Shown piece by piece: positions 1-64,000 of a stretch of 64,000 nt of DNA (positions are counted from its first letter, which is position 1; each line of letters opens with the position of its first letter). Made by a program: the position numbers and the translations under genes. Origin of the DNA: Spirochaetales bacterium (GTDB taxonomy: Bacteria > Spirochaetota > Leptospiria > Leptospirales > Leptonemataceae); the NCBI GenBank assembly GCA_015075425.1, contig JABTUL010000001.1, positions 2,294,001 to 2,358,000 on the forward strand. The letters are read 5' to 3'. The notes below the pieces were generated by a model, which did not search any database, had not been told where the DNA came from, and worked only from the letters and a program-made list of their open reading frames with translations.

Positions 1-10
1 GGCTTCACTC

Positions 11-1333
11 TCATCCCGCCCGATTCCAGACCCCCTGAAGTTTGATTGCGGCAAACGCTGCGAAAATCGACAGGGCCGTGACATAGGGCCAGGCCACGGC
101 AAAGCCGTGAGCCAGGGCCACCGTTACTGCAGCACAACTTAAAAAGGCGGCCAGCATTGCCTGTGCCCGAATCGGTCGTCCTGACAGCAGGAAAAAGAGC
201 ACACAGGCTATGAGTCCGCCATTGATGTAGTTAAATGCCGACATGGCCAGATCCAGCAGGGAATGGAAACGATCGGCCAGCAGACTGAAGACAAAAGCGG
301 ATAGAGAAACAAGAAATAGACTCAGAGCGCTAAAAAGTCTTCCGGTGCGCCGGATACACAGAGAGCTTTTCCAGACAGCACCGGTAGAATGGATCATACT
401 ATCAATCGTGCTCATCGCTGCCGCAAGCAAGAGTACCACAAAGCAACCTGTAAAAAAATCCAGTTTGCGGCTGGCAAAGTAAGCGATGAGCGGCGATCGC
501 GGGTCATAACCGGCAAGACCTGAGCCCAGTGCAGTAAAGAGCAAAATTACAAGGCCTGCAACAAAACCGGAGATGAATAAAGACCGCCGCGCTGAGCGCA
601 AATTCCCCGTGGCCAGAACCCTCTGTAGCGTGTCCTGGTCTGCACCGTGCGTTCCCAGAGTCAGAAACATGCCGCCCAAAAAAAGCGCTACGGAGTTTAA
701 GGAATAATCAAACAGCCCTTCTTTATGTACGGTGAAGTCATACCAGGCAAAATCGCGGCCGCTAAAAAAAAGAAAGCAAAGAAAACCACCCATAGTTACA
801 ATCACCAGGGCCTGCAGTTGATCGGTTAAGATGACGGACCGCAGCCCGCCACTGAGACTGTACAGACCGGCCACAAAAGCAACGGCGATAATCCAGCCAA
901 CGATGGACCAGGGAAAAAGCTTGTTCATGGCATAAACGGCGATGTAAAACCGAACGCCGCTGGATAAAAACTTCGCAACCAGATAGGAAAACGAAATGAT
1001 TTGCCGCGCCCTGGTAGTTTCACTGATTGTTTCATAGATGGTAAGCCCGCTACGTCCATAGAGCGCCGGCAAAATCCAGAGGGCGACAACGCCCCGGCCA
1101 ACAATGAAACCCAGACACAGCCAGAGAATCTTGAAATCGTGAGCGAGTCCTGCGGCAGGAAAGACGACTATCGTGGCAACAGATGTCTCCGTGGCCACAA
1201 CAGAAACAAGGGATGGAAGAGTACGAATCCTGTGTCCGGCAAGAAAGTAATCTTCATCGGCACTGGAGCTGTGCAGGAAAAAGGCAACGAGAAGAACCAG
1301 CAGCCCATAAATGACAACAGGGAGCCAGAACAC
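11..1333 (-). CDS. Sodium:solute symporter family (SSS) permease
   Basis: A 440-residue, strongly hydrophobic protein with about a dozen membrane segments. The N-terminus (FFLHSSSADEDYFLAGHRI) is the typical SSS opening, where a first helix is followed by a DYFLAGR-like motif. The stretch SGGLRSVILTDQLQALVI near residues 160-180 matches the conserved SSS helix that reads GGL.AVxxTDxxQ. The family couples uptake of sugars, amino acids or other small solutes to sodium at the inner membrane; the substrate cannot be told from sequence. Length is slightly short for the family (usually 450-550) but both ends look intact. It lies just downstream of the DinB-like gene on the same strand (4-base gap), so the two may be co-transcribed. 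Assignment to family is firm, substrate unknown. Confidence 0.85.
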   Translation of the reverse strand: MFWLPVVIYGLLVLLVAFFLHSSSADEDYFLAGHRIRTLPSLVSVVATETSVATIVVFPAAGLAHDFKILWLCLGFIVGRGVVALWILPALYGRSGLTIYETISETTRARQIISFSYLVAKFLSSGVRFYIAVYAMNKLFPWSIVGWIIAVAFVAGLYSLSGGLRSVILTDQLQALVIVTMGGFLCFLFFSGRDFAWYDFTVHKEGLFDYSLNSVALFLGGMFLTLGTHGADQDTLQRVLATGNLRSARRSLFISGFVAGLVILLFTALGSGLAGYDPRSPLIAYFASRKLDFFTGCFVVLLLAAAMSTIDSMIHSTGAVWKSSLCIRRTGRLFSALSLFLVSLSAFVFSLLADRFHSLLDLAMSAFNYINGGLIACVLFFLLSGRPIRAQAMLAAFLSCAAVTVALAHGFAVAWPYVTALSIFAAFAAIKLQGVWNRAG

Positions 1334-1336
1334 GGC

Positions 1337-1813
1337 TTAAGCCGGGGGTAACTGCATGGCCCGACGCCACGCGCTGATCTGACCCATATGCTGATTCTCA
1401 TGCACAAGCATCAGGTAAGGCAGGGCTTTCCCGGCAATAGGCATCCGGTTTTGCCAGCGGGGCAGAGAAACCGGGTTGGCAAGGACGGCGGGCGTCGAGC
1501 TACGGAGGCGCTCGAGTACGCGGCGGGCTCCCTGTGTATAATCAGCAAGCAATTGGCGGAGATCCCGGTACGCGCTTGCCCCCTGAGGAAGGGATCCCAT
1601 GCCATAGGCAGAATCTTTGGGATCCGGAAATTCACGGTTCTCAAGAATAGAAAGCATAACATCATGATAGATATTGAGATGAGAGAGGACCCATAGTGGG
1701 TGATTCATACCGGCAACCACTTGACGGTCCGCAATCCCTGGATCGACATCCCCACAAAGGCGGGTCATATAATCCAGGTTTCTTTCATAACAATAGATCA
1801 GGCCATCGAGCAT
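1337..1813 (-). CDS. DinB/YfiT-like four-helix protein
   Basis: A 158-residue protein beginning MLDGLIYCYERNLDYMTRL. The frame is open further upstream to 2101, but that part lies over the divergent GGDEF-EAL gene and has low-complexity composition, so the ATG at 1813 is preferred. The pattern MNHPLWVLSHLNIYHDVML in the N-terminal half and LVHENQHMGQISAWRRAM at the C-terminus places metal-ligand histidines as in the DinB superfamily, where three His bind a divalent metal. Members act as thiol-dependent transferases or have no known function. It is probably cytoplasmic. The 89-base gap to the divergent gene at 1903 should hold both promoters. Family call is likely, activity unknown. Confidence 0.7.
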   Translation of the reverse strand: MLDGLIYCYERNLDYMTRLCGDVDPGIADRQVVAGMNHPLWVLSHLNIYHDVMLSILENREFPDPKDSAYGMGSLPQGASAYRDLRQLLADYTQGARRVLERLRSSTPAVLANPVSLPRWQNRMPIAGKALPYLMLVHENQHMGQISAWRRAMQLPPA

Positions 1814-1902
1814 GCACACAGAAACTCTGGACCATGCCTGCCGGCCAAGTATTTTCCGTAATATTCTATGGACAGTGGAAACGGGCAGTGCCTTCTTAGC
1901 TT

Positions 1903-4470
1903 GTGGCTTTGAAGCTTGATTCCCTGTGGTTTGTTCGCCGGACCTATCGTATTCAGCGTGCTCTGCTTTTGCTGGGGATTCCGGCCTACTATGTCCTCGG
2001 CTCTGTCCTTGCCCCGCAGCCCGGCTACCGCGACCCTGAGATCCTGCGCATCCTGGGCAGCTGTTTGTTTGCCCTGACCCTCCTCCTGAGCAAACTGCCA
2101 CCTGTAAAGCTGCGGATGAACGCTGTCATGACCACGATTTCCTTCCTCGCAGGAATCCATGCTCTTTACGTCCTGCACCTGAACGATCTATCTACCCATG
2201 CTTTTTTTAATTTATATTTTCTCCTTATGGTTCTTGCTGTCAGCTTTCCCTACAGCTTCAGCAGCAAGGGACTGCTGGCCCTTTTTCTCTTTCTGATCAA
2301 CGTCACTGCGGGCTATCTGGCCGCAGTAAAGTATTCCCCTGGAGAAATACTCTGGTATGAGCTGGTAGTACTCATGATCCTGAGCGCCGTCTGCTATATG
2401 GCTCTGCATTTTCGTTATAAAGCGCTTGAACTGGCCCACACCTCAGAGCGACGCTTCCGGGCACTGCTTTCCGCTTCACCGGACCTGCTTTTTCTCATGG
2501 ATAAAGAGGGACGGTATCTTGATCTGTATGTCCAGAACCAGGACCAGCTTTTCTTGCCGGTGCCCGATTGCCTGGGTAAGAAGAACAGCGAGTTTTTACC
2601 GGCAGACATCGCCAGGCGCGAAGTAGAGGCAATCGAGAAAACTCTGCAAACGGGTGAGCCCTGCCGCTACGAATATGAACTGCACTGGAAGGGAGAAATT
2701 CAGAGCTATGAAGCTATCACCGCTGCCACCGGAGAGAACCAGGTGCTTGTGGCCGCTCGTGACATTACAGATCGCAAGCAGGCGGAAAAGGCCCTGATTG
2801 AGCGCGCAGAACAACTGAGAAAGTATGAATTTATTGTAAACACTTCCCTGGAATACATGACACTGATCGATCGCAATTACCGCTATGAGGCAGTGAATCA
2901 GGCCTATTGCAACGCTCACAAGAAAAACAGAGAAGACATCATCGGTCATACAGTCGCCGATATCTGGGGCGATCAACTCTTTGAAGCACGTCTGCGCGGT
3001 CTACTGGATCGGGCTTTTGCCGGTGAAATTGTGCAGTATGATCTGCCCATTGCCTTTTCCGATGGTCAACTCAAACATTTTGAAATCGCCTACTATCCGT
3101 ATCGCACCGGGGAAGTTGTTTCGCATGTGGTTGTGGTGAGCCGGGACCAGACTTCAGAAAAAGTAGCCGAGCAACTGCGCGAATACGAAGCAAGGCACGA
3201 TTCGCTGACCAAACTGGGCAATCGCAAACAGTTCCGTGAGGCCCTGCAATCAAGCCTGAACCGCCTGCGCCGTGATCCTAATTACTGCTTCAGCACCATG
3301 GTCATCAATCTGGACCATTTCAAGATCGTAAATGATAGCCTGGGTCATGAAACCGGAGATAAACTTCTCATCGCTGTCGCCGACCGTTTGCGGACTTTAA
3401 TCCGCTCCATTGACTACCTGGCACGCTCCGCAGGCGGTGAATTTCTGCTCCTCATGGATTGTGTCGTGGACCAATCCCAGGTAGAACGCTACGCTGAAAG
3501 AATCCTTTTAGAGCTGCGTCACCCTTACTTCATTGATGGGGTTGAGATCTATGCTACAGCCAGCATAGGCATCTGCCTTGCAGATCGCGAAGAACATACT
3601 TCCAGCGGCGACTGCCTCCGTGAGGCAGACGCTGCGCTCTTTGAAGCCAAGAAACTCGGAAGAGATCGTTTTGATTTTTTTTCCCGCCGCCTGTACGAAG
3701 CGGCCGTCCATCATATCCAGCTGGGCTCCGAACTCCGCCTGGCCATGGAGCGCGATGAACTCGAAGTCTTCTATATGCCCATCTACTCCCCCGGCAGACA
3801 GAAGGTCACCGGTTATGAAGCTTTGATTCGCTGGAATCATCCAGAGCGGGGACTCTTACCTCCGGCCTATTTCATTGAATTTGCCGAAGAGACCGGTCTG
3901 ATTGTAAAACTCGGCGAGATCGTGCTGCGCAAGGCGTGCCGGCAAATGCGCCAGTGGCAGAAGGAAGGAATGGATGGCTTTCTCGCGGTCAATATTTCCG
4001 CGCGCCAATTTCGCCAGAGGGGATTTGTGGACATGATCCATGAAATACTCCAACAATCAGATCTTTCTGCGAATACACTGGAACTGGAAATTACGGAATC
4101 GTCATTTCTCGAGCGCAGCGATGCAGCCCTGACTCTTCTGGAATCTCTTTCGGGCTCCGGAATCCGGCTCAGCATAGATGATTTTGGCACAGGCTACTCT
4201 TCCTTGAGCTATCTTAAACATTTCCCCTTTCACACCCTCAAAATTGATCGTAGTTTCCTCTTTGGTTCCGACCGCGGACAGAATCGGGAAATCATCCGCT
4301 CAATCATTGAACTGGCCCATGCTCTGGAACTGAAGGTCGTCGCTGAAGGAATCGAAACCCAGGAACAGATGCAACTCTTACTCAGTCTGGGCTGCGATGA
4401 GATGCAGGGCTACTTTATCGGTCACCCGCTGCCGGCCAGCGAAATCGGCCGAAAATTGGCTTTACCCTGA
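1903..4470 (+). CDS. Membrane-anchored PAS-GGDEF-EAL protein, probable c-di-GMP phosphodiesterase
   Basis: An 855-residue multidomain signalling protein. Residues about 20-170 hold several membrane helices, 180-300 and 300-430 are two PAS sensor domains, 430-590 is GGDEF-like, and 600-850 is EAL. The GGDEF signature reads AGGEF (ARSAGGEFLLL), missing the metal-binding Asp, so cyclase activity is doubtful. The EAL half is intact: YEALIRW, LEITES, DDFGTGYSSLSYL, KIDRSF, EGIET and QGYFIG are all present, so hydrolysis of c-di-GMP to pGpG at the inner membrane is expected. The start is GTG at 1903, because a stop lies two codons upstream and the first ATG is deep inside the membrane region. A PilZ receptor is encoded 16 kb away in the same window. 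Family assignment is secure; the direction of activity is inferred from motifs. Confidence 0.92.
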   Translation: MALKLDSLWFVRRTYRIQRALLLLGIPAYYVLGSVLAPQPGYRDPEILRILGSCLFALTLLLSKLPPVKLRMNAVMTTISFLAGIHALYVLHLNDLSTHAFFNLYFLLMVLAVSFPYSFSSKGLLALFLFLINVTAGYLAAVKYSPGEILWYELVVLMILSAVCYMALHFRYKALELAHTSERRFRALLSASPDLLFLMDKEGRYLDLYVQNQDQLFLPVPDCLGKKNSEFLPADIARREVEAIEKTLQTGEPCRYEYELHWKGEIQSYEAITAATGENQVLVAARDITDRKQAEKALIERAEQLRKYEFIVNTSLEYMTLIDRNYRYEAVNQAYCNAHKKNREDIIGHTVADIWGDQLFEARLRGLLDRAFAGEIVQYDLPIAFSDGQLKHFEIAYYPYRTGEVVSHVVVVSRDQTSEKVAEQLREYEARHDSLTKLGNRKQFREALQSSLNRLRRDPNYCFSTMVINLDHFKIVNDSLGHETGDKLLIAVADRLRTLIRSIDYLARSAGGEFLLLMDCVVDQSQVERYAERILLELRHPYFIDGVEIYATASIGICLADREEHTSSGDCLREADAALFEAKKLGRDRFDFFSRRLYEAAVHHIQLGSELRLAMERDELEVFYMPIYSPGRQKVTGYEALIRWNHPERGLLPPAYFIEFAEETGLIVKLGEIVLRKACRQMRQWQKEGMDGFLAVNISARQFRQRGFVDMIHEILQQSDLSANTLELEITESSFLERSDAALTLLESLSGSGIRLSIDDFGTGYSSLSYLKHFPFHTLKIDRSFLFGSDRGQNREIIRSIIELAHALELKVVAEGIETQEQMQLLLSLGCDEMQGYFIGHPLPASEIGRKLALP

Positions 4471-4494
4471 ATCCCCGGGGAGCAATCTGAGATC

Positions 4495-4755
4495 ATGGAT
4501 AGAGGCAAACAACGAGCGCGACTGCAAGGCTACATCTTCCTTGAAATAGCCGGAAAAATCATGATCACTCGCTACAGAAGGGATCTGGACGGTCGACTGC
4601 GCATCCTCGAATTCCATGATATAGACGGGAATTTCCATTTTGATGACCAGACCGCTACCGGGGAAGCTGGACACTGGACGGGCGTCATACTTTCAAGCAC
4701 AGTTCTGCGCACGGAGGAAGGAACCGAAACCCTTTTCGAGCTGGACATCTTATAG
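4495..4755 (+). CDS. Small hypothetical protein (86 aa)
   Basis: I do not recognise this 86-residue product (MDRGKQRARLQGYIFLEIAGKIMITRY...). It starts at ATG 4495, 25 bases after the EAL gene stop and preceded by GGGGAGCAATCTGAGATC, a usable ribosome site. It has no membrane segment and reads as a beta-rich soluble domain (FHDIDGNFHFDD, HWTGVILSSTVLRTEEGTETLFELDIL). It lies between the GGDEF-EAL gene and the acyltransferase on the same strand with normal base composition, so it may belong to that transcription unit. An overlapping frame from 4640 is the upstream extension of the acyltransferase and is judged non-coding in this stretch. Confidence 0.5.
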   Translation: MDRGKQRARLQGYIFLEIAGKIMITRYRRDLDGRLRILEFHDIDGNFHFDDQTATGEAGHWTGVILSSTVLRTEEGTETLFELDIL

Positions 4756-4819
4756 TCCGGCTCTTGATTTTTTTGAACTACGGGCAGTCGCAAAAATTGG
4801 ATTGATCTGCCAGGGGGTT

Positions 4820-5662
4820 ATGGCATTTTTACGGGCAATGGAACCTTCACAGGCCCTGCGCCTTTTTACCATTCCTTTTGAGCCTGCCCGGGATCTGGTT
4901 CGCGGTCTGCTGGCACGCTTTCTACACATTGAGGTGAATGGCCTTGAATTCATTCCACCGGCAGGCGGAGCCCTTCTTGTTGCCAATCACACCGATCTCA
5001 TCGATGTCCCCATTCAGGGTGCCTTCAGTCCGCGCAAGGTAACTTTCCTCGGCAAAGCAGAACTCTTTGAGCCGGGCCTTCCAGTTAAAGAATTTCTGTT
5101 GCAAAAAAGCTCCCCCCTGCATCTGCCTTTCCTGTTACCACTGCGCCAACTGGCCGAACAGGTCATCGACTTCTATTCTCTGATTCAGAAAACGCAACTG
5201 GAAGAATGGGGCGGACACCCTATCATGCGATCCTACCGGGGAGAAGGCGCCCGCGATGCCGTGCGCTACTACCAGGAGCTGGAGGATCATGTTGTAGAAT
5301 TGCTTAAGAAAGGAGAGCTGATTTCCATCTTCCCCGAGGGCACCCGTACCCGGACCGGAATCATGGGCTCCTTCAAATCTCTGGCCGCGCGCATGGCCAT
5401 ACGGGCTTCGGTGCCCATCATTCCATCAGGCTTCAAAGGCAGCTTTCAGTTCCTCTCTTTGACCAATGTGCTCACCGGCAAAGTCTTTGATACTCGTGTG
5501 GAGTACAACATTGGCCGGCCCTACTTCCCGGAAGAATTCCCCCAGGGGGATCTAAAAAAAGCGGCTCATGAACTTACAGCTCTGGTGGAAAAGCAGGTGT
5601 ATGCCCTGAGCCTGCACGCAGAAAGACGCAGCGCACACCGCAGCCGGGCCCGGGTACTTTAA
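4820..5662 (+). CDS. PlsC-like lysophospholipid acyltransferase
   Basis: A 280-residue acyltransferase of the PlsC/LPLAT family. Such enzymes move an acyl chain to lysophosphatidate or a related acceptor at the inner membrane during phospholipid synthesis. The catalytic HX4D block is visible in VANHTDLIDVP near residue 55. FPEGTRTRTG is the conserved acceptor-binding motif, followed by the typical VPIIPSGFKGSF strand. The open frame reaches back to 4640, but the extra 60 residues overlap the preceding small gene and look unlike the family. ATG 4820 (MAFLRAMEPSQALRLF), close behind CAGGGGG, is chosen; ATG 4838 is an alternative. A strong two-way terminator follows. Acceptor specificity cannot be read from sequence. 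Confidence 0.85.
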   Translation: MAFLRAMEPSQALRLFTIPFEPARDLVRGLLARFLHIEVNGLEFIPPAGGALLVANHTDLIDVPIQGAFSPRKVTFLGKAELFEPGLPVKEFLLQKSSPLHLPFLLPLRQLAEQVIDFYSLIQKTQLEEWGGHPIMRSYRGEGARDAVRYYQELEDHVVELLKKGELISIFPEGTRTRTGIMGSFKSLAARMAIRASVPIIPSGFKGSFQFLSLTNVLTGKVFDTRVEYNIGRPYFPEEFPQGDLKKAAHELTALVEKQVYALSLHAERRSAHRSRARVL

Positions 5663-5707
5663 CCCGAATTTATTCATGAAAGTATATGCGTAAAGTACAG
5701 GTTCAAA

Positions 5708-5738
5708 GAAAAACCGCCCCGCACCCGGGCGGTTTTTC
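5708..5738. terminator. Bidirectional Rho-independent terminator
   Basis: ACCGCCC and GGGCGGT pair as a 7-bp GC-rich stem around a short loop. The stem is flanked by A5 on the left and T5 on the right, so it can end transcripts from both the acyltransferase (+) and the convergent PEGA-protein gene (-). Confidence 0.85.
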
Positions 5739-5818
5739 CTCATTTCCACGAAAATCCGGGCTGGGAAGGTTGGCCCGGCTGACGTGTACTGTCCCCTAAT
5801 TTTCAGGAAAAATCCACG

Positions 5819-7219
5819 TTAGAACCCAAAGGAAAGGCCAAAATACTGATCCCTTCCGGTGGACTGATAAAACGGTTTGATCGGCAACTGAGAAATTTCC
5901 CCGGTTTCACGCTCATCGCTCCTGATACCGGCGATCAGAAAAGCGATCGCGGCGGCAAAAGAAAATCCACTGCCGGAAAGGGCCAGATTCGCATTACGGG
6001 CCATGATAGCGGCTCGCATTTCATTTTGCTGCAATAGATAGAAATGCAGCGGATACAGGGACTGGATCTGTGCAATGGAGAGGGTGGGAACTAAAGCCCG
6101 CCCACTCTCACGAATGCGATTCTCGCGCACCTTAAAATACCAGTAGGCACCGTAGAAACCGCCGGCACTCATCAGGCTACCAAAAGAAAGATCGTGATAG
6201 TTCCAGTCCAGGATGATACGGTCACGGCCCTTAAAGAATTCTTCCGTATCACCGGCGGTCAGAGTAAAATGCAATGATTCCGATTTTGTTCCCAGCTCCA
6301 CACCGGCAAAACGATCCACATGACCCTGCAAACTGATGCGTAAGCGATGCTTGCCCACGGGCAGATCATCCCGTTTTAGCGGCGTTTTACCCAGATGGTC
6401 CATATTCAAAAAAACATCAGCCCCGGGCGGATCAGAGCTAACACTGAGAGTCGATATTACTGCCCGAATGAGTGTTGCCTGAAAACTCGCCGCTTCCGTA
6501 GCCACCAGAACGGGCAAATCCTGGTCCTGGTATCCTTTGAGCTGAAAGCGCAGGGTATAGCGCCCGGGCAACAAATCCCGGTCCAGCGGTGTTGTTCCCA
6601 GGTAGCTTTCTCCGGCGTAAACAAGTGCCCCGGGTGGCTCGGAAAGGAGACGAACCGACGTGGTATTTGCTCCCAGCAGAAATGAACTTAAATCCCGGGC
6701 CATTTCATCTGCCAGGGCATAGGTATTTTCTGCACTGGAACTGTAACTCTTCTGAAATGTTCGTACACGTAGAGCATCAAAAGCCCTGATGGAATACTGC
6801 ACACTGCCGCGGACAGGAAGAGTGCGGCGGTCCCCTTCCCGGCCGCCGGAAAGCGAGAAACTGCCATCGATAAGGAAGTGGGCACCGCGCCGCCGGGCCA
6901 GAGCTACACGGTCAGCCTGATAGATTTCCAGATAATTCTCCTGGTTGCGATCAAACACTTCTACCTGCACATTGCGCGGCCGCGCATCCAACTCTCCTTC
7001 CACCGGCCCGGCGGCAGAGAAGACAAAATCTTGCTTTTGCTGACGGGGCAGAACGATCAATCGGGAAAGCCGGTCCGACAGCATCCCGGCCATGCCGCTA
7101 CCCAGAAATTCTTCCTCGCCAACGTCTCCCTGAGCTGTAAGCGGCAAAATAAGAATTCTTAAAGGTTGGGCCGATAAAAGGCTAAGAAATGCAAAAAAAG
7201 AAAAAATTGCCCATCGCAT
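5819..7219 (-). CDS. Exported PEGA-repeat protein
   Basis: A 466-residue protein with a cleavable signal peptide ([19 protein letters not shown]). A first domain (about 20-180) starts LRILILPLTAQGDVGEEEFLGSGMAGMLSDRL and resembles CsgG/TolB-like periplasmic domains. Two PEGA repeats follow, at about 187-250 (LLSEPPGALVYAGESYLGTTPLDRDLLPGRYTLRFQLKGY) and 255-320 (SSDPPGADVFLNMDHLGKTPLKRDDLPVGKHRLRISLQGH). The C-terminal 110 residues contain two hydrophobic stretches and may anchor in a membrane. PEGA domains occur in bacterial surface proteins; no enzyme activity is implied. Its ATG overlaps the msrB stop (ATGA), so it is translationally coupled to that gene and ends the smc-to-PEGA run. Confidence 0.8.
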   Translation of the reverse strand: MRWAIFSFFAFLSLLSAQPLRILILPLTAQGDVGEEEFLGSGMAGMLSDRLSRLIVLPRQQKQDFVFSAAGPVEGELDARPRNVQVEVFDRNQENYLEIYQADRVALARRRGAHFLIDGSFSLSGGREGDRRTLPVRGSVQYSIRAFDALRVRTFQKSYSSSAENTYALADEMARDLSSFLLGANTTSVRLLSEPPGALVYAGESYLGTTPLDRDLLPGRYTLRFQLKGYQDQDLPVLVATEAASFQATLIRAVISTLSVSSDPPGADVFLNMDHLGKTPLKRDDLPVGKHRLRISLQGHVDRFAGVELGTKSESLHFTLTAGDTEEFFKGRDRIILDWNYHDLSFGSLMSAGGFYGAYWYFKVRENRIRESGRALVPTLSIAQIQSLYPLHFYLLQQNEMRAAIMARNANLALSGSGFSFAAAIAFLIAGIRSDERETGEISQLPIKPFYQSTGRDQYFGLSFGF

Positions 7220-7611
7220 CAGGATTCCTGTGCGGGCTCAAAGTGCAATGACAGGGAGTTGATGCAGTAACGAAGTCCCGTTGGCTGTGGTCCATCGGCA
7301 AACACATGCCCCAGATGCGCGTCGCACTCCCGACACATAACTTCTGTGCGTATCATTCCATGGGATGTGTCCGTCTCTTCCGTGACAGACCGACCATCCA
7401 CAGGTTCATAAAAACTGGGCCAGCCCGATCCCGATTCATACTTGGTCTTGCTGCTGAACAGAGGAGCATTGCAGCAAACGCACCGGTACAGCCCGGACCT
7501 TTTTTCCTGGTAGTATTTTCCGGTAAAGGCACGCTCCGTCCCCTTCTGTCTGGCAACCTCAAAGGTTGCTGGATCCAGCCGCTTCTTCCATTCTTCCTCA
7601 CTGAGTTTCAT
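7219..7611 (-). CDS. msrB: Peptide-methionine (R)-S-oxide reductase MsrB
   Basis: A 130-residue MsrB, which reduces methionine-R-sulfoxide in proteins as part of oxidative-damage repair. The zinc site is made by two CxxC pairs (CVCC and CREC). The substrate segment [12 protein letters not shown], the motif [11 protein letters not shown] and the catalytic RYCINS cysteine are all present, and length equals the family norm. There is no signal peptide, so it acts in the cytoplasm. It lies 2 bases after the MBL/cNMP gene and overlaps the PEGA gene, which makes it part of a tightly packed transcription unit. Confidence 0.95.
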
Positions 7612-7613
7612 GA

Positions 7614-9767
7614 TTAGCTTCCGTAAACATAGTTAAGCCTCATATACATTCCCGGATTGTTGGCAATGTAATCGCGCAGAGCGTTACTTTCTATGGCATA
7701 GACTTCTATATCTGATCGCGCACAGAATTGAAAATGAGACGGTGCATTTTTCTGCAATTGAAACAATTCTCCCACAAAATCACCGCGGCGCAAAACCTCA
7801 AAAAGCAGGTCAGCAGAAGATACTTCTACCTCTCCCTCCTTGATGATAAAAGCGTGATCCATCAACGCTTCCTCTCCAATAAGCACATGCCCGGCAGGAA
7901 AAGATTTGAGTTTCATGAGCAGCTCGAGCTGTGTTTTCTGAGCCGACGTTGCTCCTTCAAAAAAGCGCGACCCGCTGAGGACTTCCCAGGTTCCTGTTTT
8001 GCGTATTTCCGTGAGCCGCGTGAACTTTTCCAGCAGGTCGCTGCCTTTGATAAAATTCAAAAAACGAGATTTCTCAATAGTCAGCGCAACAACATCGGTT
8101 TCTGCAACTATATCTGCATTGCGGGGCTGATCCAAAATCAGGGAGGCTTCACCAAAGTATTCGTAGGTCCCGTAGCGTTTCAGCGCCTGACCGGTTTGAC
8201 CGGAGTCTTCAGCCAGAACCTTGACATTCCCTGATAGAATGATATAAAACTTATCCCCGGGGGTATCCTTTTTAATGATCAGGCTGTCCCGGGGAAACTG
8301 TTCAGTTTCCACAATCGATATGAATTCCCGGGCGCGGGCGATGGGGAAATCGCGAAAGATATCCAGATTATTCAGGACGTCAAGTAGCCGATTGACTTCT
8401 TCGTGCTCTGGCGGCTCAATCTCCGGCACAAAAGTGTGCTCGATTCCAAATTTGCAGAGAGTCAGCAGTGAGTTCTCCGGAAAATCTTTGCGCGCAATGT
8501 GGTAAACATGCATTTTCTTTTTGATTTCATCCGGGAGGGAATTCAAATACGCAATGGGCGTATGCAGCGGCGGAGGGCCTGACTCATGATAGATTATGGA
8601 ATGGTGCCAGGGGAAATCGAGCAGGTCTTTATAGCGACCTTCGGGAAGCACATTTTTCTCCCGCAGTTCCGCCAGCCGGCCCGGATCATTCAGATGATCT
8701 GAGGAATAAATGAAACTCTGATTCTGGTAATAGAATTCAAAACTCAGGCTGGGAATGGAATGCAGAGCGTAGTTGAAGCGGAACTCCGCTCCATTGATGA
8801 AGTAGGAACGGCCAATCACTACCGGCACAAAATCAAAAAGTGTGAAGAGCTCGCGTGAAGGGATGCGGGTGAGCGCATTGTACTTACGAATAAAAGAATG
8901 GATCACCGTTTCCGTGGTATAGATGGTAATTTTTCCCTCCTCCAGAATTTTCTGGAAGGTTCCCGCATCATGGTCAGCATGGCAGTGGGTCAAAATGATA
9001 CTGTTTATGGTTCGCGGATTCACGTTGGAAGCACGCAGCCATTCCGTGGAGTTGACCGGCGGATCCACCATGATACCCTGATGGTTGATCCAGATGATAA
9101 AACCGGAAGTGTTGTCTTCCGGATCAAAGCCATGAGATGGGCCCAGACAGGTGACCCCCAGAAGCGGTGGCTGGTAGGGCTCCGGGAGGCGCTGTCCCGT
9201 ATCGTAAACAATATTAAAATTGATTTCACCGGGTACATTTGTCGTTTTTGACCATCTGGCGTCGTGGATGACAAAATGATTGGGTTTTTTCTCAATTTCT
9301 ACGTGATTGATGCGTACCCGGTTTTCGTTATTGAAGACCACAAAGTGCACATGATCCTCAAGAGTACGTCCCCCTTTGAAATATTCAATTTCTGCAGCCA
9401 TATCCGGATAGCCAAAAGTCTGTTCGCGATTGATGTATTCTGATGCGAGGTTGATGGCATCCGGGCCAAAAAGACTTTCTGTAAGCACAATCTTAAATTG
9501 CTCGCGCTGCTCCCGGGTACAGACAATGTAAGTTTTCTTTTTACGGAAGAAAAAGTTGTAGTAGATGGGAAATTCCAGTTCTGCAACGGTTATGCCCTTA
9601 AGCACATGGAAGAAGACATTGGGTAGAACAAATATATTGGGCGCGCCTTCTGCTGTCCCCATCGTGTCCTTTATTGTTTCCGGGGGCGAACCGAACTGGA
9701 TCAGGCCGGCAGAAGTGGGCGTCAGGTAGCCGCCGCGCCGTAACTCTTTGTAGCCATTTTCATTCAT
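7614..9767 (-). CDS. Metallo-beta-lactamase fold protein with two cyclic-nucleotide-binding domains
   Basis: A 717-residue soluble protein. Residues about 200-420 form a metallo-beta-lactamase domain whose metal motif is [11 protein letters not shown] (HCHADH at 261-266), with further His/Asp in IYSSDHLND and the later WHHSIIYHE. Two cNMP (CAP-ED) domains follow at about 465-590 ([15 protein letters not shown]...[19 protein letters not shown]) and 600-710 ([13 protein letters not shown]...[10 protein letters not shown]). The layout suggests a hydrolase, perhaps of a phosphodiester or thioester, gated by cAMP or cGMP. The first 200 residues are unassigned. Proteins with this architecture are frequent in Leptospira relatives; the substrate is unknown. 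The gene sits between smc and msrB on the same strand. Confidence 0.85.
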
Positions 9768-9835
9768 TTAGTATCCTCAAGGCAAGCTGGCTGGGAGGAT
9801 TGCAGAGGCCTTTGGTCGGGCAAGGAAAAAAGAAA

Positions 9836-12592
9836 CTACCCGGCCATGGCCGGTCTTTCCTCTTTCATCCGCACAGACACCAGCTTGCTCACTCCGGCCT
9901 CTTCCTGAGTCACTCCGTAAATGCAGTCGGCATGACTCATGGTCAATTTGTTATGGGTTATCACCATAAACTGCGAGCGATCCAGAAAACCCTGCAGCAT
10001 CCGTAAAAAGCGGACCACATTTTGATCGTCCAGTGGAGCGTCGATTTCATCCAGAAAACAAAAAGGCGAGGGGCGCACCAGGTAAATGGCAAACATGAGA
10101 GCAATGGCGGTCATGTTCTGCTCGCCACCGGAGAGTAAAGAAATAGATGCATTTTTCTTGCCCGGAGGCTGGGCCATGATTTCCACACCGCTACTTAAAA
10201 GATTCTCCGGCTCGGTGAGACTCAAGCTTGCTGTCCCGCCACCAAACAGGGTCTGGAATACAGAACTGAAATTCTCCTGGATCTGAGTGAAGGTGTCGGA
10301 AAAAATGCGCGCGGATTTGACATCAATGTCTCGCAAAAGCTGCAAAATATTCTCGCGCGCTTCCTCGACATCGCTTTTTTGTTTTTCGATTTCCGCCATC
10401 AGCTCCCTTGCCCGGGAAAGCTCTTCAATGGCCAGCGGATTGAAGGCACCCAGGTAACGAATTTCTTCTTTGATCCTCTTATACTGGTTCTCCACCTGCA
10501 GCGGGTCGAGCTTCTGATCGCGACACAACTCTACCAGTTCAGAAACAGTGGACTGAAAATCGTTGTACAGATCTTCCTCAAGGGCACCCAGCCCCATGCG
10601 AATCTGTTCAAACCGGCGCTCCTGCTCAGATATCGAGGGCAGAAGTTCCTCCATACTGGATCGTTTGCTTCTGACCGTCTCTTTAAGGGAAAGGATTCCC
10701 GTGCGTATTTCTTCGATGGTCTGGCGCATTTGCTCCAGTGTGGTATGCTGCTCTTCAGTGCGCGCCTGGGCGCTGCTCAAGCTGCTGAAGAGCAACTCCT
10801 CTTCACTGGCCAGACGGTCTTTATCGCCCAGGCAGCGACGAATCTCTTCACTGAAATAGCTCAGCGCCTCCTCTACTTCGCGCACATGCCTTTCCACATC
10901 GGCTTTGAGTTCTGCGGAAGATTGCAGGCGGGTTTTGAAATCCTGGAGCTGTAACTCCATCTCTACGGATCTCTTGCGATCGCGTTCCAGAAGCAGACGG
11001 TCCTGGCGCCGGCTCTCTTCAATGTGCAACAGTTCACGCCCCAGTGCCGTGCGTCGATTGCCTATGGCTTCCATCCGTTCATCCAGATGCGCTTTGCGTT
11101 TCAGCCAGCCGCGTTCCTCAAAAAAAAGCGAGCGGAAGCGAAGGTCCAGCTCTTCGATCGCCAGGAAATGGTTGCGGATGGTGCCGACCGCGGGCTGGCG
11201 GAGCTTTTCAGCGCATCTATCCCATTCTTCGCTTTTTAGATCGGCAAGGGCCCGGGAAAGCAGTTCATCAAAATCGGCGAGGCCCTGCAAAATCATCTCG
11301 CGATGACCCAGGCGCTCCGCTTCATTTTGCTCCAGGTCTGAGCGTTTTTCCTGCAGATCTTTCAGGAATTGCTCCGTAACCGAACGTAACTCAAAGACCA
11401 GTTCTTCCTGTTCTGTTTCCAGTTTTTGCTGCTCCTGGCGCAGCTTCCTTTCCTGCTCCTCTCCGGCAGCAATGCGCCCGGCAAGACCATCCATGGCCTG
11501 CTGCAAATGGGCCAGACTTTCTGTGGCCAGGCGGATTTCCTCAGACAGGTTGAGTTCCAGTTGCAGACTCGACGAATGTCTTTTGCGCGCAGCATCCAGC
11601 CGACGTTCTTCATCGGTCTTTTTTTGACTCAGAGCATTCAGACGTTCGAGCTGGCTTTCCCGATCCGATCGGGCCCGCTCAATATTTTGTTCCAGCGAAT
11701 TGATCTGAGAAACATCACGATGGTATTCACGGTCCCGCTCCTGAAATTCTTCCAGGCTGCGTTCCAGGAGCGCCTCCCGCCCGGCCTGATCTTTTTCGAG
11801 CTGCTCGAGCTCCTGCTGCAATTCTTCGCGCCGGCCCAGTAACTTCTGTAGCCTGGCTTCTACCTTTAGCCGGCGCTCTTCCAGATCCAGGTATTTGATA
11901 TAGCGCAGCTCCCGATCGGCCTGATCGAGTTCTCCCTTGAGAGATAGATATTTACGCGTGCGCTCCGCCTGAGTTTCCAGATGAGCAATTTCCTGCTGAC
12001 GGGTCTTGATGATATCGGAAAGGCGTTCCAGATTCCGATTGGTATCCTCAAGACGCTGCGTGGTTTCCGCTTTCTCCGCTTTGAAACGGGCTATGCCTGC
12101 CGCTTCATCAAAGAGCAGGCGGCGGTCTTCGGGAGACGCCTGCAGAATTTCAGCCATCCGACCCTGTTCCATGATAGAATAGGCCGCCTTCCCCACCCCT
12201 GTATCCATGAAAATGCGTTCGATCTCCCGGCGGGTGGTCTTCTTACCGTTGAGTAAATATTCACTCGCACTGCTCAGATAGATGCGGCGGCCCACAACGA
12301 TTTCTTCGAGATCAAGGCCCAGGAGTCGCGATGAATTATCAAAGAACAGTTCAACTTCCGCCATGCCCGCCGGTTTGCGCAATGCCGATCCTTGAAAGAT
12401 CACATCGTCCATGCTTTTGCCACGGAGGTTACGGGCGGACTTCTCCCCGAGGACCCAGCGCACCGCATCCAGAATATTGGTCTTACCGCAGCCATTGGGC
12501 CCTACAATGGCAGTGAAACCGGCATTCAAATCCACCTGCGTTTCCGCAACAAAGGACTTAAAACCGGCCAGGCGAATCTTCTTTAATCTCAT
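9836..12592 (-). CDS. smc: Chromosome segregation ATPase SMC (short, no visible hinge)
   Basis: A 918-residue SMC protein, which organises and segregates the chromosome as a ring with ScpA/ScpB. The N-terminal ATPase half shows FKSFVAETQVDLNAGFTAIVGPNGCGKTNILDAVRWVLGE with Walker A GPNGCGKTN at residues 29-37. The C-terminal half shows the ABC signature LLSGGEQNMTAIAL and Walker B FCFLDEIDAPLDD. Long heptad coiled coils lie between. Bacterial SMC is usually about 1,180 residues with a globular hinge in the middle; here the middle is almost entirely charged coil and no hinge block can be recognised. The gene heads a leftward run with the MBL/cNMP gene, msrB and the PEGA gene, and is divergent from the DUF115 gene. 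Confidence 0.93.
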   Translation of the reverse strand: MRLKKIRLAGFKSFVAETQVDLNAGFTAIVGPNGCGKTNILDAVRWVLGEKSARNLRGKSMDDVIFQGSALRKPAGMAEVELFFDNSSRLLGLDLEEIVVGRRIYLSSASEYLLNGKKTTRREIERIFMDTGVGKAAYSIMEQGRMAEILQASPEDRRLLFDEAAGIARFKAEKAETTQRLEDTNRNLERLSDIIKTRQQEIAHLETQAERTRKYLSLKGELDQADRELRYIKYLDLEERRLKVEARLQKLLGRREELQQELEQLEKDQAGREALLERSLEEFQERDREYHRDVSQINSLEQNIERARSDRESQLERLNALSQKKTDEERRLDAARKRHSSSLQLELNLSEEIRLATESLAHLQQAMDGLAGRIAAGEEQERKLRQEQQKLETEQEELVFELRSVTEQFLKDLQEKRSDLEQNEAERLGHREMILQGLADFDELLSRALADLKSEEWDRCAEKLRQPAVGTIRNHFLAIEELDLRFRSLFFEERGWLKRKAHLDERMEAIGNRRTALGRELLHIEESRRQDRLLLERDRKRSVEMELQLQDFKTRLQSSAELKADVERHVREVEEALSYFSEEIRRCLGDKDRLASEEELLFSSLSSAQARTEEQHTTLEQMRQTIEEIRTGILSLKETVRSKRSSMEELLPSISEQERRFEQIRMGLGALEEDLYNDFQSTVSELVELCRDQKLDPLQVENQYKRIKEEIRYLGAFNPLAIEELSRARELMAEIEKQKSDVEEARENILQLLRDIDVKSARIFSDTFTQIQENFSSVFQTLFGGGTASLSLTEPENLLSSGVEIMAQPPGKKNASISLLSGGEQNMTAIALMFAIYLVRPSPFCFLDEIDAPLDDQNVVRFLRMLQGFLDRSQFMVITHNKLTMSHADCIYGVTQEEAGVSKLVSVRMKEERPAMAG

Positions 12593-12648
12593 CTTGCGCG
12601 AAAGCTCCTTGAAAAAGTACGGCCCCGAATTATGTCGTATTCGAGACT

Positions 12649-14421
12649 ATGGAGCCACTCGATTCTGTAAATCGAATTTTGGCGCGAAAGCCCTATCTTT
12701 CCCTGCTCTTTCGCGGAAATACGGATCTCTCCCGCCAGTTTCGCTTTGAGCAGGCGAAGGATGGTCAGCTCATACCCTGTGAAATCCACGAAAATCGGAG
12801 CCGGGCGTTGTGCAGCCGCCACGAACCGCTGGAAGAAGCCCGGCGAAGCCTGGCCGGCCTTGGAAGTCTGGGCGGGCGCGAAATTCTCTGGCTGGAGGGC
12901 CTTGGCAATCCGTTCATCGCCACTTTAGCGGCAGACAGATTGCACAGCGGTCAGATTCTGATTCTCCTGGAAGCCGATCTGTCTCTCGCGCGCTTCCTCT
13001 GCCAGACAGAAGAAATGCTTTCTCTTCTTTTACGCCCTGGAGTGCATCTTTTTGCCGGGCCCACCATGGAAGAGGCCCTGTATGCCTACCTGGATGCCAT
13101 CCCCGGCGACGGACTCAAGGGTCTGCGACAGATCAAGCATTTGCCCTCGATCAAGCGCAATGAATCCTTCTATATGGAGCAGCGCAAACGACTGACCATG
13201 ATGCTCAAAGCCCGCATGTCCGACCTGCTCACCCGCTTTGAATTCGAAAAAATCTGGCTGGCGAATATTTTAATAAACACGCGCCATCTGCATCGCTCGA
13301 AGCCGGCCCGGACCATTGGCTTTTATGCGGGGATGCTGGAAGGACAGGCGGCCATTTTGGTTTCAGCCGGACCGTCTCTCAAAGAGAGCCTGGAGTGGAT
13401 CGCCAGGGCACGGCAGGGAGCCTTCCTTCTGGCCTGCGACACGGCTCTCAGAGTTCTCCTGGGTGCGAACATTTCCCCGGATGCTGTTGTCTGCCTCGAC
13501 GCGCAAAAACAATCACTCTGGCACTTCCTGGGCCAGGATCTGTCGGCAACCACGCTCATCTGTGATACCGTGGTACACCCGTCCATTCTGCGCGCCGTCC
13601 GACCGCGCAAAGTCGTCTTTTCCAGCACGGCGCGCTTTCTGTCGCGGGCTGACGGAACCATTTACCGGGAAACAACACCGGGCACCGAATTCCTGGAGGA
13701 TCTTGTCGGTCCGGTGGGCGACATCCAGTCCGGGGGTTCCGTGGCCACGACGGCCTTTGACATCCTGCGTTTTCTGGGTGCAGGCCATATCTATCTGGTA
13801 GGTCAGGACCTGGCCTACACGGGCCGGCAGATTCATGCCACGGGCACACACCATATCTACGGCTGGCTTACTCGCATCCATCGCCTTTCCACACTTGAGG
13901 GGATCAACCAGGCAGTGATAGAAAAACGCCATACGGGCCCGATCGCCGGGATTTGCGGAACTGCGGTGCCCGGAGACCATGTGCTCAATCTGTACCGCCA
14001 CTGGTTTGAGGACTCCATTCCACAAGCCGGCATTCCCGTAACCAACTGCACGCACAGTGGTGCCCTGATTGCAAATTGCGAACATGCCATCATCGACCCG
14101 GAGTCTCTACCACCCTTCCGGCAGGATCCGGAGTCTCCCTTTTACGCAAAAGAGGAACTTGCCGTCCATGTTCATGAAAACACCAGGCAGCTCTATCGCG
14201 ACCTGTGCCTTGCGCTGGATCGGGAAACATTTGATTCCTTCTTTGAAAGCTACCCCTTCCTTTTGCCCCTGCGCCGCAAAGCCGACGTCTATTTTAAACG
14301 CAATGCCAGTCGCTTGAACCCGGAAAGGACAGAGGCGCTGTTCCGCAAAAACGTAAGGGAAGCCCTGGAAAATCTGAAGCGACGCCTGATGATCTGTTAT
14401 CACGATGGAAAGCATGACTGA
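12649..14421 (+). CDS. DUF115 / Maf (motility-associated factor, MptE-like) family protein
   Basis: A 590-residue protein with the DUF115 core at about 215-480: AAILVSAGPSLKESLEWIARARQGAFLLACDTALRVLLGANISPDAVVCLDAQ, then DIQSGGSVATTAFDILRFLGAGHIYLVGQDLAYTGRQIHATGTHH. The family includes flagellin glycosyltransferases (Maf, pseudaminic or legionaminic acid transfer) and 6-hydroxymethylpterin pyrophosphokinase MptE. A role in glycosylating flagellar or surface protein is likely in a spirochaete but not shown here. It is cytoplasmic, without membrane segments. ATG 12649 lies 56 bases from the divergent smc start. The next gene overlaps its last 17 bases, pointing to coupling. Confidence 0.8.
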   Translation: MEPLDSVNRILARKPYLSLLFRGNTDLSRQFRFEQAKDGQLIPCEIHENRSRALCSRHEPLEEARRSLAGLGSLGGREILWLEGLGNPFIATLAADRLHSGQILILLEADLSLARFLCQTEEMLSLLLRPGVHLFAGPTMEEALYAYLDAIPGDGLKGLRQIKHLPSIKRNESFYMEQRKRLTMMLKARMSDLLTRFEFEKIWLANILINTRHLHRSKPARTIGFYAGMLEGQAAILVSAGPSLKESLEWIARARQGAFLLACDTALRVLLGANISPDAVVCLDAQKQSLWHFLGQDLSATTLICDTVVHPSILRAVRPRKVVFSSTARFLSRADGTIYRETTPGTEFLEDLVGPVGDIQSGGSVATTAFDILRFLGAGHIYLVGQDLAYTGRQIHATGTHHIYGWLTRIHRLSTLEGINQAVIEKRHTGPIAGICGTAVPGDHVLNLYRHWFEDSIPQAGIPVTNCTHSGALIANCEHAIIDPESLPPFRQDPESPFYAKEELAVHVHENTRQLYRDLCLALDRETFDSFFESYPFLLPLRRKADVYFKRNASRLNPERTEALFRKNVREALENLKRRLMICYHDGKHD

Positions 14422-15100
14422 GAAATTTGAGCATGGCTCGACGGAACACTGGGCTATTTTGTTTCTTACCATCAGTCTACCTGTTATTCTGATTCGCCTG
14501 TCCCGGAGCCCCGGGGCCAGCTACCGGATTCGGCTGTCTCTGGCCCTGATCCTTATTTCAAATTTTTTGGTTTATTTAATTTATCGCATAAAGGAAGGTT
14601 ACTGGGAGATGCGCTATGATCTGCCCATGGAATTCTGCAACTGGTCCACTGCTTTTACGATTCTGGCACTTTTTACCGGAAATCGCCGGGCTGCGGAACT
14701 GAGCTACTACTGGGTTAGCATTGGCTCCATCCACGGACTGCTCACTCCTGATTTACAGGTCACTTCCGGCCATATATACTATTTTGTTTTCTGGGTGGGG
14801 CATGCCGGGCTCGTTGTGGCTGCCGCTTTTGTCGTCTTCGGGCAAAAACTCTATCCTGCGCCAGGATCTGGCCTGCGCGCCATGCTTGTGGCGGAGATCT
14901 ATTTTGTCACGGCCCTCCTGACCAACTACCTGCTGGACGCCAACTACGGTTTTCTGAGCGCTCCCCCGGGCGGGGGTTCACTGATAGACCATCTGGGTCC
15001 CTGGCCCTACTACCTGATCTCAATGCAGGGCCTCATGGCTCTTGGCACTACCGTGGCATACCTGCCGTTTTACTTAATCAGTGGCTTTCAGGCGCGGTAA
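14405..15100 (+). CDS. TIGR02206-family (YwaF-like) integral membrane protein
   Basis: A 231-residue protein with six to seven membrane helices, of the YwaF/TIGR02206 type. The segment YDLPMEFCNWSTAFTILALFTGNRRAAELSYYWVSIGSIHGLLTPDL and the later ANYGFLSAPPGGGSLIDHLGPWPYYL are hallmark positions of that family. No activity is established. The ATG at 14405 lies inside the end of the DUF115 gene (17-base overlap); ATG 14414 is an alternative. It converges with a small leftward gene, the two overlapping by 13 bases. Confidence 0.75.
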   Translation: MESMTEKFEHGSTEHWAILFLTISLPVILIRLSRSPGASYRIRLSLALILISNFLVYLIYRIKEGYWEMRYDLPMEFCNWSTAFTILALFTGNRRAAELSYYWVSIGSIHGLLTPDLQVTSGHIYYFVFWVGHAGLVVAAAFVVFGQKLYPAPGSGLRAMLVAEIYFVTALLTNYLLDANYGFLSAPPGGGSLIDHLGPWPYYLISMQGLMALGTTVAYLPFYLISGFQAR

Positions 15101-15294
15101 TCGACAAAGTTATCGAGAATGGGCCGGGCCGTGGGTGCGCCGGTGGTGCGCAAATCCGTATCCGGCTGGCGCACCTCGTCCAGGCCGCTGAGCAGAAATT
15201 CACGCGGCGGCATTTTACGCAGGGTCAACTGACTTTGACTCACGCTATGGCTGGCTGTATTGTTTTCCCGGGCAGCATTGATTTCTCTGAGCAT
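15088..15294 (-). CDS. Small hypothetical protein (68 aa)
   Basis: An unrecognised 68-residue protein, MLREINAARENNTASHSVSQ...PTARPILDNFVDYRA, polar and without membrane segments. The longer open frame to 15597 overlaps cysQ and is rejected. ATG 15294 has AGAGG six bases upstream, and the reading frame composition is protein-like (few Cys/Trp, balanced charges), unlike the antisense part. It lies 31 bases after cysQ on the same strand and probably shares its transcript. Confidence 0.55.
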   Translation of the reverse strand: MLREINAARENNTASHSVSQSQLTLRKMPPREFLLSGLDEVRQPDTDLRTTGAPTARPILDNFVDYRA

Positions 15295-15325
15295 AATGGG
15301 CCTCTGGTAGGAAGAGAGGCGCTCT

Positions 15326-16312
15326 CTATTCTTGCGGCAAGTCTTTTTTAGACTTTTCATCGCCGGCCGGCAGATGGTAAAGGGTCCCACCAGCAGAGCG
15401 GAACAGTGCATAGAGCTCTTCCACCAGGTTTGCCGGCCCGGCCAGGAGCCCGTAAGACCTGGTATTTGCCTTATTGAAGATAAAATCTTCACCGCGGTTG
15501 AGATCCATAGCATGGTAGGCCGGTAATCCAGAAAGCAGAGCGACACCACCGCAAATGTCCCATTCATTTTTGGGATACAGACTCCACTGCAGATCATACT
15601 GACCGGCAGCCAGAAGACCCAGCTTTCGGGCCACAGAACCGGAAGGCTGCAGTTTCAGATCGGTAAAAAGATCGAATCGGCCTTTACGGAATTCCGATCG
15701 GGAAACAGCAATGGAAGCGTCAGCCAGGGAATCGGGGAGTTTGCGGCGGGGAGAGCGACGCAGATCCACCGCCTCACTGAAGGTAGCCGGATGCTCATGA
15801 TCGAGGAGCGCTTGGAGTCTCTGGGGCTGGTGAGCTACCGTCTCCCGTAAATGAGTATGCTTCTGCAAAAAAGCGGAAGCGGCAGGAAGGGCGGCCGTGT
15901 AAACACCTGTGGCTGCACCGCCACAGACGACCAGATCCTCTTCGGGAATGGCAATGGCGCCAAGGATTGCCTGGCCGCGGTGGGCAAGACCAATGGACAC
16001 AGAGTATTCGGGAACTCGCTCGGTGAACTCTCTTGTGCCATCGAGAGGATCCACAATGAAGACCCATTCGCGATGCAAACGATCGCTGCTGTCCCGGCGC
16101 TCCTCAGAAAGGAAACCAGCCTCCGGCAGGAGAGCCGATAGTTCGTGTTCCAGAATGTAATTGGAAAGAATGTCAGCTGTAGTTACCGGACCCTCTTTGC
16201 CCTTGCTGGCCTGCCCGTAATTGAGTTCATGAAAGACAGTGCGCAGGAGGGCACCGGCTTCTGCAGCAATGGCCGCCAGCCGCCGCAGAAAGACAAGGCT
16301 GGCCGGGTCGAT
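15326..16312 (-). CDS. cysQ: 3'(2'),5'-bisphosphate nucleotidase / inositol monophosphatase family (CysQ-like)
   Basis: A member of the Mg-dependent, lithium-sensitive phosphatase family. The motifs are FLSEERRDSSDR, EWVFIVDPLDGTREF and EWDICGG, corresponding to the metal-binding Glu, the DPLDGT block and the WDIAAG block. Such enzymes recycle 3'-phosphoadenosine 5'-phosphate from sulfate assimilation, or inositol phosphates. The FLSEE segment lies upstream of the first in-frame TTG (16078), so the true protein must begin near 16312. No ATG, GTG or TTG is in frame between there and the stop at 16349, so a rare start (ATC, ATT or CTG) or a sequence error is implied. The given 5' end is therefore approximate. 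It directly follows a small exported-protein gene. Confidence 0.85.
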   Translation of the reverse strand: MDPASLVFLRRLAAIAAEAGALLRTVFHELNYGQASKGKEGPVTTADILSNYILEHELSALLPEAGFLSEERRDSSDRLHREWVFIVDPLDGTREFTERVPEYSVSIGLAHRGQAILGAIAIPEEDLVVCGGAATGVYTAALPAASAFLQKHTHLRETVAHQPQRLQALLDHEHPATFSEAVDLRRSPRRKLPDSLADASIAVSRSEFRKGRFDLFTDLKLQPSGSVARKLGLLAAGQYDLQWSLYPKNEWDICGGVALLSGLPAYHAMDLNRGEDFIFNKANTRSYGLLAGPANLVEELYALFRSAGGTLYHLPAGDEKSKKDLPQE

Positions 16313-16313
16313 C

Positions 16314-16712
16314 TTAGTTGTCCGGGTGGACAGACGGATCGTCTTTGATCAGGAATTTTTCATACACCGGGGCCTGGATAAGCAGTTCCGGGTTACGAGC
16401 AAAGTCAAACCGGGCAATAAAATCTTTGAAGCGCACGTAATAGGTGACGTGATCGGAATTTTCGTAGCTGATGCTTTCCGGGGTAAGGTCCGCCAGGTAC
16501 TGCTGCCGTTCCCAGTAGAAACGCCGTTCAATCGCCAGCTTCATGGCTCGCACCAGATTGGCTTCCAGGGTTTTTTTGCGCACTTCCGGGCTGATCTCTT
16601 TGTTTTTGAGATCTTCTTCCACCTTGCGGAATTCAGCCATCACGCCTTCTTCCTTGCCTGCCAGGATCACGGCGGGAAAAAGCAAAATTGCGACTACAAC
16701 CAATCGTACCAT
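16314..16712 (-). CDS. Small exported protein, unknown function
   Basis: A 132-residue protein beginning MVRLVVVAILLFPAVILAGKEEG, a clear signal peptide with probable cleavage after ILAG or nearby. The mature part is charged and helical (EFRKVEEDLKNKEISPEVRKKTLEANLVRAMKLAIERRFYWERQQYL) and has no known domain. The frame is open to 16808, but ATG 16712 has GTGAGGAC just upstream and gives a sensible signal sequence. It lies between pcrA and cysQ in the same direction. It is likely periplasmic. Confidence 0.65.
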   Translation of the reverse strand: MVRLVVVAILLFPAVILAGKEEGVMAEFRKVEEDLKNKEISPEVRKKTLEANLVRAMKLAIERRFYWERQQYLADLTPESISYENSDHVTYYVRFKDFIARFDFARNPELLIQAPVYEKFLIKDDPSVHPDN

Positions 16713-16808
16713 ACTGTCCTCACAAGGGCCGGGCCCTGAGTCATCTTCGGATTTTCTTTCCTTGAAATAAAGGGCGGGATCACCATTGTCCAGCTCTTTT
16801 CCCTGCAT

Positions 16809-18965
16809 TCAAGAGGAGATGCGCTCGAGGGGGGTGTAGGCAGCGAGGAAAAAACGGTCCTCTGCCTCCCCGTCAAAACGAAGTCCGATCTTCTGCCCGG
16901 CAACGGTCTTTTCTATAGAAGAAATTAGGCCGGTACCATAACGCTTGTGCCGCACTCTCTCCCCCAGGGCGTAATGCTCGGCACGACCGGGCTGTTTTTG
17001 TGCCACCGGCCGGGCTGCTTTCTCCCCCGCTTCCTGCAATTCACGGAGAAAGCGAGACGGCAGCCGGGCCTCCATCTGCCCAAAAACCCGACGCATGCGG
17101 CAGCCGCTCAAATAAAGTCTCTCACGGGCGCGGGTGATCCCGACATACATCAAACGACGCTCCTCTTCCTCGCCTCCCTCGCTTAAGGCCAGACTGTGAG
17201 GAAAGGTTCCTTCTTCGAGGCCGGTAATGAAAACAACCTTGAATTCGAGGCCCTTAGAATTGTGCAAGGTCATGAGGGTGAGGGCCTGATCTCTGGCCCG
17301 ATCCGGATTCTCTTCTGAGGTGACCAGAGAAACGCTCTGCAAAAACTCGGCGAGGTCGGGATTCTCCTGGCGTTCTTCAAAATTCTGCAGTGCGCCGATG
17401 AATTCATAAAGGTTCTCCAGACGCGACTGGTCTTCAAGAAGTCCCGAATCTTTGAGCACCTTACTGTAGCCCGTGGTCTTCAGCACATCCTCAGCAATCC
17501 GGGAGGGACTCTGTCTTTCTGCAAGCATACTCTGCCAGCGCAGGAAGTGACCGTGCAGCTCGCGAGTTCTCCCGGCAGCCCTGATGCTCCCGGGATTCTC
17601 AAGAACAGAGAGAAGCGACTTTCCTTCGCGTACGGCTGCAGCCTGCAACTGCTCAACACTGCCCTGCCCGATTCCCCGAAGTGGCACATTGATGATGCGC
17701 GCAAGGCTAACATCGTCTGCGGGGTTGCAAATGACGGCAAGATATGCCATCAGGTCCTTGATTTCGCGCCGGTCATAGAATCGAAACCCGCCATAAATCC
17801 GGTAGGGAATATTTTCCTGACCCAGAATGGTTTCAAGGCTACGCGATTGCGCATTGGTGCGATAAAAAATAGCGATATCGGAAAGAGCGTACCCTTCGCG
17901 AAGCAGCTGGCGGATGCGCGCCAGAACTCCCTGCGCTTCGCCCATTTCTCCGTTGTAAGAATAGTCCTCTGAGGCATAGAGAGCCACTTCCAGCGCCGGG
18001 CCCTGCGGGTTTTCTGTAAAAAGAACCTTCTCGCGGCGACTGCGATTGTTCTGGATGACCAGCTGGGCTGCGCGGAGAATCTGCGGGGTACTGCGATAGT
18101 TCTGGGTGAGCTTGATGACCCGCGCTCCGGGATAGTCCTTTTCAAATGCTAAAATATTACGAATATCGGCACCGCGCCAGGAATAGATGGATTGATCTTC
18201 GTCGCCAACAACAAGCAGATTGTTGCCCGTATCGCCAGCAATCAGCCGACATAGCATGTACTGGGCATGGTTTGTGTCCTGGTATTCATCGACCAGCAGG
18301 TGGGTAAAGCGCTGCCGGTATTTCTCAAGAATTTCCCCTTCCTTCTGGAAAAGCTGCACGGTCAGATAGATGAGGTCACCAAAGTCCAGGGCCCCGGCCC
18401 GGCGCATCTGCTTCACGTAGTCAGCATAAATTTCCGGTAGCTCCTGAACCAGCAGATTCTGATCTCCGCTCTTTTCTGGACTTCTTAGCTCGTCGCGGGC
18501 GCGATTGATCCAGGCAGCTGCCGCCTTTGGCGATAGCAAAGCAGGATCAACTTTATACTCTTTTAGTATTTTCTTTAGTAAGCTTTCCTGAGTGTCGGCG
18601 TCATAAACGGTGAAATTGGAAGCAAGACCCAGGAGAGAGGCCTCCCGCCTTAGAATGTAAAGACCCAGTCCGTGAAACGTTTTCACTGTCACATCATGGG
18701 ACATGGGACCAATTAGCCCCTGCAAGCGCTCCTGCATTTCCCGGGCAGCTTTATTGGTGAAAGTCACCGCAGCCAGACGGTACGCCGGAACACCTTTCAA
18801 GCGACACAGCGAGGCCATGCGATGGGTAATGACCCGGGTTTTTCCGGATCCGGCGCCGGCCACAATCAGGAGCGGACCGCCCTCATGCAGAACCGCTTCG
18901 CGCTGCACATCACTCAGGGGCTTAAGAATTTCCCTTTCCAGCTGTTCCTTGAAAGAGGACATCAT
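16809..18965 (-). CDS. pcrA: UvrD/PcrA-type superfamily 1 DNA helicase
   Basis: A 718-residue 3'-5' DNA helicase used in nucleotide excision repair, replication-fork maintenance and clearing RecA or transcription complexes. Motifs in order are Q-motif LSDVQREAVLHEGGPLLIVAGAGSGKTR (Walker A), DEYQDTNHAQY (motif II), VGDEDQSIYSWRGAD (motif III), QNYRST (motif IV), LMTLHNSKGLEFKVVFI (motif V) and VGITRARERLYLS (motif VI). The C-terminal 60 residues (GERVRHKRYGTGLISSIEK...KIGLRFDG) form the Tudor-like domain that in PcrA binds RNA polymerase. Length and layout are normal. Confidence 0.95.
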   Translation of the reverse strand: MMSSFKEQLEREILKPLSDVQREAVLHEGGPLLIVAGAGSGKTRVITHRMASLCRLKGVPAYRLAAVTFTNKAAREMQERLQGLIGPMSHDVTVKTFHGLGLYILRREASLLGLASNFTVYDADTQESLLKKILKEYKVDPALLSPKAAAAWINRARDELRSPEKSGDQNLLVQELPEIYADYVKQMRRAGALDFGDLIYLTVQLFQKEGEILEKYRQRFTHLLVDEYQDTNHAQYMLCRLIAGDTGNNLLVVGDEDQSIYSWRGADIRNILAFEKDYPGARVIKLTQNYRSTPQILRAAQLVIQNNRSRREKVLFTENPQGPALEVALYASEDYSYNGEMGEAQGVLARIRQLLREGYALSDIAIFYRTNAQSRSLETILGQENIPYRIYGGFRFYDRREIKDLMAYLAVICNPADDVSLARIINVPLRGIGQGSVEQLQAAAVREGKSLLSVLENPGSIRAAGRTRELHGHFLRWQSMLAERQSPSRIAEDVLKTTGYSKVLKDSGLLEDQSRLENLYEFIGALQNFEERQENPDLAEFLQSVSLVTSEENPDRARDQALTLMTLHNSKGLEFKVVFITGLEEGTFPHSLALSEGGEEEERRLMYVGITRARERLYLSGCRMRRVFGQMEARLPSRFLRELQEAGEKAARPVAQKQPGRAEHYALGERVRHKRYGTGLISSIEKTVAGQKIGLRFDGEAEDRFFLAAYTPLERISS

Positions 18966-18983
18966 TTTCAGATTCTGCCGGGC

Positions 18984-19931
18984 TCATCGCCGTTCAAGGC
19001 TTTTCCACAACCAGTCCGAGTAGATTTTAGCGCCGCAGCTGTTTACGTGCGTCAGATCGCGAAAGTGCTCCGCCTGTAGCAGCCCTTCTGGAGGACTGAG
19101 CACTCCTTCCGCAAAAAATCCGGAAAAAGGCGCGGCGCGCAGTGTCTCATCAAGCGAGCTACTCAGCGCCTGACCGCCCAGCTCCATAAAGGTTGGTGAG
19201 AAGGGAATCTTTACCAGGAAAACCTTACTATTTTTCTCCCGGGCCAGGTGCGACAGCTTCTGCCAGTCATCCAGAGCCCCCTTTTGCAGATCGGCACGAA
19301 GGAGGAGCGGCTGCGATGGCTGCGGAAGGGTCTGGCAATCCTCCCCGGTCGATTGCCAGACCCATTGCCCCTGGTTTTGTTCCAGAAGAAAGAGTGTTTG
19401 TGCGTTGAACATCGCGCGCTCCCGGTACGCAGAGCACCGGGAGCGCAAAAAGCAGTGCTGTACAGAGGGTCGCGCTTTCATGAGCGGCAGGAAGTAGACT
19501 GCTTCTGCCATCATCTGCGGGGGTGTGCGCAGTGCCAGTGTATGAAGGAACGGCTGTAGTTGCTGGATTCGCAGACGTTCATGCGTAGCCGTCACCGGAG
19601 ACTTAAAAAACATATACGGAGAAACATTGATGATCACCGTTTTTGCCTGGCTACGCTCAAGAATCGCGATGAGGGAAGTGGCCTGGGCTGAAGGCAGGCC
19701 CATATTGTAAAAGCCACCGCCGGCCGGTCCACGAAGAGCCGCCATAATCTGGCTATCCCCGAGCGCCAGCAGGGGAACCTTCCGAAAATCCCCTTTTTCT
19801 AACTTTGTTTGCCAGACAAAAGCATCGCTCTCCAGGTGGCGCACAAAGTAATCCTTGAGGAATAACGCCATGCCATTCACCAGTGCAAAAAGTAGAACGC
19901 CGCTTAACAGCGGGCTTCTGATTTTCAGCAT
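18984..19931 (-). CDS. DUF1574-like (SGNH-fold) membrane-anchored protein
   Basis: A 315-residue protein with one N-terminal membrane helix (MLKIRSPLLSGVLLFALVNGMALFLKDY). A likely extracytoplasmic SGNH-like domain follows: LLALGDSQIMAAL at about 53 carries the nucleophile-type GDS, and HFRDLTHVNSCGAKIYSDWLW at the C-terminus carries the D-x-x-H-type block. This pattern fits DUF1574/AlgJ-like proteins common in Leptospira, thought to be cell-envelope acyl transferases or esterases, though activity is unproved. Its 5' end overlaps the divergent exopolyphosphatase-like gene by 62 bases if both chosen starts are right. Confidence 0.65.
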   Translation of the reverse strand: MLKIRSPLLSGVLLFALVNGMALFLKDYFVRHLESDAFVWQTKLEKGDFRKVPLLALGDSQIMAALRGPAGGGFYNMGLPSAQATSLIAILERSQAKTVIINVSPYMFFKSPVTATHERLRIQQLQPFLHTLALRTPPQMMAEAVYFLPLMKARPSVQHCFLRSRCSAYRERAMFNAQTLFLLEQNQGQWVWQSTGEDCQTLPQPSQPLLLRADLQKGALDDWQKLSHLAREKNSKVFLVKIPFSPTFMELGGQALSSSLDETLRAAPFSGFFAEGVLSPPEGLLQAEHFRDLTHVNSCGAKIYSDWLWKSLERR

Positions 19932-20877
19932 TCCTTTTCTGCTTCCGTTGTTCTTCTACTGTAAAGCACAAAGTTATGAACACTGGATCATTGATGCCGG
20001 CTCGTCCGGCAGCCGACTTTGCCGCTACAGCATAGAAAAAAATAAAGAGTGCCGGGTGCGTTCCTCTGAGTGTGAAGATATGAATGCTCCCACCGGCCTG
20101 GCCGATCTTTCCCCTACAGAACAGGAGGCCGTCCTCCGTCATTCCTTATCCGGCAAGGCAGGGCAACTGGCACTTCTGGGCACGGGGGGCTTTCGCCGCC
20201 AGAGCCCAGAAAATCAAAAAAGACACAGGGACCATCTGAGCGCCGTGTTCTTGAAGCTGGGCTACGACGAGGCCACAGTCACCATTCTGAGCGGCGAAGA
20301 AGAAGCCCGCCTGGCCTATGAAGCGGCCCGGGATGCACTGGGTCGGGAGGTGGCGATCCTTGAGGCCGGCGGAGCCACGGTGCAGTTTGCCAGCGGGTCC
20401 TTTTCTCTGAGCCGACCGGTGGGAGTGAACACAGTGCTTGCTGGAATTGCCCGCGGGCCGGCAGGCGCTTCCTGCTACGATGCATCCGTTCCCGGTAAAC
20501 GTTCTTTTAGCGCCTGCAAAGAGGCCATTGCCTCCGCGCTTCAATCCAGCGGGCAATGGCAGAGAGAGACCAACGCGCCGACAGAACTGGCCCTTCTGGG
20601 TCAGAGCGCCCGGGGACTTTTTTCGTTGCTGGGAACACAATTCGACCTTAAAACATTGCAAACACAGGGTGAGACCATCTGCCGCCTGGGCCCGGAAGAA
20701 CTGCAAAAGCGTGGCGTGGAGGAACGTTTCTGGCGACGGACCTGCTTTCTCCTCTCTTATGCTACGGCACTCATTGAATCCACCGGATACGAAAGGCTGA
20801 TCCAGGTGGAGACGAACTGGCGTGACCGGGCAGCCACTCAGGGCAAATTTTTCCCGAATTGCAAAAAGTTGGATTGA
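19870..20877 (+). CDS. Ppx/GppA- or GDA1/CD39-like phosphatase, probable lipoprotein
   Basis: A 335-residue ASKHA-fold phosphatase. WIIDAGSSGSRLCRY is the phosphate-1 loop, LALLGTGGFR and TILSGEEEARLAYEA match the Ppx/GppA substrate region, and AILEAGGATVQFAS is the phosphate-2 loop. The family hydrolyses polyphosphate, pppGpp or nucleoside di/triphosphates. The N-terminus (LLIFSIPFLLPLFFYCKAQ) looks like a lipoprotein signal with a loose lipobox ending at Cys, which would put the enzyme in the envelope and favour an apyrase-like role; this is inference. ATG 19870 has GAGG nine bases upstream and is preferred over TTG 19855. It overlaps the divergent DUF1574 gene. Confidence 0.7.
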   Translation: MPFTSAKSRTPLNSGLLIFSIPFLLPLFFYCKAQSYEHWIIDAGSSGSRLCRYSIEKNKECRVRSSECEDMNAPTGLADLSPTEQEAVLRHSLSGKAGQLALLGTGGFRRQSPENQKRHRDHLSAVFLKLGYDEATVTILSGEEEARLAYEAARDALGREVAILEAGGATVQFASGSFSLSRPVGVNTVLAGIARGPAGASCYDASVPGKRSFSACKEAIASALQSSGQWQRETNAPTELALLGQSARGLFSLLGTQFDLKTLQTQGETICRLGPEELQKRGVEERFWRRTCFLLSYATALIESTGYERLIQVETNWRDRAATQGKFFPNCKKLD

Positions 20878-20908
20878 CATTGACATTTCCCGCTGGACCA
20901 ATCCGTAC

Positions 20909-21226
20909 ATGCAAGAACGCCGCCAGTTTCCCCGGATCACCTCCCATTTTTCTGTTGAAGTCAAGCCCTCTAAAGTGGATCGCTCCGGCCGGGCTCACAA
21001 CATCAGCCAGGGCGGCCTCCTTTTCGAACACGGGGAGAAAGTGGAAATCGGTGCCCTGCTGGATCTCAATTTGCGTTTCCCCGGCCTGACCGGCCTCTCC
21101 CAGGTAAAAGGAAAGGTCATCCGCTGCGATGAGCTGGGACAGGGGCGCTACGCCGTGGCCATCAATTTCGTGGATACGACTCCGGAAATGGAAGCCAGCA
21201 TTCGCGAAATGCTGGAATCGTTTTAA
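20909..21226 (+). CDS. PilZ-domain c-di-GMP receptor
   Basis: A single-domain PilZ protein of about 105 residues. The c-di-GMP binding pattern is complete: RRQFPRI supplies RxxxR and HNISQGGLLF supplies the (D/N)xSxxG motif, followed by a small beta-barrel (VEIGALLDLNLRFPG...QGRYAVAINFVD). It would act as a cytoplasmic c-di-GMP effector, for example on motility. ATG 20909 gives the usual start just before ERRQFPR. A GTG at 20822, inside the previous gene, would add 29 residues and cannot be excluded. It converges with pgi, with only 4 bases between. Confidence 0.85.
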   Translation: MQERRQFPRITSHFSVEVKPSKVDRSGRAHNISQGGLLFEHGEKVEIGALLDLNLRFPGLTGLSQVKGKVIRCDELGQGRYAVAINFVDTTPEMEASIREMLESF

Positions 21227-21230
21227 AACA

Positions 21231-22493
21231 TCATTCTGGTTTTCCCAGTAAGCGAAACATACTCTTCTTGTAAGCTTCCACTCCTGGCTGGTCAAAGGGA
21301 TTCACTCCCAGCATCAGCGCGGATATGCCGCAGGCGTACTCAAAGAGATAAAAAAGAGCACCCAGCACTTCCGCTGTCATTTCCGGCGCGGAGAGAACGG
21401 CAACCGGTACCCCCCCTTCCGAGTGCGCCTGTCGCGTGCCTTCCAGCGCGGCCCGATTGACATGAGCCAGAGATTTCCCTTCCAGATAACCCAGTCCGTC
21501 GCTCATATCGAGTGAAGGAATTCTCAGGACCGTTTCTTCCTGGACATCCAGAACGGTTTCAAAAATCGTGCGCTCTCCATCCTGGATCCACTGGCCCATC
21601 GAATGCAGATCCGTGGTCAAATTCACACTGGCTGGAAAGATGGACCGGCCCTCTTTCCCTTCCGATTCACCAAAGAGCTGCTTCCACCACTCGGCAAAAT
21701 ACGTCAGACTGGACCGATAGGAGGCAAGAATCTCTATCTTCTTACCGGACCTGTACGCCTGGTTGCGGTAAGCGGCGTATTCAAGCGCTGGATTATCCTT
21801 CCCCGCAAGGATCCGGGACTGCATGGCCAGAGCACCTTCAAGCATGCGACCGGTATCCAGACCCGCCTGCGCCAGCGGCAAAAGTCCCACGTACGAAAAC
21901 ACACTGTAGCGACCGCCTACATCGTCAGGAATGACACAGGTTTTCAAGCCTTCTTTTTGAGCCAGCTGGCGCAGGGCTCCTTTTTTCTCATCCGTCACGG
22001 CAAGGATCAGCTCCCGGTAGCTATCGGGAAAGCGACGGCGCAAATCATCATAGAGCAGACGGAAGGCAATTCCTGGTTCTGTCGTTGTGCCGCTTTTGCT
22101 GATGACATGAACCAGATACTTTTTGCCATCCAGAAACTTCATAAGCGCAGCATGATAGGCACTGTCCAGATGGTGTCCGGCAAAGTACACCGGCAGACCC
22201 CTGGTAAAAGGAGGGCGCAGAGCTTCCAGAGCGGCGCGGGTACCCAGATAGGAGCCGCCAATACCAACTACAACCAGAGCATCGACCCCGGAAGAATCGA
22301 TGAGGAGCGACTGTAGAGCGGAATGCTCAGCCTTCATCTTAGCCGGTAAATCCAGCCAGCCTAAAAATTCCTGACCGGGGCAGCTGCGACTTTCCAGCGA
22401 CGATTGCGCGCGGCGGGCTTCCTGGAGGATCTCATCCTGCAGGGAAAAAGGAAATTGCCAGCGGATCTTTGCCACGGAATCGTTTATTGACAT
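21231..22493 (-). CDS. pgi: Glucose-6-phosphate isomerase
   Basis: A 420-residue phosphoglucose isomerase, interconverting glucose-6-P and fructose-6-P in glycolysis. VVVGIGGSYLGTRAALEAL, HVISKSGTTTEPGIAFRLL, VIPDDVGGRYSVFSYVGLLPLAQAG and the C-terminal GVEAYKKSMFRLLGKPE are diagnostic blocks, with the SIS fold phosphate-binding serines in SKSGTTTE. Length is typical of the short bacterial form. ATG 22493 begins MSINDSVAKIRWQF. It is cytoplasmic and has no obvious operon partner. Confidence 0.95.
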   Translation of the reverse strand: MSINDSVAKIRWQFPFSLQDEILQEARRAQSSLESRSCPGQEFLGWLDLPAKMKAEHSALQSLLIDSSGVDALVVVGIGGSYLGTRAALEALRPPFTRGLPVYFAGHHLDSAYHAALMKFLDGKKYLVHVISKSGTTTEPGIAFRLLYDDLRRRFPDSYRELILAVTDEKKGALRQLAQKEGLKTCVIPDDVGGRYSVFSYVGLLPLAQAGLDTGRMLEGALAMQSRILAGKDNPALEYAAYRNQAYRSGKKIEILASYRSSLTYFAEWWKQLFGESEGKEGRSIFPASVNLTTDLHSMGQWIQDGERTIFETVLDVQEETVLRIPSLDMSDGLGYLEGKSLAHVNRAALEGTRQAHSEGGVPVAVLSAPEMTAEVLGALFYLFEYACGISALMLGVNPFDQPGVEAYKKSMFRLLGKPE

Positions 22494-22613
22494 ACAAGCG
22501 AATTTTCAGATCAGAAATGGCTGTCCAGCGAATTCCCGATGAGCCAATTGCGGCCTCCGCGGCGGCCCGATTTTTTGCTTGCAACCCTAACGGGCGTTTA
22601 GTATCCTGTTCGC

Positions 22614-23255
22614 ATGACTTCGGTTCAGGAAATCGAAAAGCAGCTCGCACGTGCCTTCCCGCCCGAACAAGCCGGAATCCTGGCTGCGGTGATCTTTGCA
22701 AGTTACAACGATCTGGTCAAGGCGGCGGATTTCTCGGAACTGAAGGATGTCCTACGGGAACTGGCCGGAGAAGTGAAGGATTTGGCGCAAGCGCAGCAGG
22801 AACTGGCGCGGGCGCAGCAACGTACGGAAAAGGAAATCCGCAATCTGGCCCGGCAGGTGGGCGGCCTCTCCGAAGCTTTCGGCGGTTCGCTCGAAGACTT
22901 TGCCATCGACATTGTTCCGGAACTGCTCGAGAAGTACTGGCGGATGGAAGTCGAGGATGCCGGCCGGGATTCGCTGGTGGTGAACGGAACGGAAGTCGAT
23001 TTCGATCTCGTCATCCGCGGCCGACTGGACGGACGGCCGGCGCTTGTATTGGGAGAGGCCAAAAGCAATTTGTCGAGAAGCGAAGCCGAGCGCTTTATAC
23101 TGCTCGCGGAAAAGGCCGGTCAATCGGCGCGCGTATTGCAGCCGGACCTGGAGACGCGCATCGTCTTTTTCGGCTATCGGTGTCAAAAGGACTCGCGCGA
23201 TCTCCTGAAAGCGAAAGGGGCCTACATGGTCTTCACGCACGGCAAGGTGTTGTGA
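22614..23255 (+). CDS. Coiled-coil protein with PD-(D/E)xK nuclease-like domain (DUF3782-like)
   Basis: A 213-residue protein. Residues 35-90 form a charged coiled coil (ELKDVLRELAGEVKDLAQAQQELARAQQRTEKEIRNLARQVGGLSEAFGG), and 95-205 form an alpha/beta domain with VNGTEVDFDLVIRGRLDGRPALVLGEAKSN. The Asp in EVDFD and the E-x-K in LGEAK occupy the catalytic positions of the PD-(D/E)xK fold. Similar proteins are abundant in cyanobacteria and other environmental bacteria and are thought to be nuclease-like, but no role is established. ATG 22614 is preceded by GTATCCTGTTCGC with no strong ribosome site. It is divergent from pgi. A 283-base gap with no convincing gene follows. Confidence 0.65.
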   Translation: MTSVQEIEKQLARAFPPEQAGILAAVIFASYNDLVKAADFSELKDVLRELAGEVKDLAQAQQELARAQQRTEKEIRNLARQVGGLSEAFGGSLEDFAIDIVPELLEKYWRMEVEDAGRDSLVVNGTEVDFDLVIRGRLDGRPALVLGEAKSNLSRSEAERFILLAEKAGQSARVLQPDLETRIVFFGYRCQKDSRDLLKAKGAYMVFTHGKVL

Positions 23256-23538
23256 GGCGGTGACGGCCCGCACCTCGATGTATGGCAAAGCGCGCCCTGC
23301 TCATTTCACATAGCCAGGGTTGTGATTTGTTCCTTCTCCGGTGATTGTCTCGCCTCGGATGAGGCTTGCCGCGGCTATGCCGCTTGAACTCGAATGAAAA
23401 ACATAGGCGCGGCCGGTACTCGAACTGTAGCCGCCAGCCCCACCAGCAGGTCCTGGAAGCTACGGAGGCATTATAACCCATCGGGAACTCTCTGTCCTGA
23501 ACTTGACACGGCTCCCATCGTGCAAATTCAGGTAGTCA

Positions 23539-26500
23539 ATGGGTGCACTGGTAGAATATTTTGTATCGCGCAGTATTTTCGTTAATCTCTTAACCTTCCT
23601 GCTCATTCTGATGGGTGGCTACACCGCCGCTACCATCAACAGAGAGGCCTTTCCCAATATCAGCTTTGACATTGTTACGGTTGTAACGGTCTATCCGGGC
23701 GCTTCTCCGGAAGAAGTGGAGAAGCTGGTCACCAAGCCTCTCGAAGACAACATCAAGTCCGTCGATGGCATCAAAAAAATCAATTCTTCTTCTATTGAGA
23801 ATCGTTCCGGCATCACCATTACCATCGACCCGGATACAGAAGACCCGCAAAAGGTCATTGATGATATACGCTCGGCCGTGGACCGGACGACAGATCTCCC
23901 CGATGGCATTGAAGAGCGACCGCTGGTGCAGGAAATCACCTCAGCCAGACAACCGGTCATTGAAGTCACCGTGACCCAGAAACCACTGGCCGATGGTAGC
24001 TACAAACTCAGTGAGCTGGAGCTGCGCGAACAGGCGCGGGTGCTGGAACGCAAGCTCCTGGATCAACCGTACGTGGCCCGGGTTGTGCGCAAAGGCTGGA
24101 AAGAAACGGAGATGCAGGTAGAACTGAGCCCGGCGCTGCTGGATAAGTACTACGTAGCAGCTGTGCAAATCGTTTCTGCCCTTGCCGGACGCAACCTGAA
24201 CATGCCGGGCGGCAAACTGGAAATCGGCCGTGAAGAAATCATTGTACGCACCATTGGAGAGTTCAACACCGCTGAGGAAGTAGCCGGTGTTTACATTCGT
24301 TCCAATGAAACCGGAAAGCATGTGCAGGTCCGCGACGTGGGAGCCGTCCGTGAAGGTTTCAAAGAGAGCACCTACCTGGAAGGTGTCAACGGCCAGGATG
24401 CCATTTCTCTCACCGTCCTCAAGCGCGAGTCAGCGGATATCATCAAAACGGTTGATGCGGTCAAAGCAACCGTAGAGTCTTTCAAGAAAAGCGGTGCCCC
24501 TGATGTGCTCGAATTTTCGTACGTCAATGACCTGTCCTATTTTGTGAAACGCCGGCTTTCTGTTCTTATGGGTAACGGCGCCAGCGGGTTTGTGCTGGTG
24601 ATCCTTTCGCTCTTTGTGTTTCTCAACTGGCGCAGTGCCCTCATGACAGCCATGGGTATCCCTATTGCTCTGGGACTTGGTTTTGTGGTGATGAGCTACA
24701 TGGGTGTGACCCTCAATCTCATCGCGATGTTTGGTATGGTGCTGGTCATTGGAATCATAGTGGATGACGCCATTGTCGTTTGCGAAAACTGCTACCGTTA
24801 CCTTGAAGAGGGCTTTTCCGCCTACGATGCGGTCATCCTGGGCACCAAGGAAGTGATCGCGCCGGTCACGGCCACCATCACCACCACGGTAGCTGCCTTT
24901 GCACCGCTCCTTTTTGTCACCGGTATCTTTGGTAAGTTTCTCTATACCATCCCGCTGGTGGTCATCATAACCCTGCTTGCTTCTCTCTTTGAAGCTTTCA
25001 TCATCCTGCCCTCTCATGTGTATGACATCCACAAGCATGCGGACATTAAGAAAGCACTGGAAGCCACCCACCGCCGGGAAGGCTGGTTTGACCGCCTGCG
25101 CAAGGAACGCTACGAACCGCTGCTCAAGTGGTCCCTGGATAACCATAAGAAGGTGATGCTGGGTATGAATGGACTCTTTGTGATGATGATCATCCTGACC
25201 GGCACCTTTGGCGACTTTAAACTTTTTCCGGGAGCCATCGAAACCCTGCAAATCAAGATTACGGCCAATCAGCGCTTCACCAAAGAAGCCACCATGGAAT
25301 ATGCAAAAGTGATCGAATCAGCCGTGGGCAGCCTTCCAGCCACGGAGCTGGAAAATTTTACCACCCGCATTGGCATTCAGCAAAAAGATCCCAATGATCC
25401 CTTTACCCGGCGCGGTTCCAATTACGGACAGATACTGGTTTTTCTGACTCCCGAACAATCCCGGGACCGCTCCGCTGAAGAGATTATCGTGGGGCTGCGC
25501 AAACAAACGGAATGGTTGCTCATGCCTGAAGCCCGTGCTCGTAACCAGAGCAAAGATACCGTGGTCCAAATCGGCTTTTTTGCCCGGCTCTTTGGCAAGA
25601 AGGTAGAGCCCGTTCCGCCGCTGATTCCGGCCGGCTATGATCACCTGGCCGATTCCCTGGTAGCGCTGGATATGGAAAAGATTTCCGGTGGCCCGCCGGT
25701 GGGAAAACCTGTGGCCATACAGATCATAGGCGATGACTTTGAGATATTAAAGAAAATCGCTGCGGAATACAAAGCCGTCCTCGGACAGATCAAAGGCGTC
25801 CAGGACATAGATGATGACTTCGACGAAGCCAAAGACGAAGTTCGACTCAAAATCAATGAAGGGCTGGCCGCACAGGCGGGAGTCTCCGTGCAGCAAATCG
25901 CTCTGGCTGTGAATACGGCCCTGGAAGGAAATGTTGCTACAACCATCAAAAGACCCGACGAAGAAGTTGATGTGCGCGTGCGATTTTCTAAAGAATTCCG
26001 CGAATCAGAAAATGTGCTGGGTCGTATCTTTGTGAGCAACCAGCAGGGCAATTTGATCCCGGTTTCCCGCCTGGCCCGCTTTGAGCGGGACGTGGGAATC
26101 CTGGCGGTCAATCACCTGGATGGTAAACGCCTGGTGACGGTCACAGCCAATGTGGATGAAAAAGTGATCAGCTCTACAACAGCAAACAATGAAGCAACCA
26201 GACTGGGCAAGGATATTCCGGCCCGCTATCCGGCCTACCAGATCAAACTGGGCGGTGAGTATGAAGATACAGCCGAGTCACTGACCAGTTTGCGCAATGC
26301 CTTCCTGGTGGGTTTTATCATTATTTTTATGATTCTGGCTTCTCTCTTCAAGTCCCTCATCCAGCCCGCAGTGGTGGTCATGGCCATTCCCTTCTCCTTC
26401 ATTGGGGTGGCCGTGGCCTTCCTTACCCACGGCGAACCCTTCAGCTTTCTCGGTTTTATGGGTATCATCGGTCTTGCCGGTGTTGTGGTGAATGACTCCA

Positions 26501-26817
26501 TCGTTCTTGTCGACTTTGCCAACAACATCCATGCAAAGGAGCCCGACCTGAACATCAAGGATGTGGTTCTGCGCGCCGCCAGTCTGCGCCTGCGCGCGGT
26601 CATGCTTACCACTATCACTACAGTGCTCGGCCTCCTCCCCACAGCCTACGGAATTGGCGGCTTTGATCCCTTCCTTGTGCCCATGGCTCTGTCCTTCTCT
26701 TGGGGACTGGGGTTTGCAACCGTCTTAACCCTGATCGTTGTGCCCATCCTCTATATGTATGCTTACAAAATGCGGGTGTACCTGACCCGACTGGTCTGGA
26801 AGGAAAACTTCCGCTGA
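23539..26817 (+). CDS. RND-family efflux transporter (AcrB/HAE1-like)
   Basis: A 1,092-residue inner-membrane RND pump subunit. The N-terminus (FVNLLTFLLILMGGYTAATINREAFPNISFDIVTVVTVYPGASPEEVEKLVTKPLE) is diagnostic. The proton-relay aspartates are in helix 4 (GIIVDDAIVVCENCYRYLEEG), and the second half repeats GLAGVVVNDSIVLVDFAN. Two large periplasmic loops are present, giving the usual twelve-helix duplicated layout. These pumps export drugs, lipids or metals using proton motive force together with an adaptor and an outer-membrane channel. Neither partner is encoded next to it here, so it probably uses partners encoded elsewhere. Substrate is unknown. Confidence 0.93.
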   Translation: MGALVEYFVSRSIFVNLLTFLLILMGGYTAATINREAFPNISFDIVTVVTVYPGASPEEVEKLVTKPLEDNIKSVDGIKKINSSSIENRSGITITIDPDTEDPQKVIDDIRSAVDRTTDLPDGIEERPLVQEITSARQPVIEVTVTQKPLADGSYKLSELELREQARVLERKLLDQPYVARVVRKGWKETEMQVELSPALLDKYYVAAVQIVSALAGRNLNMPGGKLEIGREEIIVRTIGEFNTAEEVAGVYIRSNETGKHVQVRDVGAVREGFKESTYLEGVNGQDAISLTVLKRESADIIKTVDAVKATVESFKKSGAPDVLEFSYVNDLSYFVKRRLSVLMGNGASGFVLVILSLFVFLNWRSALMTAMGIPIALGLGFVVMSYMGVTLNLIAMFGMVLVIGIIVDDAIVVCENCYRYLEEGFSAYDAVILGTKEVIAPVTATITTTVAAFAPLLFVTGIFGKFLYTIPLVVIITLLASLFEAFIILPSHVYDIHKHADIKKALEATHRREGWFDRLRKERYEPLLKWSLDNHKKVMLGMNGLFVMMIILTGTFGDFKLFPGAIETLQIKITANQRFTKEATMEYAKVIESAVGSLPATELENFTTRIGIQQKDPNDPFTRRGSNYGQILVFLTPEQSRDRSAEEIIVGLRKQTEWLLMPEARARNQSKDTVVQIGFFARLFGKKVEPVPPLIPAGYDHLADSLVALDMEKISGGPPVGKPVAIQIIGDDFEILKKIAAEYKAVLGQIKGVQDIDDDFDEAKDEVRLKINEGLAAQAGVSVQQIALAVNTALEGNVATTIKRPDEEVDVRVRFSKEFRESENVLGRIFVSNQQGNLIPVSRLARFERDVGILAVNHLDGKRLVTVTANVDEKVISSTTANNEATRLGKDIPARYPAYQIKLGGEYEDTAESLTSLRNAFLVGFIIIFMILASLFKSLIQPAVVVMAIPFSFIGVAVAFLTHGEPFSFLGFMGIIGLAGVVVNDSIVLVDFANNIHAKEPDLNIKDVVLRAASLRLRAVMLTTITTVLGLLPTAYGIGGFDPFLVPMALSFSWGLGFATVLTLIVVPILYMYAYKMRVYLTRLVWKENFR

Positions 26818-26835
26818 TCCAGGCGCGGCTCCACG

Positions 26836-26874
26836 TTGCCCAGATCTTAGGCTTTGTGCCTGAAGTCTGGGCAA
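26836..26874 (+). terminator. Long inverted repeat after the RND gene
   Basis: TTGCCCAGA (26836-26844) and TCTGGGCAA (26866-26874) are perfect complements, and the interior adds TTAGGC/GCCTGAA with one bulge. It begins 18 bases after the RND stop and 120 bases before the sigma-54 promoter. There is no T-tract after it, so it may be an mRNA 3' structure or an activator site for the nitrogen operon instead of a simple terminator. Confidence 0.45.
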
Positions 26875-26993
26875 AATCGCTTCAAAAATAGACGCTCTGC
26901 CAAAATTCTGGGCACTTCCCACAACGGGACCCGGCAAACAGCTCGTAGAACCCCTAAAAAGACCCTGATACACGGCCTCTTGCTGCCCCTGCC

Positions 26994-27009
26994 TGGCACG
27001 ATTCATGCA
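26994..27009 (+). promoter_or_regulatory. Sigma-54 promoter of the amtB-glnK operon
   Basis: TGGCACGATTCATGCA matches the sigma-54 consensus TGGCACG-N4-TTGCW with one mismatch. The invariant GG (-24) and GC (-12) are separated by exactly 10 bases. It lies 62 bases before the amtB ATG, which fits NtrC-type nitrogen control of an ammonium transporter and PII protein. Confidence 0.8.
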
Positions 27010-27070
27010 ACAACGAAGGCAGAATAACGGAGAGCCGCCCCGCAGGGCAGCTCTCAAAGGGAGATCAACA

Positions 27071-28417
27071 ATGAACGGGAGAAAGCAGAAAGCTTTATTT
27101 CTACTGCTTTCCATTGCACTGGCAGGTGCAATGAGTCCAGTTTCTGGACAGGAAGCAGCTGCAAGCCCTCCCCCACCTCCAGTATCTCAGGAAATGTTTA
27201 CTGTCAACAACGTATGGATGATGATAGCAACATTTCTGGTGTTTATTATGCACCTGGGATTTGCAACACTGGAATCGGGACTGGCACGCTCAAAGAATAC
27301 GGTCAATATTCTTTTCAAAAACACTTTTATCGTGGCCATCGGGATCCTGACCTACGCCATCATCGGCTTCAATCTGATGTACCCCGGTGACTCCTGGATC
27401 ATGGGCAAGATGCTGGGATTTGCGGGCTTTGGCATCGGCACGGATGCAGCCGGCATCACCAGCGCCTACAACGTGGGCTATACCTACTGGACGGATTTCC
27501 TCTTTCAGGGAATGTTCGCGGCAACAGCTGCCACGATCATCTCCGGAGCCGTGGCCGAGAGGGTCAAACTCTGGCCCTTTCTGGTCGTCGTTGGCATTTA
27601 TGTGGCCGTCATCTATCCGATCACCGGTTCATGGCACTGGGGTGCCGGCTGGTTAAAGGAACTGGGCTTCTACGACTTTGCCGGATCCACTCTGGTTCAC
27701 AGCGTGGGCGGCTGGGGAGCACTGGCTGCTGTGATCTTGCTCGGGCCGCGCATCGGCAAATACACCGCCAATGGAACAGTTAAACCCATATACGGTCACA
27801 ACATGCCTCTGGCAGCCATCGGCGTATTCCTCTTATGGCTGGGCTGGTTCGGATTCAATGGCGGTAGCGTACTTTCCGCTGATCCCGGACTGGTTTCTTT
27901 TGTGCTGGTAACGACCACTCTGGCCGCTGCATCAGGCATCATTGGAGCTGGACTTACCTCCAACTTCCTCATGAAAAAGCCTGACCTCTCCATGGCTCTC
28001 AATGGTTGCCTGGCCGGCCTTGTGGGAATCACCGCGGGAGCTGATGTGATCAGTCCGCTGCGTGCAGTGATCGTGGGACTGATTGCCGGTATCGTAGTCG
28101 TCTTCGCCGTCATCGCTTTTGACCGGCTCAAACTCGACGACCCGGTGGGAGCGATTTCCGTGCACCTTGTCTGTGGCATCTGGGGAACTCTCGCTGTGGG
28201 CATATTCAGCTCAAACCCGGAGCATACTCTGGGCAAACAACTGACCGGAGTTCTGTCTATCGGGGCCTTCAGTTTTATCGCCGCCTTTGCGCTCTTCTTT
28301 CTGGCCAAAATTATGTCCGGAATTCGCGTAACGCGGGATGAAGAACTCAAAGGGCTGGATATTTCCGAACATGGCGTGGAAGCCTACAGCGGCTTTCAGA
28401 CGTTTATAGTGGATTAA
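27071..28417 (+). CDS. amtB: Ammonium transporter AmtB
   Basis: A 448-residue Amt/Mep/Rh protein that takes up ammonium across the inner membrane. It begins with a signal-like peptide (MNGRKQKALFLLLSIALAGAMSPVSGQ), as in E. coli AmtB, followed by eleven helices. The signatures GLARSKNTVNILFKN, FQGMFAATAATIISGAVAERVKLWPFL, HSVGGWGA (pore histidine), GHNMPLAAIGVFLLWLGWFGFNGGS and HLVCGIWGTLAVGIF (second pore His) are intact. ATG 27071 follows AAAGGGAGATCAACA; an in-frame ATG at 27005 lies within the sigma-54 promoter and is rejected. glnK follows after 12 bases, the classic PII-regulated pairing. Confidence 0.95.
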   Translation: MNGRKQKALFLLLSIALAGAMSPVSGQEAAASPPPPPVSQEMFTVNNVWMMIATFLVFIMHLGFATLESGLARSKNTVNILFKNTFIVAIGILTYAIIGFNLMYPGDSWIMGKMLGFAGFGIGTDAAGITSAYNVGYTYWTDFLFQGMFAATAATIISGAVAERVKLWPFLVVVGIYVAVIYPITGSWHWGAGWLKELGFYDFAGSTLVHSVGGWGALAAVILLGPRIGKYTANGTVKPIYGHNMPLAAIGVFLLWLGWFGFNGGSVLSADPGLVSFVLVTTTLAAASGIIGAGLTSNFLMKKPDLSMALNGCLAGLVGITAGADVISPLRAVIVGLIAGIVVVFAVIAFDRLKLDDPVGAISVHLVCGIWGTLAVGIFSSNPEHTLGKQLTGVLSIGAFSFIAAFALFFLAKIMSGIRVTRDEELKGLDISEHGVEAYSGFQTFIVD

Positions 28418-28429
28418 GGAGGAGCCCGA

Positions 28430-28771
28430 ATGAAACTGATTACAGCACTGATTCAACCGCATAAGTTGAGCGACGTGAAAAAAGCGCTCTTTGAGGCCAA
28501 TGTGACCAAGATGACCGTGAGCAATGCTCTGGGCTGTGGAGCTCAGGGAGGCTACACAGAAAGTTACCGCGGCGCTATCGAAGAGGTAAATCTCTTAAAA
28601 AAGATCAAAATTGAAATCGCCGTAAATGACGATTTTGTGGATCCCACCATCAAGGCCATAATTTCCGGTGCACGCACGGGAAATATTGGCGATGGCAAGA
28701 TCTTCATTCAAACCCGGTCCGACTGCATCCGCATCCGGACGGGCGAGAAAGGATCGGTCGCCATAGGCTGA
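28430..28771 (+). CDS. glnK: PII nitrogen-signalling protein (GlnK/GlnB)
   Basis: A 113-residue PII protein, the trimeric cytoplasmic sensor of 2-oxoglutarate and ATP/ADP that blocks AmtB and tunes glutamine synthetase control. The opening [20 protein letters not shown], the T-loop GYTESYRGA with the conserved Tyr that GlnD uridylylates in proteobacteria, the DGKIFI block and the C-terminal [11 protein letters not shown] are all present. The start of the T-loop is unusual ([11 protein letters not shown] in place of GFGRQKGHTEL). It is preceded by AAGGAGG eight bases before ATG. It is co-transcribed with amtB and called GlnK because of that linkage. Confidence 0.93.
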
Positions 28772-28789
28772 TCCTTTGGCTGATACCAC

Positions 28790-28822
28790 GGGGGCCTGCG
28801 GGCCCCCTGCTATTATTTTTTT
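28790..28822 (+). terminator. Rho-independent terminator after glnK
   Basis: GGGGGCC and GGCCCCC form a 7-bp stem with a 4-base loop, followed after TGCTA by a run ending in eight T (28815-28822). It separates amtB-glnK from glnA, which then needs read-through or its own promoter. Confidence 0.7.
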
Positions 28823-28853
28823 ATGAATTTGAAAACAAAACAGGAGAATAAGA

Positions 28854-30272
28854 ATGGCTAAAACACCAAAAGAAGTACTGTCCTGGGCCAAGGCAGAGGG
28901 CGTACAGTTTATTGACATCCGCTTTACGGATATTCTGGGCACGATGCATCACTTCACCATGCCCCTGCATGCCGTAGGAGAGGACGATTTCAGCAAAGGC
29001 ATCGGCTTCGATGGAAGTTCCATCCGTGGCTGGAAGGCTATCAACGAATCGGACATGCTCGCAGTCCTTGACCCGGATTCTGCGTACATCGATCCTTTTT
29101 TTCAACACAAAACCATGGCTATCATCGCCGACATCTGCGAGCCGATCACGCTCAAACCGTACAGCCGCAGTCCGCGATACATTCTAAAAAAAGCCATTGA
29201 ATATCTGAAAAAATCAGGAATTGCCGACACAGCTTACTTTGGACCGGAAGCAGAGTTTTTCATCTTCAGCGATGTGCGCTTTGAACAGGTTCAGAACAAA
29301 GGTTTCTATTTTATCGATTCCATTGATGCTGTCTGGAATATGGGCGCTGACGAAAAACCCAACCTGGGCTACAAGGTGCGCACCAAGGAAGGTTACTTCC
29401 CGCTGCCGCCCACAGACCAGTTCCAGGATCTGAGAACAGAAATGCTCGACATGTGCGAGAAAATGGGCATCCCCACGGAAAAACACCACCACGAAGTCGC
29501 CTCCGCCGGACAGGCAGAAATCAACCTGGTACTGGACGAAGGCCTGAAGATGGCCGACAAGATGATGCTTTACAAGTATGTGGTGAAAAACGTGGCCCGT
29601 CGCAATGGCTTCACGGCCACCTTCATGCCCAAGCCTCTCTTTGGAGATAACGGATCAGGGATGCACACGCACCAGTCGCTCTGGAAAGATGGTAAAAACC
29701 TCTTTGCGGGCACGGGTTACGGCAACCTATCGGACATGGCCATGAATTACATTGGTGGCATTCTGGAACACGGTCCATCGCTGCTGGCTTTTACCAACCC
29801 GACCACCAATAGCTACAAACGTCTGGTGCCCGGCTACGAAGCGCCGGTCAATCTGGTGTATTCCGCGCGCAACCGATCGGCTTCCATCCGGATCCCTATC
29901 GCCGTCCACGGCGACAAGGCACGAAGGCTCGAGTTCCGCACACCCGATCCGGCCTGCAATCCCTATCTGGCGTTTGCAGCCATGCTGATGGCGGGTCTTG
30001 ACGGAGTGAAAAAGAAAACCAACCCCGGTGAACCGGCTGACTTCAACCTGTATGAAGCCACTCCCGAACAAAAAGCCAGACTCAAGTCCGTGCCGGCCAA
30101 CCTGACCAAAGTGCTCGATGCCCTGGCCACAGACAATGCCTGGCTCAAAGAGGGCGATGTCTTCGATCAGGATTTCATCGACGGTTACATCGACTACAAA
30201 AGAGCTGAAGTAGAACAAATCGTAAACCAGAGACCGCACCCTTACGAGTTCGTTCTTTACTACGACTGCTAA
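28854..30272 (+). CDS. glnA: Glutamine synthetase, type I
   Basis: A 472-residue GSI that condenses glutamate and ammonia to glutamine using ATP; dodecameric and cytoplasmic. The start MAKTPKEVLSWAKAEGVQFIDIRFTDILGTMHHFTMP is typical. FGPEAEFFIF and EKHHHEVASAGQAEINL carry metal ligands, MPKPLFGDNGSGMHTHQSLW is the ATP/glutamate region, and NRSASIRIPI with RRLEFRTPDPACNPYLAFAAMLMAGLDG is the C-terminal signature. FNLYEATPEQ keeps the Tyr that is adenylylated by GlnE in the GSI-beta class. It is preceded by a good ribosome site (ACAGGAGAATAAG). With amtB and glnK it forms an ammonium-assimilation cluster. Confidence 0.97.
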   Translation: MAKTPKEVLSWAKAEGVQFIDIRFTDILGTMHHFTMPLHAVGEDDFSKGIGFDGSSIRGWKAINESDMLAVLDPDSAYIDPFFQHKTMAIIADICEPITLKPYSRSPRYILKKAIEYLKKSGIADTAYFGPEAEFFIFSDVRFEQVQNKGFYFIDSIDAVWNMGADEKPNLGYKVRTKEGYFPLPPTDQFQDLRTEMLDMCEKMGIPTEKHHHEVASAGQAEINLVLDEGLKMADKMMLYKYVVKNVARRNGFTATFMPKPLFGDNGSGMHTHQSLWKDGKNLFAGTGYGNLSDMAMNYIGGILEHGPSLLAFTNPTTNSYKRLVPGYEAPVNLVYSARNRSASIRIPIAVHGDKARRLEFRTPDPACNPYLAFAAMLMAGLDGVKKKTNPGEPADFNLYEATPEQKARLKSVPANLTKVLDALATDNAWLKEGDVFDQDFIDGYIDYKRAEVEQIVNQRPHPYEFVLYYDC

Positions 30273-30282
30273 AGATTAACGG

Positions 30283-30300
30283 GCCGCCTGCGGGCGGCTT
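30283..30300 (+). terminator. Terminator-like hairpin after glnA
   Basis: GCCGCC and GGCGGC pair around TGCG eleven bases after the glnA stop. Only a weak TTCCCCCTT tract follows, so termination efficiency is uncertain. Confidence 0.5.
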
Positions 30301-30383
30301 CCCCCTTCCTTGCTCACAAAACAGCAACCCCGAAAAATTCCTGAAATCTTGCAACAAAATCGGCTTTGCCAACCAACTAAGGC

Positions 30384-31424
30384 ATGGCCACCCTGCGAGT
30401 TCGCGCGGATGCAAACAATCGGGAACTCTGCCTGTCCTTTCCTTACGAAGAAAGCACCATTGCCACAATCCGATCTATTCCCGGCCGACGCTGGTCCAAA
30501 GAAGAGAAGATCTGGCGTATTCCCGACTCTGCGGCCAACCGCGAGTTGCTACTGCGGTATTTTGGTTCCCGCCTGAAATTTCAGGAAAGCGAGGCAACCG
30601 GTCGCGGGCTAAATGCTATGCAAAATGAAATGTTGATACGTAACTATAGCCCGCGCACTCGCCGCAACTACCTGGGCATTGTGCGACGCTTCTTGCGAGA
30701 CGTTTCCAGCAGCGGAACTGATCCCGAACCGGAGATGATGCGCGAGTATCTGCTGCAACTGACCGGACGAGGTCTGAGTTCAGCCACCGTGCGTCAATCG
30801 ATCAGCGCACTGCTGTTCTACTTCCGCCATGGCCTGGGCAAAACCGGTATGAACTATCGCTACCCGCGCCGGGAACAGCGTCTCCCGGCAGTGCTCTCCA
30901 CCCAGGAAGTGGGGTGCATCATCGCGGCCGGCCGAAACCCCAAACACCGCTTGCTGCTCGCCCTAACCTATTCTGCCGGCCTCCGCGTTAGCGAAGTAGT
31001 TGCGCTGAAATTATCAGACCTGGACCGCAATCGGCGAATGCTGCGGATACAACAGGGGAAGGGTCGCAAGGACCGCTTTTCCCTGCTTTCTTTAGCGGCA
31101 CTGGGATATCTGGATGCATATACCGACTACAGGGGCTCTCCCTGGCTTTTTCCCGGAGCCGAGCGCAGCAAGCATCTGAGCATCCGCAGCGCAGAAAAAA
31201 TCTTTGACTACGCCGCCGAGCTGGCCGGGATTCTAAAGGATGTCTCTATTCATGATTTGCGACACGCTTTTGCCACGCATCTGCTGGAGGCCGGGACGGA
31301 TCTGCGCTACATCCAGACGTTGCTCGGTCACAAAAGCAGCCGGACAACGGAAATCTACGCCCGTGTCAGCAATACAATCCTCCAGCGCATCGTCAGCCCA
31401 CTGGACCGCCTCCCTCATCCTTAG
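30384..31424 (+). CDS. intI: Integron-type tyrosine recombinase (integrase)
   Basis: A 346-residue tyrosine recombinase. Residues 1-70 form an extra N-terminal domain with RRWSKEEKIWRIP, as in many XerC/IntI-like proteins outside the proteobacteria. Residues 78-160 are the core-binding SAM-like domain and 165-346 the catalytic domain. The catalytic set is R201 (AGLRVSE), K226, H290 and R293 (HDLRHAF), H316 (LLGHKSS) and nucleophile Y325 (TTEIYARV). The C-terminus IVSPLDRLP matches the SPLDxLP ending of IntI proteins. The spacing between WLFPG and HDLRH is close to XerD, so the extra IntI helix between motifs seems absent or very short. It points in the same direction as the cassettes and lies 107 bases after glnA. 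It is expected to recombine attC with attI on the folded strand. Confidence 0.88.
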   Translation: MATLRVRADANNRELCLSFPYEESTIATIRSIPGRRWSKEEKIWRIPDSAANRELLLRYFGSRLKFQESEATGRGLNAMQNEMLIRNYSPRTRRNYLGIVRRFLRDVSSSGTDPEPEMMREYLLQLTGRGLSSATVRQSISALLFYFRHGLGKTGMNYRYPRREQRLPAVLSTQEVGCIIAAGRNPKHRLLLALTYSAGLRVSEVVALKLSDLDRNRRMLRIQQGKGRKDRFSLLSLAALGYLDAYTDYRGSPWLFPGAERSKHLSIRSAEKIFDYAAELAGILKDVSIHDLRHAFATHLLEAGTDLRYIQTLLGHKSSRTTEIYARVSNTILQRIVSPLDRLPHP

Positions 31425-31467
31425 CCATCGGCCGTCCCCGCCCGGGGTCCTCGCGGGAGCCGATGGC
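31424..31467 (+). other. Hairpin immediately after the integrase stop
   Basis: GCCATCGGC (31424-31432) and GCCGATGGC (31459-31467) are perfect 9-bp complements, enclosing a GC-rich loop that itself contains CCCCGCCCGGGG. It has no T-tract. It may end the integrase transcript or form part of the attI region. Confidence 0.5.
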
Positions 31468-31599
31468 GGTGGCACCGGCGCGGTTACCCAGGGACGTGGG
31501 ACGGTGGCCCCGGTGGGCCGGGGCGCCGGGTACGGTGGGTTATCCGCAATACGGAAACCCGCGCATGCTCGGGCAGATATCCGTAGTACAGACGGCAGG

Positions 31600-31691
31600 A
31601 ATCCATGATATATCCGGTAGATAAACGAAATACTACAAGATACGCTGCATTTTTGGTTGACTTTACGCAGTACAGCTATAAAGAGTTATGC
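31600..31691 (+). other. Putative attI recombination site
   Basis: Crossover is set at G31685/T31686. GTTATGC starts here, and the cassette that begins with TTATGCGTCATTTGCGGG is matched by the attC1 R'' end CCCGCAAACGAACGCATAA. Everything left of 31685 therefore belongs to the integron platform. The left limit of the site cannot be seen. Confidence 0.6.
31657..31684 (+). promoter_or_regulatory. Candidate cassette promoter (Pc) abutting attI
   Basis: TTGACT (31657-31662) and TAAAGA (31679-31684) are spaced by 16 bases; an overlapping TATAAA at 31677 gives only 14. The -10 element ends one base before the insertion point, so transcripts would begin in whichever cassette is newest. Called from sequence only. 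Confidence 0.4.
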
Positions 31692-31710
31692 GTCATTTGC
31701 GGGCAACTGG

Positions 31711-32301
31711 ATGATCTTATTGCAAACCTCTTTGATTTTGCGAGCATCTTTTGGAAACTCTAACCGCTTACTGTCACAAGTGCAGCAGACGGTAGAAAGT
31801 GCATCTGCGTCCTTCACTCACGAACCTGACAGAAGTGGAGCTCCAACCGTAGAATTCACCTTCTTTGCCTATCCGTTGATAGGGCTTCGCAACTTAATTC
31901 ACGGTAGTTTACAACCACTCCCCCAAGACCGTATCTTATTAAGAATGAAAGCATCGCTCATGGAGCATTTACAAGCTTACCTTTCCGTCACTTTGATGGC
32001 ACTCTGCAGTGGTATTGCAATTGCCCTTGAGGATCGGGGAGCCTTGATTGGAATCCTGCCGCCCGCCCTTTTCCTTCTTTACTCTGTCGCATTATTCCGC
32101 TGGCGTGCTTCGAAACTGCTGCAGATCTTCCAGCAACAGCTCGCACTGATTGCTTCCGGACGTCTGGAAGGTTCCGGCGGAACCGCAGTCACCATGCAGC
32201 GCAGCGTCCATAAATCTGAGATGCACGAGAACTTTTTCCTTACCGGCATCATGCTTGCCATTTCTTTGATCATCTTGATTTCATGGATAGTGACCGAATG
32301 A
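31711..32301 (+). CDS. Cassette 1: membrane protein, unknown function
   Basis: A 196-residue product I do not recognise. The open frame reaches back to a TTG in the promoter at 31657, but cassette logic (start 31686) favours ATG 31711 (MILLQTSLILRASFGNSNRLL). Residues about 95-140 hold two adjacent membrane helices (VTLMALCSGIAIALEDRGALIGILPPALFLLYSVALFRW) and the C-terminus a third (FFLTGIMLAISLIILISWIV), separated by a cytoplasmic or periplasmic loop of about 45 residues. It is the array's first cassette and thus likely the best expressed and most recently gained. No ribosome site is obvious. Confidence 0.6.
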   Translation: MILLQTSLILRASFGNSNRLLSQVQQTVESASASFTHEPDRSGAPTVEFTFFAYPLIGLRNLIHGSLQPLPQDRILLRMKASLMEHLQAYLSVTLMALCSGIAIALEDRGALIGILPPALFLLYSVALFRWRASKLLQIFQQQLALIASGRLEGSGGTAVTMQRSVHKSEMHENFFLTGIMLAISLIILISWIVTE

Positions 32302-32334
32302 TGCAAGGTTCCGGTGCAAACCCCGCAAACGAAC

Positions 32335-32570
32335 GCATAACTTTGCGGCTTAGCGCTCACTCCCTCCGCATGCGCTCCGGTCGCTCGGCCCTGGTCTTCT
32401 CCCCGCCACCATTCCGGGAAAAGGGGTTGCAGAAGCTTTCAGGAAGGCCGGAATGGTGACGGGTCGTGCGGATGCGCGCCCGGTCGGGTGTATGCGTCTG
32501 GCGCGCACCGCACCAGACTGCGGGCAAATTGGGCCTGTCGGCCCAACTTCGCTAAGCCGCGTCGTTATTT
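32335..32570 (+). repeat. attC1 (alpha family)
   Basis: Closes cassette 1. R'' GCATAAC, R' GTTATTT; outer stem GCGGCTTAGCG/CGCTAAGCCGC; 236 bp. Confidence 0.88.
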
Positions 32571-33130
32571 GCAATGCGCCCGAAACTTTAGGCCGGACAT
32601 CCCTGTCCGGCCGGAAGAATTCACTTTGCTCCGTCGGTAGAGTAAGTGTTGGATAGCTTCGTTGACCGATCCTTCAGGAAAACTGCTGGAAAAAATTCCG
32701 ACGGCCAGCAAAGCAAAAATCTTCCTGCATCGGGAGATATTGCATGCGATTTTTCCAGGTAAAATCGAGTGGACGCCAGATTCCAAAACAAGAAAAAGAA
32801 TTTTAGCCAAGAAAACGTAAGACAAAGCTCCGTTGTTTCGCGAGGGTTTCGTGTCCGGAACGCTACTTGCCTTCTTCAAAGTTCCTTTCATCGGTTGACG
32901 AGAGAAGAAAGCCAGATATCTTTTTCTTTGAATCAGGGATCATGCATTCCTTTGAACTGCCGGAAGAATGACCCCATTCCCTTGTTCCGCGGAGAGATCC
33001 TATTCGGATTCTCTGGGGATATGGCAAAAAAGAACATTGGGCCTTCCGGTTCACTGGCACAAGAGGATGGGCCAGTCCGTAAAGGAGCGGCCATCCCGTG
33101 TCGCCATCCGTGGACTCCGGCGGGCGCTGC
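32565..33130 (+). other. ORF-less cassette NC1
   Basis: First copy of the repeated ~570-bp cassette without a credible gene. It opens TTATTTGCAATGCGCC, has the GGCCGGAC-type 5' hairpin and the AGAGAT...TCTCT hairpin near 32990, and closes with attC2. It differs from the others by a one-base deletion in TTCAAAGTTCC and by a changed CTTTC/GAGAG hairpin. Confidence 0.8.
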
Positions 33131-33328
33131 AAATAACTACTTCGCTTCCGCTGCGGGCCTCCGCGTGCCGGCTCTTCGGGTCGGCGCATTCCGCGGAACG
33201 GCTCACCAGTTCGCCTTTTCCGCTCCGTGCGGATGCGCGCCAGTTTTGGTTGATTTTTATGGCGCGCACCGCATCGTGCTTGACCACATTTGCCCTACGG
33301 GCAAACGTCAGGAATCCTATCGTTAAGC
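33131..33328 (+). repeat. attC2 (beta family, damaged stem)
   Basis: R'' AAATAAC, R' GTTAAGC. The 5' arm reads TACTTCGCTTCCG where other beta sites have TACGGATTCCTG, so it no longer pairs with CAGGAATCC on the 3' side. 198 bp, shortest complete beta site. Confidence 0.8.
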
Positions 33329-33381
33329 GCCAGGGCATGCAGCTATTTACGGTCACGCCTCGTATTAGGAGATGCGTTAAA

Positions 33382-33687
33382 ATGATTGATAACATTAACC
33401 TTCCTGCAATACCGCTTCTCATATTCGGAGTCGTATTCTTTTTCCGCAATGCTCGCCTCCTACGGAATCCTGAGCGTATCAACGATTACGTTTTGAATAG
33501 TCCAAAAGCACACTTCCTGCGTTCCAAATTCGGCCACGAAAGAGCGGTGGTGCTAACGCAAAAATGGTTCCTCCCTCTCGGACTCATCGCATCCGACATT
33601 ATAATCATTGCGGGGCTTTTCTTCCTGTTTGGCCCGTTCTTATTTCCCGAAATCTACTTGCGACTCGTAAGGTCTTTGGTTAGCTGA
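33382..33687 (+). CDS. Cassette 3: small two-helix membrane protein
   Basis: A 101-residue product, MIDNINLPAIPLLIFGVVFFFRNARLLRNPERINDYV..., with one membrane helix at the N-terminus and a second near the C-terminus (LPLGLIASDIIIIAGLFFLFGPFLF). I do not recognise a family. ATG 33382 has AGGAG about ten bases upstream. The frame extends left into attC2, which is not coding. It is followed after 6 bases by a second gene, so the cassette carries a two-gene unit. Confidence 0.6.
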   Translation: MIDNINLPAIPLLIFGVVFFFRNARLLRNPERINDYVLNSPKAHFLRSKFGHERAVVLTQKWFLPLGLIASDIIIIAGLFFLFGPFLFPEIYLRLVRSLVS

Positions 33688-33693
33688 GGAATT

Positions 33694-33978
33694 ATGCAGA
33701 ATCTCGCTGCAGTGGTCTTGGAATGCTATGCTTTCCTGGTTCTTTCGGATGACGCGGACTTAAATGCTGACCGGATCGTAAACCAAATCGAAACGATCTC
33801 TCACATGATTGAGAATTTCTCTCCACAAGAGAAGGCGGCACTCTCCGCTGCTGCTCTGGAGCGCCTCGAGAAGGATGATCGGCGGCCCGCACAAGTTCCC
33901 AAGAATCAATTCGAATCCGCGGAACGTGATTTTCTATTTCAGATTTCCCGTGGTGAATTTTCTGGACCCGTCAATTAA
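33694..33978 (+). CDS. Cassette 3: hypothetical protein (94 aa)
   Basis: A 94-residue, mostly helical soluble protein (MQNLAAVVLECYAFLVLSDDADLNADRIVNQIETISHMIENFSPQEKAALSAAALERLEKDD...) with no family I can name. It starts with ATG 33694 preceded by GAGGAATT and lies 6 bases after the membrane-protein gene, so the two are probably translated together. A membrane protein next to a small soluble partner is a common effector/immunity or regulator layout, but nothing here proves that. Confidence 0.55.
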   Translation: MQNLAAVVLECYAFLVLSDDADLNADRIVNQIETISHMIENFSPQEKAALSAAALERLEKDDRRPAQVPKNQFESAERDFLFQISRGEFSGPVN

Positions 33979-34007
33979 GCGGACCAGTCTACCTGTCATG
34001 CCCCGCC

Positions 34008-34244
34008 GCTTAACTTTGCGGCTTAGCGCTCACTCCCTTCGCTATGCGCTCCGGTCGTTCGGCCCTGGTCTTCGCCCCGCCACCATTCCGGGAAAAGGGG
34101 TTGCAGAGGCTTTGAGGAAAGCCGGAATGGTGACGGGTCGTGCGGATGCGCGCCCGGTTTGGTCTATTCGTATGGCGCGCACCGCACCAGACTGCGGGCA
34201 AATTGGGCCTGGCGGCCCAACTTCGCTAAGCCGCGTCGTTATCT
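34008..34244 (+). repeat. attC3 (alpha family)
   Basis: Closes cassette 3 (start TTAAGCGCCAGGGCATG at 33323 matches CATGCCCCGCCGCTTAA here). R'' GCTTAAC, R' GTTATCT; 237 bp. Confidence 0.88.
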
Positions 34245-34397
34245 GCAATGCGCCCAAAATCTTTCCCACCAGTTGTCCTGACCGGCTGGAAGCAATCAAT
34301 AGGAGCTTCAGAGCATTGGAACGAGCAAGCCTTTCAGGAAGCTTTACTGATCTAAAAGGGCATAAGTCACAAAAGAATTATACAGAAAGTATTCAGC

Positions 34398-35006
34398 TTA
34401 AGTGACGAGATCGCAGATACGATTTCCGAGGGTAAACAGAAAATCAGATGCCTGCGTAGCCTCCGACATCGTGATCGACTGTTTTGTATTTGTCACAGGA
34501 TTGAGATCGGCTTCATGGACGATAGCATTTCTTCGAGTTGCTATCAGTTTCTGCTGGCGTTTAGCCTCTTCGTCGGACATGCCCAAACCAAGTGCGATGC
34601 ACTGCCACTTCTGATTTTCGTCCCAAATGAAACTCAATCCATCAGCGATCTTCCTCGGATCCTGAAATGAGAGCGTACTGAGTTTTTCCCGCACGATCTC
34701 TTCAAAACGGACCTCTGGTGGCGGCGTGGATCCAATCATCAACTGAGGCAGATCTTGAATAGAAATCCCCTCTTTGTGGTACTTCGGAGTTGGTGGTCTA
34801 TTACCTTGGAATATTTGAACCATTCCAATCCGGATCAAGTCATGCATCAGCTTGTCGAACGCGCTAACCGCATACACGATTTGCGATCGAAGGAGATCAT
34901 CGAACTGCTCCAGCATCGGAACGATGGTAATCAAAGAATCATAGAGCTCACTAAGTTCATTAGCTTGTCGAATATTGCGCTGAAAGACCTGCCTCGCGTT
35001 GAGCAT
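34398..35006 (-). CDS. Cassette 4: HEPN-domain protein (MAE_28990/MAE_18760-like)
   Basis: A 202-residue, mainly helical protein whose C-terminal half contains RRNAIVHEADLNP. This is the Rx4H motif of HEPN ribonuclease domains (R-N-A-I-V-H). The opening (FQRNIRQANELSELYDSLI...LRSQIVYAVSAFDKLMHDLIRIGM) matches the MAE_28990/MAE_18760 HEPN group. HEPN nucleases typically cut RNA in toxin-antitoxin and phage-abortive systems. It follows the ParA-like gene by 6 bases on the same strand, opposite to the array direction, so the pair must bring its own promoter. A candidate two-gene defence module; partner dependence is inference. Confidence 0.7.
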   Translation of the reverse strand: MLNARQVFQRNIRQANELSELYDSLITIVPMLEQFDDLLRSQIVYAVSAFDKLMHDLIRIGMVQIFQGNRPPTPKYHKEGISIQDLPQLMIGSTPPPEVRFEEIVREKLSTLSFQDPRKIADGLSFIWDENQKWQCIALGLGMSDEEAKRQQKLIATRRNAIVHEADLNPVTNTKQSITMSEATQASDFLFTLGNRICDLVT

Positions 35007-35012
35007 GATTTA

Positions 35013-36038
35013 TTAACTCATTAGTGATTGCAGCGTATTAGCGACTTGCAAGAATTGCTCCCTGATCTGTCCGCGTTTGTCCATCATGCCCTCTTGCACC
35101 ACACCAGTTGCAGCGAGTTCATTGTCTTCAAGAGAGAAAATCGGCACGCCAGCATCGTAGGAGCGCGGCAACAACGCACCGAAATCCGGGATCTCTTCAA
35201 GACAAAACCCTGCGCTAACAAGGCCCGGGGGATATTTATTGTCGGAGAGCGTTAGCCCAGCGCCCTTTAGCCTCGGAAACAAACGGTCTTGGGTGATTTT
35301 TTTTATCTCGGCGATGTTGTCTCGATATGGTGCGGCAGCACGACCGTTTCTCACGTTAAAGCGCTGAATCAATGTGCCGACGAACTTAGGCTGCCCGGGG
35401 CGCAGAGGGTATGCCGAATCCTGGAACGCTGTTTCGTTTTGAGCCTTCCATAATGCCCATCTCGGAATGATCGACTCCAAGGTCTCTAATGCCATGATAG
35501 AGAATGGATCGGGATTCGTCGGAACTATGAAAAAGTCAGCATTGAGAAAAAGATTTTGGTTTATCGCGCTCAACCCGGGGTTGAGATCAATGATGGTGTA
35601 ATCAATATCGTTCGCTTTTTCGATGGTTCTGATTAGCTCGTTGAACGCGCCTGGTAGGTTCTGCAATGTGGCCAAAGCATTTGAATTTTGTGCAAATGTA
35701 AGTGATGCGTCGTATTCAGACAATGTAGCATGGCCAGCCAGCAAGTGCAACCTCGACATGCGGGCCGGTGACCTACACAATACCGGCTGAATGGGTGTGG
35801 GTTTTCCCTTGAACGCAGGCTCCACACCATCTTTTATGTTCTGCAGGCGAGTTGCATCATTCAAGTAGTACGCGTCAAACTCGTCTCCCAGTATCAAGCT
35901 GGACAGGTTGCATTGTGGATCCGCATCAACCAGCAGAACGCGGTGCTCTTGGTCCGCCAGCATCCAGCCAAGGTTGTAGACGGTGGTTGTCTTACTAACG
36001 CCACCTTTGTGATTAAACAGAACCATTCTTTTCGCCAT
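35013..36038 (-). CDS. Cassette 4: ParA/MinD-type ATPase
   Basis: A 341-residue ParA-family ATPase. The deviant Walker A reads NHKGGVSKTTTVYNLGWMLA (Ser replaces the usual Gly before the second Lys), followed by LLVDADPQCNLSS and DYTIIDLNPGLSAINQNLFLNADFFIVPTNPDPFSIMALE. ParA proteins usually partition DNA or position cargo; those paired with HEPN genes are thought to sense or regulate the nuclease. There is no ParB gene or parS-like repeat in this 2.2-kb cassette, which argues against a plasmid partition role. ATG 36038 starts MAKRMVLFNHKGG. Upstream (36039-36223) there is room for its promoter. Confidence 0.85.
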   Translation of the reverse strand: MAKRMVLFNHKGGVSKTTTVYNLGWMLADQEHRVLLVDADPQCNLSSLILGDEFDAYYLNDATRLQNIKDGVEPAFKGKPTPIQPVLCRSPARMSRLHLLAGHATLSEYDASLTFAQNSNALATLQNLPGAFNELIRTIEKANDIDYTIIDLNPGLSAINQNLFLNADFFIVPTNPDPFSIMALETLESIIPRWALWKAQNETAFQDSAYPLRPGQPKFVGTLIQRFNVRNGRAAAPYRDNIAEIKKITQDRLFPRLKGAGLTLSDNKYPPGLVSAGFCLEEIPDFGALLPRSYDAGVPIFSLEDNELAATGVVQEGMMDKRGQIREQFLQVANTLQSLMS

Positions 36039-36223
36039 TTTGATCCTTCCATTAAGTTATTCGTTCCGACGGACAGCGTCTGCATCAAACCCGCAAAAGA
36101 AAGGTAAATACCATTTGATCCCCTCCGAGTCCACCAAAAAACGGGACATAATGATTCTTAAACTGTATTACAGACATGGGGCCCCCGAATAGGGCCTCAC
36201 TTGGCTTCCGTCAGGCGCACAGC

Positions 36224-36460
36224 AGATAACTTTGCGGCTTAGCGCTCACTCCCTTCGCTATCCGCTCCGGTCGCTCGGCCCTGGCCTTCTCCCCGCCACC
36301 ATTCCGGGAAAAGGGGTTGCAGAAGCTTTGAGGAAAACCGGAATGGTGACGGGTCGTGCGGATGCGCGCCCGGTTTGGTGGATGCGTATGGCGCGCACCG
36401 CACCAGACGGCGGGCAAATTGGGCCTGGCGGCCCAACTTCGCTAAGCCGCGTCGTTATCT
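36224..36460 (+). repeat. attC4 (alpha family)
   Basis: Closes cassette 4 (start TTATCTGCAATGCGCCC at 34239). R'' AGATAAC, R' GTTATCT; 237 bp. Confidence 0.88.
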
Positions 36461-36553
36461 GCAATGTCCGCGCATGAGAGAACGAAATAACTTATTTGAC
36501 AATATTGGGCTTTCACATTTATACAGCTTTACAGTATATTTCAGGAGCTTCGT

Positions 36554-37156
36554 ATGAAACCTTTCCTTTCCTTTCCTTTCCTTTCCCTTTTGTTACTTCA
36601 ATGCAGTATCCTTTTTAGCAATGAAATTGAAACGCTTGAAAACCAAGCAAGAGAAGGCCGTGATCTCGCAATATTGGCCCTGCTGAAAGATTCAAAGAGC
36701 AGTTCGACCGTATCTCCGAACAATACAACGCGCGTAATTCGTAGCACGAACCAAACAATTGGCACTGGGACTTTTATCGCGATTTCCTTTGACCTCGAAA
36801 TAGCAAACACTGCGGGCTATTGGAATAATAGCAACCCTACTCGTTTAACGGCCCCATCTACCGGATACTATAATCTAACATGCACCGTAGCATTTTCTCC
36901 TAACGCTACCGGAGATAGGGCAGTCGGGATTCAAGCCCCACATGCTGGGCAATTCGCCGTTTCTAGAGTTCAAGCGGTGACAACAGGAAGTGTGACGTCA
37001 ATTACAACATCAGCAGTGCATCGCTTTAATACAGGCCAATACGCTGAATGCTATGGTGCACAATCAAGTGGTGGAAATTTAGATATATATTCGTCAAAGG
37101 CGGCTGGGAATACATCCTATAGTCCCTCATTCCAAATGACTTTTCTGACTGATTAA
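36554..37156 (+). CDS. Cassette 5: exported C1q-like jelly-roll protein with repeat in signal peptide
   Basis: A 200-residue protein with signal peptide MKPFLSFPFLSLLLLQCSILFSNE. Its codons contain five perfect tandem copies of CTTTC (36561-36585). The mature part has a C1q/TNF-like beta sandwich: FIAISFDLEIANTAGYWNNSNPTRLTAPSTGYYNLTCTVAFSPNATGDRAVGIQ, as in phage tail and spore-surface trimers. A change in pentamer number would shift the frame, as in neisserial opa genes. A paralogue sits in cassette 18, also with a beta attC. AGGAG lies six bases before ATG 36554. It is probably surface or periplasmic. Confidence 0.7.
   Translation: MKPFLSFPFLSLLLLQCSILFSNEIETLENQAREGRDLAILALLKDSKSSSTVSPNNTTRVIRSTNQTIGTGTFIAISFDLEIANTAGYWNNSNPTRLTAPSTGYYNLTCTVAFSPNATGDRAVGIQAPHAGQFAVSRVQAVTTGSVTSITTSAVHRFNTGQYAECYGAQSSGGNLDIYSSKAAGNTSYSPSFQMTFLTD
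36561..36585 (+). repeat. (CTTTC)5 tandem repeat
   Basis: Five uninterrupted pentamers inside the signal-peptide codons of the C1q-like gene. Slipped-strand loss or gain of one unit would shift the frame (5 is not a multiple of 3). Confidence 0.95.
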
Positions 37157-37182
37157 GCTCAGAATTATATTCCGGCCACTGC

Positions 37183-37386
37183 AGATAACTTACGGATTCC
37201 TGCTGCGGGCCTCCGCATGCGCTCCGGCTCCTCGGGCCGGCGCACTTTCCGCGGAACGGCTCACCAGTTCGCCTTTTCCGCTCCGTGCGGATGCGCGCCA
37301 GTTTTGGAGGATTTTTATGGCGCGCACCGCATCGTGCTTGACCACATTTGCCCTCCGGGCAAACGTCAGGAATCCTATCGTTAGAC
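37183..37386 (+). repeat. attC5 (beta family)
   Basis: Closes cassette 5 (start TTATCTGCAATG at 36455). R'' AGATAAC, R' GTTAGAC; outer stem GGATTCCTG/CAGGAATCC; 204 bp. Confidence 0.88.
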
Positions 37387-37513
37387 GCCATTCGCTCCCC
37401 ACCAAAACCAAGGATCCTCGCCAAGAAAAATTGCCGTTGACACGGCTATGGAAACATCCAAAAAGAACATACGGCCAATCTGGAACGAATCTCAATCCCG
37501 GAATTCAATTACC

Positions 37514-37870
37514 ATGCTCAATAGAATACTGTCCACTTTATCTATCATCTTACTGTTATCACAAATCAATTGTGTAACTCTTGCGACGAAGGCTGCAATT
37601 AATAACCCCATCGGAAAACATCGATTCCTTTACTCCATTAGTTCGCTCACGGACATCGCCATTGGGGTCAATGTTTCGACAACGGCGAAAACCACAGCCG
37701 TAGTCGTTCTTGGCGGATTCTACGCTTTTGTGGGCCTCCTGTATTTTCTCGTCGCGATTACGGGGTATCGCGGCGTCTGGTCTATGCTGCAACAGCACCG
37801 AGCAATTCCATTTCAGAGTGCAGAGTCTGTCAACAAAGCAAGCCTTAATGATCTTCAGACATCACAATGA
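37514..37870 (+). CDS. Cassette 6: small lipoprotein-like membrane protein
   Basis: A 118-residue product starting MLNRILSTLSIILLLSQINCVTLATKAAI, a lipoprotein-type signal with Cys at residue 20. A glycine-rich membrane helix follows in the centre (TTAVVVLGGFYAFVGLLYFLVAITGYRGVW). Family not recognised. The frame is open to 37448, but ATG 37514 gives the clean signal peptide. It is the only gene in cassette 6; about 120 bases downstream are empty. Confidence 0.55.
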   Translation: MLNRILSTLSIILLLSQINCVTLATKAAINNPIGKHRFLYSISSLTDIAIGVNVSTTAKTTAVVVLGGFYAFVGLLYFLVAITGYRGVWSMLQQHRAIPFQSAESVNKASLNDLQTSQ

Positions 37871-37992
37871 ATTGTTCATATTTATCAAACCAACTATCCT
37901 GCTGGTTATTGCACTACTCAATGGATCATGCCACTTATACAGAATTTCACGAGCTGTTTCGTGAACGGCAAGCCGCGTTTTGGAGCGACGGC

Positions 37993-38229
37993 GTCTAACT
38001 TTGCGGCTTAGCGCTCACTCCCTTCGCTATGCGCTCCGGTCGTTCGGCCCTGGTCTTCTCCCCGCCACCATTCCGGGAAAAGGGGTTGCAGAAGCTTTGA
38101 GGGAAGCCGGAATGGTGACGGGTCGTGCGGATGCGCGCCCGGTTTGGTGGATGCGTATGGCGCGCACCGCACCAGACAGCGGGCAAATTGGGCCTTACGG
38201 CCCAACTTCGCTAAGCCGCGTCGTTATGC
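37993..38229 (+). repeat. attC6 (alpha family)
   Basis: Closes cassette 6 (TTAGACGCC at 37381 matches GGCGTCTAA). R'' GTCTAAC, R' GTTATGC; 237 bp. Confidence 0.9.
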
Positions 38230-38263
38230 GTAATTTGCCAGCGCTTCGGCCTTGAGGATTACA

Positions 38264-38853
38264 ATGCCCGAGTTTGATCTTTTCCGCCCCGCACCTGCCA
38301 GCAATTATGCGGATCTTCTGAGGGAGCATTATGAGCGTGCGTGGGGCACAAAATGGCAAGACGCAAATTTCAAGCCGGACCGCCCTGCAAGGGAACTACC
38401 TGCTGACTTCCGTCCGATAATATTCCCGCCAACCGAAAGGCGCAGCTTTTGGATTTATGCTACTGTTGGGATGTATTTTTGCGACTCGCATCATCCGATC
38501 GAGTTACACATGTTTTCCCTTGGCGGGATGACTCGATTCTTGAAATCCTGTATTCGGCTGCAAGTTTCCACCTACACGTACAGGCATTGGGAGCGCCGCA
38601 TACCGTGAATCTGGGGCGCTCGTGGACTCCCTCGTCGCTTTGCACTCATGCGGTGATTCAACAACCCTACATTGACGGGATTGCGCTTGAAATCTTTGAG
38701 GCCGCTGGCTTTCACGTCCACTGTTATTGGCTCATCCCGATTACAGAGGCAGAAAAGGATTTCGCCCTTGAGCATGGCTATGAGGCTTTGGCCGAGCTCT
38801 TTGAAAGGAAAGCCTTGAACTACCTCGATCCAAACCGTGCAAGTCTCGTGTAA
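38264..38853 (+). pseudogene. Cassette 7: suppressor-of-fused (SUFU) domain protein, frameshifted
   Basis: The first part (MPEFDLFRPAPASNYADLLREHYERAWGTKW...FWIYATVGM...IELHMFS) and second part (DDSILEILYSAASFHLHVQALGAPHTVNLGRSWTP...HVHCYWLIPITEAEKDFALEHGYEALAELFERKALNYLDPNRASLV) form one bacterial SUFU-domain protein of about 195 residues. The parts lie in different frames, and the break falls in TGTTTTCCCTTGG (38511-38523). One extra base in the T/C runs would restore it. SUFU proteins often act as immunity proteins for polymorphic toxins. ATG 38264 has GAGG upstream. It is either recent decay or a sequence error. Confidence 0.8.
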
Positions 38854-38872
38854 CAATTAGCTGGCAAACTCC

Positions 38873-39108
38873 GCATAACTTTGCGGCTTAGCGCTCACTT
38901 CCTCCGCTTCCGCTCCGGTCGCTCGGCCCTGGTCTTCTCCCCGCCACCATTCCGGGAAAAGGGGTTGCAAAAGCTCTGAAGAAAGCCGCAATGGTGACGG
39001 GTCGTGCGGATGCGCGCCCGGTTTGGTGGATGCGTATGGCGCGCACCGCACCAGACTGCGGGCAAATTGGGCCTCACGGCCCAACTTCGCTAAGCCGCGT
39101 CGTTATTT
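38873..39108 (+). repeat. attC7 (alpha family)
   Basis: Closes cassette 7. The cassette start TTATGCG-TAAT-TTGCCAGC pairs with GCTGGCAA-ACTC-CGCATAA here, extending the match well beyond the R box. R' GTTATTT; central bulged-A hairpin at 39004-39051. Confidence 0.9.
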
Positions 39109-39676
39109 GCAATGCGCCCGAAACTTTTGGCCGGACGTCCTGTCCGGCCAGAAGAAACCACTTTGCTCCGTCGGTAGAGATTCAACATCGGATATCTTTC
39201 CTTCGCGGGAAGAATTTGCTGGGCAGTCAAATTTTCCCCAGCGGTCCTTTCCTGATGGAAAGATACTTCCAGAAGAGCCAGAGATTTCGACATCGGAAAA
39301 TTCACCAAGCACCCAGATTCCAAAACAAGAAAAAGAATTTGAGTTGGGCATGGCGTAAGACAAAGTTCCGTTGTTTCGCGAGGGCTACGTGTCCGGAACG
39401 CTACTTGCCTTCTTCAAAAGTTCCTTTCATCCTCCGTACGAAAGAAGAGCACCAGAGATCTTTTTCTTTGAATCCCGGATATCATGCATTCCTTTGAACC
39501 GCCGAAAGAATGACCCCATTCCCTTGTTCCGCGGAGAGATCCTATTCGGAATCTCTGGGGATGATGGTAAAAAAAAATCATTGGGCCTTCCAGTCACTGG
39601 CTTAAGAAGATGGGCCAGTCCGTAAAGGAGGCGGCCTATCCGGGTCGCCATCCGTGGACTCCCGCGGGCGCACAGC
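39103..39676 (+). other. ORF-less cassette NC2
   Basis: 574-bp member of the repeated non-coding family with the GGCCGGAC/GTCCGGCC hairpin (39129-39150 region). Carries small insertions relative to others (GATATCATGC near 39478; an eight-A run near 39570), which break every long frame. Confidence 0.8.
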
Positions 39677-39880
39677 AAATAACTGCGGATTCCTGCTGCG
39701 GGCCTCCGCATGCGCTCCGGCTCCTCGGGTCGGCGCACTCTACGCGGAACGGCTCACCAGTTCGCCTTTTCCGCTCCGTGCGGATGCGCGCCAGTTTTGG
39801 TATATTTTTATGGCGCGCACCGCATCGTGCTTGACCACATTTGCCCTGCGGGCAAACGTCAGGAATCCTATACGTTATTT
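39677..39880 (+). repeat. attC8 (beta family)
   Basis: Closes NC2. R'' AAATAAC, R' GTTATTT; 204 bp. Confidence 0.88.
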
Positions 39881-40441
39881 GCAATGCGCCCGAAAGTTAT
39901 CCGCCGGTCATCCTTGCCCGGCGGGAAGAAATCACCCTTCTTCGCCGGTAAATTGAGCATTGCATAGTTTTCCTGGGAAAGAATTTTTCAGGCCGAGCAG
40001 ATCTTTTCCCAGCCATTCCCTTAAGGAAAGATGCAATCGGGGCAGCCAGAGATTCCGCCTTCGGAAAAATCAGCAGGAACCCAGTTCCAAAAGGAAGGAA
40101 AAAAGGATTTCGCCGGAAGAACGTAAGACCATGTTGCCTTGTTTCGCGAGGGTTTCCTGTCCGGAACGCTACTTGCCTTCTTCAAAAGTTCCTTTCATCC
40201 TCCGTATGAAAGAAGAGAACCAGAGATCTTTTTCTTTGAATCCCGGATCATTCATTCCTTTGGACCGCCAGAATCATGACCCCATTCCCTGGTTTCGCGG
40301 AGAGATCCTACTCGGAATCTCTGGGGAGATGGTAAAGAAAATCATTGGGCCTTCCAATTCACTGGCACAAGAGGATGGGCCAGTCCGTAAAAAGAGCGGC
40401 CATCCCGGGTCGCCCTCCGTGGACTCCCGCGGGCGCACAGC
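39875..40441 (+). other. ORF-less cassette NC3
   Basis: 567-bp copy with the CCGCCGG/CCGGCGG-type 5' hairpin. Near-identical to NC4 over most of its length and in tandem with NC2. Confidence 0.8.
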
Positions 40442-40642
40442 AAATAACTGCGGATTCCTGCTGCGGGCCTCCGCATGCGCTCCGGCTCCTCGGGTCGGCG
40501 CACTCTACGCGGAACGGCTCACCAGTTCGCCTTTTCCGCTCCGTGCGGATGCGCGCCAGCTTTGGTATATTTTTATGGCGCGCACCGCATCGTGCTTGAC
40601 CACATTTGCCCTGCGGGCAAACGTCAGGAATACACGTTATGC
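40442..40642 (+). repeat. attC9 (beta family)
   Basis: Closes NC3. R' GTTATGC; three bases are missing in the 3' arm (AGGAATACACGTT). 201 bp. Confidence 0.85.
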
Positions 40643-40674
40643 GGCATTCCGGCGCGGCGGTATAAATCCCCTGA

Positions 40675-40691
40675 GGACGCCGGGCCTCGTG
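40675..40691 (+). repeat. Left inverted repeat flanking mazEF
   Basis: GGACGCCGGGCCTCGTG. Its imperfect inverse lies at 41319-41337 (CACGAGGC-AC-CCGGCGTCC), so the two bracket the toxin-antitoxin pair inside cassette 10. Confidence 0.6.
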
Positions 40692-40703
40692 CCCGGCGGT
40701 AGA

Positions 40704-41027
40704 TTAATCGATCAGCATCTCCTCCAGAGTTGTCTTCACGTGCTTAATGGTCGTCCCTGGGAGCTTGCCCAGTCGTTTCACAAGCCTTGCGCGGTCGACC
40801 GTGCGGATCTGGTCCAGGACTATAAAACCGCGCTTCCCGGAAAACTGCAACTCGACCCGCGTCGGATACTTTCGGGATTTCCTCGTCATCGGAGCAATGA
40901 TCACTGTCTGGAGATTTTCATTCATTTCATCCGGTGACAGGACAACGCACGGCCGGGTTTTCTTGATCTCGTGGCCAACCGTCGGATCAAGACTTATCAG
41001 ATGCACTTCGTACTGCCTGATTACCAT
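40704..41027 (-). CDS. mazF: Cassette 10: MazF/PemK-type endoribonuclease toxin
   Basis: A 107-residue MazF-family toxin, an mRNA-cutting endoribonuclease. IRQYEVHLISLDPTVGHEIKKTRPCVVLSPDEMNENLQTVIIAPMTRKSRKYPTRVEL carries the family's GHEI.K.RP and PMTS-like blocks, and GFIVLDQIRTVDRARLVKRLGKL is the conserved C-terminal half. ATG 41027 overlaps the end of the antitoxin frame (TGGTAA), giving coupling; a TTG at 41033 is less likely. Oriented against the array, it needs its own promoter upstream of mazE. Such modules stabilise integron arrays by addiction. Confidence 0.88.
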   Translation of the reverse strand: MVIRQYEVHLISLDPTVGHEIKKTRPCVVLSPDEMNENLQTVIIAPMTRKSRKYPTRVELQFSGKRGFIVLDQIRTVDRARLVKRLGKLPGTTIKHVKTTLEEMLID

Positions 41028-41268
41028 TTCCAATCCTGAAATTCCGAATCAATTTCCGGTGGCAGAAAAAGTGTATCCTCTCCGCTTCACGCATCTGCTT
41101 AAGCTGCTCCCCCCAACCTGCGCGAGGCTTCGCCTTAATCGCTTCCAGCACAATCCGTCGTTTCTGCACTCGCAGGTTTACTTCTTCCTCAATGCCGCAC
41201 GCCTCAAGGATCGGTTGCGGAATACGGATACCGCGGGAATTGCCTATTCTTACTACGCTCGCCTTCAT
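41021..41268 (-). pseudogene. mazE: Cassette 10: MazE-type antitoxin, frameshifted near C-terminus
   Basis: The N-terminal AbrB-type DNA-binding domain is clear (MKASVVRIGNSRGIRIPQPILEACGIEEEVNLRVQKRRIVLEAI). The frame then continues as an implausible tail. Shifting one base in GCGGAGAGGAT (about 41077-41083) yields EDTLFLPPEIDSEFQDWKW and a stop at 41021. This is the acidic MazF-binding tail normal for MazE. As written, the antitoxin would lack its neutralising tail while mazF is intact, which is hard to tolerate, so a sequence error or a mutant toxin should be considered. Confidence 0.75.
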
Positions 41269-41318
41269 GAATTTCGTGTAATTACTTTGTGACTACCTGT
41301 CAACCCTTTAATGGTCAA

Positions 41319-41337
41319 CACGAGGCACCCGGCGTCC
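41319..41337 (-). repeat. Right inverted repeat flanking mazEF
   Basis: CACGAGGCACCCGGCGTCC, imperfect inverse of 40675-40691 with a two-base insertion. It lies just outside the mazE 5' end, so it may overlap the operator. Confidence 0.6.
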
Positions 41338-41374
41338 GTGCCGGGCGCTGTTAAAGGACACCGCCGGAACAGCC

Positions 41375-41596
41375 GCATAACTACGTTTGTCCCGCTCCGG
41401 GCTTCGACTTCGCTCCGCCCTCCGGTCCGTCGCGCTCGGCCTGCGGCCGTCCGGACTCGGCGCGAGTGGGAGAAATAAAAGGCGCCTCACCGGACCGCGC
41501 TCTGGACAAATTGCAGCATTCGCCGCAATCATTTGGCCTCCGGCCTCATTTTTTGCTTGCTCAAGGCCGCAACTTCGGGAAAACTACTCGTTGACC
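41375..41596 (+). repeat. attC10 (gamma family)
   Basis: Closes cassette 10 (start TTATGCGGCATTCCGGC at 40637). R'' GCATAAC, R' GTTGACC; inner arms CGTTTGTCCCG/CGGGAAAAC; 222 bp. Confidence 0.85.
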
Positions 41597-41670
41597 TGAA
41601 ATTGCCGCCCGGTTATGTAGTCATAAACGCGGCCCTCCATGGCCGCACTAAGAACTGAAGGAGCTTGACT

Positions 41671-42087
41671 ATGCAAACAATCGGCGGTTTGGTTCTGCTG
41701 GCAGCAGCGGTTACTTCATTGATTTTTGGTGTCCGCATTCTGGCGGGTTTGCACTCCTGTACAACGGCGCTCGGCTTTGCAGATCATGCCACCCTCACTT
41801 TCAAAGCGAGTCGTTTGTTTAAGGATTTTGTCTTTCTCTTGGCCGCGGGACTCCTCGTCTCTTTTTTGGGGGGCCTGATAGCAGGATTCCAAATAGCCGG
41901 TGAGTCCAGCGCGGCGCGCGACGGCTCAGCTGCTGCGGTGATGACATTCTTTTACGCTGCAGGAATGCTCCTTGTGGAGGCCTTGTTAGCACTTCTTGCT
42001 TTGGTCCCGCTCTTGCTGGCGCGGTCTGGAGCGATCGCACCAGTGGCTGGTGCAATGGTTGAGCCACCCCCTCTGCCAAAGCTTTGA
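41671..42087 (+). CDS. Cassette 11: membrane protein, unknown function
   Basis: A 138-residue protein with three or four membrane helices (TIGGLVLLAAAVTSLIFGVRILAGL, FVFLLAAGLLVSFLGGLIAGFQIAG, TFFYAAGMLLVEALLALLALVPLLLA) and a proline-rich tail EPPPLPKL. Not recognised. ATG 41671 is preceded by GAAGGAG eight bases away. It is followed after 20 bases by the GYF-domain gene, whose product may be its partner, since GYF domains bind proline-rich tails. That pairing is inference. Confidence 0.6.
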   Translation: MQTIGGLVLLAAAVTSLIFGVRILAGLHSCTTALGFADHATLTFKASRLFKDFVFLLAAGLLVSFLGGLIAGFQIAGESSAARDGSAAAVMTFFYAAGMLLVEALLALLALVPLLLARSGAIAPVAGAMVEPPPLPKL

Positions 42088-42107
42088 TACCCCTTGCGGA
42101 GTAGAAT

Positions 42108-42590
42108 ATGACTAATAAAGAATTTTACTATGTCGATTCAGTCAATTCCAAGCAAGGCCCCGTTGACTCGCAAGATCTTCTTGCTCTTGCGCAAAAAGGG
42201 ATCGTAACACCAAGCACTCTGGTATGGGAGCACGGAACTCCGGATTGGGTCCAGGCCCGTACCATAGAGATACTCGCCACGGTCTACGCGCCCGCGTCGC
42301 ACGCACTTCTGAAGAAGTGGATGTCCATGGCCGTTCCTGCAGTAATCGCCGCTGTCTCTGGTGTATATTCGGGGGCCACTGCCAGCCGACCAGGCTATGC
42401 TTGGGTCGAGCCTTCTGAGTTTCTTCTTATTTTTCTCTTGGTCTCCGCCGTTGCGGTCAGCATCATTGCGCCATTCTTCACTTCATGGCCTCTCCCGACC
42501 AAGATCAGAGTTCTCATGGTAAACCTGCTCGTATCAGCCTTCGTGTGGTTCGGAAGTTTTATCCTTCTTGTTTTGCTTTCGCTTCTGTAG
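42108..42590 (+). CDS. Cassette 11: GYF_2 (DUF4339) domain membrane protein
   Basis: A 160-residue protein. Residues 5-52 (FYYVDSVNSKQGPVDSQDLLALAQKGIVTPSTLVWEHGTPDWVQARTI) are a GYF_2/DUF4339 domain with the G-P and W-x-x-G-x-x-x-W spacing, a module that binds proline-rich peptides. Three membrane helices follow (MAVPAVIAAVSGVYSGA, FLLIFLLVSAVAVSIIAPFF, LMVNLLVSAFVWFGSFILLVLLSLL). It is encoded with the upstream membrane protein, which ends in PPPLPKL. No specific function is known. 175 bases follow before attC11 with no convincing gene. Confidence 0.75.
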   Translation: MTNKEFYYVDSVNSKQGPVDSQDLLALAQKGIVTPSTLVWEHGTPDWVQARTIEILATVYAPASHALLKKWMSMAVPAVIAAVSGVYSGATASRPGYAWVEPSEFLLIFLLVSAVAVSIIAPFFTSWPLPTKIRVLMVNLLVSAFVWFGSFILLVLLSLL

Positions 42591-42765
42591 GCGCTACCCG
42601 GACAAAGGGTAGATGTTTGCGTGGTGCCTGCGCTGCGCCCAGTTCTGCGGAACGCTCTGAAAAAGATTGCAGCCAATACGGCCGAATTTGAGGATGTCAG
42701 AAGGCTGATATTTGAAGCATGCTGCGCCATCCGTGGCGCCGGCCATGAAAGACAGCGGCAACTTC

Positions 42766-43002
42766 GGTCAACTTTGCGGCTTAGCGCTCACTCCCTTCGC
42801 TATGCGCTCCGGCCGTTCGGCCCTGGTCTTCTCCCCGCCACCATTCCGGGAAAAGAGGTTGCAGAAGCTTTGAGGCAAGCCGGAATGGTGGCGAGTCGTG
42901 CGGATGCGCGCCCGGTTTGGTCTATGCGTGTGGCGCGCACCGCACCAGACTGCGGGCAAATTGGGCCTCACGGCCCAACTTCGCTAAGCCGCGTCGTTAT
43001 GC
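42766..43002 (+). repeat. attC11 (alpha family)
   Basis: Closes cassette 11 (TTGACCTGAAATTGCC at 41591 matches GGCAACTTCGGTCAA). R'' GGTCAAC, R' GTTATGC; 237 bp. Confidence 0.88.
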
Positions 43003-43024
43003 GTCATCCGCCGCCGGAGCAAGA

Positions 43025-43321
43025 ATGAAACGAATTCCTCCTTTTGCCTTACAGAGAATTCCGCTGAATGCAGAAGCCGCGCAGCTCCAAGGATTCAAAT
43101 ACGCATCTCCGGAAACCGGAAATCGCAGCAAGATCGGAGGATCGCCCGATTTCTTACAGAGTGCATCGCACCCCGTTTGTCCGGACTGTCGGCAAACAAT
43201 GGACTTCTTCGCACAGCTCGATTCAATCGGGGATGAACTCAGCATAGCAGACTGTGGGATGGTGTACATCTTTCTTTGCTGGAGTTGTTACTCCGCACAG
43301 GCCTTCATTCAGTCGAGCTGA
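43025..43321 (+). CDS. Cassette 12: small CxxC protein, YwqG/DUF1963-like C-terminal fragment
   Basis: A 98-residue protein: MKRIPPFALQRIPLNAEAAQLQGFKYASPETGNRSKIGGSPDFLQ...HPVCPDCRQTMDFFAQLDSIGDELSIADCGMVYIFLCWSCYSAQAFIQSS. The CPDC and CWSC pairs could bind zinc, and the AQLDS...DCGMVYIFLC pattern resembles the end of DUF1963/YwqG-type proteins. ATG 43025 has GGAG five bases upstream. It is complete in itself but short compared with that family. The 225 bases between its stop and attC12 hold nothing I can support. Confidence 0.6.
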   Translation: MKRIPPFALQRIPLNAEAAQLQGFKYASPETGNRSKIGGSPDFLQSASHPVCPDCRQTMDFFAQLDSIGDELSIADCGMVYIFLCWSCYSAQAFIQSS

Positions 43322-43546
43322 AATGCCCGGAAAGTTCAAAACCGTAATATAAGGTCAGCATCCTAATCCCGGGCGGAAATCTTGCGCGGCCCATTGCTGG
43401 ATCCAGAACCAAATCGGCACACGGGCCGTATGATCTCAATGAACATCCTGCGGCAGGTCACGATCGCCTGGAGGAGGAAATCAAAATCCGAAAACGATCC
43501 CCCGATCAGCCAACAGTGGGAAAGGCAGACTCGGCGGCGGACGAAC

Positions 43547-43783
43547 GCATAACTTTGCGGCTTAGCGCTCACTCCCTTCGCTATGCGCTCCGGTCGCTCG
43601 GCCCTGGTCTTCTCCCCGCCACCATTCAGGGAGAAGGGGTTGCAGAAGCATTGAGGAAAGCCGGAATGGTGTCGGGTCGTGCGGATGCGCGCCCGGTTTG
43701 GTGGATGCGTCCGGCGCGCACCGCACCAGACTGCGGGCAAATTGGGCCTGGCGGCCCAACTTCGCTAAGCCGCGTCGTTATTT
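43547..43783 (+). repeat. attC12 (alpha family)
   Basis: Closes cassette 12 (TTATGCGTCATCCGCCGCCG at 42997 matches CGGCGGCGGACGAACGCATAA). R' GTTATTT; 237 bp. Confidence 0.88.
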
Positions 43784-44345
43784 GCAATGCGCCCGAAATT
43801 TATCCGCCGGTCATCCTTGCCCGGCGGGAAGAAATCACCCTTCTTCGCCGGTAAATTGAGCATTGCATAGTTTTCCTGGGAAAGAATTTTTCAGGCCGAG
43901 CAGATCTTTTCCCAGCCATTCCCTTAAGGAAAGATGCAATCGGGGCAGCCAGAGATTCCGCCTTCGGAAAAATCAGCAGGAACCCAGTTCCAAAAGGAAG
44001 GAAAAAAGGATTTCGCCGGAAGAACGTAAGACCATGTTGCCTTGTTTCGCGAGGGTTTCGTGTCCGGAACGTTACTTGCCTTCTTCAAAAGTTCCTTTCA
44101 TCCTCCGTACGAAAGAAGAGAGCCAGAAAGATTTTTTCTCTAAATCCCGGATCATGCATTCCTTTGGACCGCCAGAATAATGACCCTATTCCCTTGTTCC
44201 GCGGAGAGATCCTACTCGGAATCTCTGGGGAGATGGTAAAGAAAATCATTGGGCCTTACAATTCACTGGCACAAGAGGATGGGCCAGTCCGTAAAGGGAG
44301 CGGCCATCCCGTGTCGCCATCCGTGGACTCCCGCGGGCGCACAGC
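43778..44345 (+). other. ORF-less cassette NC4
   Basis: 568-bp copy, CCGCCGG-type hairpin, almost the same as NC3. The stretch TTTTTTCTCTAAATCC introduces a stop in the frame that is open in some other copies. Confidence 0.8.
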
Positions 44346-44550
44346 AAATAACTGCGGATTCCTGCTCCGGGCCTCCGCATGCGCTCCGGCTCCTCGGGTC
44401 GGCGCACTCTACGCGGAACGGCTCACCAGTTCGCCTTTTCCGCTCCGTGCGGATGCGCGCCAGTTTTGGTATATTTTTATCGGCGCGCACCGCATCGTGC
44501 TTGACCACATTTGCCCTGCGGGCAAACGTCAGGAATCCTACACGTTATTT
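44346..44550 (+). repeat. attC13 (beta family)
   Basis: Closes NC4. R'' AAATAAC, R' GTTATTT; 205 bp. Confidence 0.88.
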
Positions 44551-45116
44551 GCAATGCGCCCGAAACTTTTGGCCGGACGTCCTGTCCGGCCGGAAGAAAT
44601 CACTTTGCTCCGTCGGTAGAGTAAGTATTGGATAGCTTTCGTTGACTGATCCTTCAGGAAAACTGGCGGAAAGTAATTCGACCGGCCAGCAAAACAAAAA
44701 TCTTCCTGCATCGGGAGAGATTCCAAGCGATTTTTCCAGGCAAAATCGGGCGGACGCCAGATTCCAAAACAAGAAGAGAATTTGGGCCGGGCATCCGTAA
44801 GACAAAGTTCCGTTGTTTCGCGAGGGTTTCGTGTCCGAAACGCTACTTGCCTTCTTCAAAAGTTCCTTTCAGCCTCCGGACGAAAGAAGAAAGCCAGATA
44901 TCTTTTTCTCGAAATCCCGGATCATGCATTCCTTTGGACCACAGGAAGAATGACCCCATTCCCTTGTTCCGCGGAGAGATCCTATTCGGAATCTCTGGGG
45001 AGATGGTAAAGAAAATCATTGGGCCTTCCAATTCACTGGCATAAAGAGGATGGGCCAGTCCGTAAAAAGAGCGGCCATCCCGTGTCGCCATCCGTGGACT
45101 CCCGCGGGCGCACTGC
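44545..45116 (+). other. ORF-less cassette NC5
   Basis: 572-bp copy, GGCCGGAC-type hairpin, directly downstream of NC4. Its 5' half resembles NC1 and NC7. Confidence 0.8.
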
Positions 45117-45319
45117 AAATAACTACGGATTCCTGCTGCGGGCCTCCGCATGCGCTCCGGCTCCTCGGGTCGGCGCACTCTCCGCGGAACGGCTCACCAG
45201 TTCGCCTTTTCCGCTCCGTGCGGATGCGCGCCAGTTTTGGTTGATTTTTATGGCGCGCACCGCATCGTGCTTGACCACATTTGCCCTACGGGCAAACGTC
45301 AGGAATCCTAGCGTTATTT
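45117..45319 (+). repeat. attC14 (beta family)
   Basis: Closes NC5. R'' AAATAAC, R' GTTATTT; 203 bp. Confidence 0.88.
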
Positions 45320-45861
45320 GCAATGCGCCCCGAAAGTTATCCGCCGGTCATCCTTGCCCGGCGGGAAGAATTCACTTTTCTTCGCCGGTAAATTAGGCAT
45401 TGCAGAGTTTTCCTCGGAGGAAAATTTCTGATCAGTTTTTTCCAAACAGTCTTCCTGAAGGAAAGATGCATCGGGAGGGAGCGAGGTCGGCTTCAGAAAA
45501 AATCAGCTGGACATCAGCTTCTAAATGAAAAGAAATTTAGCCGGGAGGCGTAAGACCATGTTGCCTTGTTTCGCGAGGGTTTCTTGTCCGGACCGCTACT
45601 TGCCCTCTTCACATATTCCTTTCAGCCTTCCAACGGAAGCAGAATGCTGGAAATTTAAAGATTTAGGGATAAAGTGTCTCGAAAGAAAGGCAGTAGAGCC
45701 ATGGAGCATTGTTTCGTGAAGAGTTCTGGTCCGGATAGTTTGGAGAGGATTGCCAAAGATCGTTGGGCTTCTCAATGTGGCCTGGCAGGATAGGGTCGGC
45801 CAGTGCGTGAAGGGAGCGGCCATTCCGTGTCGCCATCCGTGGACTCCCGCGGGCGCACTGC
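45314..45861 (+). other. ORF-less cassette NC6 (divergent)
   Basis: 548-bp, the most diverged member. Both ends and the GTAAGACCATGTTGCCTTGTTTCGCG block are shared, but 45420-45530 and 45650-45790 are largely different. It is useful for comparative folding. Confidence 0.75.
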
Positions 45862-46067
45862 AAATAACTTACGGATTCCTGCTGCGGGCCTCCGCATGCG
45901 CTCCGGCTCCTCGGGTCGGCGCACTCTCCGCGGAACGGCTCACCAGTTCGCCTGTTCCGCTCCGTGCGGATGCGCGCCAGTTTTGGTATATTTTTATGGG
46001 CGCGCACCGCATCGTGCTTGACCACATTTGCCCTGCGGGCAAACGTCAGGAATCCTACACGTTATCC
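45862..46067 (+). repeat. attC15 (beta family)
   Basis: Closes NC6. R'' AAATAAC, R' GTTATCC; 206 bp. Confidence 0.88.
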
Positions 46068-46090
46068 GCCATCCTTCTGGATGCCTGAAC

Positions 46091-46843
46091 ATGCGCATGA
46101 TATTTACTGCTGCTGCTCTGTTAGCATTTATAGGAAGCTGCAAGAACGACAGCTTTGAACATGCTCCTCAAAGTCAGTCATTGTACACCACGGCCGCCGT
46201 GCTCAATATAAGAACGGAGCCCGACATTTCAGCGCCGCGCATCTTTCAGATCCCTTTTGGCACGGCTGTGGCCACCTCGAAGAAAAATTCGGAAACCTGG
46301 CTCTATCTGCCGGATCTGAATGGATATGGGTCCGCTGAATTTTTTCAAGATACCATGCCACCTGACGGCAAAAATTTTACCATACGATCGCGTACTGAAA
46401 ATTGCCTTTGCGGTTCAGAAGGACATGCGATTGAAAGCAACTTGGTACTTTCCAAAGGCAAAGCAGATTGGTCCTCCGTAGCTTACTTGGCTTACGATAA
46501 GGAAGAGATTCACGTCCGCGGCGAATATTCCATTGCTGGTCATGCACTCTCCATCCTGATACCTCAGCACAGATTGACAGCCTGCAATTTAAACGAGGGA
46601 CCTGCAAGCTGCACTGTCCAAGATAGGGCAGCGTTCTCTTTTCGACTGTTCTGGAGTGAGGAAGCTCGCGGCTTTATCACGGACGCTGCACTAAAAGCAT
46701 TGAGTGATTCTAAAAATAGACTGAACGCAAGCAAATGCGTTATTGTTCCAACCTATGTATCTCCCTTTTTTGACTGCAATTCATACTGCGAAGAGAAGGC
46801 CAAGGGAGAATTCGAAATAATAGGCTATTATTGTGCTCGCTGA
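46091..46843 (+). CDS. Cassette 16: SH3-domain lipoprotein
   Basis: A 250-residue probable lipoprotein: MRMIFTAAALLAFIGSCKND with lipobox-like FIGSC. It has a bacterial SH3 domain at about 30-85 (AVLNIRTEPDISAPRIFQIPFGTAVATSKKNSETWLYLPDLNGYGSAEFF), then about 160 residues without a known domain that contain eight cysteines. SH3 domains of this kind bind cell-wall peptides or proteins in the envelope. ATG 46091 is chosen; the frame to 46028 runs over attC15. It is one of several SH3-type lipoprotein cassettes in the array (others in cassettes 19, 23 and 29). Confidence 0.7.
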   Translation: MRMIFTAAALLAFIGSCKNDSFEHAPQSQSLYTTAAVLNIRTEPDISAPRIFQIPFGTAVATSKKNSETWLYLPDLNGYGSAEFFQDTMPPDGKNFTIRSRTENCLCGSEGHAIESNLVLSKGKADWSSVAYLAYDKEEIHVRGEYSIAGHALSILIPQHRLTACNLNEGPASCTVQDRAAFSFRLFWSEEARGFITDAALKALSDSKNRLNASKCVIVPTYVSPFFDCNSYCEEKAKGEFEIIGYYCAR

Positions 46844-46854
46844 AGAAGGACGGC

Positions 46855-47094
46855 GGATAACTTTGCGGCTTAGCGCTCACTCCCTTCGCTATGCGCTCCG
46901 GTCGCTCGGCCCTGGTCTTCTCCCCGCCACCATTCCGGGAAAAGGGGTTGCAAAAGCCTTGAGGGAAGCCGGAATGGTGTCGGGTAGTGCGGATGCGCGC
47001 CCGGTCTGGTCTATGCGTATGGCGCGCACCGCACCAGACGGCGGGCACATGCTCGGGCTTTGCCCTCGCACGTCGCTAAGCCGCGTCGTTATTT
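46855..47094 (+). repeat. attC16 (alpha family)
   Basis: Closes cassette 16 (TTATCCGCCATCC at 46062). R'' GGATAAC, R' GTTATTT; the 3' minor hairpin is GGGC-TTT-GCCC where most alpha sites have TTGGGCC/GGCCCAA. 240 bp, the longest site. Confidence 0.88.
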
Positions 47095-47661
47095 GCAATG
47101 CGCCCGAAACTTTTGGCCGGACGTCCTGTCCGGCCGGAAGAAATCACTTTGCTCCGTCGGTAGAGTAAGTGTTGGATAGCTTTCGTTGACCGATTCTTCA
47201 GGAAAACTGCTGGAAAAAAATTCGACCGGCCGGCAAAGCAAAAATCTTCCTGCATCGGGAGAGATTTGCATGCGATTTTTCCAGGTAAAATCGGGTGGAC
47301 GCCAGATTCCAAAACAAGAAAAAGAATTAAGTTGGGCATGGCGTAAGACAAAGTTCCGTTGTTTCGCGAGGGTTTCGTGTCCGGAACGTTACTTGCCTTC
47401 TTCAAACGTTCCTTTCAGCCTCCGTACGAAAGGAGAAAGCCAGATATCTTTTTCTCGAAATCCCGAATCATGCATTCCTTCAACCGCCGGAAGAATGACC
47501 CCATCCCCTTTGTTCCGCGGAGAGATCCTACTCGGAATCTCTGGGAAGATGATAAAGAAAATCATCGGGCCTTCCAATTCACTGGCACAAGAGGATGGGC
47601 CAGTCCGAAAAGGGGGCGGCCTATCCGGGTCGCCATCCGTGGACTCCCGCGGGCGCACTGC
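47089..47661 (+). other. ORF-less cassette NC7
   Basis: 573-bp copy, GGCCGGAC-type hairpin. A long frame (47186-47944) is open through it and on through attC17, but not in most other copies. Confidence 0.8.
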
Positions 47662-47864
47662 AAATAACTACGGATTCCTGCTGCGGGCCTCCGCATGCGC
47701 TCCGGCTCCTCGGGTCGGCGCACTCTCCGCGGAACGGCTCACCAGTTCGCCTTTTCCGCTCCGTGCGGATGCGCGCCAGTTTTGGTATATTTTTATGGCG
47801 CGCACCGCATCGTGCTTGACCACATTTGCCCTACGGGCAAACGTCAGGAATCCTAACGTTGACC
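47662..47864 (+). repeat. attC17 (beta family)
   Basis: Closes NC7. R'' AAATAAC, R' GTTGACC; 203 bp. Confidence 0.88.
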
Positions 47865-47940
47865 AAAATTGCCGCCCTGGTCAACTGGTCCTACTGAACT
47901 CACTGCAGATGTATTTCTATTTAGAAAAGGAGAATATCTT

Positions 47941-48540
47941 ATGAAATCAGCACCACTTATCATTATAGTGATTCTGGTGTCAAACTGCGCTCTTGGATCA
48001 ATGCTGGGCTTCGGCGATGCAACTGATAAAGCAAATGAGGCTTTCTCGCTGGCCACTTTAGCCCTTTTGACGGATAAAGACACTGTTAACACCTATGCTA
48101 TTAATACCTCAGCCGCAATAACCCGCTCCACACATTTGTCCATTCCTCACGATACTTTCACTTCAATTGCTTTTGATACAGTGATCACAGATACTGGCGG
48201 ATATTTCAATACTGATTATCCTGGCCGATTGACGGCGCCCGTAACCGGAGTCTATCTCGTAAACTCATCGGTTGCGTTCGATGCAAACACCACCGGTGAT
48301 CGCAGCTTACTCGTTTACCAAGACCCGATTGGTGGACAAAGGATCCACGTTCGCATCCCTGCTGCCTCCAGTCAGACTGCAATAAATGGAACCGCTATTG
48401 TGAAAATGAATGCCGGGGACTATGTCTATATACAAGCAGCACAATCAAGCGGTGGCAACCTCAATGTGCGATCAACCATTGCAAGCGTAACTGGCGATAA
48501 CAATCACTCCCCGCGATTTTCTATTGTGCGCCTGGAATAA
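47941..48540 (+). CDS. Cassette 18: exported C1q-like jelly-roll lipoprotein
   Basis: A 199-residue paralogue of the cassette 5 protein. Signal MKSAPLIIIVILVSNCALGS ends in a lipobox-like VSNC, and the mature part has the same beta sandwich (FTSIAFDTVITDTGGYFNTDYPGRLTAPVTGVYLVNSSVAFDANTTGDRSLLVYQ, then GDYVYIQAAQSSGGNLNV). It lacks the pentamer tract of cassette 5. AGGAG precedes ATG 47941 at good spacing. Such domains form trimers on phage tails, spores and cell surfaces. Both copies sit in cassettes with beta attC sites, which suggests common descent of whole cassettes. Confidence 0.7.
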   Translation: MKSAPLIIIVILVSNCALGSMLGFGDATDKANEAFSLATLALLTDKDTVNTYAINTSAAITRSTHLSIPHDTFTSIAFDTVITDTGGYFNTDYPGRLTAPVTGVYLVNSSVAFDANTTGDRSLLVYQDPIGGQRIHVRIPAASSQTAINGTAIVKMNAGDYVYIQAAQSSGGNLNVRSTIASVTGDNNHSPRFSIVRLE

Positions 48541-48596
48541 CTATTTTCGGGCAGCCTGGGGTTTGTACGCCTTCCTTTGGTATGGGCGGCAACTTC

Positions 48597-48801
48597 GGTC
48601 AACTTACGGATTCCTGCTGCGGGCCTTCGCATGCGCTCCGGCTCCTCGGGTCGGCGCACTCTCCGCGGAACGGCTCACCAGTTCGCCTTTTCCGCTCCGT
48701 GCGGATGCGCGCCGGTTTTGGAAGATTTTTATGGGCGCGCACCGCATCGCGCTTGACCACATTTGCCCTGCGGGCAAACGTCAGGAATCCTATCGTTATG
48801 C
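48597..48801 (+). repeat. attC18 (beta family)
   Basis: Closes cassette 18 (TTGACCAAAATTGCCGCCC at 47859). R'' GGTCAAC, R' GTTATGC; 205 bp. Its 3' half from 48714 is the left end of the 1.16-kb duplicated block. Confidence 0.88.
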
Positions 48802-48812
48802 GTAAGCGCCGC

Positions 48813-49645
48813 ATGAAAAGAGTCTATGCAGCAGTAATTGTTACTTTCTTTGTTATTATATCCTGCTCTTGCTCTGATACTAAATCTCAAGAAGCTCGAC
48901 CTGACAGAGGTATTTCAGTTCCAGCCAAGCAAACCTTACCAAAATGGCCTCCTATTTCGGAATTTTCTGGCTGGATGCCTGGCGAATGGGCTTCAGATAG
49001 CAACTATCCTTATATCTACTTTGGCTCTTCAACTTTTACCTTCAAATATTGGGCGACTGCTTTCCTAATGCTTGCGGTAGCTACAATATTAAGGATTCTA
49101 AAGTTCTTCTGAAATTTGAACCCTGCGAAGGCTTGATGGAAGCATTTTCAAAGCAAGATTGGGAATGCACGCCTTTCTTTCGAGAGCATCCTTTTCTTGA
49201 TAGGCACGGGCTTGCATGTTGCACTCCACAATGCGGAGGTGAATCAACACTGGTTTTGTATAAAGAAAATACAAGCCAGAATCACGGAGTCAAACCCAGA
49301 TAGATGGGGTTGAGGTGCTTACCGTCAAACGCAGTTTTTACAAGCCTAAGATTGATCTTTTATTCGTTCCAAACCATCGATTAAATCTCCAATTATCAGC
49401 ATGAGTGAATATAATGTAAATATGTGCTTGCTAGATAGTTTGAATTCTAAAGTAGATAAGAACAGATTGCTTGAGGGACACGCGCTACCATTACCAAGAT
49501 TGCAGAGACACTTAAGCATGAAAAGATTGAAACAATGGAAGGCACATGGAGCTACGTTGATATTTCATTTGAATGCGTTGATAATCCGTTTCAGTTTTAT
49601 GGCTGGATATATTCTCCTTTGCTAAAACCCGGGTCAGAGTTTTAA
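48813..49645 (+). pseudogene. Cassette 19: SH3-type lipoprotein, decayed duplicate
   Basis: Near-identical copy of the intact gene at 57963-58799 but with several one-base losses. CTTTCCTAATG has CC where the other copy has CCC (about 49063). CAAACCCAG replaces CAAAACCCAG (about 49293), CTTTTATTCG replaces CTTTTTATTCG (about 49360), and GAGGGACACG replaces GAGGGGACACG (about 49475). A few substitutions are also present. The frame is broken at the first of these. Losses fall in homopolymers, so sequencing error is an alternative to decay. Confidence 0.85.
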
Positions 49646-49657
49646 TGCGGCGCCACC

Positions 49658-49883
49658 GCATAACTTCGTTTTCCACTGCGGGCTCTCGCTTTGCGCTCGG
49701 CCCTTGGTCCTTGCGCTCAGCCTTCGGCTGTCCGGATGAGGCGCTAATGGGAGGAAGAAAATGCGCCTCACCGGACCGCGCTACGGACAAATTGCAGCAT
49801 TCGCGGCGCAAACATTTCGGCCTTTGGCCTTCATTTATTAACTTGCTCAAGGCTGCAACGTTCGGGAAAACTGTGAGTTATTT
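49658..49883 (+). repeat. attC19 (gamma family)
   Basis: Closes cassette 19. R'' GCATAAC, R' GTTATTT; arms GTTTTCC/GGGAAAAC; 226 bp. Nearly the same as attC29. Confidence 0.85.
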
Positions 49884-50445
49884 GCAATGCGCCCGAAAGT
49901 TATCCGCCGGTCATCCTTGACCGGCGGGAAGAAATCACTTGGCTCCGTCGGTAGAGATGCAGCATCGGATAGCTTTCTTTCGCGGAAAGAATTTGCTGGC
50001 CGGTCAGATTTTCCCAGCGGTCCTTTCCTGATGAAAGATACTTCCGGAAGAGCCAGAGATTTCGACTTCGGAAAATTCACCATGAACCTGGGCTCCAAAT
50101 GCAAGAAAGAATTTTGCCAAGGAAACGTAAGACAAAGCTCCGTTGTTTCGCGAGGGTTTCGTGTCCGGAACGTTACTTGCCTTCTTCAAAAGTTCCTTTC
50201 ATCCTCCGTATGAAAGAAGAGCACCAGAGATCTTTTTCTTTGAAGCCCGGATCATGCATTCCTTTGAACCACCGGAAGATAAGACCTATTCCCTGGTTTC
50301 GCGGAGAGATCCGACTCGGAATCTCTGGAGAGATGGCAAAAAAGCTCATTGGACCTTCCAATTCACTGGCACAAGAGGATGGGCCAGTCCGTAAAGGGAG
50401 CGGCCATCCCGTGTCGCCATCCGTGGACTCCCGCGGGCGCACAGC
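49878..50445 (+). other. ORF-less cassette NC8
   Basis: 568-bp copy with a full CCGCCGGTC/GACCGGCGG stem, extending the shorter stem of NC3, NC4 and NC6 by a compensating T-A pair. Confidence 0.8.
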
Positions 50446-50649
50446 AAATAACTGCGGATTCCTGCTCCGGGCCTCCGCATGCGCTCCGGCTCCTCGGGTC
50501 GGCGCACTCTCCGCGGAACGGCTCACCAGTTCGCCTTTTCCGCTTCGTGCGGATGCGCGCCAGTTTTGGTATATTTTAATGGCGCGCACCGCATCGTGCT
50601 TGACCACATTTGCCCTGCGGGCAAACGTCAGGAATCCTACACGTTATTT
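50446..50649 (+). repeat. attC20 (beta family)
   Basis: Closes NC8. R'' AAATAAC, R' GTTATTT; 204 bp. Confidence 0.88.
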
Positions 50650-51215
50650 GCAATGCGCCCGAAATTTTTGGCCGGACGTCCTGTCCGGCCAGAAGAAATC
50701 ACTTGGCTCCGTCGGTAGAGATGCAGCATCGGATAGCTTTCTTTCGCGGAAAGAATTTGCTGGGCGGTCAGATTTTTTCCCAGCGGTCCTTTCCTGATGG
50801 AAAGATACTTCCGTAAGAGCCAGAGATTTCGACTTCGGAAAAATTCACCATGAACCCAGGCTCCAAATGCAAGAAAAGAATTTTGCCAAGGAAACGTAAG
50901 ACAAAGCTCCGTTGTTTCGCGAGGGTTTCGTGTCCGGAACGCTACTTGCCTTCTTCAAAAGTTCCTTTCATCCTCCGTACGAAAGAAGAAAGCCAGATCT
51001 CTTTTCCTCGAAATCCCGGATCATGCATTCCTTTGAACCGCCGGAAGAATCAGCCCATTCCCTTTTTCCGCGGAGAGATCCTACTCGGAATCTCTGGGGA
51101 GATGGTAAAGAAAATCATTGGGCCTTCCAATTCACTGGCATAAAGAGGATGGGCCAGTCCGTAAAAAGAGCGGCCATCCCGTGTCGCCATCCGTGGACTC
51201 CCGCGGGCGCACTGC
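50644..51215 (+). other. ORF-less cassette NC9
   Basis: 572-bp copy, GGCCGGAC-type hairpin. From about 60 bases in, it is the closest relative of the truncated NC10. Confidence 0.8.
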
Positions 51216-51418
51216 AAATAACTACGGATTCCTGCTGCGGGCCTCCGCATGCGCTCCGGCTCCTCGGGTCGGCGCACTCTCCGCGGAACGGCTCACCAGT
51301 TCGCCTTTTCCGCTCCGTGCGGATGCGCGCCAGTTTTGGTTGATTTTTATGGCGCGCACCGCATCGTGCTTGACCACATTTGCCCTGCGGGCAAACGTCA
51401 GGAATCCTATCGTTCTCC
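51216..51418 (+). repeat. attC21 (beta family)
   Basis: Closes NC9. R'' AAATAAC, R' GTTCTCC; central bulged-A hairpin at 51317-51364; 203 bp. Confidence 0.88.
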
Positions 51419-51510
51419 GCCATTGACCCGGATTCAATGGGTTTTCCCGTGATCCATCGGGCCAGCGTAATAATGCTTGACATCATCAATGCCGTCCATT
51501 AGTATTCATC

Positions 51511-51792
51511 GTGATTAAGAGCTTCAGGTCGAAAGACGCTGAAATGATCTGGCAGGGGGAATGGGCGAAGCGCTTCCCTCCACAGATCCAGGAAATCGCA
51601 CGCCGGAAGCTCCGAATGCTGAATAATGCTCAGACCCTCACTGACCTCAGGATTCCTCCATCGAACCGATTGGAGGCATTGCGCGGTGACCGGAAGGGCC
51701 AGCACAGCATCCGTATCAATGACCAATGGCGAATCTGCTTCCGATGGGTCGGGACGGATTCTCATGACGTCGAAATCACGGACTATCATTGA
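51511..51792 (+). CDS. higB: Cassette 22: HigB-type toxin (RelE superfamily)
   Basis: A 93-residue ribosome-dependent mRNA interferase of the HigB group. MIKSFRSKDAEMIWQGEWAKRFPPQIQEIARRKLRMLNNAQTLTDLRIPPSNRLEALRGDRKGQHSIRINDQWRICFRWVGTDSHDVEITDYH follows the family consensus over its full length, including the conserved LxxLxGdrkGqySIRINdQwRICFrw core. It starts with GTG at 51511. The antitoxin gene follows 12 bases later on the same strand; toxin first is the usual hig order. Confidence 0.93.
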   Translation: MIKSFRSKDAEMIWQGEWAKRFPPQIQEIARRKLRMLNNAQTLTDLRIPPSNRLEALRGDRKGQHSIRINDQWRICFRWVGTDSHDVEITDYH

Positions 51793-51804
51793 AAGGTGGA
51801 GCCT

Positions 51805-52110
51805 ATGAAGCGCATTCGGAACATTCATCCAGGAGAAATTCTATCAGAGGAGTTTCTAACGCCCATGGGTATTTCAGCCTACAGGCTTGCCAAGGAGACC
51901 GGAATGCCTCAAACGCGCATTGGCGATATCATTCATGGAAAAAGGAGTATCTCGGCCAATACCGCCCTACGGTTGGCACGCTTTTTTGGGGTATCCCCGC
52001 AATTCTGGCTTGGCCTCCAGAATGATTATGATCTTGAAGAGCAGAAGAGGAATCTTCGTAATGATCTTGAGAGAATGTCAACCTACAAACAGTTCATGGT
52101 CGCTCAATGA
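51805..52110 (+). CDS. higA: Cassette 22: HigA-type antitoxin
   Basis: A 101-residue XRE-type helix-turn-helix antitoxin: MKRIRNIHPGEILSEEFLTPMGISAYRLAKETGMPQTRIGDIIHGKRSISANTALRLARFFGVSPQFWLGLQNDYDLEEQK. The HPGEIL opening and WLGLQ ending are specific to VapI/HigA proteins. It would bind HigB and repress the module's promoter, probably between 51419 and 51510. ATG 51805 is preferred; a GTG at 51796 would add three residues. Confidence 0.93.
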   Translation: MKRIRNIHPGEILSEEFLTPMGISAYRLAKETGMPQTRIGDIIHGKRSISANTALRLARFFGVSPQFWLGLQNDYDLEEQKRNLRNDLERMSTYKQFMVAQ

Positions 52111-52143
52111 TTAAGAAAGCTATTATTTGCCCGGGTCAACAGC

Positions 52144-52379
52144 GGAGAACTTTGCGGCTTAGCGCTCACTCCCTTCGCATGCGCTCCGGTCCCTCGGCCC
52201 TGGTCTTCTCCCCGCCACCATTCCGGGAAAAGGGGTTGCAGAAGCCTTGAGGAAAGCCGTAATGGTGGCGGGTCGTGCGGATGCGCGCCCGGTTTGGTGT
52301 ATGCGCATGGCGCGCACCGCACCAGACTGCGGGCAAATTGGGCCTCACGGCCCAACTTCGCTAAGCCGCGTCGTTATCC
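52144..52379 (+). repeat. attC22 (alpha family)
   Basis: Closes cassette 22 (TTCTCCGCC..TTGACCCGG at 51413 matches CCGGGTCAACAGCGGAGAA). R'' GGAGAAC, R' GTTATCC; 236 bp. Confidence 0.88.
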
Positions 52380-52400
52380 GTAATTCCGCTTTGGGAAAAG

Positions 52401-53243
52401 ATGATGAAATTATTTAACAATCCGGTGTCTGTTGCTATTTTCTTCTTATATTTTTGCTTATTTTGTAAGGAGAAGAATCAAGAGAGTCAAGCGCCCAATA
52501 GTTCATACGGTGCCGTAACAGCCTCCATTCTGCGGTGCCGGAAAAATCCTTCCTTAGACTCTCCAATTGTCAAAGCATTTGCTTTTGGATCAATTGTAAG
52601 AATTGGATCAGATCAAAAATCTAAAACCGGTCTTTGGTATTTGCTACCCGCTGATAATTGTTGGTTGCACTCAGATTACCTAATAATAACTCAAGCAGAT
52701 AATTTTTCGAAGTTAGATCCGGAAATGATTGCTTGTATAGCTACTGAGGCTGAAATTCTAAAGCCTATTTTCCTTTTTGGAAATGTTTACATTAAGCTAG
52801 CAGAGGCCTTTTCTTGGATTGTGCCATCACCAATGATTAAAAAAGTTGAAATCGGAAATTTTTCGGAAGAGGCTTCTGCATTTAAATTTACTCCAAGGAT
52901 AGCAGCTTCTTATGATCCTTCTGGCGGATGGATGGGAACATCAAAAGACAGTAAAGTTTGGATATTGAATAAAAAGAGTGAAAAGTCAGGAAATTATTTT
53001 ACACAAGGAAAAGTATCACGGGTGGAAGCAAAAGCTATTTGTGCTAAAAATCCTTCTGGGAGTATAGAGTCTGGTATCATAGCAACTTTTTATAATTTGA
53101 AGGAAACCAAGCTTTCGATTATTGCCTTGGAAATATTGAAATTTAGAGGAGAAGATTTAATTTCAAAAAAGGATTTTGAACTTGAGAAAATTCAATGCCG
53201 CATCGAAAGCCCGAAATATGCCAAAAGACCTTGTCCATTCTAA
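52401..53243 (+). CDS. Cassette 23: AT-rich SH3-type lipoprotein
   Basis: A 280-residue protein starting MMKLFNNPVSVAIFFLYFCLFCKEK, a lipoprotein-like signal ending at Cys. A bacterial SH3-like segment follows (AVTASILRCRKNPSLDSPIVKAFAFGSIVRIGSDQKSKTGLWYLLPADNCWLHSDYL) and then about 190 residues of unknown fold. Codon use is strikingly AT-rich compared with the surrounding core genes and attC sites, a sign of recent origin from a low-GC donor. ATG 52401 or 52404 follows GGGAAAAG. Likely envelope-located; function unknown. Confidence 0.65.
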   Translation: MMKLFNNPVSVAIFFLYFCLFCKEKNQESQAPNSSYGAVTASILRCRKNPSLDSPIVKAFAFGSIVRIGSDQKSKTGLWYLLPADNCWLHSDYLIITQADNFSKLDPEMIACIATEAEILKPIFLFGNVYIKLAEAFSWIVPSPMIKKVEIGNFSEEASAFKFTPRIAASYDPSGGWMGTSKDSKVWILNKKSEKSGNYFTQGKVSRVEAKAICAKNPSGSIESGIIATFYNLKETKLSIIALEILKFRGEDLISKKDFELEKIQCRIESPKYAKRPCPF

Positions 53244-53254
53244 AGCGGAACTAC

Positions 53255-53479
53255 GGATAACTTCGGCTTGCCGCTTCGGGCTGTCGCTTTACGCTCCGCC
53301 CTCGGTCCTTGCGCTCAGCCTCTGGCTGTCCGGATGAGGCGCTAATGGGAAGAAAAAAATGCGCCTCACCGGACCGCGCTGCGGACAAATGCTGGCATTC
53401 GCTGCGCAAACATTCGGCCTGTGGGCCTCATTTATTGCTTGCTCAAGGCCAGCACATTCGGCAAGCCGGTGAGTTATAC
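53255..53479 (+). repeat. attC23 (gamma family)
   Basis: Closes cassette 23 (TTATCCGTAATTCCGCTTT at 52374 matches AAAGCGGAACTACGGATAA). Arms GGCTTGCCG/CGGCAAGCC replace the GTTTTCC/GGAAAAC of other gamma sites, conserving pairing. R' GTTATAC; 225 bp. Confidence 0.88.
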
Positions 53480-53487
53480 GCCATGGC

Positions 53488-53505
53488 ACTACTCATATGA
53501 GTAGT
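53488..53505. promoter_or_regulatory. Perfect 18-bp palindrome upstream of DUF3800 gene
   Basis: ACTACTCATATGAGTAGT is fully self-complementary and lies 15 bases into cassette 24, about 150 bases before the gene. It may be a regulator binding site. A GAGGC-TTCG-GCCTC hairpin (about 53608-53621) and a T6 run follow before the ATG. Confidence 0.4.
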
Positions 53506-53655
53506 TCTTCGGTCTCATAATCGGTCTTTAAATTTTTGCTTGACGCAGTGACCTTTCTTGCCGTTAATCTACATGCGTCTGGAATGAGTCGCTTGCGTCT
53601 CAAAGCGGAGGCTTCGGCCTCTAGCTCCAGTCGCTTTTTTCGCATTTGCCCTCTC

Positions 53656-54555
53656 ATGTACGTCTGCTACGTAGATGAATCAGGTACCCCTGAAATTCCA
53701 GGAACGACGAGCCATTATGTTCTAGCCGGAATCAGTATTCCAGTCTGGCACTGGAAAACCTGCGAGCGAGATATTTCCGCGCTCAAGCGCAAGTACACCC
53801 TCCAGAACGCTGAGATACACGCGGGATGGATCCTCCGGAAATACCGGGAACAATCCCAGATACAGAATTTTGAATCCCTTCAATATTCTGATCGCATCTA
53901 CCAAGTAGAAAAGATTCGTAATTCGGAACTCCTGCGCCTTCAGAAGAATGCCAAAGGGAGTGCGTTCAAACAATTAAAGAAAGGGTATCGGCTAACGAAG
54001 GATTTCATTCATTTATCACTCACAGAGAGGCAGCAATTCATAGTGGAATTGGCTCAGAAAATAGAATCATGGGGCTTCGCCCGTATTTTTGGCGAGTGCA
54101 TCGACAAGCTCCATTTCAATCCGCAGATCGCAGCAGCGACGGTCGATGAGCAAGCATTTGAGCAACTTGTTAGTCGGTTTCAGCATTATCTTTCAGCAAT
54201 GAACAGCACAGAGCAGCATCCAAACAAGTCCTATGGCCTTTTGGTGCATGACAATAATGAGACTGTCGCGAAAAAACATACCGTGATGATGCGTCGTTTT
54301 CATGTGAAAGGGACGCTCTGGACGGATATTGATAGCATAATAGAGACGCCGTTATTTGTGAATTCTGAACTTACCGGTCTCATTCAGATTGCCGATCTAT
54401 GCTCATACGCGATCAGACGCTATCTCGAAAATAAGGAGGAGGAACTTTTTCTTCGGATATTCGCAAGAGCAGACCGCCGCGATGGAAGAGTAGTGGGCCT
54501 ACGACATTTTACTGATAATACTTGTCAATGCCATATCTGCAAATCACATAGATAG
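53656..54555 (+). CDS. Cassette 24: DUF3800 protein
   Basis: A 299-residue DUF3800 protein, an RNase H-like fold family frequent in mobile and defence-associated loci. It opens MYVCYVDESGTPEIPG with the conserved acidic YVDESG. It also has LLVHDNNETVAKKHTVMMRRFHVKGT in the middle and ELTGLIQIADLCSYAIRRYLEN (the second acidic motif, QIADL) near the end. Activity is unproved; nuclease action is suspected from the fold. ATG 53656 is chosen because the longer frame to 53536 contains no family sequence. It has a C-terminal CQCHIC motif. It may belong to a phage-response system, but no partner is encoded in this cassette. Confidence 0.85.
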   Translation: MYVCYVDESGTPEIPGTTSHYVLAGISIPVWHWKTCERDISALKRKYTLQNAEIHAGWILRKYREQSQIQNFESLQYSDRIYQVEKIRNSELLRLQKNAKGSAFKQLKKGYRLTKDFIHLSLTERQQFIVELAQKIESWGFARIFGECIDKLHFNPQIAAATVDEQAFEQLVSRFQHYLSAMNSTEQHPNKSYGLLVHDNNETVAKKHTVMMRRFHVKGTLWTDIDSIIETPLFVNSELTGLIQIADLCSYAIRRYLENKEEELFLRIFARADRRDGRVVGLRHFTDNTCQCHICKSHR

Positions 54556-54564
54556 TGCCACGGC

Positions 54565-54800
54565 GTATAACTTTGCGGCTTAGCGCTCACTCCCTTCGCT
54601 ATGCGCTCGGTCGCTCGGCCCTGGTCTTCTCCCCGCCACCATTCCGGGAAAAGTGGTTGCAGAAGCTTTGAGGGTAGCCGGAATAGTGGCGGGTCGTGCT
54701 GATGCGCGCCCGGTTTGGTATGTGCGTATGGCGCGCACAGCACCAGACTACGGGCAAATTGGGCCTTACGGCCCAACTTCGCTAAGCCGCGGCGTTATAC
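54565..54800 (+). repeat. attC24 (alpha family)
   Basis: Closes cassette 24 (TTATACGCCATGGCAC at 53474). R'' GTATAAC, R' GTTATAC; 3' spacer GGC in place of GTC; 236 bp. Confidence 0.88.
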
Positions 54801-54831
54801 GCCACGGTGCCGGGAACAGGAGGACACATTT

Positions 54832-55416
54832 TTGCATTTTTGCACGCCAAGATGCAGATTCTTTCTGAGAGCCGTCCTAACACTGGGCCTGAGCATGGCT
54901 TGCAAGGACAATCAATCCGGATTGATGAATACTCCTTCTAATTTTGAACGCAGAGTCATAAATGGCACCATCTATCGTGTTATCAATCAGGAAGAAGTGA
55001 AGGGCAATCCCGATTTGGCCTGGAACGCCTTCATCGACCTGATAGCACTTGAGGATTACGAATCATTGAGCCAAATCCAAAAGCATGCTCATCTTGCTTT
55101 CTGGTATGAATCCGAAATTCAGAACGGCGGCCATTATCAATACTTTGTCAACCAAGGGACACAGCGTCTTCCGACAGCACTCGAAGCATTGAGGACTCTC
55201 GCTGCGCACGAACAAGCAACGGTCCTTGAAAATGCAGCCCGGACCTTGCATAGGCTGGATACGAGTCCCGAGTCGGTGGAGGATTTCATTGATGCTTCTA
55301 TCAAAAGCAACTTAGCCAAATTTGACGCTGAATATGGAGCGTGTAAAAAGAGCATGAATTTTCATCTACAGAAATACTTGGATCAGAACTATGCGCATTT
55401 TCTTATCGAAGAATAG
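54832..55416 (+). CDS. Cassette 25: DUF4375 lipoprotein
   Basis: A 194-residue protein. The frame has no ATG near its real beginning, but TTG 54832 lies seven bases after a perfect AGGAGG (54819-54824) and gives the signal LHFCTPRCRFFLRAVLTLGLSMACKD with a lipobox-like SMAC. The mature part holds DUF4375 (LALEDYESLSQIQKHAHLAFWYESEIQNGGHYQYFVNQGTQRLPTALEALRTLAAHEQATVLENA), a helical domain often found in immunity-type and cassette genes. The ESEIQNGGHYQYF core is well conserved. Cell-envelope location is inferred from the signal; function unknown. Confidence 0.8.
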   Translation: MHFCTPRCRFFLRAVLTLGLSMACKDNQSGLMNTPSNFERRVINGTIYRVINQEEVKGNPDLAWNAFIDLIALEDYESLSQIQKHAHLAFWYESEIQNGGHYQYFVNQGTQRLPTALEALRTLAAHEQATVLENAARTLHRLDTSPESVEDFIDASIKSNLAKFDAEYGACKKSMNFHLQKYLDQNYAHFLIEE

Positions 55417-55438
55417 CGTATGCTTTTGGCACCGCAGC

Positions 55439-55674
55439 GTATAACTTTGCGGCTTAGCGCTCACTCCCTGCGCCTGCGCTCCGGTCGCTCGGCCCTGGTC
55501 TTCTCCCCGCCACCATTCCGGGAAAAGGGGTTGCAGAAGCTTTGAGGGAAGCCGGAATGGTGACGGGTCGTGCGGATGCGCGCCCGGTTTGGTGGATGCG
55601 TATGGCGCGCACCGCACCAGACAGCGGGCAAATTGGGCCTAGCGGCCCAACTTCGCTAAGCCGCGTCGTTAATC
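55439..55674 (+). repeat. attC25 (alpha family)
   Basis: Closes cassette 25 (TTATACGCCACGGTGCC at 54795 matches GGCACCGCAGCGTATAA). R'' GTATAAC, R' GTTAATC; 236 bp. Confidence 0.9.
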
Positions 55675-55799
55675 GCCATGCCCCTCCGGGTGCGACATGA
55701 CATAATCTGCCTGTTTCTGGACACAAATCGTCCCGTTATTCGGAACATTTCATATTTTTTGACTTGTCGTACCCCGGTAGCATGCCCCATATATTTTAG

Positions 55800-56357
55800 A
55801 TGAGTTCCAAAACTAAAAAAGCCCCGCAGCCAGCCCCTCAGCCGGACGTTGATGTCGGTCGATATCCTCTGACCCCTGACGAGAAAAAGGCTATCATTAT
55901 TGCGGTGGAGTCCGCGTTCATGAAATTGCGGAATCTTTATGAAAGCATTGTTCCCATATTTAATGAATACGGCTTCACTCCTCCTTCGGCTGGAGTGATC
56001 GCCCGGGATCTGTCGGAAAAGATCGAAACATCTATCATCCAACATTGCAAGACCTTTCATCGTGGCCTTGGACATGCGGACTTAGCCCGGGGCAAAGAAC
56101 GCTGGGAAGTCAAGATCTGTAAGAACGGCGGTCTTTCAATCAATCAATCGGCAGTAATTCGTGGCGAGAATTACATCGTGGTTAACTACAAAGATGCTTC
56201 TGTAGTAAAGAAGATTTTTGTTCTCTGGAATGCAAAGGATGAATTTTTTTCGGAGCGGAAATCAAACGCAAATATTCGACACCTTCTCACCGGCGTGGCA
56301 AAGGCCCACATCGAGGAGATATTGGGAGGAAAAAAAGAAGCGGGGCACGGCGATTAA
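55800..56357 (+). CDS. Cassette 26: hypothetical protein, possible PD-(D/E)xK nuclease
   Basis: A 185-residue protein of unknown family. The N-terminus is proline-rich and flexible (SSKTKKAPQPAPQPDVDVGRY), the middle helical (KKAIIIAVESAFMKLRNLYESIVPIFNEYGF). The core ADLARGKERWEVKICKNGGLSINQSAVIRGENYIVVNYKD has a D-x(9)-ExK arrangement seen in restriction-type nucleases. That reading is a guess. The stop TAA lies inside the R'' box, so the gene fills the cassette completely. ATG 55800 has no clear ribosome site; the upstream 125 bases may hold a promoter. Confidence 0.5.
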   Translation: MSSKTKKAPQPAPQPDVDVGRYPLTPDEKKAIIIAVESAFMKLRNLYESIVPIFNEYGFTPPSAGVIARDLSEKIETSIIQHCKTFHRGLGHADLARGKERWEVKICKNGGLSINQSAVIRGENYIVVNYKDASVVKKIFVLWNAKDEFFSERKSNANIRHLLTGVAKAHIEEILGGKKEAGHGD

Positions 56358-56590
56358 CTTTGCGGCTTAGCGCTCACTCCCTTCGCTTGCGCTCCGGTCG
56401 TTCGGCCCTGGTCTTCTCCCCGCCACCATTCCGGGAAAAGGGGTTGCAGAAGCTTTGAGGGAAGCGGGAATGGTGACGGGTCGTGCGGATGCGCGCCCGG
56501 TTTGGTCTATGCGTATGGCGCGCACCGCACCAGACTGCGGGCAAATGCTCGGGCGGTGCCCTCGCACTTCGCTAAGCCGCGTCGTTATCC
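56352..56590 (+). repeat. attC26 (alpha family)
   Basis: Closes cassette 26 (TTAATCGCCATGCCCC at 55669 matches GGGGCACGGCGATTAA). R'' GATTAAC, R' GTTATCC; minor hairpin GGGC-GGT-GCCC; 239 bp. Confidence 0.9.
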
Positions 56591-56722
56591 GGACATGCGC
56601 CGCACGGGTTCATGACAAATAGCGTATCATACCGGGACAGCATTCCTTGCGTATCTCCTGGGTCTCATATTTTTGGACCACCTTCTTGTTGACCTGAAAA
56701 TCTCTGAGATGGATTCCGAGCT

Positions 56723-57034
56723 ATGGGCCGGCGCTATTCCATTGAATTTGCCCGTGCTGCCCTGGATCAGATGGTGGATTTTTCGACGCGCGTCCAGAAT
56801 ATGATTATTGATGGGATCGCCAAGAAATTGAGTTTTGAGCCTGCTTCTGAGACACGTAATCAGAAGCCGCTCCGGCCCAATCAGCTTGCCCCCTGGGAAC
56901 TTCGAATTGGCAAATATCGCGTTTTTTATGATATTGACATGGATAACCACCGTGTTTTCGTATTGGCTGTGGGAATCAAGGAACGGAATGTCCTGTATAT
57001 CGGCGGCAAGGAGATCGGATTTGAAGACAATTGA
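56723..57034 (+). CDS. Cassette 27: RelE/ParE-type toxin
   Basis: A 103-residue RelE/ParE-superfamily protein: MGRRYSIEFARAALDQMVDFSTRVQNMIIDGIAKKLSFEPASETRNQKPLRPNQLAPWELRIGKYRVFYDIDMDNHRVFVLAVGIKERNVLYIGGKEI. The WELRIGKYRVFYDID and VLAVGIKER blocks are the conserved strands of the fold. Members cleave mRNA on the ribosome or poison gyrase; this one cannot be assigned further. The antitoxin start lies within its last 14 bases. Confidence 0.88.
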   Translation: MGRRYSIEFARAALDQMVDFSTRVQNMIIDGIAKKLSFEPASETRNQKPLRPNQLAPWELRIGKYRVFYDIDMDNHRVFVLAVGIKERNVLYIGGKEIGFEDN

Positions 57035-57293
57035 ACTGGCCACGGATTCCGAACTAAATCGGCAAATCAGATCCGTTCGCCGTGAGCCCATTATTCTGAC
57101 ACGTAACGGCAAACCAGTGGCCGCGATCGTCGATTTACCCAACACGGACGCGGCTACAGCTGCACTCGGTTCAGACCCAACGTTCAAAGCCATCATCGAA
57201 AGGTCCAGAAAGCAGGTGAAGAAGAAGGAAACCATTTCTCTCGGTAGTGCAAAACGGTATCTCCAGAAAAAGAATACGGCGCACGCCGGATAA
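57021..57293 (+). CDS. Cassette 27: Phd/YefM-type antitoxin
   Basis: A 90-residue antitoxin starting at TTG 57021, with AAGGAG (57008-57013) seven bases upstream inside the toxin gene. The sequence LKTIELATDSELNRQIRSVRREPIILTRNGKPVAAIVDLPNTDAATAALGSDPTFKAIIERSRKQVKKKETISLG shows the Phd/YefM motif (EPIILTRNGKPVAAIV) followed by a helical toxin-binding tail. It overlaps the toxin stop by 14 bases, so the pair is translationally coupled. The stop TAA falls in the attC R'' box. Confidence 0.85.
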   Translation: MKTIELATDSELNRQIRSVRREPIILTRNGKPVAAIVDLPNTDAATAALGSDPTFKAIIERSRKQVKKKETISLGSAKRYLQKKNTAHAG

Positions 57294-57524
57294 CTTTGCG
57301 GCTTAGCGCTCACTCCCTTCGCTATGCGCTCCGGTCGTTCGGCCCTGGTCTTCTCCCCGCCACCATTCCGGGAAAAGGGGTTGCAGAAGCTTTGAGGAAA
57401 GCCGGAATGGTGTCGGGTCGTGCGGATGCGCGCCCGGTCTGGTCTATGCATATGGCGCGCACCGCACCAGACTGCGGGCAAATTGGGCCTGACGGCCCAA
57501 CTTCGCTAAGCCGCGTCGTTAGTC
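57288..57524 (+). repeat. attC27 (alpha family)
   Basis: Closes cassette 27 (TTATCCGGACATGCGCCG at 56585 matches CGGCGCACGCCGGATAA). R'' GGATAAC, R' GTTAGTC; 237 bp. Confidence 0.9.
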
Positions 57525-57666
57525 GACATGGGGCCGCTTGTGCAGGTGATCATCGGAACGGTCATGATGATTGCTCCATGCAAAGGCCTCCCGTGCAATC
57601 GATACCAGACCGCCGAGATTTTTTGCTTGCTGCTCTACCCATTGCACTGTTTGAGAGCTTTCAGCT

Positions 57667-57863
57667 ATGAATTATGTCCGGTATCTTGATCGGAAGTGGG
57701 CAGCCATTGAAGCGGATTTTGCTCGCCATCACGGAATTTAGATCTCGACAGATCCACAGCAATTAGCTTACTATCATGCTGGGAAGGAAATCTTTCGGCT
57801 AGATAAACGGGGCATCTGCGCCGCCGAGTGGAATATAGCCTATCTTGACATCTCCCAAATGGA
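57667..57863 (+). pseudogene. Cassette 28: truncated gene remnant
   Basis: ATG 57667 reads MNYVRYLDRKWAAIEADFARHHGI, then a TAG at 57739, then continues in frame as ISTDPQQLAYYHAGKEIFRLDKRGICAAEWNIAYLDISQMEV until the duplicated block begins at 57864. The IEADFARHHGI-type segment resembles small phage structural proteins, but I cannot name it. The cassette begins TTAGTCGACATG at 57519 and has lost its own R'' end, so the rest of the gene and half its attC were deleted or overwritten. The 145 bases before the ATG hold nothing I can support. Confidence 0.45.
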
Positions 57864-57951
57864 GGTTTTGGAAGATTTTTATGGGCGCGCACCGCATCGC
57901 GCTTGACCACATTTGCCCTGCGGGCAAACGTCAGGAATCCTATCGTTATGC
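57864..57951 (+). repeat. attC28 (beta family, 3' half only)
   Basis: Only the part from GGTTTTGGAAG to R' GTTATGC is present; the R'' half is missing, so the site cannot fold. It matches attC18 from 48714. Confidence 0.85.
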
Positions 57952-57962
57952 GTAAGCGCCGC

Positions 57963-58799
57963 ATGAAAAGAGTCTATGCAGCAGTAATTGTTACTTTCTT
58001 TGTTATTATATCCTGCTCTTGCTCTGATACTAAATCTCAAGAAGCTCGACCTGACAGAGGTATTTCAGTTCCAGCCAAGCAAACCTTACCAAAATGGCCT
58101 CCTATTTCGGAATTTTCTGGCTGGATGCCTGGCGAATGGGCTTCAGATAGCAACTATCCTTATATCTACTTTGGCTCTTCAACTTTTACCTTCAAATATT
58201 GGGCGACTGCTTTCCCTAATGCTTGCGGTAGCTACAATATTAAGGATTCTAAAGTTCTTCTGAAATTTGAACCCTGCGAAGGCTTGATGGAAGCATTTTC
58301 AAAGCAAGATTGGGAATGCACGCCTTTCTTTCGAGAGCATCCTTTTCTTGATAGGCACGGGCTTGCATGTTGCACTCCACAATGCGGAGGTGAATCAACA
58401 CTGGTTTTGTATAAAGAAAATACAAGCCAGAATCCTGGAGTCAAAACCCAGATAGATGGGGTTGAGGTGCTTACCGTCAAACGCAGTTTTTACAAGCCTA
58501 AGATTGATCTTTTTATTCGTTCCAAACCATCGATTAAATCTCCAATTATCAGCATGAGTGAATATAATGTAAATATGTGCTTGCTAGATAGTTTGAATTC
58601 TAAAGTAGATAAGAACAGATTGCTTGAGGGGACACGCGCTACCATTACCAAGATTGCAGAGACACTTAAGCATGAAAAGATTGAAACAATGGAAGGCACA
58701 TGGAGCTACGTTGATATTTCATTTGAATGCGTTGATAATCCGTTTCAGTTTTATGGCTGGATATATTCTCCTTTGCTAAAACCAGGTCCAGAGTTTTAA
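57963..58799 (+). CDS. Cassette 29: SH3-type lipoprotein (intact copy)
   Basis: A 278-residue protein starting MKRVYAAVIVTFFVIISCSCSDTKSQEARPDRG, a lipoprotein signal with IISC lipobox. The first half is Cys- and Trp-rich (ACGSYNIKDSKVLLKFEPCEGLMEAFSKQDWECTPFFREHPFLDRHGLACCTPQCGGES). The second half is SH3-like (KIDLFIRSKPSIKSPIISMSEYNVNMCLLDSL...GTWSYVDISFECVDNPFQFYGWIYSPLL). ATG 57963 is used; ATG 57948 lies in the R' box. An otherwise near-identical copy at 48813 is frameshifted. AT-rich against its surroundings. Confidence 0.7.
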   Translation: MKRVYAAVIVTFFVIISCSCSDTKSQEARPDRGISVPAKQTLPKWPPISEFSGWMPGEWASDSNYPYIYFGSSTFTFKYWATAFPNACGSYNIKDSKVLLKFEPCEGLMEAFSKQDWECTPFFREHPFLDRHGLACCTPQCGGESTLVLYKENTSQNPGVKTQIDGVEVLTVKRSFYKPKIDLFIRSKPSIKSPIISMSEYNVNMCLLDSLNSKVDKNRLLEGTRATITKIAETLKHEKIETMEGTWSYVDISFECVDNPFQFYGWIYSPLLKPGPEF

Positions 58800-58811
58800 T
58801 GCGGCGCCACC

Positions 58812-59037
58812 GCATAACTTCGTTTTCCCACTGCGGGCTCTCGCTTTGCGCTCGGCCCTTGGTCCTTGCGCTCAGCCTTCGGCTGTCCGGATGAGGCGCT
58901 AATGGGAGGAAGAAAATGCGCCTCACCGGACCGCGCTACGGACAAATTGCAGCATTCGCGGCGCAAACATTTCGGCCTTTGGCCTTCATTTATTGCTTGC
59001 TCAAGGCTGCAACGTTCGGGAAAACTGTGAGTTATTT
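58812..59037 (+). repeat. attC29 (gamma family)
   Basis: Closes cassette 29. Arms GTTTTCCC/GGGAAAAC; central bulged-A hairpin GTCCGG-A-TGAGGCGC/GCGCCTCA-CCGGAC at 58885-58931; R' GTTATTT; 226 bp. Confidence 0.88.
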
Positions 59038-59534
59038 GCAATGCGCCCGAAAGTTATCCGCCGGTCATCCTTGACCGGCGGGAAGAAATCACTTGGCTCC
59101 GTCGGTAGAGATGCAGCATCGGATAGCTTTCTTTCGCGGAAAGAATTTGCTGGGCGGTCAGATTTTTTCCCAGCGGTCCTTTCCTGATGGAAAGATACTT
59201 CCGGAAGAGCCAGAGATTTCGACTTCGGAAAAATTCACCATGAACCCAGGCTCCAAATGCAAGAAAAGAATTTTGCCAAGGAAACGTAAGACAAAGCTCC
59301 GTTGTTTCGCGAGGGTTTCGTGTCCGGAACGCTACTTGCCTTCTTCAAAAGTTCCTTTCATCCTCCGTACGAAAGAAGAAAGCCAGATATCTTTTTCTCG
59401 AATTCCCGGATCATGGATTCCTTTGAACCGCCGGAAGAATAACCCCATTCCCTTGTTCCGCGGAGAGATCCTATTCGGAATCTCTGGGGAGATGGTAAAG
59501 AAAATCATTGGGCCTTCCAATTCACTGGCATAAA
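59032..59534 (+). other. ORF-less cassette NC10, interrupted by prophage
   Basis: First 503 bases of a ~570-bp copy. The opening matches NC8 (CCGCCGGTC/GACCGGCGG stem), the rest matches NC9, so it is a mosaic. It stops after CACTGGCATAAA, where NC9 continues GAGGATGGGCC. Confidence 0.8.
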
Positions 59535-59632
59535 TGTATAGGATCAGGAATAGAATCACGTCAAGTCAGTTAAGTCCAGAATGAAAAAGACGGAAAACGG
59601 CTGATTCTCAGCTTCTTTTCAGCGAAAACCAA

Positions 59633-60634
59633 TCAAAGCTGGCGGTGGCTGCGACAGCTACAGGCAAGTTTTAAAGGGTCCGGGATACTCCGCAGGACCG
59701 GCAGACTTCGCAACAAAATCTGAATTATGGGTGGCACAACTGCGTTTCCCAGCAGCTTGTAGGCCACTTGATCAGACTCCGGCAGGTGGAATGAATCTGG
59801 AAAGCCCATGAGGCGGGCGCATTCCCGGGGCGTCATCCTACGGGGGTTTGCTCCATCCTTCCCTGGGATCAGGATCTCAGATCCATCTTTGTAGTAGCGA
59901 GCCGAAAGAGTCCGTGCCACTCCGTCTGGATCAGCAAGAGAAAAGCCGAATCCATTGCCTGCCTTCCGGTGCTTCTCCCGGTGCGCTTGCAGGTAGGTCC
60001 AGAGCTTGTCCGGTAGAGTGTAGGACGGATCTGGATTTGAATCCAGTATCCCGGTCAGCGACGGTGGCAGTGGCAGGCATTCCAATTCTGCGCAAAGGGC
60101 CTTCAGATAGAAACGGAGATCCACTGGATTGCGGAAACAGACAATGTAAATTCTGGGCCGGCGTTGCGGTACCACGAGGGATGCCTCAAGCTCGGTGACA
60201 TGAATCGTGTACCCGATCGTTTCCAGATCCCGACGAATCTGCCCGAAGACTGCGCCCTTCTGCATAGTGAGAAGGTTACGCACATTTTCCAGCAGTAGAA
60301 AGCGGGGCCGGTGCAGGATCGCTATGCGCAGGATCTCAAGGTACAACTGCCCGCGTGTGTCGTCAAAACCGGATGGGCGCTCCAGGGAACGATGTTTGGC
60401 AATTCCGGCACTGCTGAACGGCTGGCAAGGGAAACCGCCGCAGATCAGGTCGTGGGGAGGAATGGATTCCGCTGCAATCGTAGTGATGTCGCCAAAAGGC
60501 TCCTCTCCAAAGTTGTTGCTATAAGCCATCCGTGCCTTGGCATCAATATCACAGCTGAAGACGATATCGAACCCTTCAATCTCCAGAGCCAGCCGAAAGC
60601 CGCCTATTCCGCAGAAGAGATCAACGGCGCGCAT
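59633..60634 (-). CDS. DNA (cytosine-5)-methyltransferase
   Basis: A 333-residue C5 cytosine methyltransferase. Motif I is DLFCGIGGFRLALE, motif IV GGFPCQPFSSAG with the catalytic Cys, motif VI LLLENVRNLL, motif VIII PQRRPRIYIV, motif IX about RTLSARYYKDGS and motif X YKLLGNAVVPPI. The target-recognition region between VIII and IX is short. No restriction gene is adjacent, so it is probably an orphan protecting phage DNA. It is the last gene of the prophage operon. Its ATG (60634) overlaps the stop of the 70-residue protein by 14 bases. Confidence 0.95.
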   Translation of the reverse strand: MRAVDLFCGIGGFRLALEIEGFDIVFSCDIDAKARMAYSNNFGEEPFGDITTIAAESIPPHDLICGGFPCQPFSSAGIAKHRSLERPSGFDDTRGQLYLEILRIAILHRPRFLLLENVRNLLTMQKGAVFGQIRRDLETIGYTIHVTELEASLVVPQRRPRIYIVCFRNPVDLRFYLKALCAELECLPLPPSLTGILDSNPDPSYTLPDKLWTYLQAHREKHRKAGNGFGFSLADPDGVARTLSARYYKDGSEILIPGKDGANPRRMTPRECARLMGFPDSFHLPESDQVAYKLLGNAVVPPIIQILLRSLPVLRSIPDPLKLACSCRSHRQL

Positions 60635-60833
60635 TCAATAACGCTTGTTTGTAGATATGTGCTTTATTTTCAACATAGTCCAGAGCAGCGGCAAGCAGGC
60701 TTTTAATTCCTCCGAACTTGTAGCTGCAATGTGATCTTCGGCAAATTATGCTCGAGTTGAAATCTGTGAAATGCAGGCATAGCGCGCAATTCCTCCCCTC
60801 TTGGGATCCAAAGCACTGGCGTTTAGAAATCAT
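60621..60833 (-). CDS. Small cysteine-rich protein (70 aa)
   Basis: A 70-residue protein, MISKRQCFGSQEGRNCALCLHFTDFNSSIICRRSHCSYKFGGIKSLLAAALDYVENKAHIYKQALLNARR. Five cysteines and several histidines in the first 40 residues suggest a zinc-binding knuckle, followed by a helix. Its ATG overlaps the stop of the preceding 39-residue gene (ATGA) and its stop overlaps the methyltransferase start. The tight packing supports it as real. Not recognised; it could modulate the neighbouring methyltransferases. Confidence 0.55.
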   Translation of the reverse strand: MISKRQCFGSQEGRNCALCLHFTDFNSSIICRRSHCSYKFGGIKSLLAAALDYVENKAHIYKQALLNARR

Positions 60834-60949
60834 TCTGTCGGCTGGCCTTCACCCTCACAATGAGGGCATGTCGCATATTCGAATTCGGCGGAATCACAAA
60901 AATAATCACCACACTCTATACAGCAGAATTCTTTTTCTTCTTCTTCCAT
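60830..60949 (-). CDS. Tiny zinc-ribbon-like protein (39 aa)
   Basis: Reads MEEEEKEFCCIECGDYFCDSAEFEYATCPHCEGEGQPTE. Two CxxC pairs (CIEC and CPHC) form a zinc-ribbon pattern. It starts immediately after the stop of the N4/N6 methyltransferase (TAA-ATG) and ends in an ATGA overlap with the next gene, within one operon. Preceded by AAAGG. Small zinc ribbons of this kind are common in phage early operons. Confidence 0.6.
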   Translation of the reverse strand: MEEEEKEFCCIECGDYFCDSAEFEYATCPHCEGEGQPTE

Positions 60950-61744
60950 TTACCTTTTTGCTCCTTCTTGCGTTTTGCTCCCGAGCCATTCCAGCAAGGC
61001 CGCGATGCGTAGATTGGCCATCTGGTAGCGTTCTGGATCGCGCTCAAAGCCCATGAACTGCAGGCGATTGCGCATCAGAAGCGTCGCTACTGCAGTTGTG
61101 CCGGATCCGCTGAACGGATCGAGCACCAGCGAATCCGGCTTGAGGCCGGCAAGCTTCAGACATTGCGTGGGCAGAGCCACAGGGAAAGCGTGCGGGTGCA
61201 GGCGCTGGTCGCGGGACTGGATTGTATCGTGCGGCAGATACCAGACGTTACCGGGGCAGCGAGCGGGCTTGCCATAGCGGTGCGCATTGGATGGATCGGC
61301 ATAAGGAATGCTGATGGCCATGCGGTCCAGTTGGGGATTGCCCTTTGCAAAAATGAAAACGAATTCATAGAGATTGTTGAGACTTCTCTGGCCCTGGACC
61401 GGAGTGAAATGCCCCTTGATCCAGATGACGGTATCGACAAGACGAAAGCCATGCAGGGCCAGAAGCTCAGCGCAACCGAAAGGTCGCAGTTTGGATCCTG
61501 CCATGTGGCCAAAGTTGAAGAAGAGCAAAGTGTCCCGTGCGTGGACGCGAAACAGCTGAGTAGCCAGCCGCTCCATGAGATCCATGCTGAAACCGTCTTC
61601 GTCTTTGTAGGGCGGGGAAGTGATCGTGCAATAAACCTGGCCTTCCATGAGCGCTTCCAGACCCGTAAGAGCATCCAGATTGTGGTTGCATATAAGGTGA
61701 ATCCCGTTGGTTGTGCTTGCCGCGATAGCGGAGGACCGGGCCAT
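60950..61744 (-). CDS. DNA N4-cytosine/N6-adenine methyltransferase (beta class)
   Basis: A 264-residue site-specific DNA methyltransferase starting MARSSAIAASTTNGIHLICNHNLDALTGLEAL. The catalytic motif TSPPYKDED comes early and the SAM-binding motif DPFSGSGTTAVATLLMRNRLQFMGFERDPERYQMANLRI comes last, the beta-class order. TSPPY is typical of N4-cytosine enzymes but occurs in N6-adenine ones too. The open frame reaches 61834, but ATG 61744 follows GGAAGAG and sits one base after the previous stop. No restriction partner is seen. Confidence 0.9.
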   Translation of the reverse strand: MARSSAIAASTTNGIHLICNHNLDALTGLEALMEGQVYCTITSPPYKDEDGFSMDLMERLATQLFRVHARDTLLFFNFGHMAGSKLRPFGCAELLALHGFRLVDTVIWIKGHFTPVQGQRSLNNLYEFVFIFAKGNPQLDRMAISIPYADPSNAHRYGKPARCPGNVWYLPHDTIQSRDQRLHPHAFPVALPTQCLKLAGLKPDSLVLDPFSGSGTTAVATLLMRNRLQFMGFERDPERYQMANLRIAALLEWLGSKTQEGAKR

Positions 61745-61745
61745 A

Positions 61746-62207
61746 TTACTCTTCCCCCGCCAGCTGCTGCGCGAACAATGAATCGGGATTGCGCGGGGTG
61801 ATCGGCCCGGTGCGCTGCAGGAGCAGCAGATCAAAAAGCCGATCGTCTGTGATCAGGCCGTACATGCTCTGCATGAGGCTACGAAACTTTGTGGCAGACA
61901 TTCCGGCATCCAGGTAAGAAATGAAGTCATTGAATGAACTTGCCTTGATGGTCTTGAGATCGAGGCAGTGCGCCACAAAACCGAACTGCTTGAATTCAAT
62001 CTGGTAGCTGCGGCCGCGTTCGTATTTCGCATTGTGCAACCGGACGGTGGTGAAGTTCGGGCAGAGAAGCTTGCTATTCCAGTTGGTACTGAACTTGATA
62101 ACGGTCCGCACCTTTGGTGTAGGAGGGGTGCTGCTGGATTCAGTGTGATCGGTTTCCGGCGGCGGCCCGGCCAGAGGATCCACAGGAGCAGTTTGCTTCT
62201 TGCTCAT
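61746..62207 (-). CDS. Prophage hypothetical protein (153 aa)
   Basis: A 153-residue protein with a disordered, proline-rich N-terminus (MSKKQTAPVDPLAGPPPETDHTESSSTPPTPK) and a compact C-terminal domain. The latter starts NSKLLCPNFTTVRLHNAKYERGRSYQIEFKQFGFVAHCLDLKTIKASSFNDFISYLDAGMSATKFRSLMQSMYG. The opening strands resemble an ASCH-like (RNA-binding) fold, but this is uncertain. Start and stop overlap its neighbours (4-base overlap with gemA), so it belongs to the early operon. Confidence 0.6.
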   Translation of the reverse strand: MSKKQTAPVDPLAGPPPETDHTESSSTPPTPKVRTVIKFSTNWNSKLLCPNFTTVRLHNAKYERGRSYQIEFKQFGFVAHCLDLKTIKASSFNDFISYLDAGMSATKFRSLMQSMYGLITDDRLFDLLLLQRTGPITPRNPDSLFAQQLAGEE

Positions 62208-62716
62208 GCTGGATCCCTGTTGGCGATAGATTTCAGGGCCTCGATGATCGATTGGGCCTGACGGCGATTGAGCTCGGCCAAGGGCTTTTTGAACATACGA
62301 TTGCAGATCGACTCCACGTTGATGCGAACCGTTGCACCATTGATACGCCCGAGCAGATCCACAATCAGAGCGTCCTGTGCGGGCGTGCGTTTCCAGTGGG
62401 CCAGCTGCTCTATGCCGTCCCGTCGATTCTGGCGACGCTCGGAACGCTCCTGGGGCTCCAGCAGATGGGCAAGGTGAGCGACCAACTGCTTGCCGGATCT
62501 GGCAGAGATACGGGAAAGCGATTCGGAGCCGGTCTGTTCAAAGAGGATCGTATAGAGCATGCCTTCATCAAAGCCGAGTTTTTTTGCCAGGCCCCAGACC
62601 CGCCGGATGTCGTCCTTGCTGATGCGTCCCAGAGCAGGCTGCCCGGAAGCGCTGGCCCGGCGACGGCGCTGCAGTTCCCGGATATGATCCTGGGTTGTTT
62701 TCCCGGACTTTTTCAC
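62204..62716 (-). CDS. GemA-like (Mu gp16, DUF1018) regulatory protein
   Basis: A 170-residue protein with the DUF1018 pattern: SKDDIRRVWGLAKKLGFDEGMLYTILFEQTGSESLSRISARSGKQLVAHLAHLL, followed by a helical C-terminus (RRDGIEQLAHWKRTPAQDALIVDLLGRINGATVRINVESICNRMFKKPLAELNRRQAQSIIEALKSIAN). In Mu, GemA (gp16) alters host gene expression and DNA supercoiling. Its presence beside Gam is a strong marker of a Mu-type phage. It overlaps both neighbouring genes by 4 bases. Confidence 0.8.
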   Translation of the reverse strand: MKKSGKTTQDHIRELQRRRRASASGQPALGRISKDDIRRVWGLAKKLGFDEGMLYTILFEQTGSESLSRISARSGKQLVAHLAHLLEPQERSERRQNRRDGIEQLAHWKRTPAQDALIVDLLGRINGATVRINVESICNRMFKKPLAELNRRQAQSIIEALKSIANRDPA

Positions 62717-62934
62717 TGGACCGTCTCCCGATCCACGACGCGCAAAATGACCAGAAGCAGGAAGGCCAGCCCCAGCCAGATGGCCGGGTCAAAAGGAGCA
62801 ACGACTGCGCCGTATTTCTGGAGGCTCCAGAGAAAGCCGCCCAGGGCATAGATCCCTGTGCTCAGGCAAATGCCGATGATGCCGAGCATGATGTGGCGGC
62901 TCCAGCGCAGTCGTTGATAAGGCTGCCGTTTCAT
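62713..62934 (-). CDS. Small prophage membrane protein (73 aa)
   Basis: A 73-residue protein with two membrane helices (HIMLGIIGICLSTGIYALGGFLWSL and AIWLGLAFLLLVILRVV) and a basic N-terminus MKRQPYQRLRWSR. Not recognised. It is located between gam and gemA, overlapping gemA by 4 bases, in the position where Mu-like phages carry small accessory genes. Confidence 0.65.
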   Translation of the reverse strand: MKRQPYQRLRWSRHIMLGIIGICLSTGIYALGGFLWSLQKYGAVVAPFDPAIWLGLAFLLLVILRVVDRETVQ

Positions 62935-62936
62935 GG

Positions 62937-63509
62937 TTAAACTGCAACCTCCATATCCGTGCCTTCGACCGTGGCCGGTTTCACATACAGCCTTTCGATT
63001 TCGTCTTCGATCTCGATTTTGGTGATCTTCCTGGCAGTGATGGGATCGCTCAGGATGGCATCCTTGTTCAGCTCCAGTTTCATGCGCAGGAAGACCCGGT
63101 TGAATTTTGTCACAGCCTTGTTGTAGAATTCGAGCATGCCGTTTTCTGCCAGGATCTTCTCGATCAATCTGGCCGATGTGCGCGTCTTCACTGCTGCTGG
63201 CTTGTCCCGGTAGCTGATGCTTCCCGTGGTCAGTTCAGCGGTCTTTTTGTCGGTCGGGAAGAGCTCCTTGCGGTTGCGATCCGTATAGGCCTTGATGCCC
63301 AGACTGATGGCCAGGATACCTTCTTCGATCGGCTTGATCCGGTCACCCAGCTCTTCCTGCAGCTGTTGGATCTGATCGTTGAAGTGGTTTTCCAGTTCGC
63401 GTTTCTGGCGCTGCAGTTCACCCATGCGGGCTACGGCATGCTCCAGGTCGTTCCGGGTTTTGATCGGTTCAACGGCCACGAGTGGCGGTTTTTCTTTCTT
63501 CTTGCTCAT
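62937..63509 (-). CDS. gam: Gam-like host-nuclease inhibitor
   Basis: A 190-residue Mu Gam-family protein. It forms a coiled coil (NDLEHAVARMGELQRQKRELENHFNDQIQQLQEELGDRIKPIEEGILAISLGIKAYTDRNRKEL), then the strand-rich TGSISYRDKPAAVKTRTSARLIEKILAENGMLEFYNKAVTKFNRVFLRMKLELNKDAI. Mu Gam binds linear DNA ends as a Ku-like dimer and protects them from RecBCD-type exonucleases. The C-terminal extension after about 170 is short. It overlaps the H1-like gene by 4 bases. Confidence 0.88.
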   Translation of the reverse strand: MSKKKEKPPLVAVEPIKTRNDLEHAVARMGELQRQKRELENHFNDQIQQLQEELGDRIKPIEEGILAISLGIKAYTDRNRKELFPTDKKTAELTTGSISYRDKPAAVKTRTSARLIEKILAENGMLEFYNKAVTKFNRVFLRMKLELNKDAILSDPITARKITKIEIEDEIERLYVKPATVEGTDMEVAV

Positions 63510-63658
63510 GCAGTCTCCTTCATGTCCTGCATGACCACGCCACCGGACTTGCGTTCAGAGACGGCCACACGGGCTTTCTTCTTCGCCGGAGACTTGCGAG
63601 CCGCAGCCTTCTTCACTGCGGCCTTTTTGGATCCGGTTTTCTTCTTCTTTGCTGGCAT
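63506..63658 (-). CDS. Lysine/alanine-rich histone H1-like protein (50 aa)
   Basis: A 50-residue very basic protein, MPAKKKKTGSKKAAVKKAAARKSPAKKKARVAVSERKSGGVVMQDMKETA, with KKAA/KSPAKK repeats like the eukaryotic H1 tail and bacterial H1-like proteins. Probably binds DNA non-specifically. ATG 63658 has a perfect GGAGG upstream; the frame to 63766 overlaps the next gene and is not used. It is part of the leftward prophage operon. Confidence 0.7.
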   Translation of the reverse strand: MPAKKKKTGSKKAAVKKAAARKSPAKKKARVAVSERKSGGVVMQDMKETA

Positions 63659-63692
63659 TGAGGGCCTCCTTGGGTTTTTGAACTGATTTTGG

Positions 63693-64000
63693 TTAGTTAA
63701 TGGCGGCGCCCGTTTGCTCAAATTCCTGGCGCGGAGCCAGGCCACCGAGAAGAGTTTCCGAAGCATTCGTTATGGCCTCCGAAAGACTGCTGCCTTCCAG
63801 TTTGCCTGACAGGGTTTCGCTTACGCGCTGGGCATTGATGCCCTTCATGTCTGGATACATGCGTTTGGCTGTGATCAGGACGTCGCGCTGGGTATAGTTG
63901 CTTTTCCGGAGACGGTAGCGCAGATCGAGGCGAGGCAGAGCGGCGATGTGTTCGCCCTTGAGCTGGAAATTGCCCTGCTTGTCCACGGCATCTTCAAACT
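63693..64000 (-). CDS. Prophage hypothetical protein, cut by window edge
   Basis: The frame is open to the right edge (ends FEDAVDKQGNFQLKGEHIAALPRLDLRYRLRKSNYTQRDVLITAKRMYPDMKGINAQRVSETLSGKLEGSSLSEAITNASETLLGGLAPRQEFEQTGAAIN when read in its own direction). An internal GTG at 63986 could be a start but the reading continues upstream. Helical, probably DNA-binding by composition; no family recognised. Confidence 0.5.
   Translation of the reverse strand, partial: FEDAVDKQGNFQLKGEHIAALPRLDLRYRLRKSNYTQRDVLITAKRMYPDMKGINAQRVSETLSGKLEGSSLSEAITNASETLLGGLAPRQEFEQTGAAIN

Follow-up and report, generated by a model that had tools for sequence, protein, structure and literature searches.

A two-gene cassette in the 64,000-nucleotide stretch of Spirochaetales DNA analysed here (the window) probably represents a mobile module in which a toxic HEPN ribonuclease stands under the control of a ParA-type ATPase, with infection as the probable trigger. 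An antiphage role appears likely. Because the same gene order recurs in unrelated bacteria, in conjugative plasmids and in filamentous phages, a mobile module for toxicity or abortive infection is the most likely reading of the pair, in preference to a partition system. We infer from sequence that HEPN cuts RNA and is toxic, that ParA controls it directly, that infection sets it off and that it acts against phages.

A two-gene cassette in an integron-like array

The pair fills a single unit of 2,216 bp in an integron-like array. The features concerned, in window positions, are as follows.

34239–36454, no strand: integron-like cassette, bounded by R'-like cores GTTATCTG; a near-identical 2.2-kb unit lies at genome C1:~2430150–2432350
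34011–34250, plus strand: attC-like repeat closing the previous cassette, 95.8% identical to the repeat at 36227–36466
36227–36466, plus strand: attC-like repeat closing the ParA–HEPN cassette, from repeat comparison within the window
30384–31424, plus strand: XerC/IntI-like tyrosine recombinase at the array head, outside the pair and given for context (NCBIfam profile scores)
35013–36038, minus strand: ParA-type ATPase, 341 aa, first gene of the pair (AAA_31, E 2.7e-27)
34398–35006, minus strand: HEPN protein, 202 aa, second gene (PF18735, E 1.8e-10; PHROG 13503, E 1.5e-65; all-helical AlphaFold model)
35988–36008, minus strand: Walker A motif KGGVSKT, ParA residues 11–17 (from the sequence; identical in P1 ParA)
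34515–34532, minus strand: putative HEPN active-site motif RNAIVH, R159–H164 (invariant residues in the HEPN alignments)
36044–36050, minus strand: GGAAGGA, resembling a ribosome-binding site, 5 nt before the parA ATG (read directly from the sequence)

The cassette limits given in the earlier note were right: each R'-like core GTTATCTG, one at 34238 and one at 36454, falls within an attC-like repeat of ~240 bp. Matches to these repeats occur at ~24 places between 32334 and ~57950, every one of them on the plus strand. Over this stretch the repeats form two related types (A and B), interleaved, in one orientation and ~200–250 bp long. The recombinase at the array head scores 168.5 bits against the integron integrase model TIGR02249 (cut-off 265), and its best NCBIfam match is XerA_Arch, at 188.8 (cut-off 220). 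It carries ~75 additional N-terminal residues in which no Pfam domain was found. By its sequence, the array together with its recombinase is an atypical integron-like system.

Since the attC-like repeats and the recombinase all lie on the plus strand and both genes of the pair on the minus strand, the pair reads against the array, as had been claimed from first inspection; the two open reading frames had also been placed correctly, 6 nt apart. The parA gene has a good ribosome-binding site, whereas the HEPN gene, starting 6 nt past the parA stop, shows no clear one of its own on inspection of the sequence, which suggests that HEPN is translationally coupled to parA. A promoter scan returned no minus-strand site upstream of parA, and neither a terminator scan nor an Rfam search of the cassette gave a match.

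No ParB or other centromere-binding gene is present in the cassette, where HEPN follows ParA and the unit then ends, and no parS-like or iteron repeats were detected in it, just two short two-copy matches inside coding sequences; the absence of ParB and parS from the cassette, noted previously, is thereby confirmed. The phage and plasmid copies of the pair that were inspected likewise contain no ParB.

A second, near-identical ParA–HEPN cassette lies ~102 kb away in the host genome (L036, genome C1:2428000–2434000). It matches the window cassette with 98.3% identity over 2,226 columns, with 7 mismatches and 25 small gaps, many of the latter in homopolymers, and in the assembly both of its genes are broken by frameshifts. 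As the gaps outnumber the mismatches and many are homopolymeric, it is doubtful that this copy is a true pseudogene, and the frameshifts probably stem from long-read errors that were left uncorrected in a repeat, and less from decay. If they are sequencing errors, the array holds two copies of the module.

The ParA-type ATPase

ParA ATPases are DNA-segregation motors. The ATPase of the pair matches Pfam AAA_31, and its AlphaFold model (pLDDT 83.2) has ParA/Soj proteins as its nearest solved folds (Foldseek; best 3pg5, E 2.7e-12). The earlier note had described its Walker A motif as altered, which is wrong: KGGVSKT fits the ParA consensus KGGxxK[ST], is identical to the heptapeptide of P1 ParA, and is the usual deviant Walker A of ParA proteins. 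The protein nevertheless falls below every NCBIfam cut-off for partition ParAs, the best score being 62.9 against 180 for NF041546, with 44.5 against 348 for TIGR03453. No DNA-binding domain was found in it by Pfam scan.

Maximum-likelihood analysis places the HEPN-linked ParAs on a single branch (SH-aLRT 100) and ParAs linked to SIR2 proteins in a second group (SH-aLRT 98). Both stand apart from P1 ParA, an IncX1 ParA and five further ParA-like proteins encoded in the host genome (SH-aLRT 93). Because the branches are long and the search was quick, we rely on the grouping in this tree only and not on the branching order.

The HEPN protein

The second protein matches PF18735 (HEPN_RiboL-PSP) with 41.4 bits against a gathering cut-off of 28.4, as well as PHROG 13503, a phage family of unknown function. 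The RNAIVH motif reported earlier is indeed present, and R159, N160, I162, H164, E165 and D167 are invariant in both HEPN alignments (A1 and A3), so that the motif across relatives reads RNxI[VA]HE. On the strength of this motif and of its family membership, the protein is probably RNA-cutting.

Structural comparison was uninformative as to a solved HEPN fold. The AlphaFold model is all-helical (pLDDT 91.6), and a Foldseek search of the PDB gave no significant match (best E 0.3), with the HEPN toxin 7ae6 scoring no better than E 3.7 (TM 0.36) and HepT chains at E ~3–4; a sequence-profile search against the PDB was likewise uninformative. No relative of this HEPN was found among the IMG/VR viral contigs.

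Conservation and mobility of the pair

A search for conserved ParA–HEPN neighbours, suggested in the earlier note, found the pair to be widespread, without ParB, on mobile elements and adjoining defence genes. Besides the window, a ParA gene lies directly 5' of a PF18735 HEPN gene at at least 19 loci. When ~85,000 species genomes were scanned with the HEPN query, 12 loci were recovered, all 12 with a ParA gene directly 5' on the same strand; the scan finds close relatives only, because it is based on short peptide patterns. These loci belong to Burkholderia, Uliginosibacterium, Rugamonas, Acetobacteraceae, Rhodomicrobium, Erwinia, Sphingomonas, Pandoraea, a 'Deltaproteobacteria' MAG, Desulfobacterales, Rhodocyclaceae and a Burkholderiales MAG, and their ParAs are 39–80% identical to that of the window. 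That all 12 loci repeat the pair, its order and its strand indicates an association beyond chance.

Profile searches added three further loci (L073, L083 and L101). The pair is also carried by plasmids of Burkholderia glumae, the majority of which are typed as conjugative, by a B. arboris replicon and by two Pf-type filamentous Pseudomonas phages, AY324828 and WX-TY. AY324828 was deposited as a Pf1 prophage, its ParA annotated as 'Orf317, similar to Soj'. The HEPN gene of this phage (L016, 9741–10268) is without GenBank annotation and ends early, encoding 175 aa against the 202 aa of its relatives, with the motif kept.

At 13 loci the gap between the two reading frames was measured, and it ranges from −8 to +6 nt. 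HEPN has a mean column identity of 62% and ParA one of 73%, and the distances of the two proteins are correlated across 13 loci (r 0.84; 0 of 5000 Mantel permutations). Taken together, the sequences provide strong evidence that ParA and HEPN form a conserved functional unit. The pair is rare: seed genomes aside, the pair was found in 2 of 369 genomes in an even sample of the class of the Burkholderia locus and in 1 of 385 in that of the Sphingomonas locus, and within the phylum of the window it occurs in the window's own genome only.

At three loci an intact HEPN gene adjoins a damaged ParA gene, which has lost Walker A in Pandoraea (L013), carries a KGR Walker A in B. lata (L004) and is frameshifted in Rhodomicrobium (L009). 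Errors in draft genomes could lie behind some of these lesions. A break in the HEPN gene of a further locus (L007) is explained by Ns at a join and was not taken as a real lesion. Among neighbours chosen as examples, and thus carrying no enrichment statistic, are a NACHT protein with DUF6602 in B. lata, a type I restriction–modification system at L012 and a phage-type integrase at L006; L009 has prophage-like genes, L005 an ICE helicase with DUF932, and L015 a resolvase.

Exchange of partners

Distant PF18735 HEPNs lie directly behind AAA_21 ATPases in genomes of the window's phylum (L020–L025 and L027), and the one such ATPase scanned matches PADLOC AbiLi (E 8.8e-89). These loci may be AbiL-like systems with a HEPN effector. 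In the Burkholderia-class sample, the PF18735 loci that were read encode a GmrSD_N-type protein directly upstream in nine cases and ParA in three; ParA is present at every locus with a strong HEPN-profile score (about 89 bits or more).

The ParA side is also found in other company. Its nearest other relatives, ~27–36% identical over the full length, occur in three settings: paired with SIR2, solo, or with a 236-aa partner. A ParA gene followed directly by a gene for a SIR2 protein related to ThsA/Dsr was found in Vibrio ponticus, Photobacterium, Neorhizobium, Burkholderia stagnalis, Spirosoma and Salmonella, the V. ponticus ParA being 29% identical to that of the window. ParA–SIR2 pairs are conserved at L044 and L046–L050, on plasmids, and their reading frames overlap in the pairs that were read. 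Solo relatives adjoin cI-like repressors in the P22-like phage SE1 and in an E. coli prophage (L037, 3001–4074; L045, 4001–5077), and the solo prophage gene is present in 109 of 5426 complete E. coli genomes; such a position suits exclusion genes expressed in the lysogen. At L051 a ParA relative overlaps a 236-aa protein (3492–4202) of PHROG 23933, of unknown function, which may be a further effector used by this group of ParAs. The alternative partners AbiLi-type ATPase, GmrSD and SIR2 are from defence or conflict systems.

Relation to known systems

A survey of HEPN domains published in 2013 (Anantharaman et al.) described a less common dyad of HEPN with a ParA/Soj-like ATPase and predicted it to be a toxin–antitoxin system, with the ATPase as antitoxin and the HEPN ribonuclease as toxin (PMC3710099). 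The pair of the window and those at the at least 19 other loci share with this dyad a ParA/Soj-type gene directly 5' of the HEPN gene, and their RNxI[VA]H corresponds to its Rx4-6H motif. The contrast between them is one of family assignment: the HEPN of the dyad was placed in the MAE_18760 family and ours belongs to PF18735, which the same survey listed under RiboL-PSP-HEPN as an 'operon with ParB' (PMC3710099). The window HEPN gave no match to PF18737 (HEPN_MAE_28990) at E<=1. Searches of the open-access PMC literature found no characterised ParA–HEPN or ParA–SIR2 system. Since the 2013 architecture is shared, the assigned HEPN family differs and no open-access experimental study was found, the window pair is, as judged from its sequence, a PF18735 variant of an architecture already predicted; as an idea, the two-gene form had its precedent in 2013.

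Other systems resemble the pair in part. HEPN/MNT (HepT/MntA) also consists of two genes, a regulator followed by a HEPN with Rx4H, yet there the place of the ParA-type ATPase (AAA_31) is taken by an MNT nucleotidyltransferase, and our HEPN has no significant fold match to HepT. AbiL, too, has an ATPase (AbiLi) ahead of a second gene, and distant PF18735 HEPNs follow AbiLi-type ATPases; its ATPase, however, is of AAA_21/ABC type, unlike the ParA type with deviant Walker A found here. The unnamed ParA–SIR2 pairs have a related full-length ParA directly 5' of the effector gene but differ in the effector, a SIR2 protein related to ThsA/Dsr. KKP, the kinase–kinase–phosphatase module of Pf6 (PMC11341870), is similarly an accessory defence or toxin module of Pf filamentous prophages, although its proteins are unrelated to ParA and HEPN. 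PADLOC-DB 2.0 yielded no confident system match for the pair, only weak partial ones (RTasHEPN, E 0.006; PDC-M28B across the Walker A region, E 3e-8), and identity with a known PADLOC system was rejected for want of a matching model.

Discussion

The module might work as follows. The ParA-type ATPase would be made first, with HEPN translated from the same transcript by coupling, and the HEPN ribonuclease would be the toxic effector. ParA would control HEPN according to its ATP or dimer state, either holding it inactive or licensing it, until something, in all likelihood an infecting phage or other element, triggered HEPN to cut RNA and thereby halt growth or phage production. Control of HEPN by ParA is suggested by the gene order, the apparent coupling, the co-divergence of the two proteins and the modular exchange of partners. 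The abortive-infection or defence role that the earlier note had favoured gains from the mobile carriage, the defence-gene neighbours and the defence-type alternative partners.

Two forms of such a module can be envisaged, which divide its probability equally between them and do not add to it; either one, taken alone, is possible but well short of even. The pair may be a plain type II-like toxin–antitoxin system, HEPN being the toxin and ParA the antitoxin, whose main role would be to keep its carrier stable, be it array, plasmid or prophage, and which would have no antiphage role. Gene order favours such an antitoxin role for ParA, as an ATPase followed by a coupled toxin is also the layout of HEPN/MNT and of the proposed ParA/Soj dyad (PMC3710099), and addiction modules are common in conjugative plasmids, prophages and integron-like arrays of the kind that hold the pair. 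Yet this antitoxin would be large (341 aa) and, by Pfam scan, without a DNA-binding domain; partnerless ParA relatives persist in cI-repressor neighbourhoods; and the damaged ParA genes beside intact HEPN genes at three loci are, on the sequences available, awkward for a strict antitoxin.

Those same loci are one reason for considering ParA an activator. In a sensor–effector form of abortive infection, HEPN would depend on ParA for its activation instead of being neutralised by it, and the survival of intact HEPN genes beside damaged ParA genes suggests that HEPN alone is not lethal, although sequencing error or decay of the module may account for the damage. Modularity also points this way, the same ParA group occurring with SIR2 and the same HEPN family with an AbiLi-type ATPase.

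An improbable alternative is that the pair regulates transcription and steers the behaviour of the prophage or array, like KKP in Pf6. Accessory genes of Pf can govern lysogeny and defence together (KKP, PMC11341870), and Pf phages do carry the ParA–HEPN pair; however, the pair spans hosts and elements that have no common regulatory circuit, and a DNA-binding domain was not found. A partition system was rejected, since ParB and parS are missing and the scores lie under the partition-ParA cut-offs, and it is very improbable that HEPN stands in for ParB as the adaptor of a DNA-partition or positioning system: the fold and sequence of the ATPase are those of partition ATPases and some members of the pair are on plasmids, but parS-like repeats and ParB are lacking, the score of 62.9 is far short of 180, the pair resides in chromosomes and filamentous phages, the HEPN active-site motif is conserved, the HEPN-linked ParAs occupy a separate branch of the tree, and IncX1 plasmids hold a distant relative next to a complete ParA/ParG pair.

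The mobile module of ParA and HEPN may belong to something larger. With somewhat less than even confidence, we suggest that ParA-type ATPases have been recruited beyond partition as the sensing or regulating half of a modular antiphage family with interchangeable effectors, for which integrons, filamentous phages, plasmids and prophages have been the vehicles. The effectors would include the HEPN ribonuclease, a SIR2 NADase-like protein and possibly others, with solo forms beside cI-like repressors of lambdoid prophages. If so, one group of ParA ATPases would be tied to toxin-like effectors instead of ParB, and ParA function would extend to immunity. The partnerless 'ParA family protein' genes of phages and prophages would receive a testable account, and unannotated accessory genes of Pf filamentous phages would receive a function, Pf being a laboratory model that permits deletion of the module. 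Integron-like arrays, finally, would provide more evidence of toxin or defence cassettes among their cargo.
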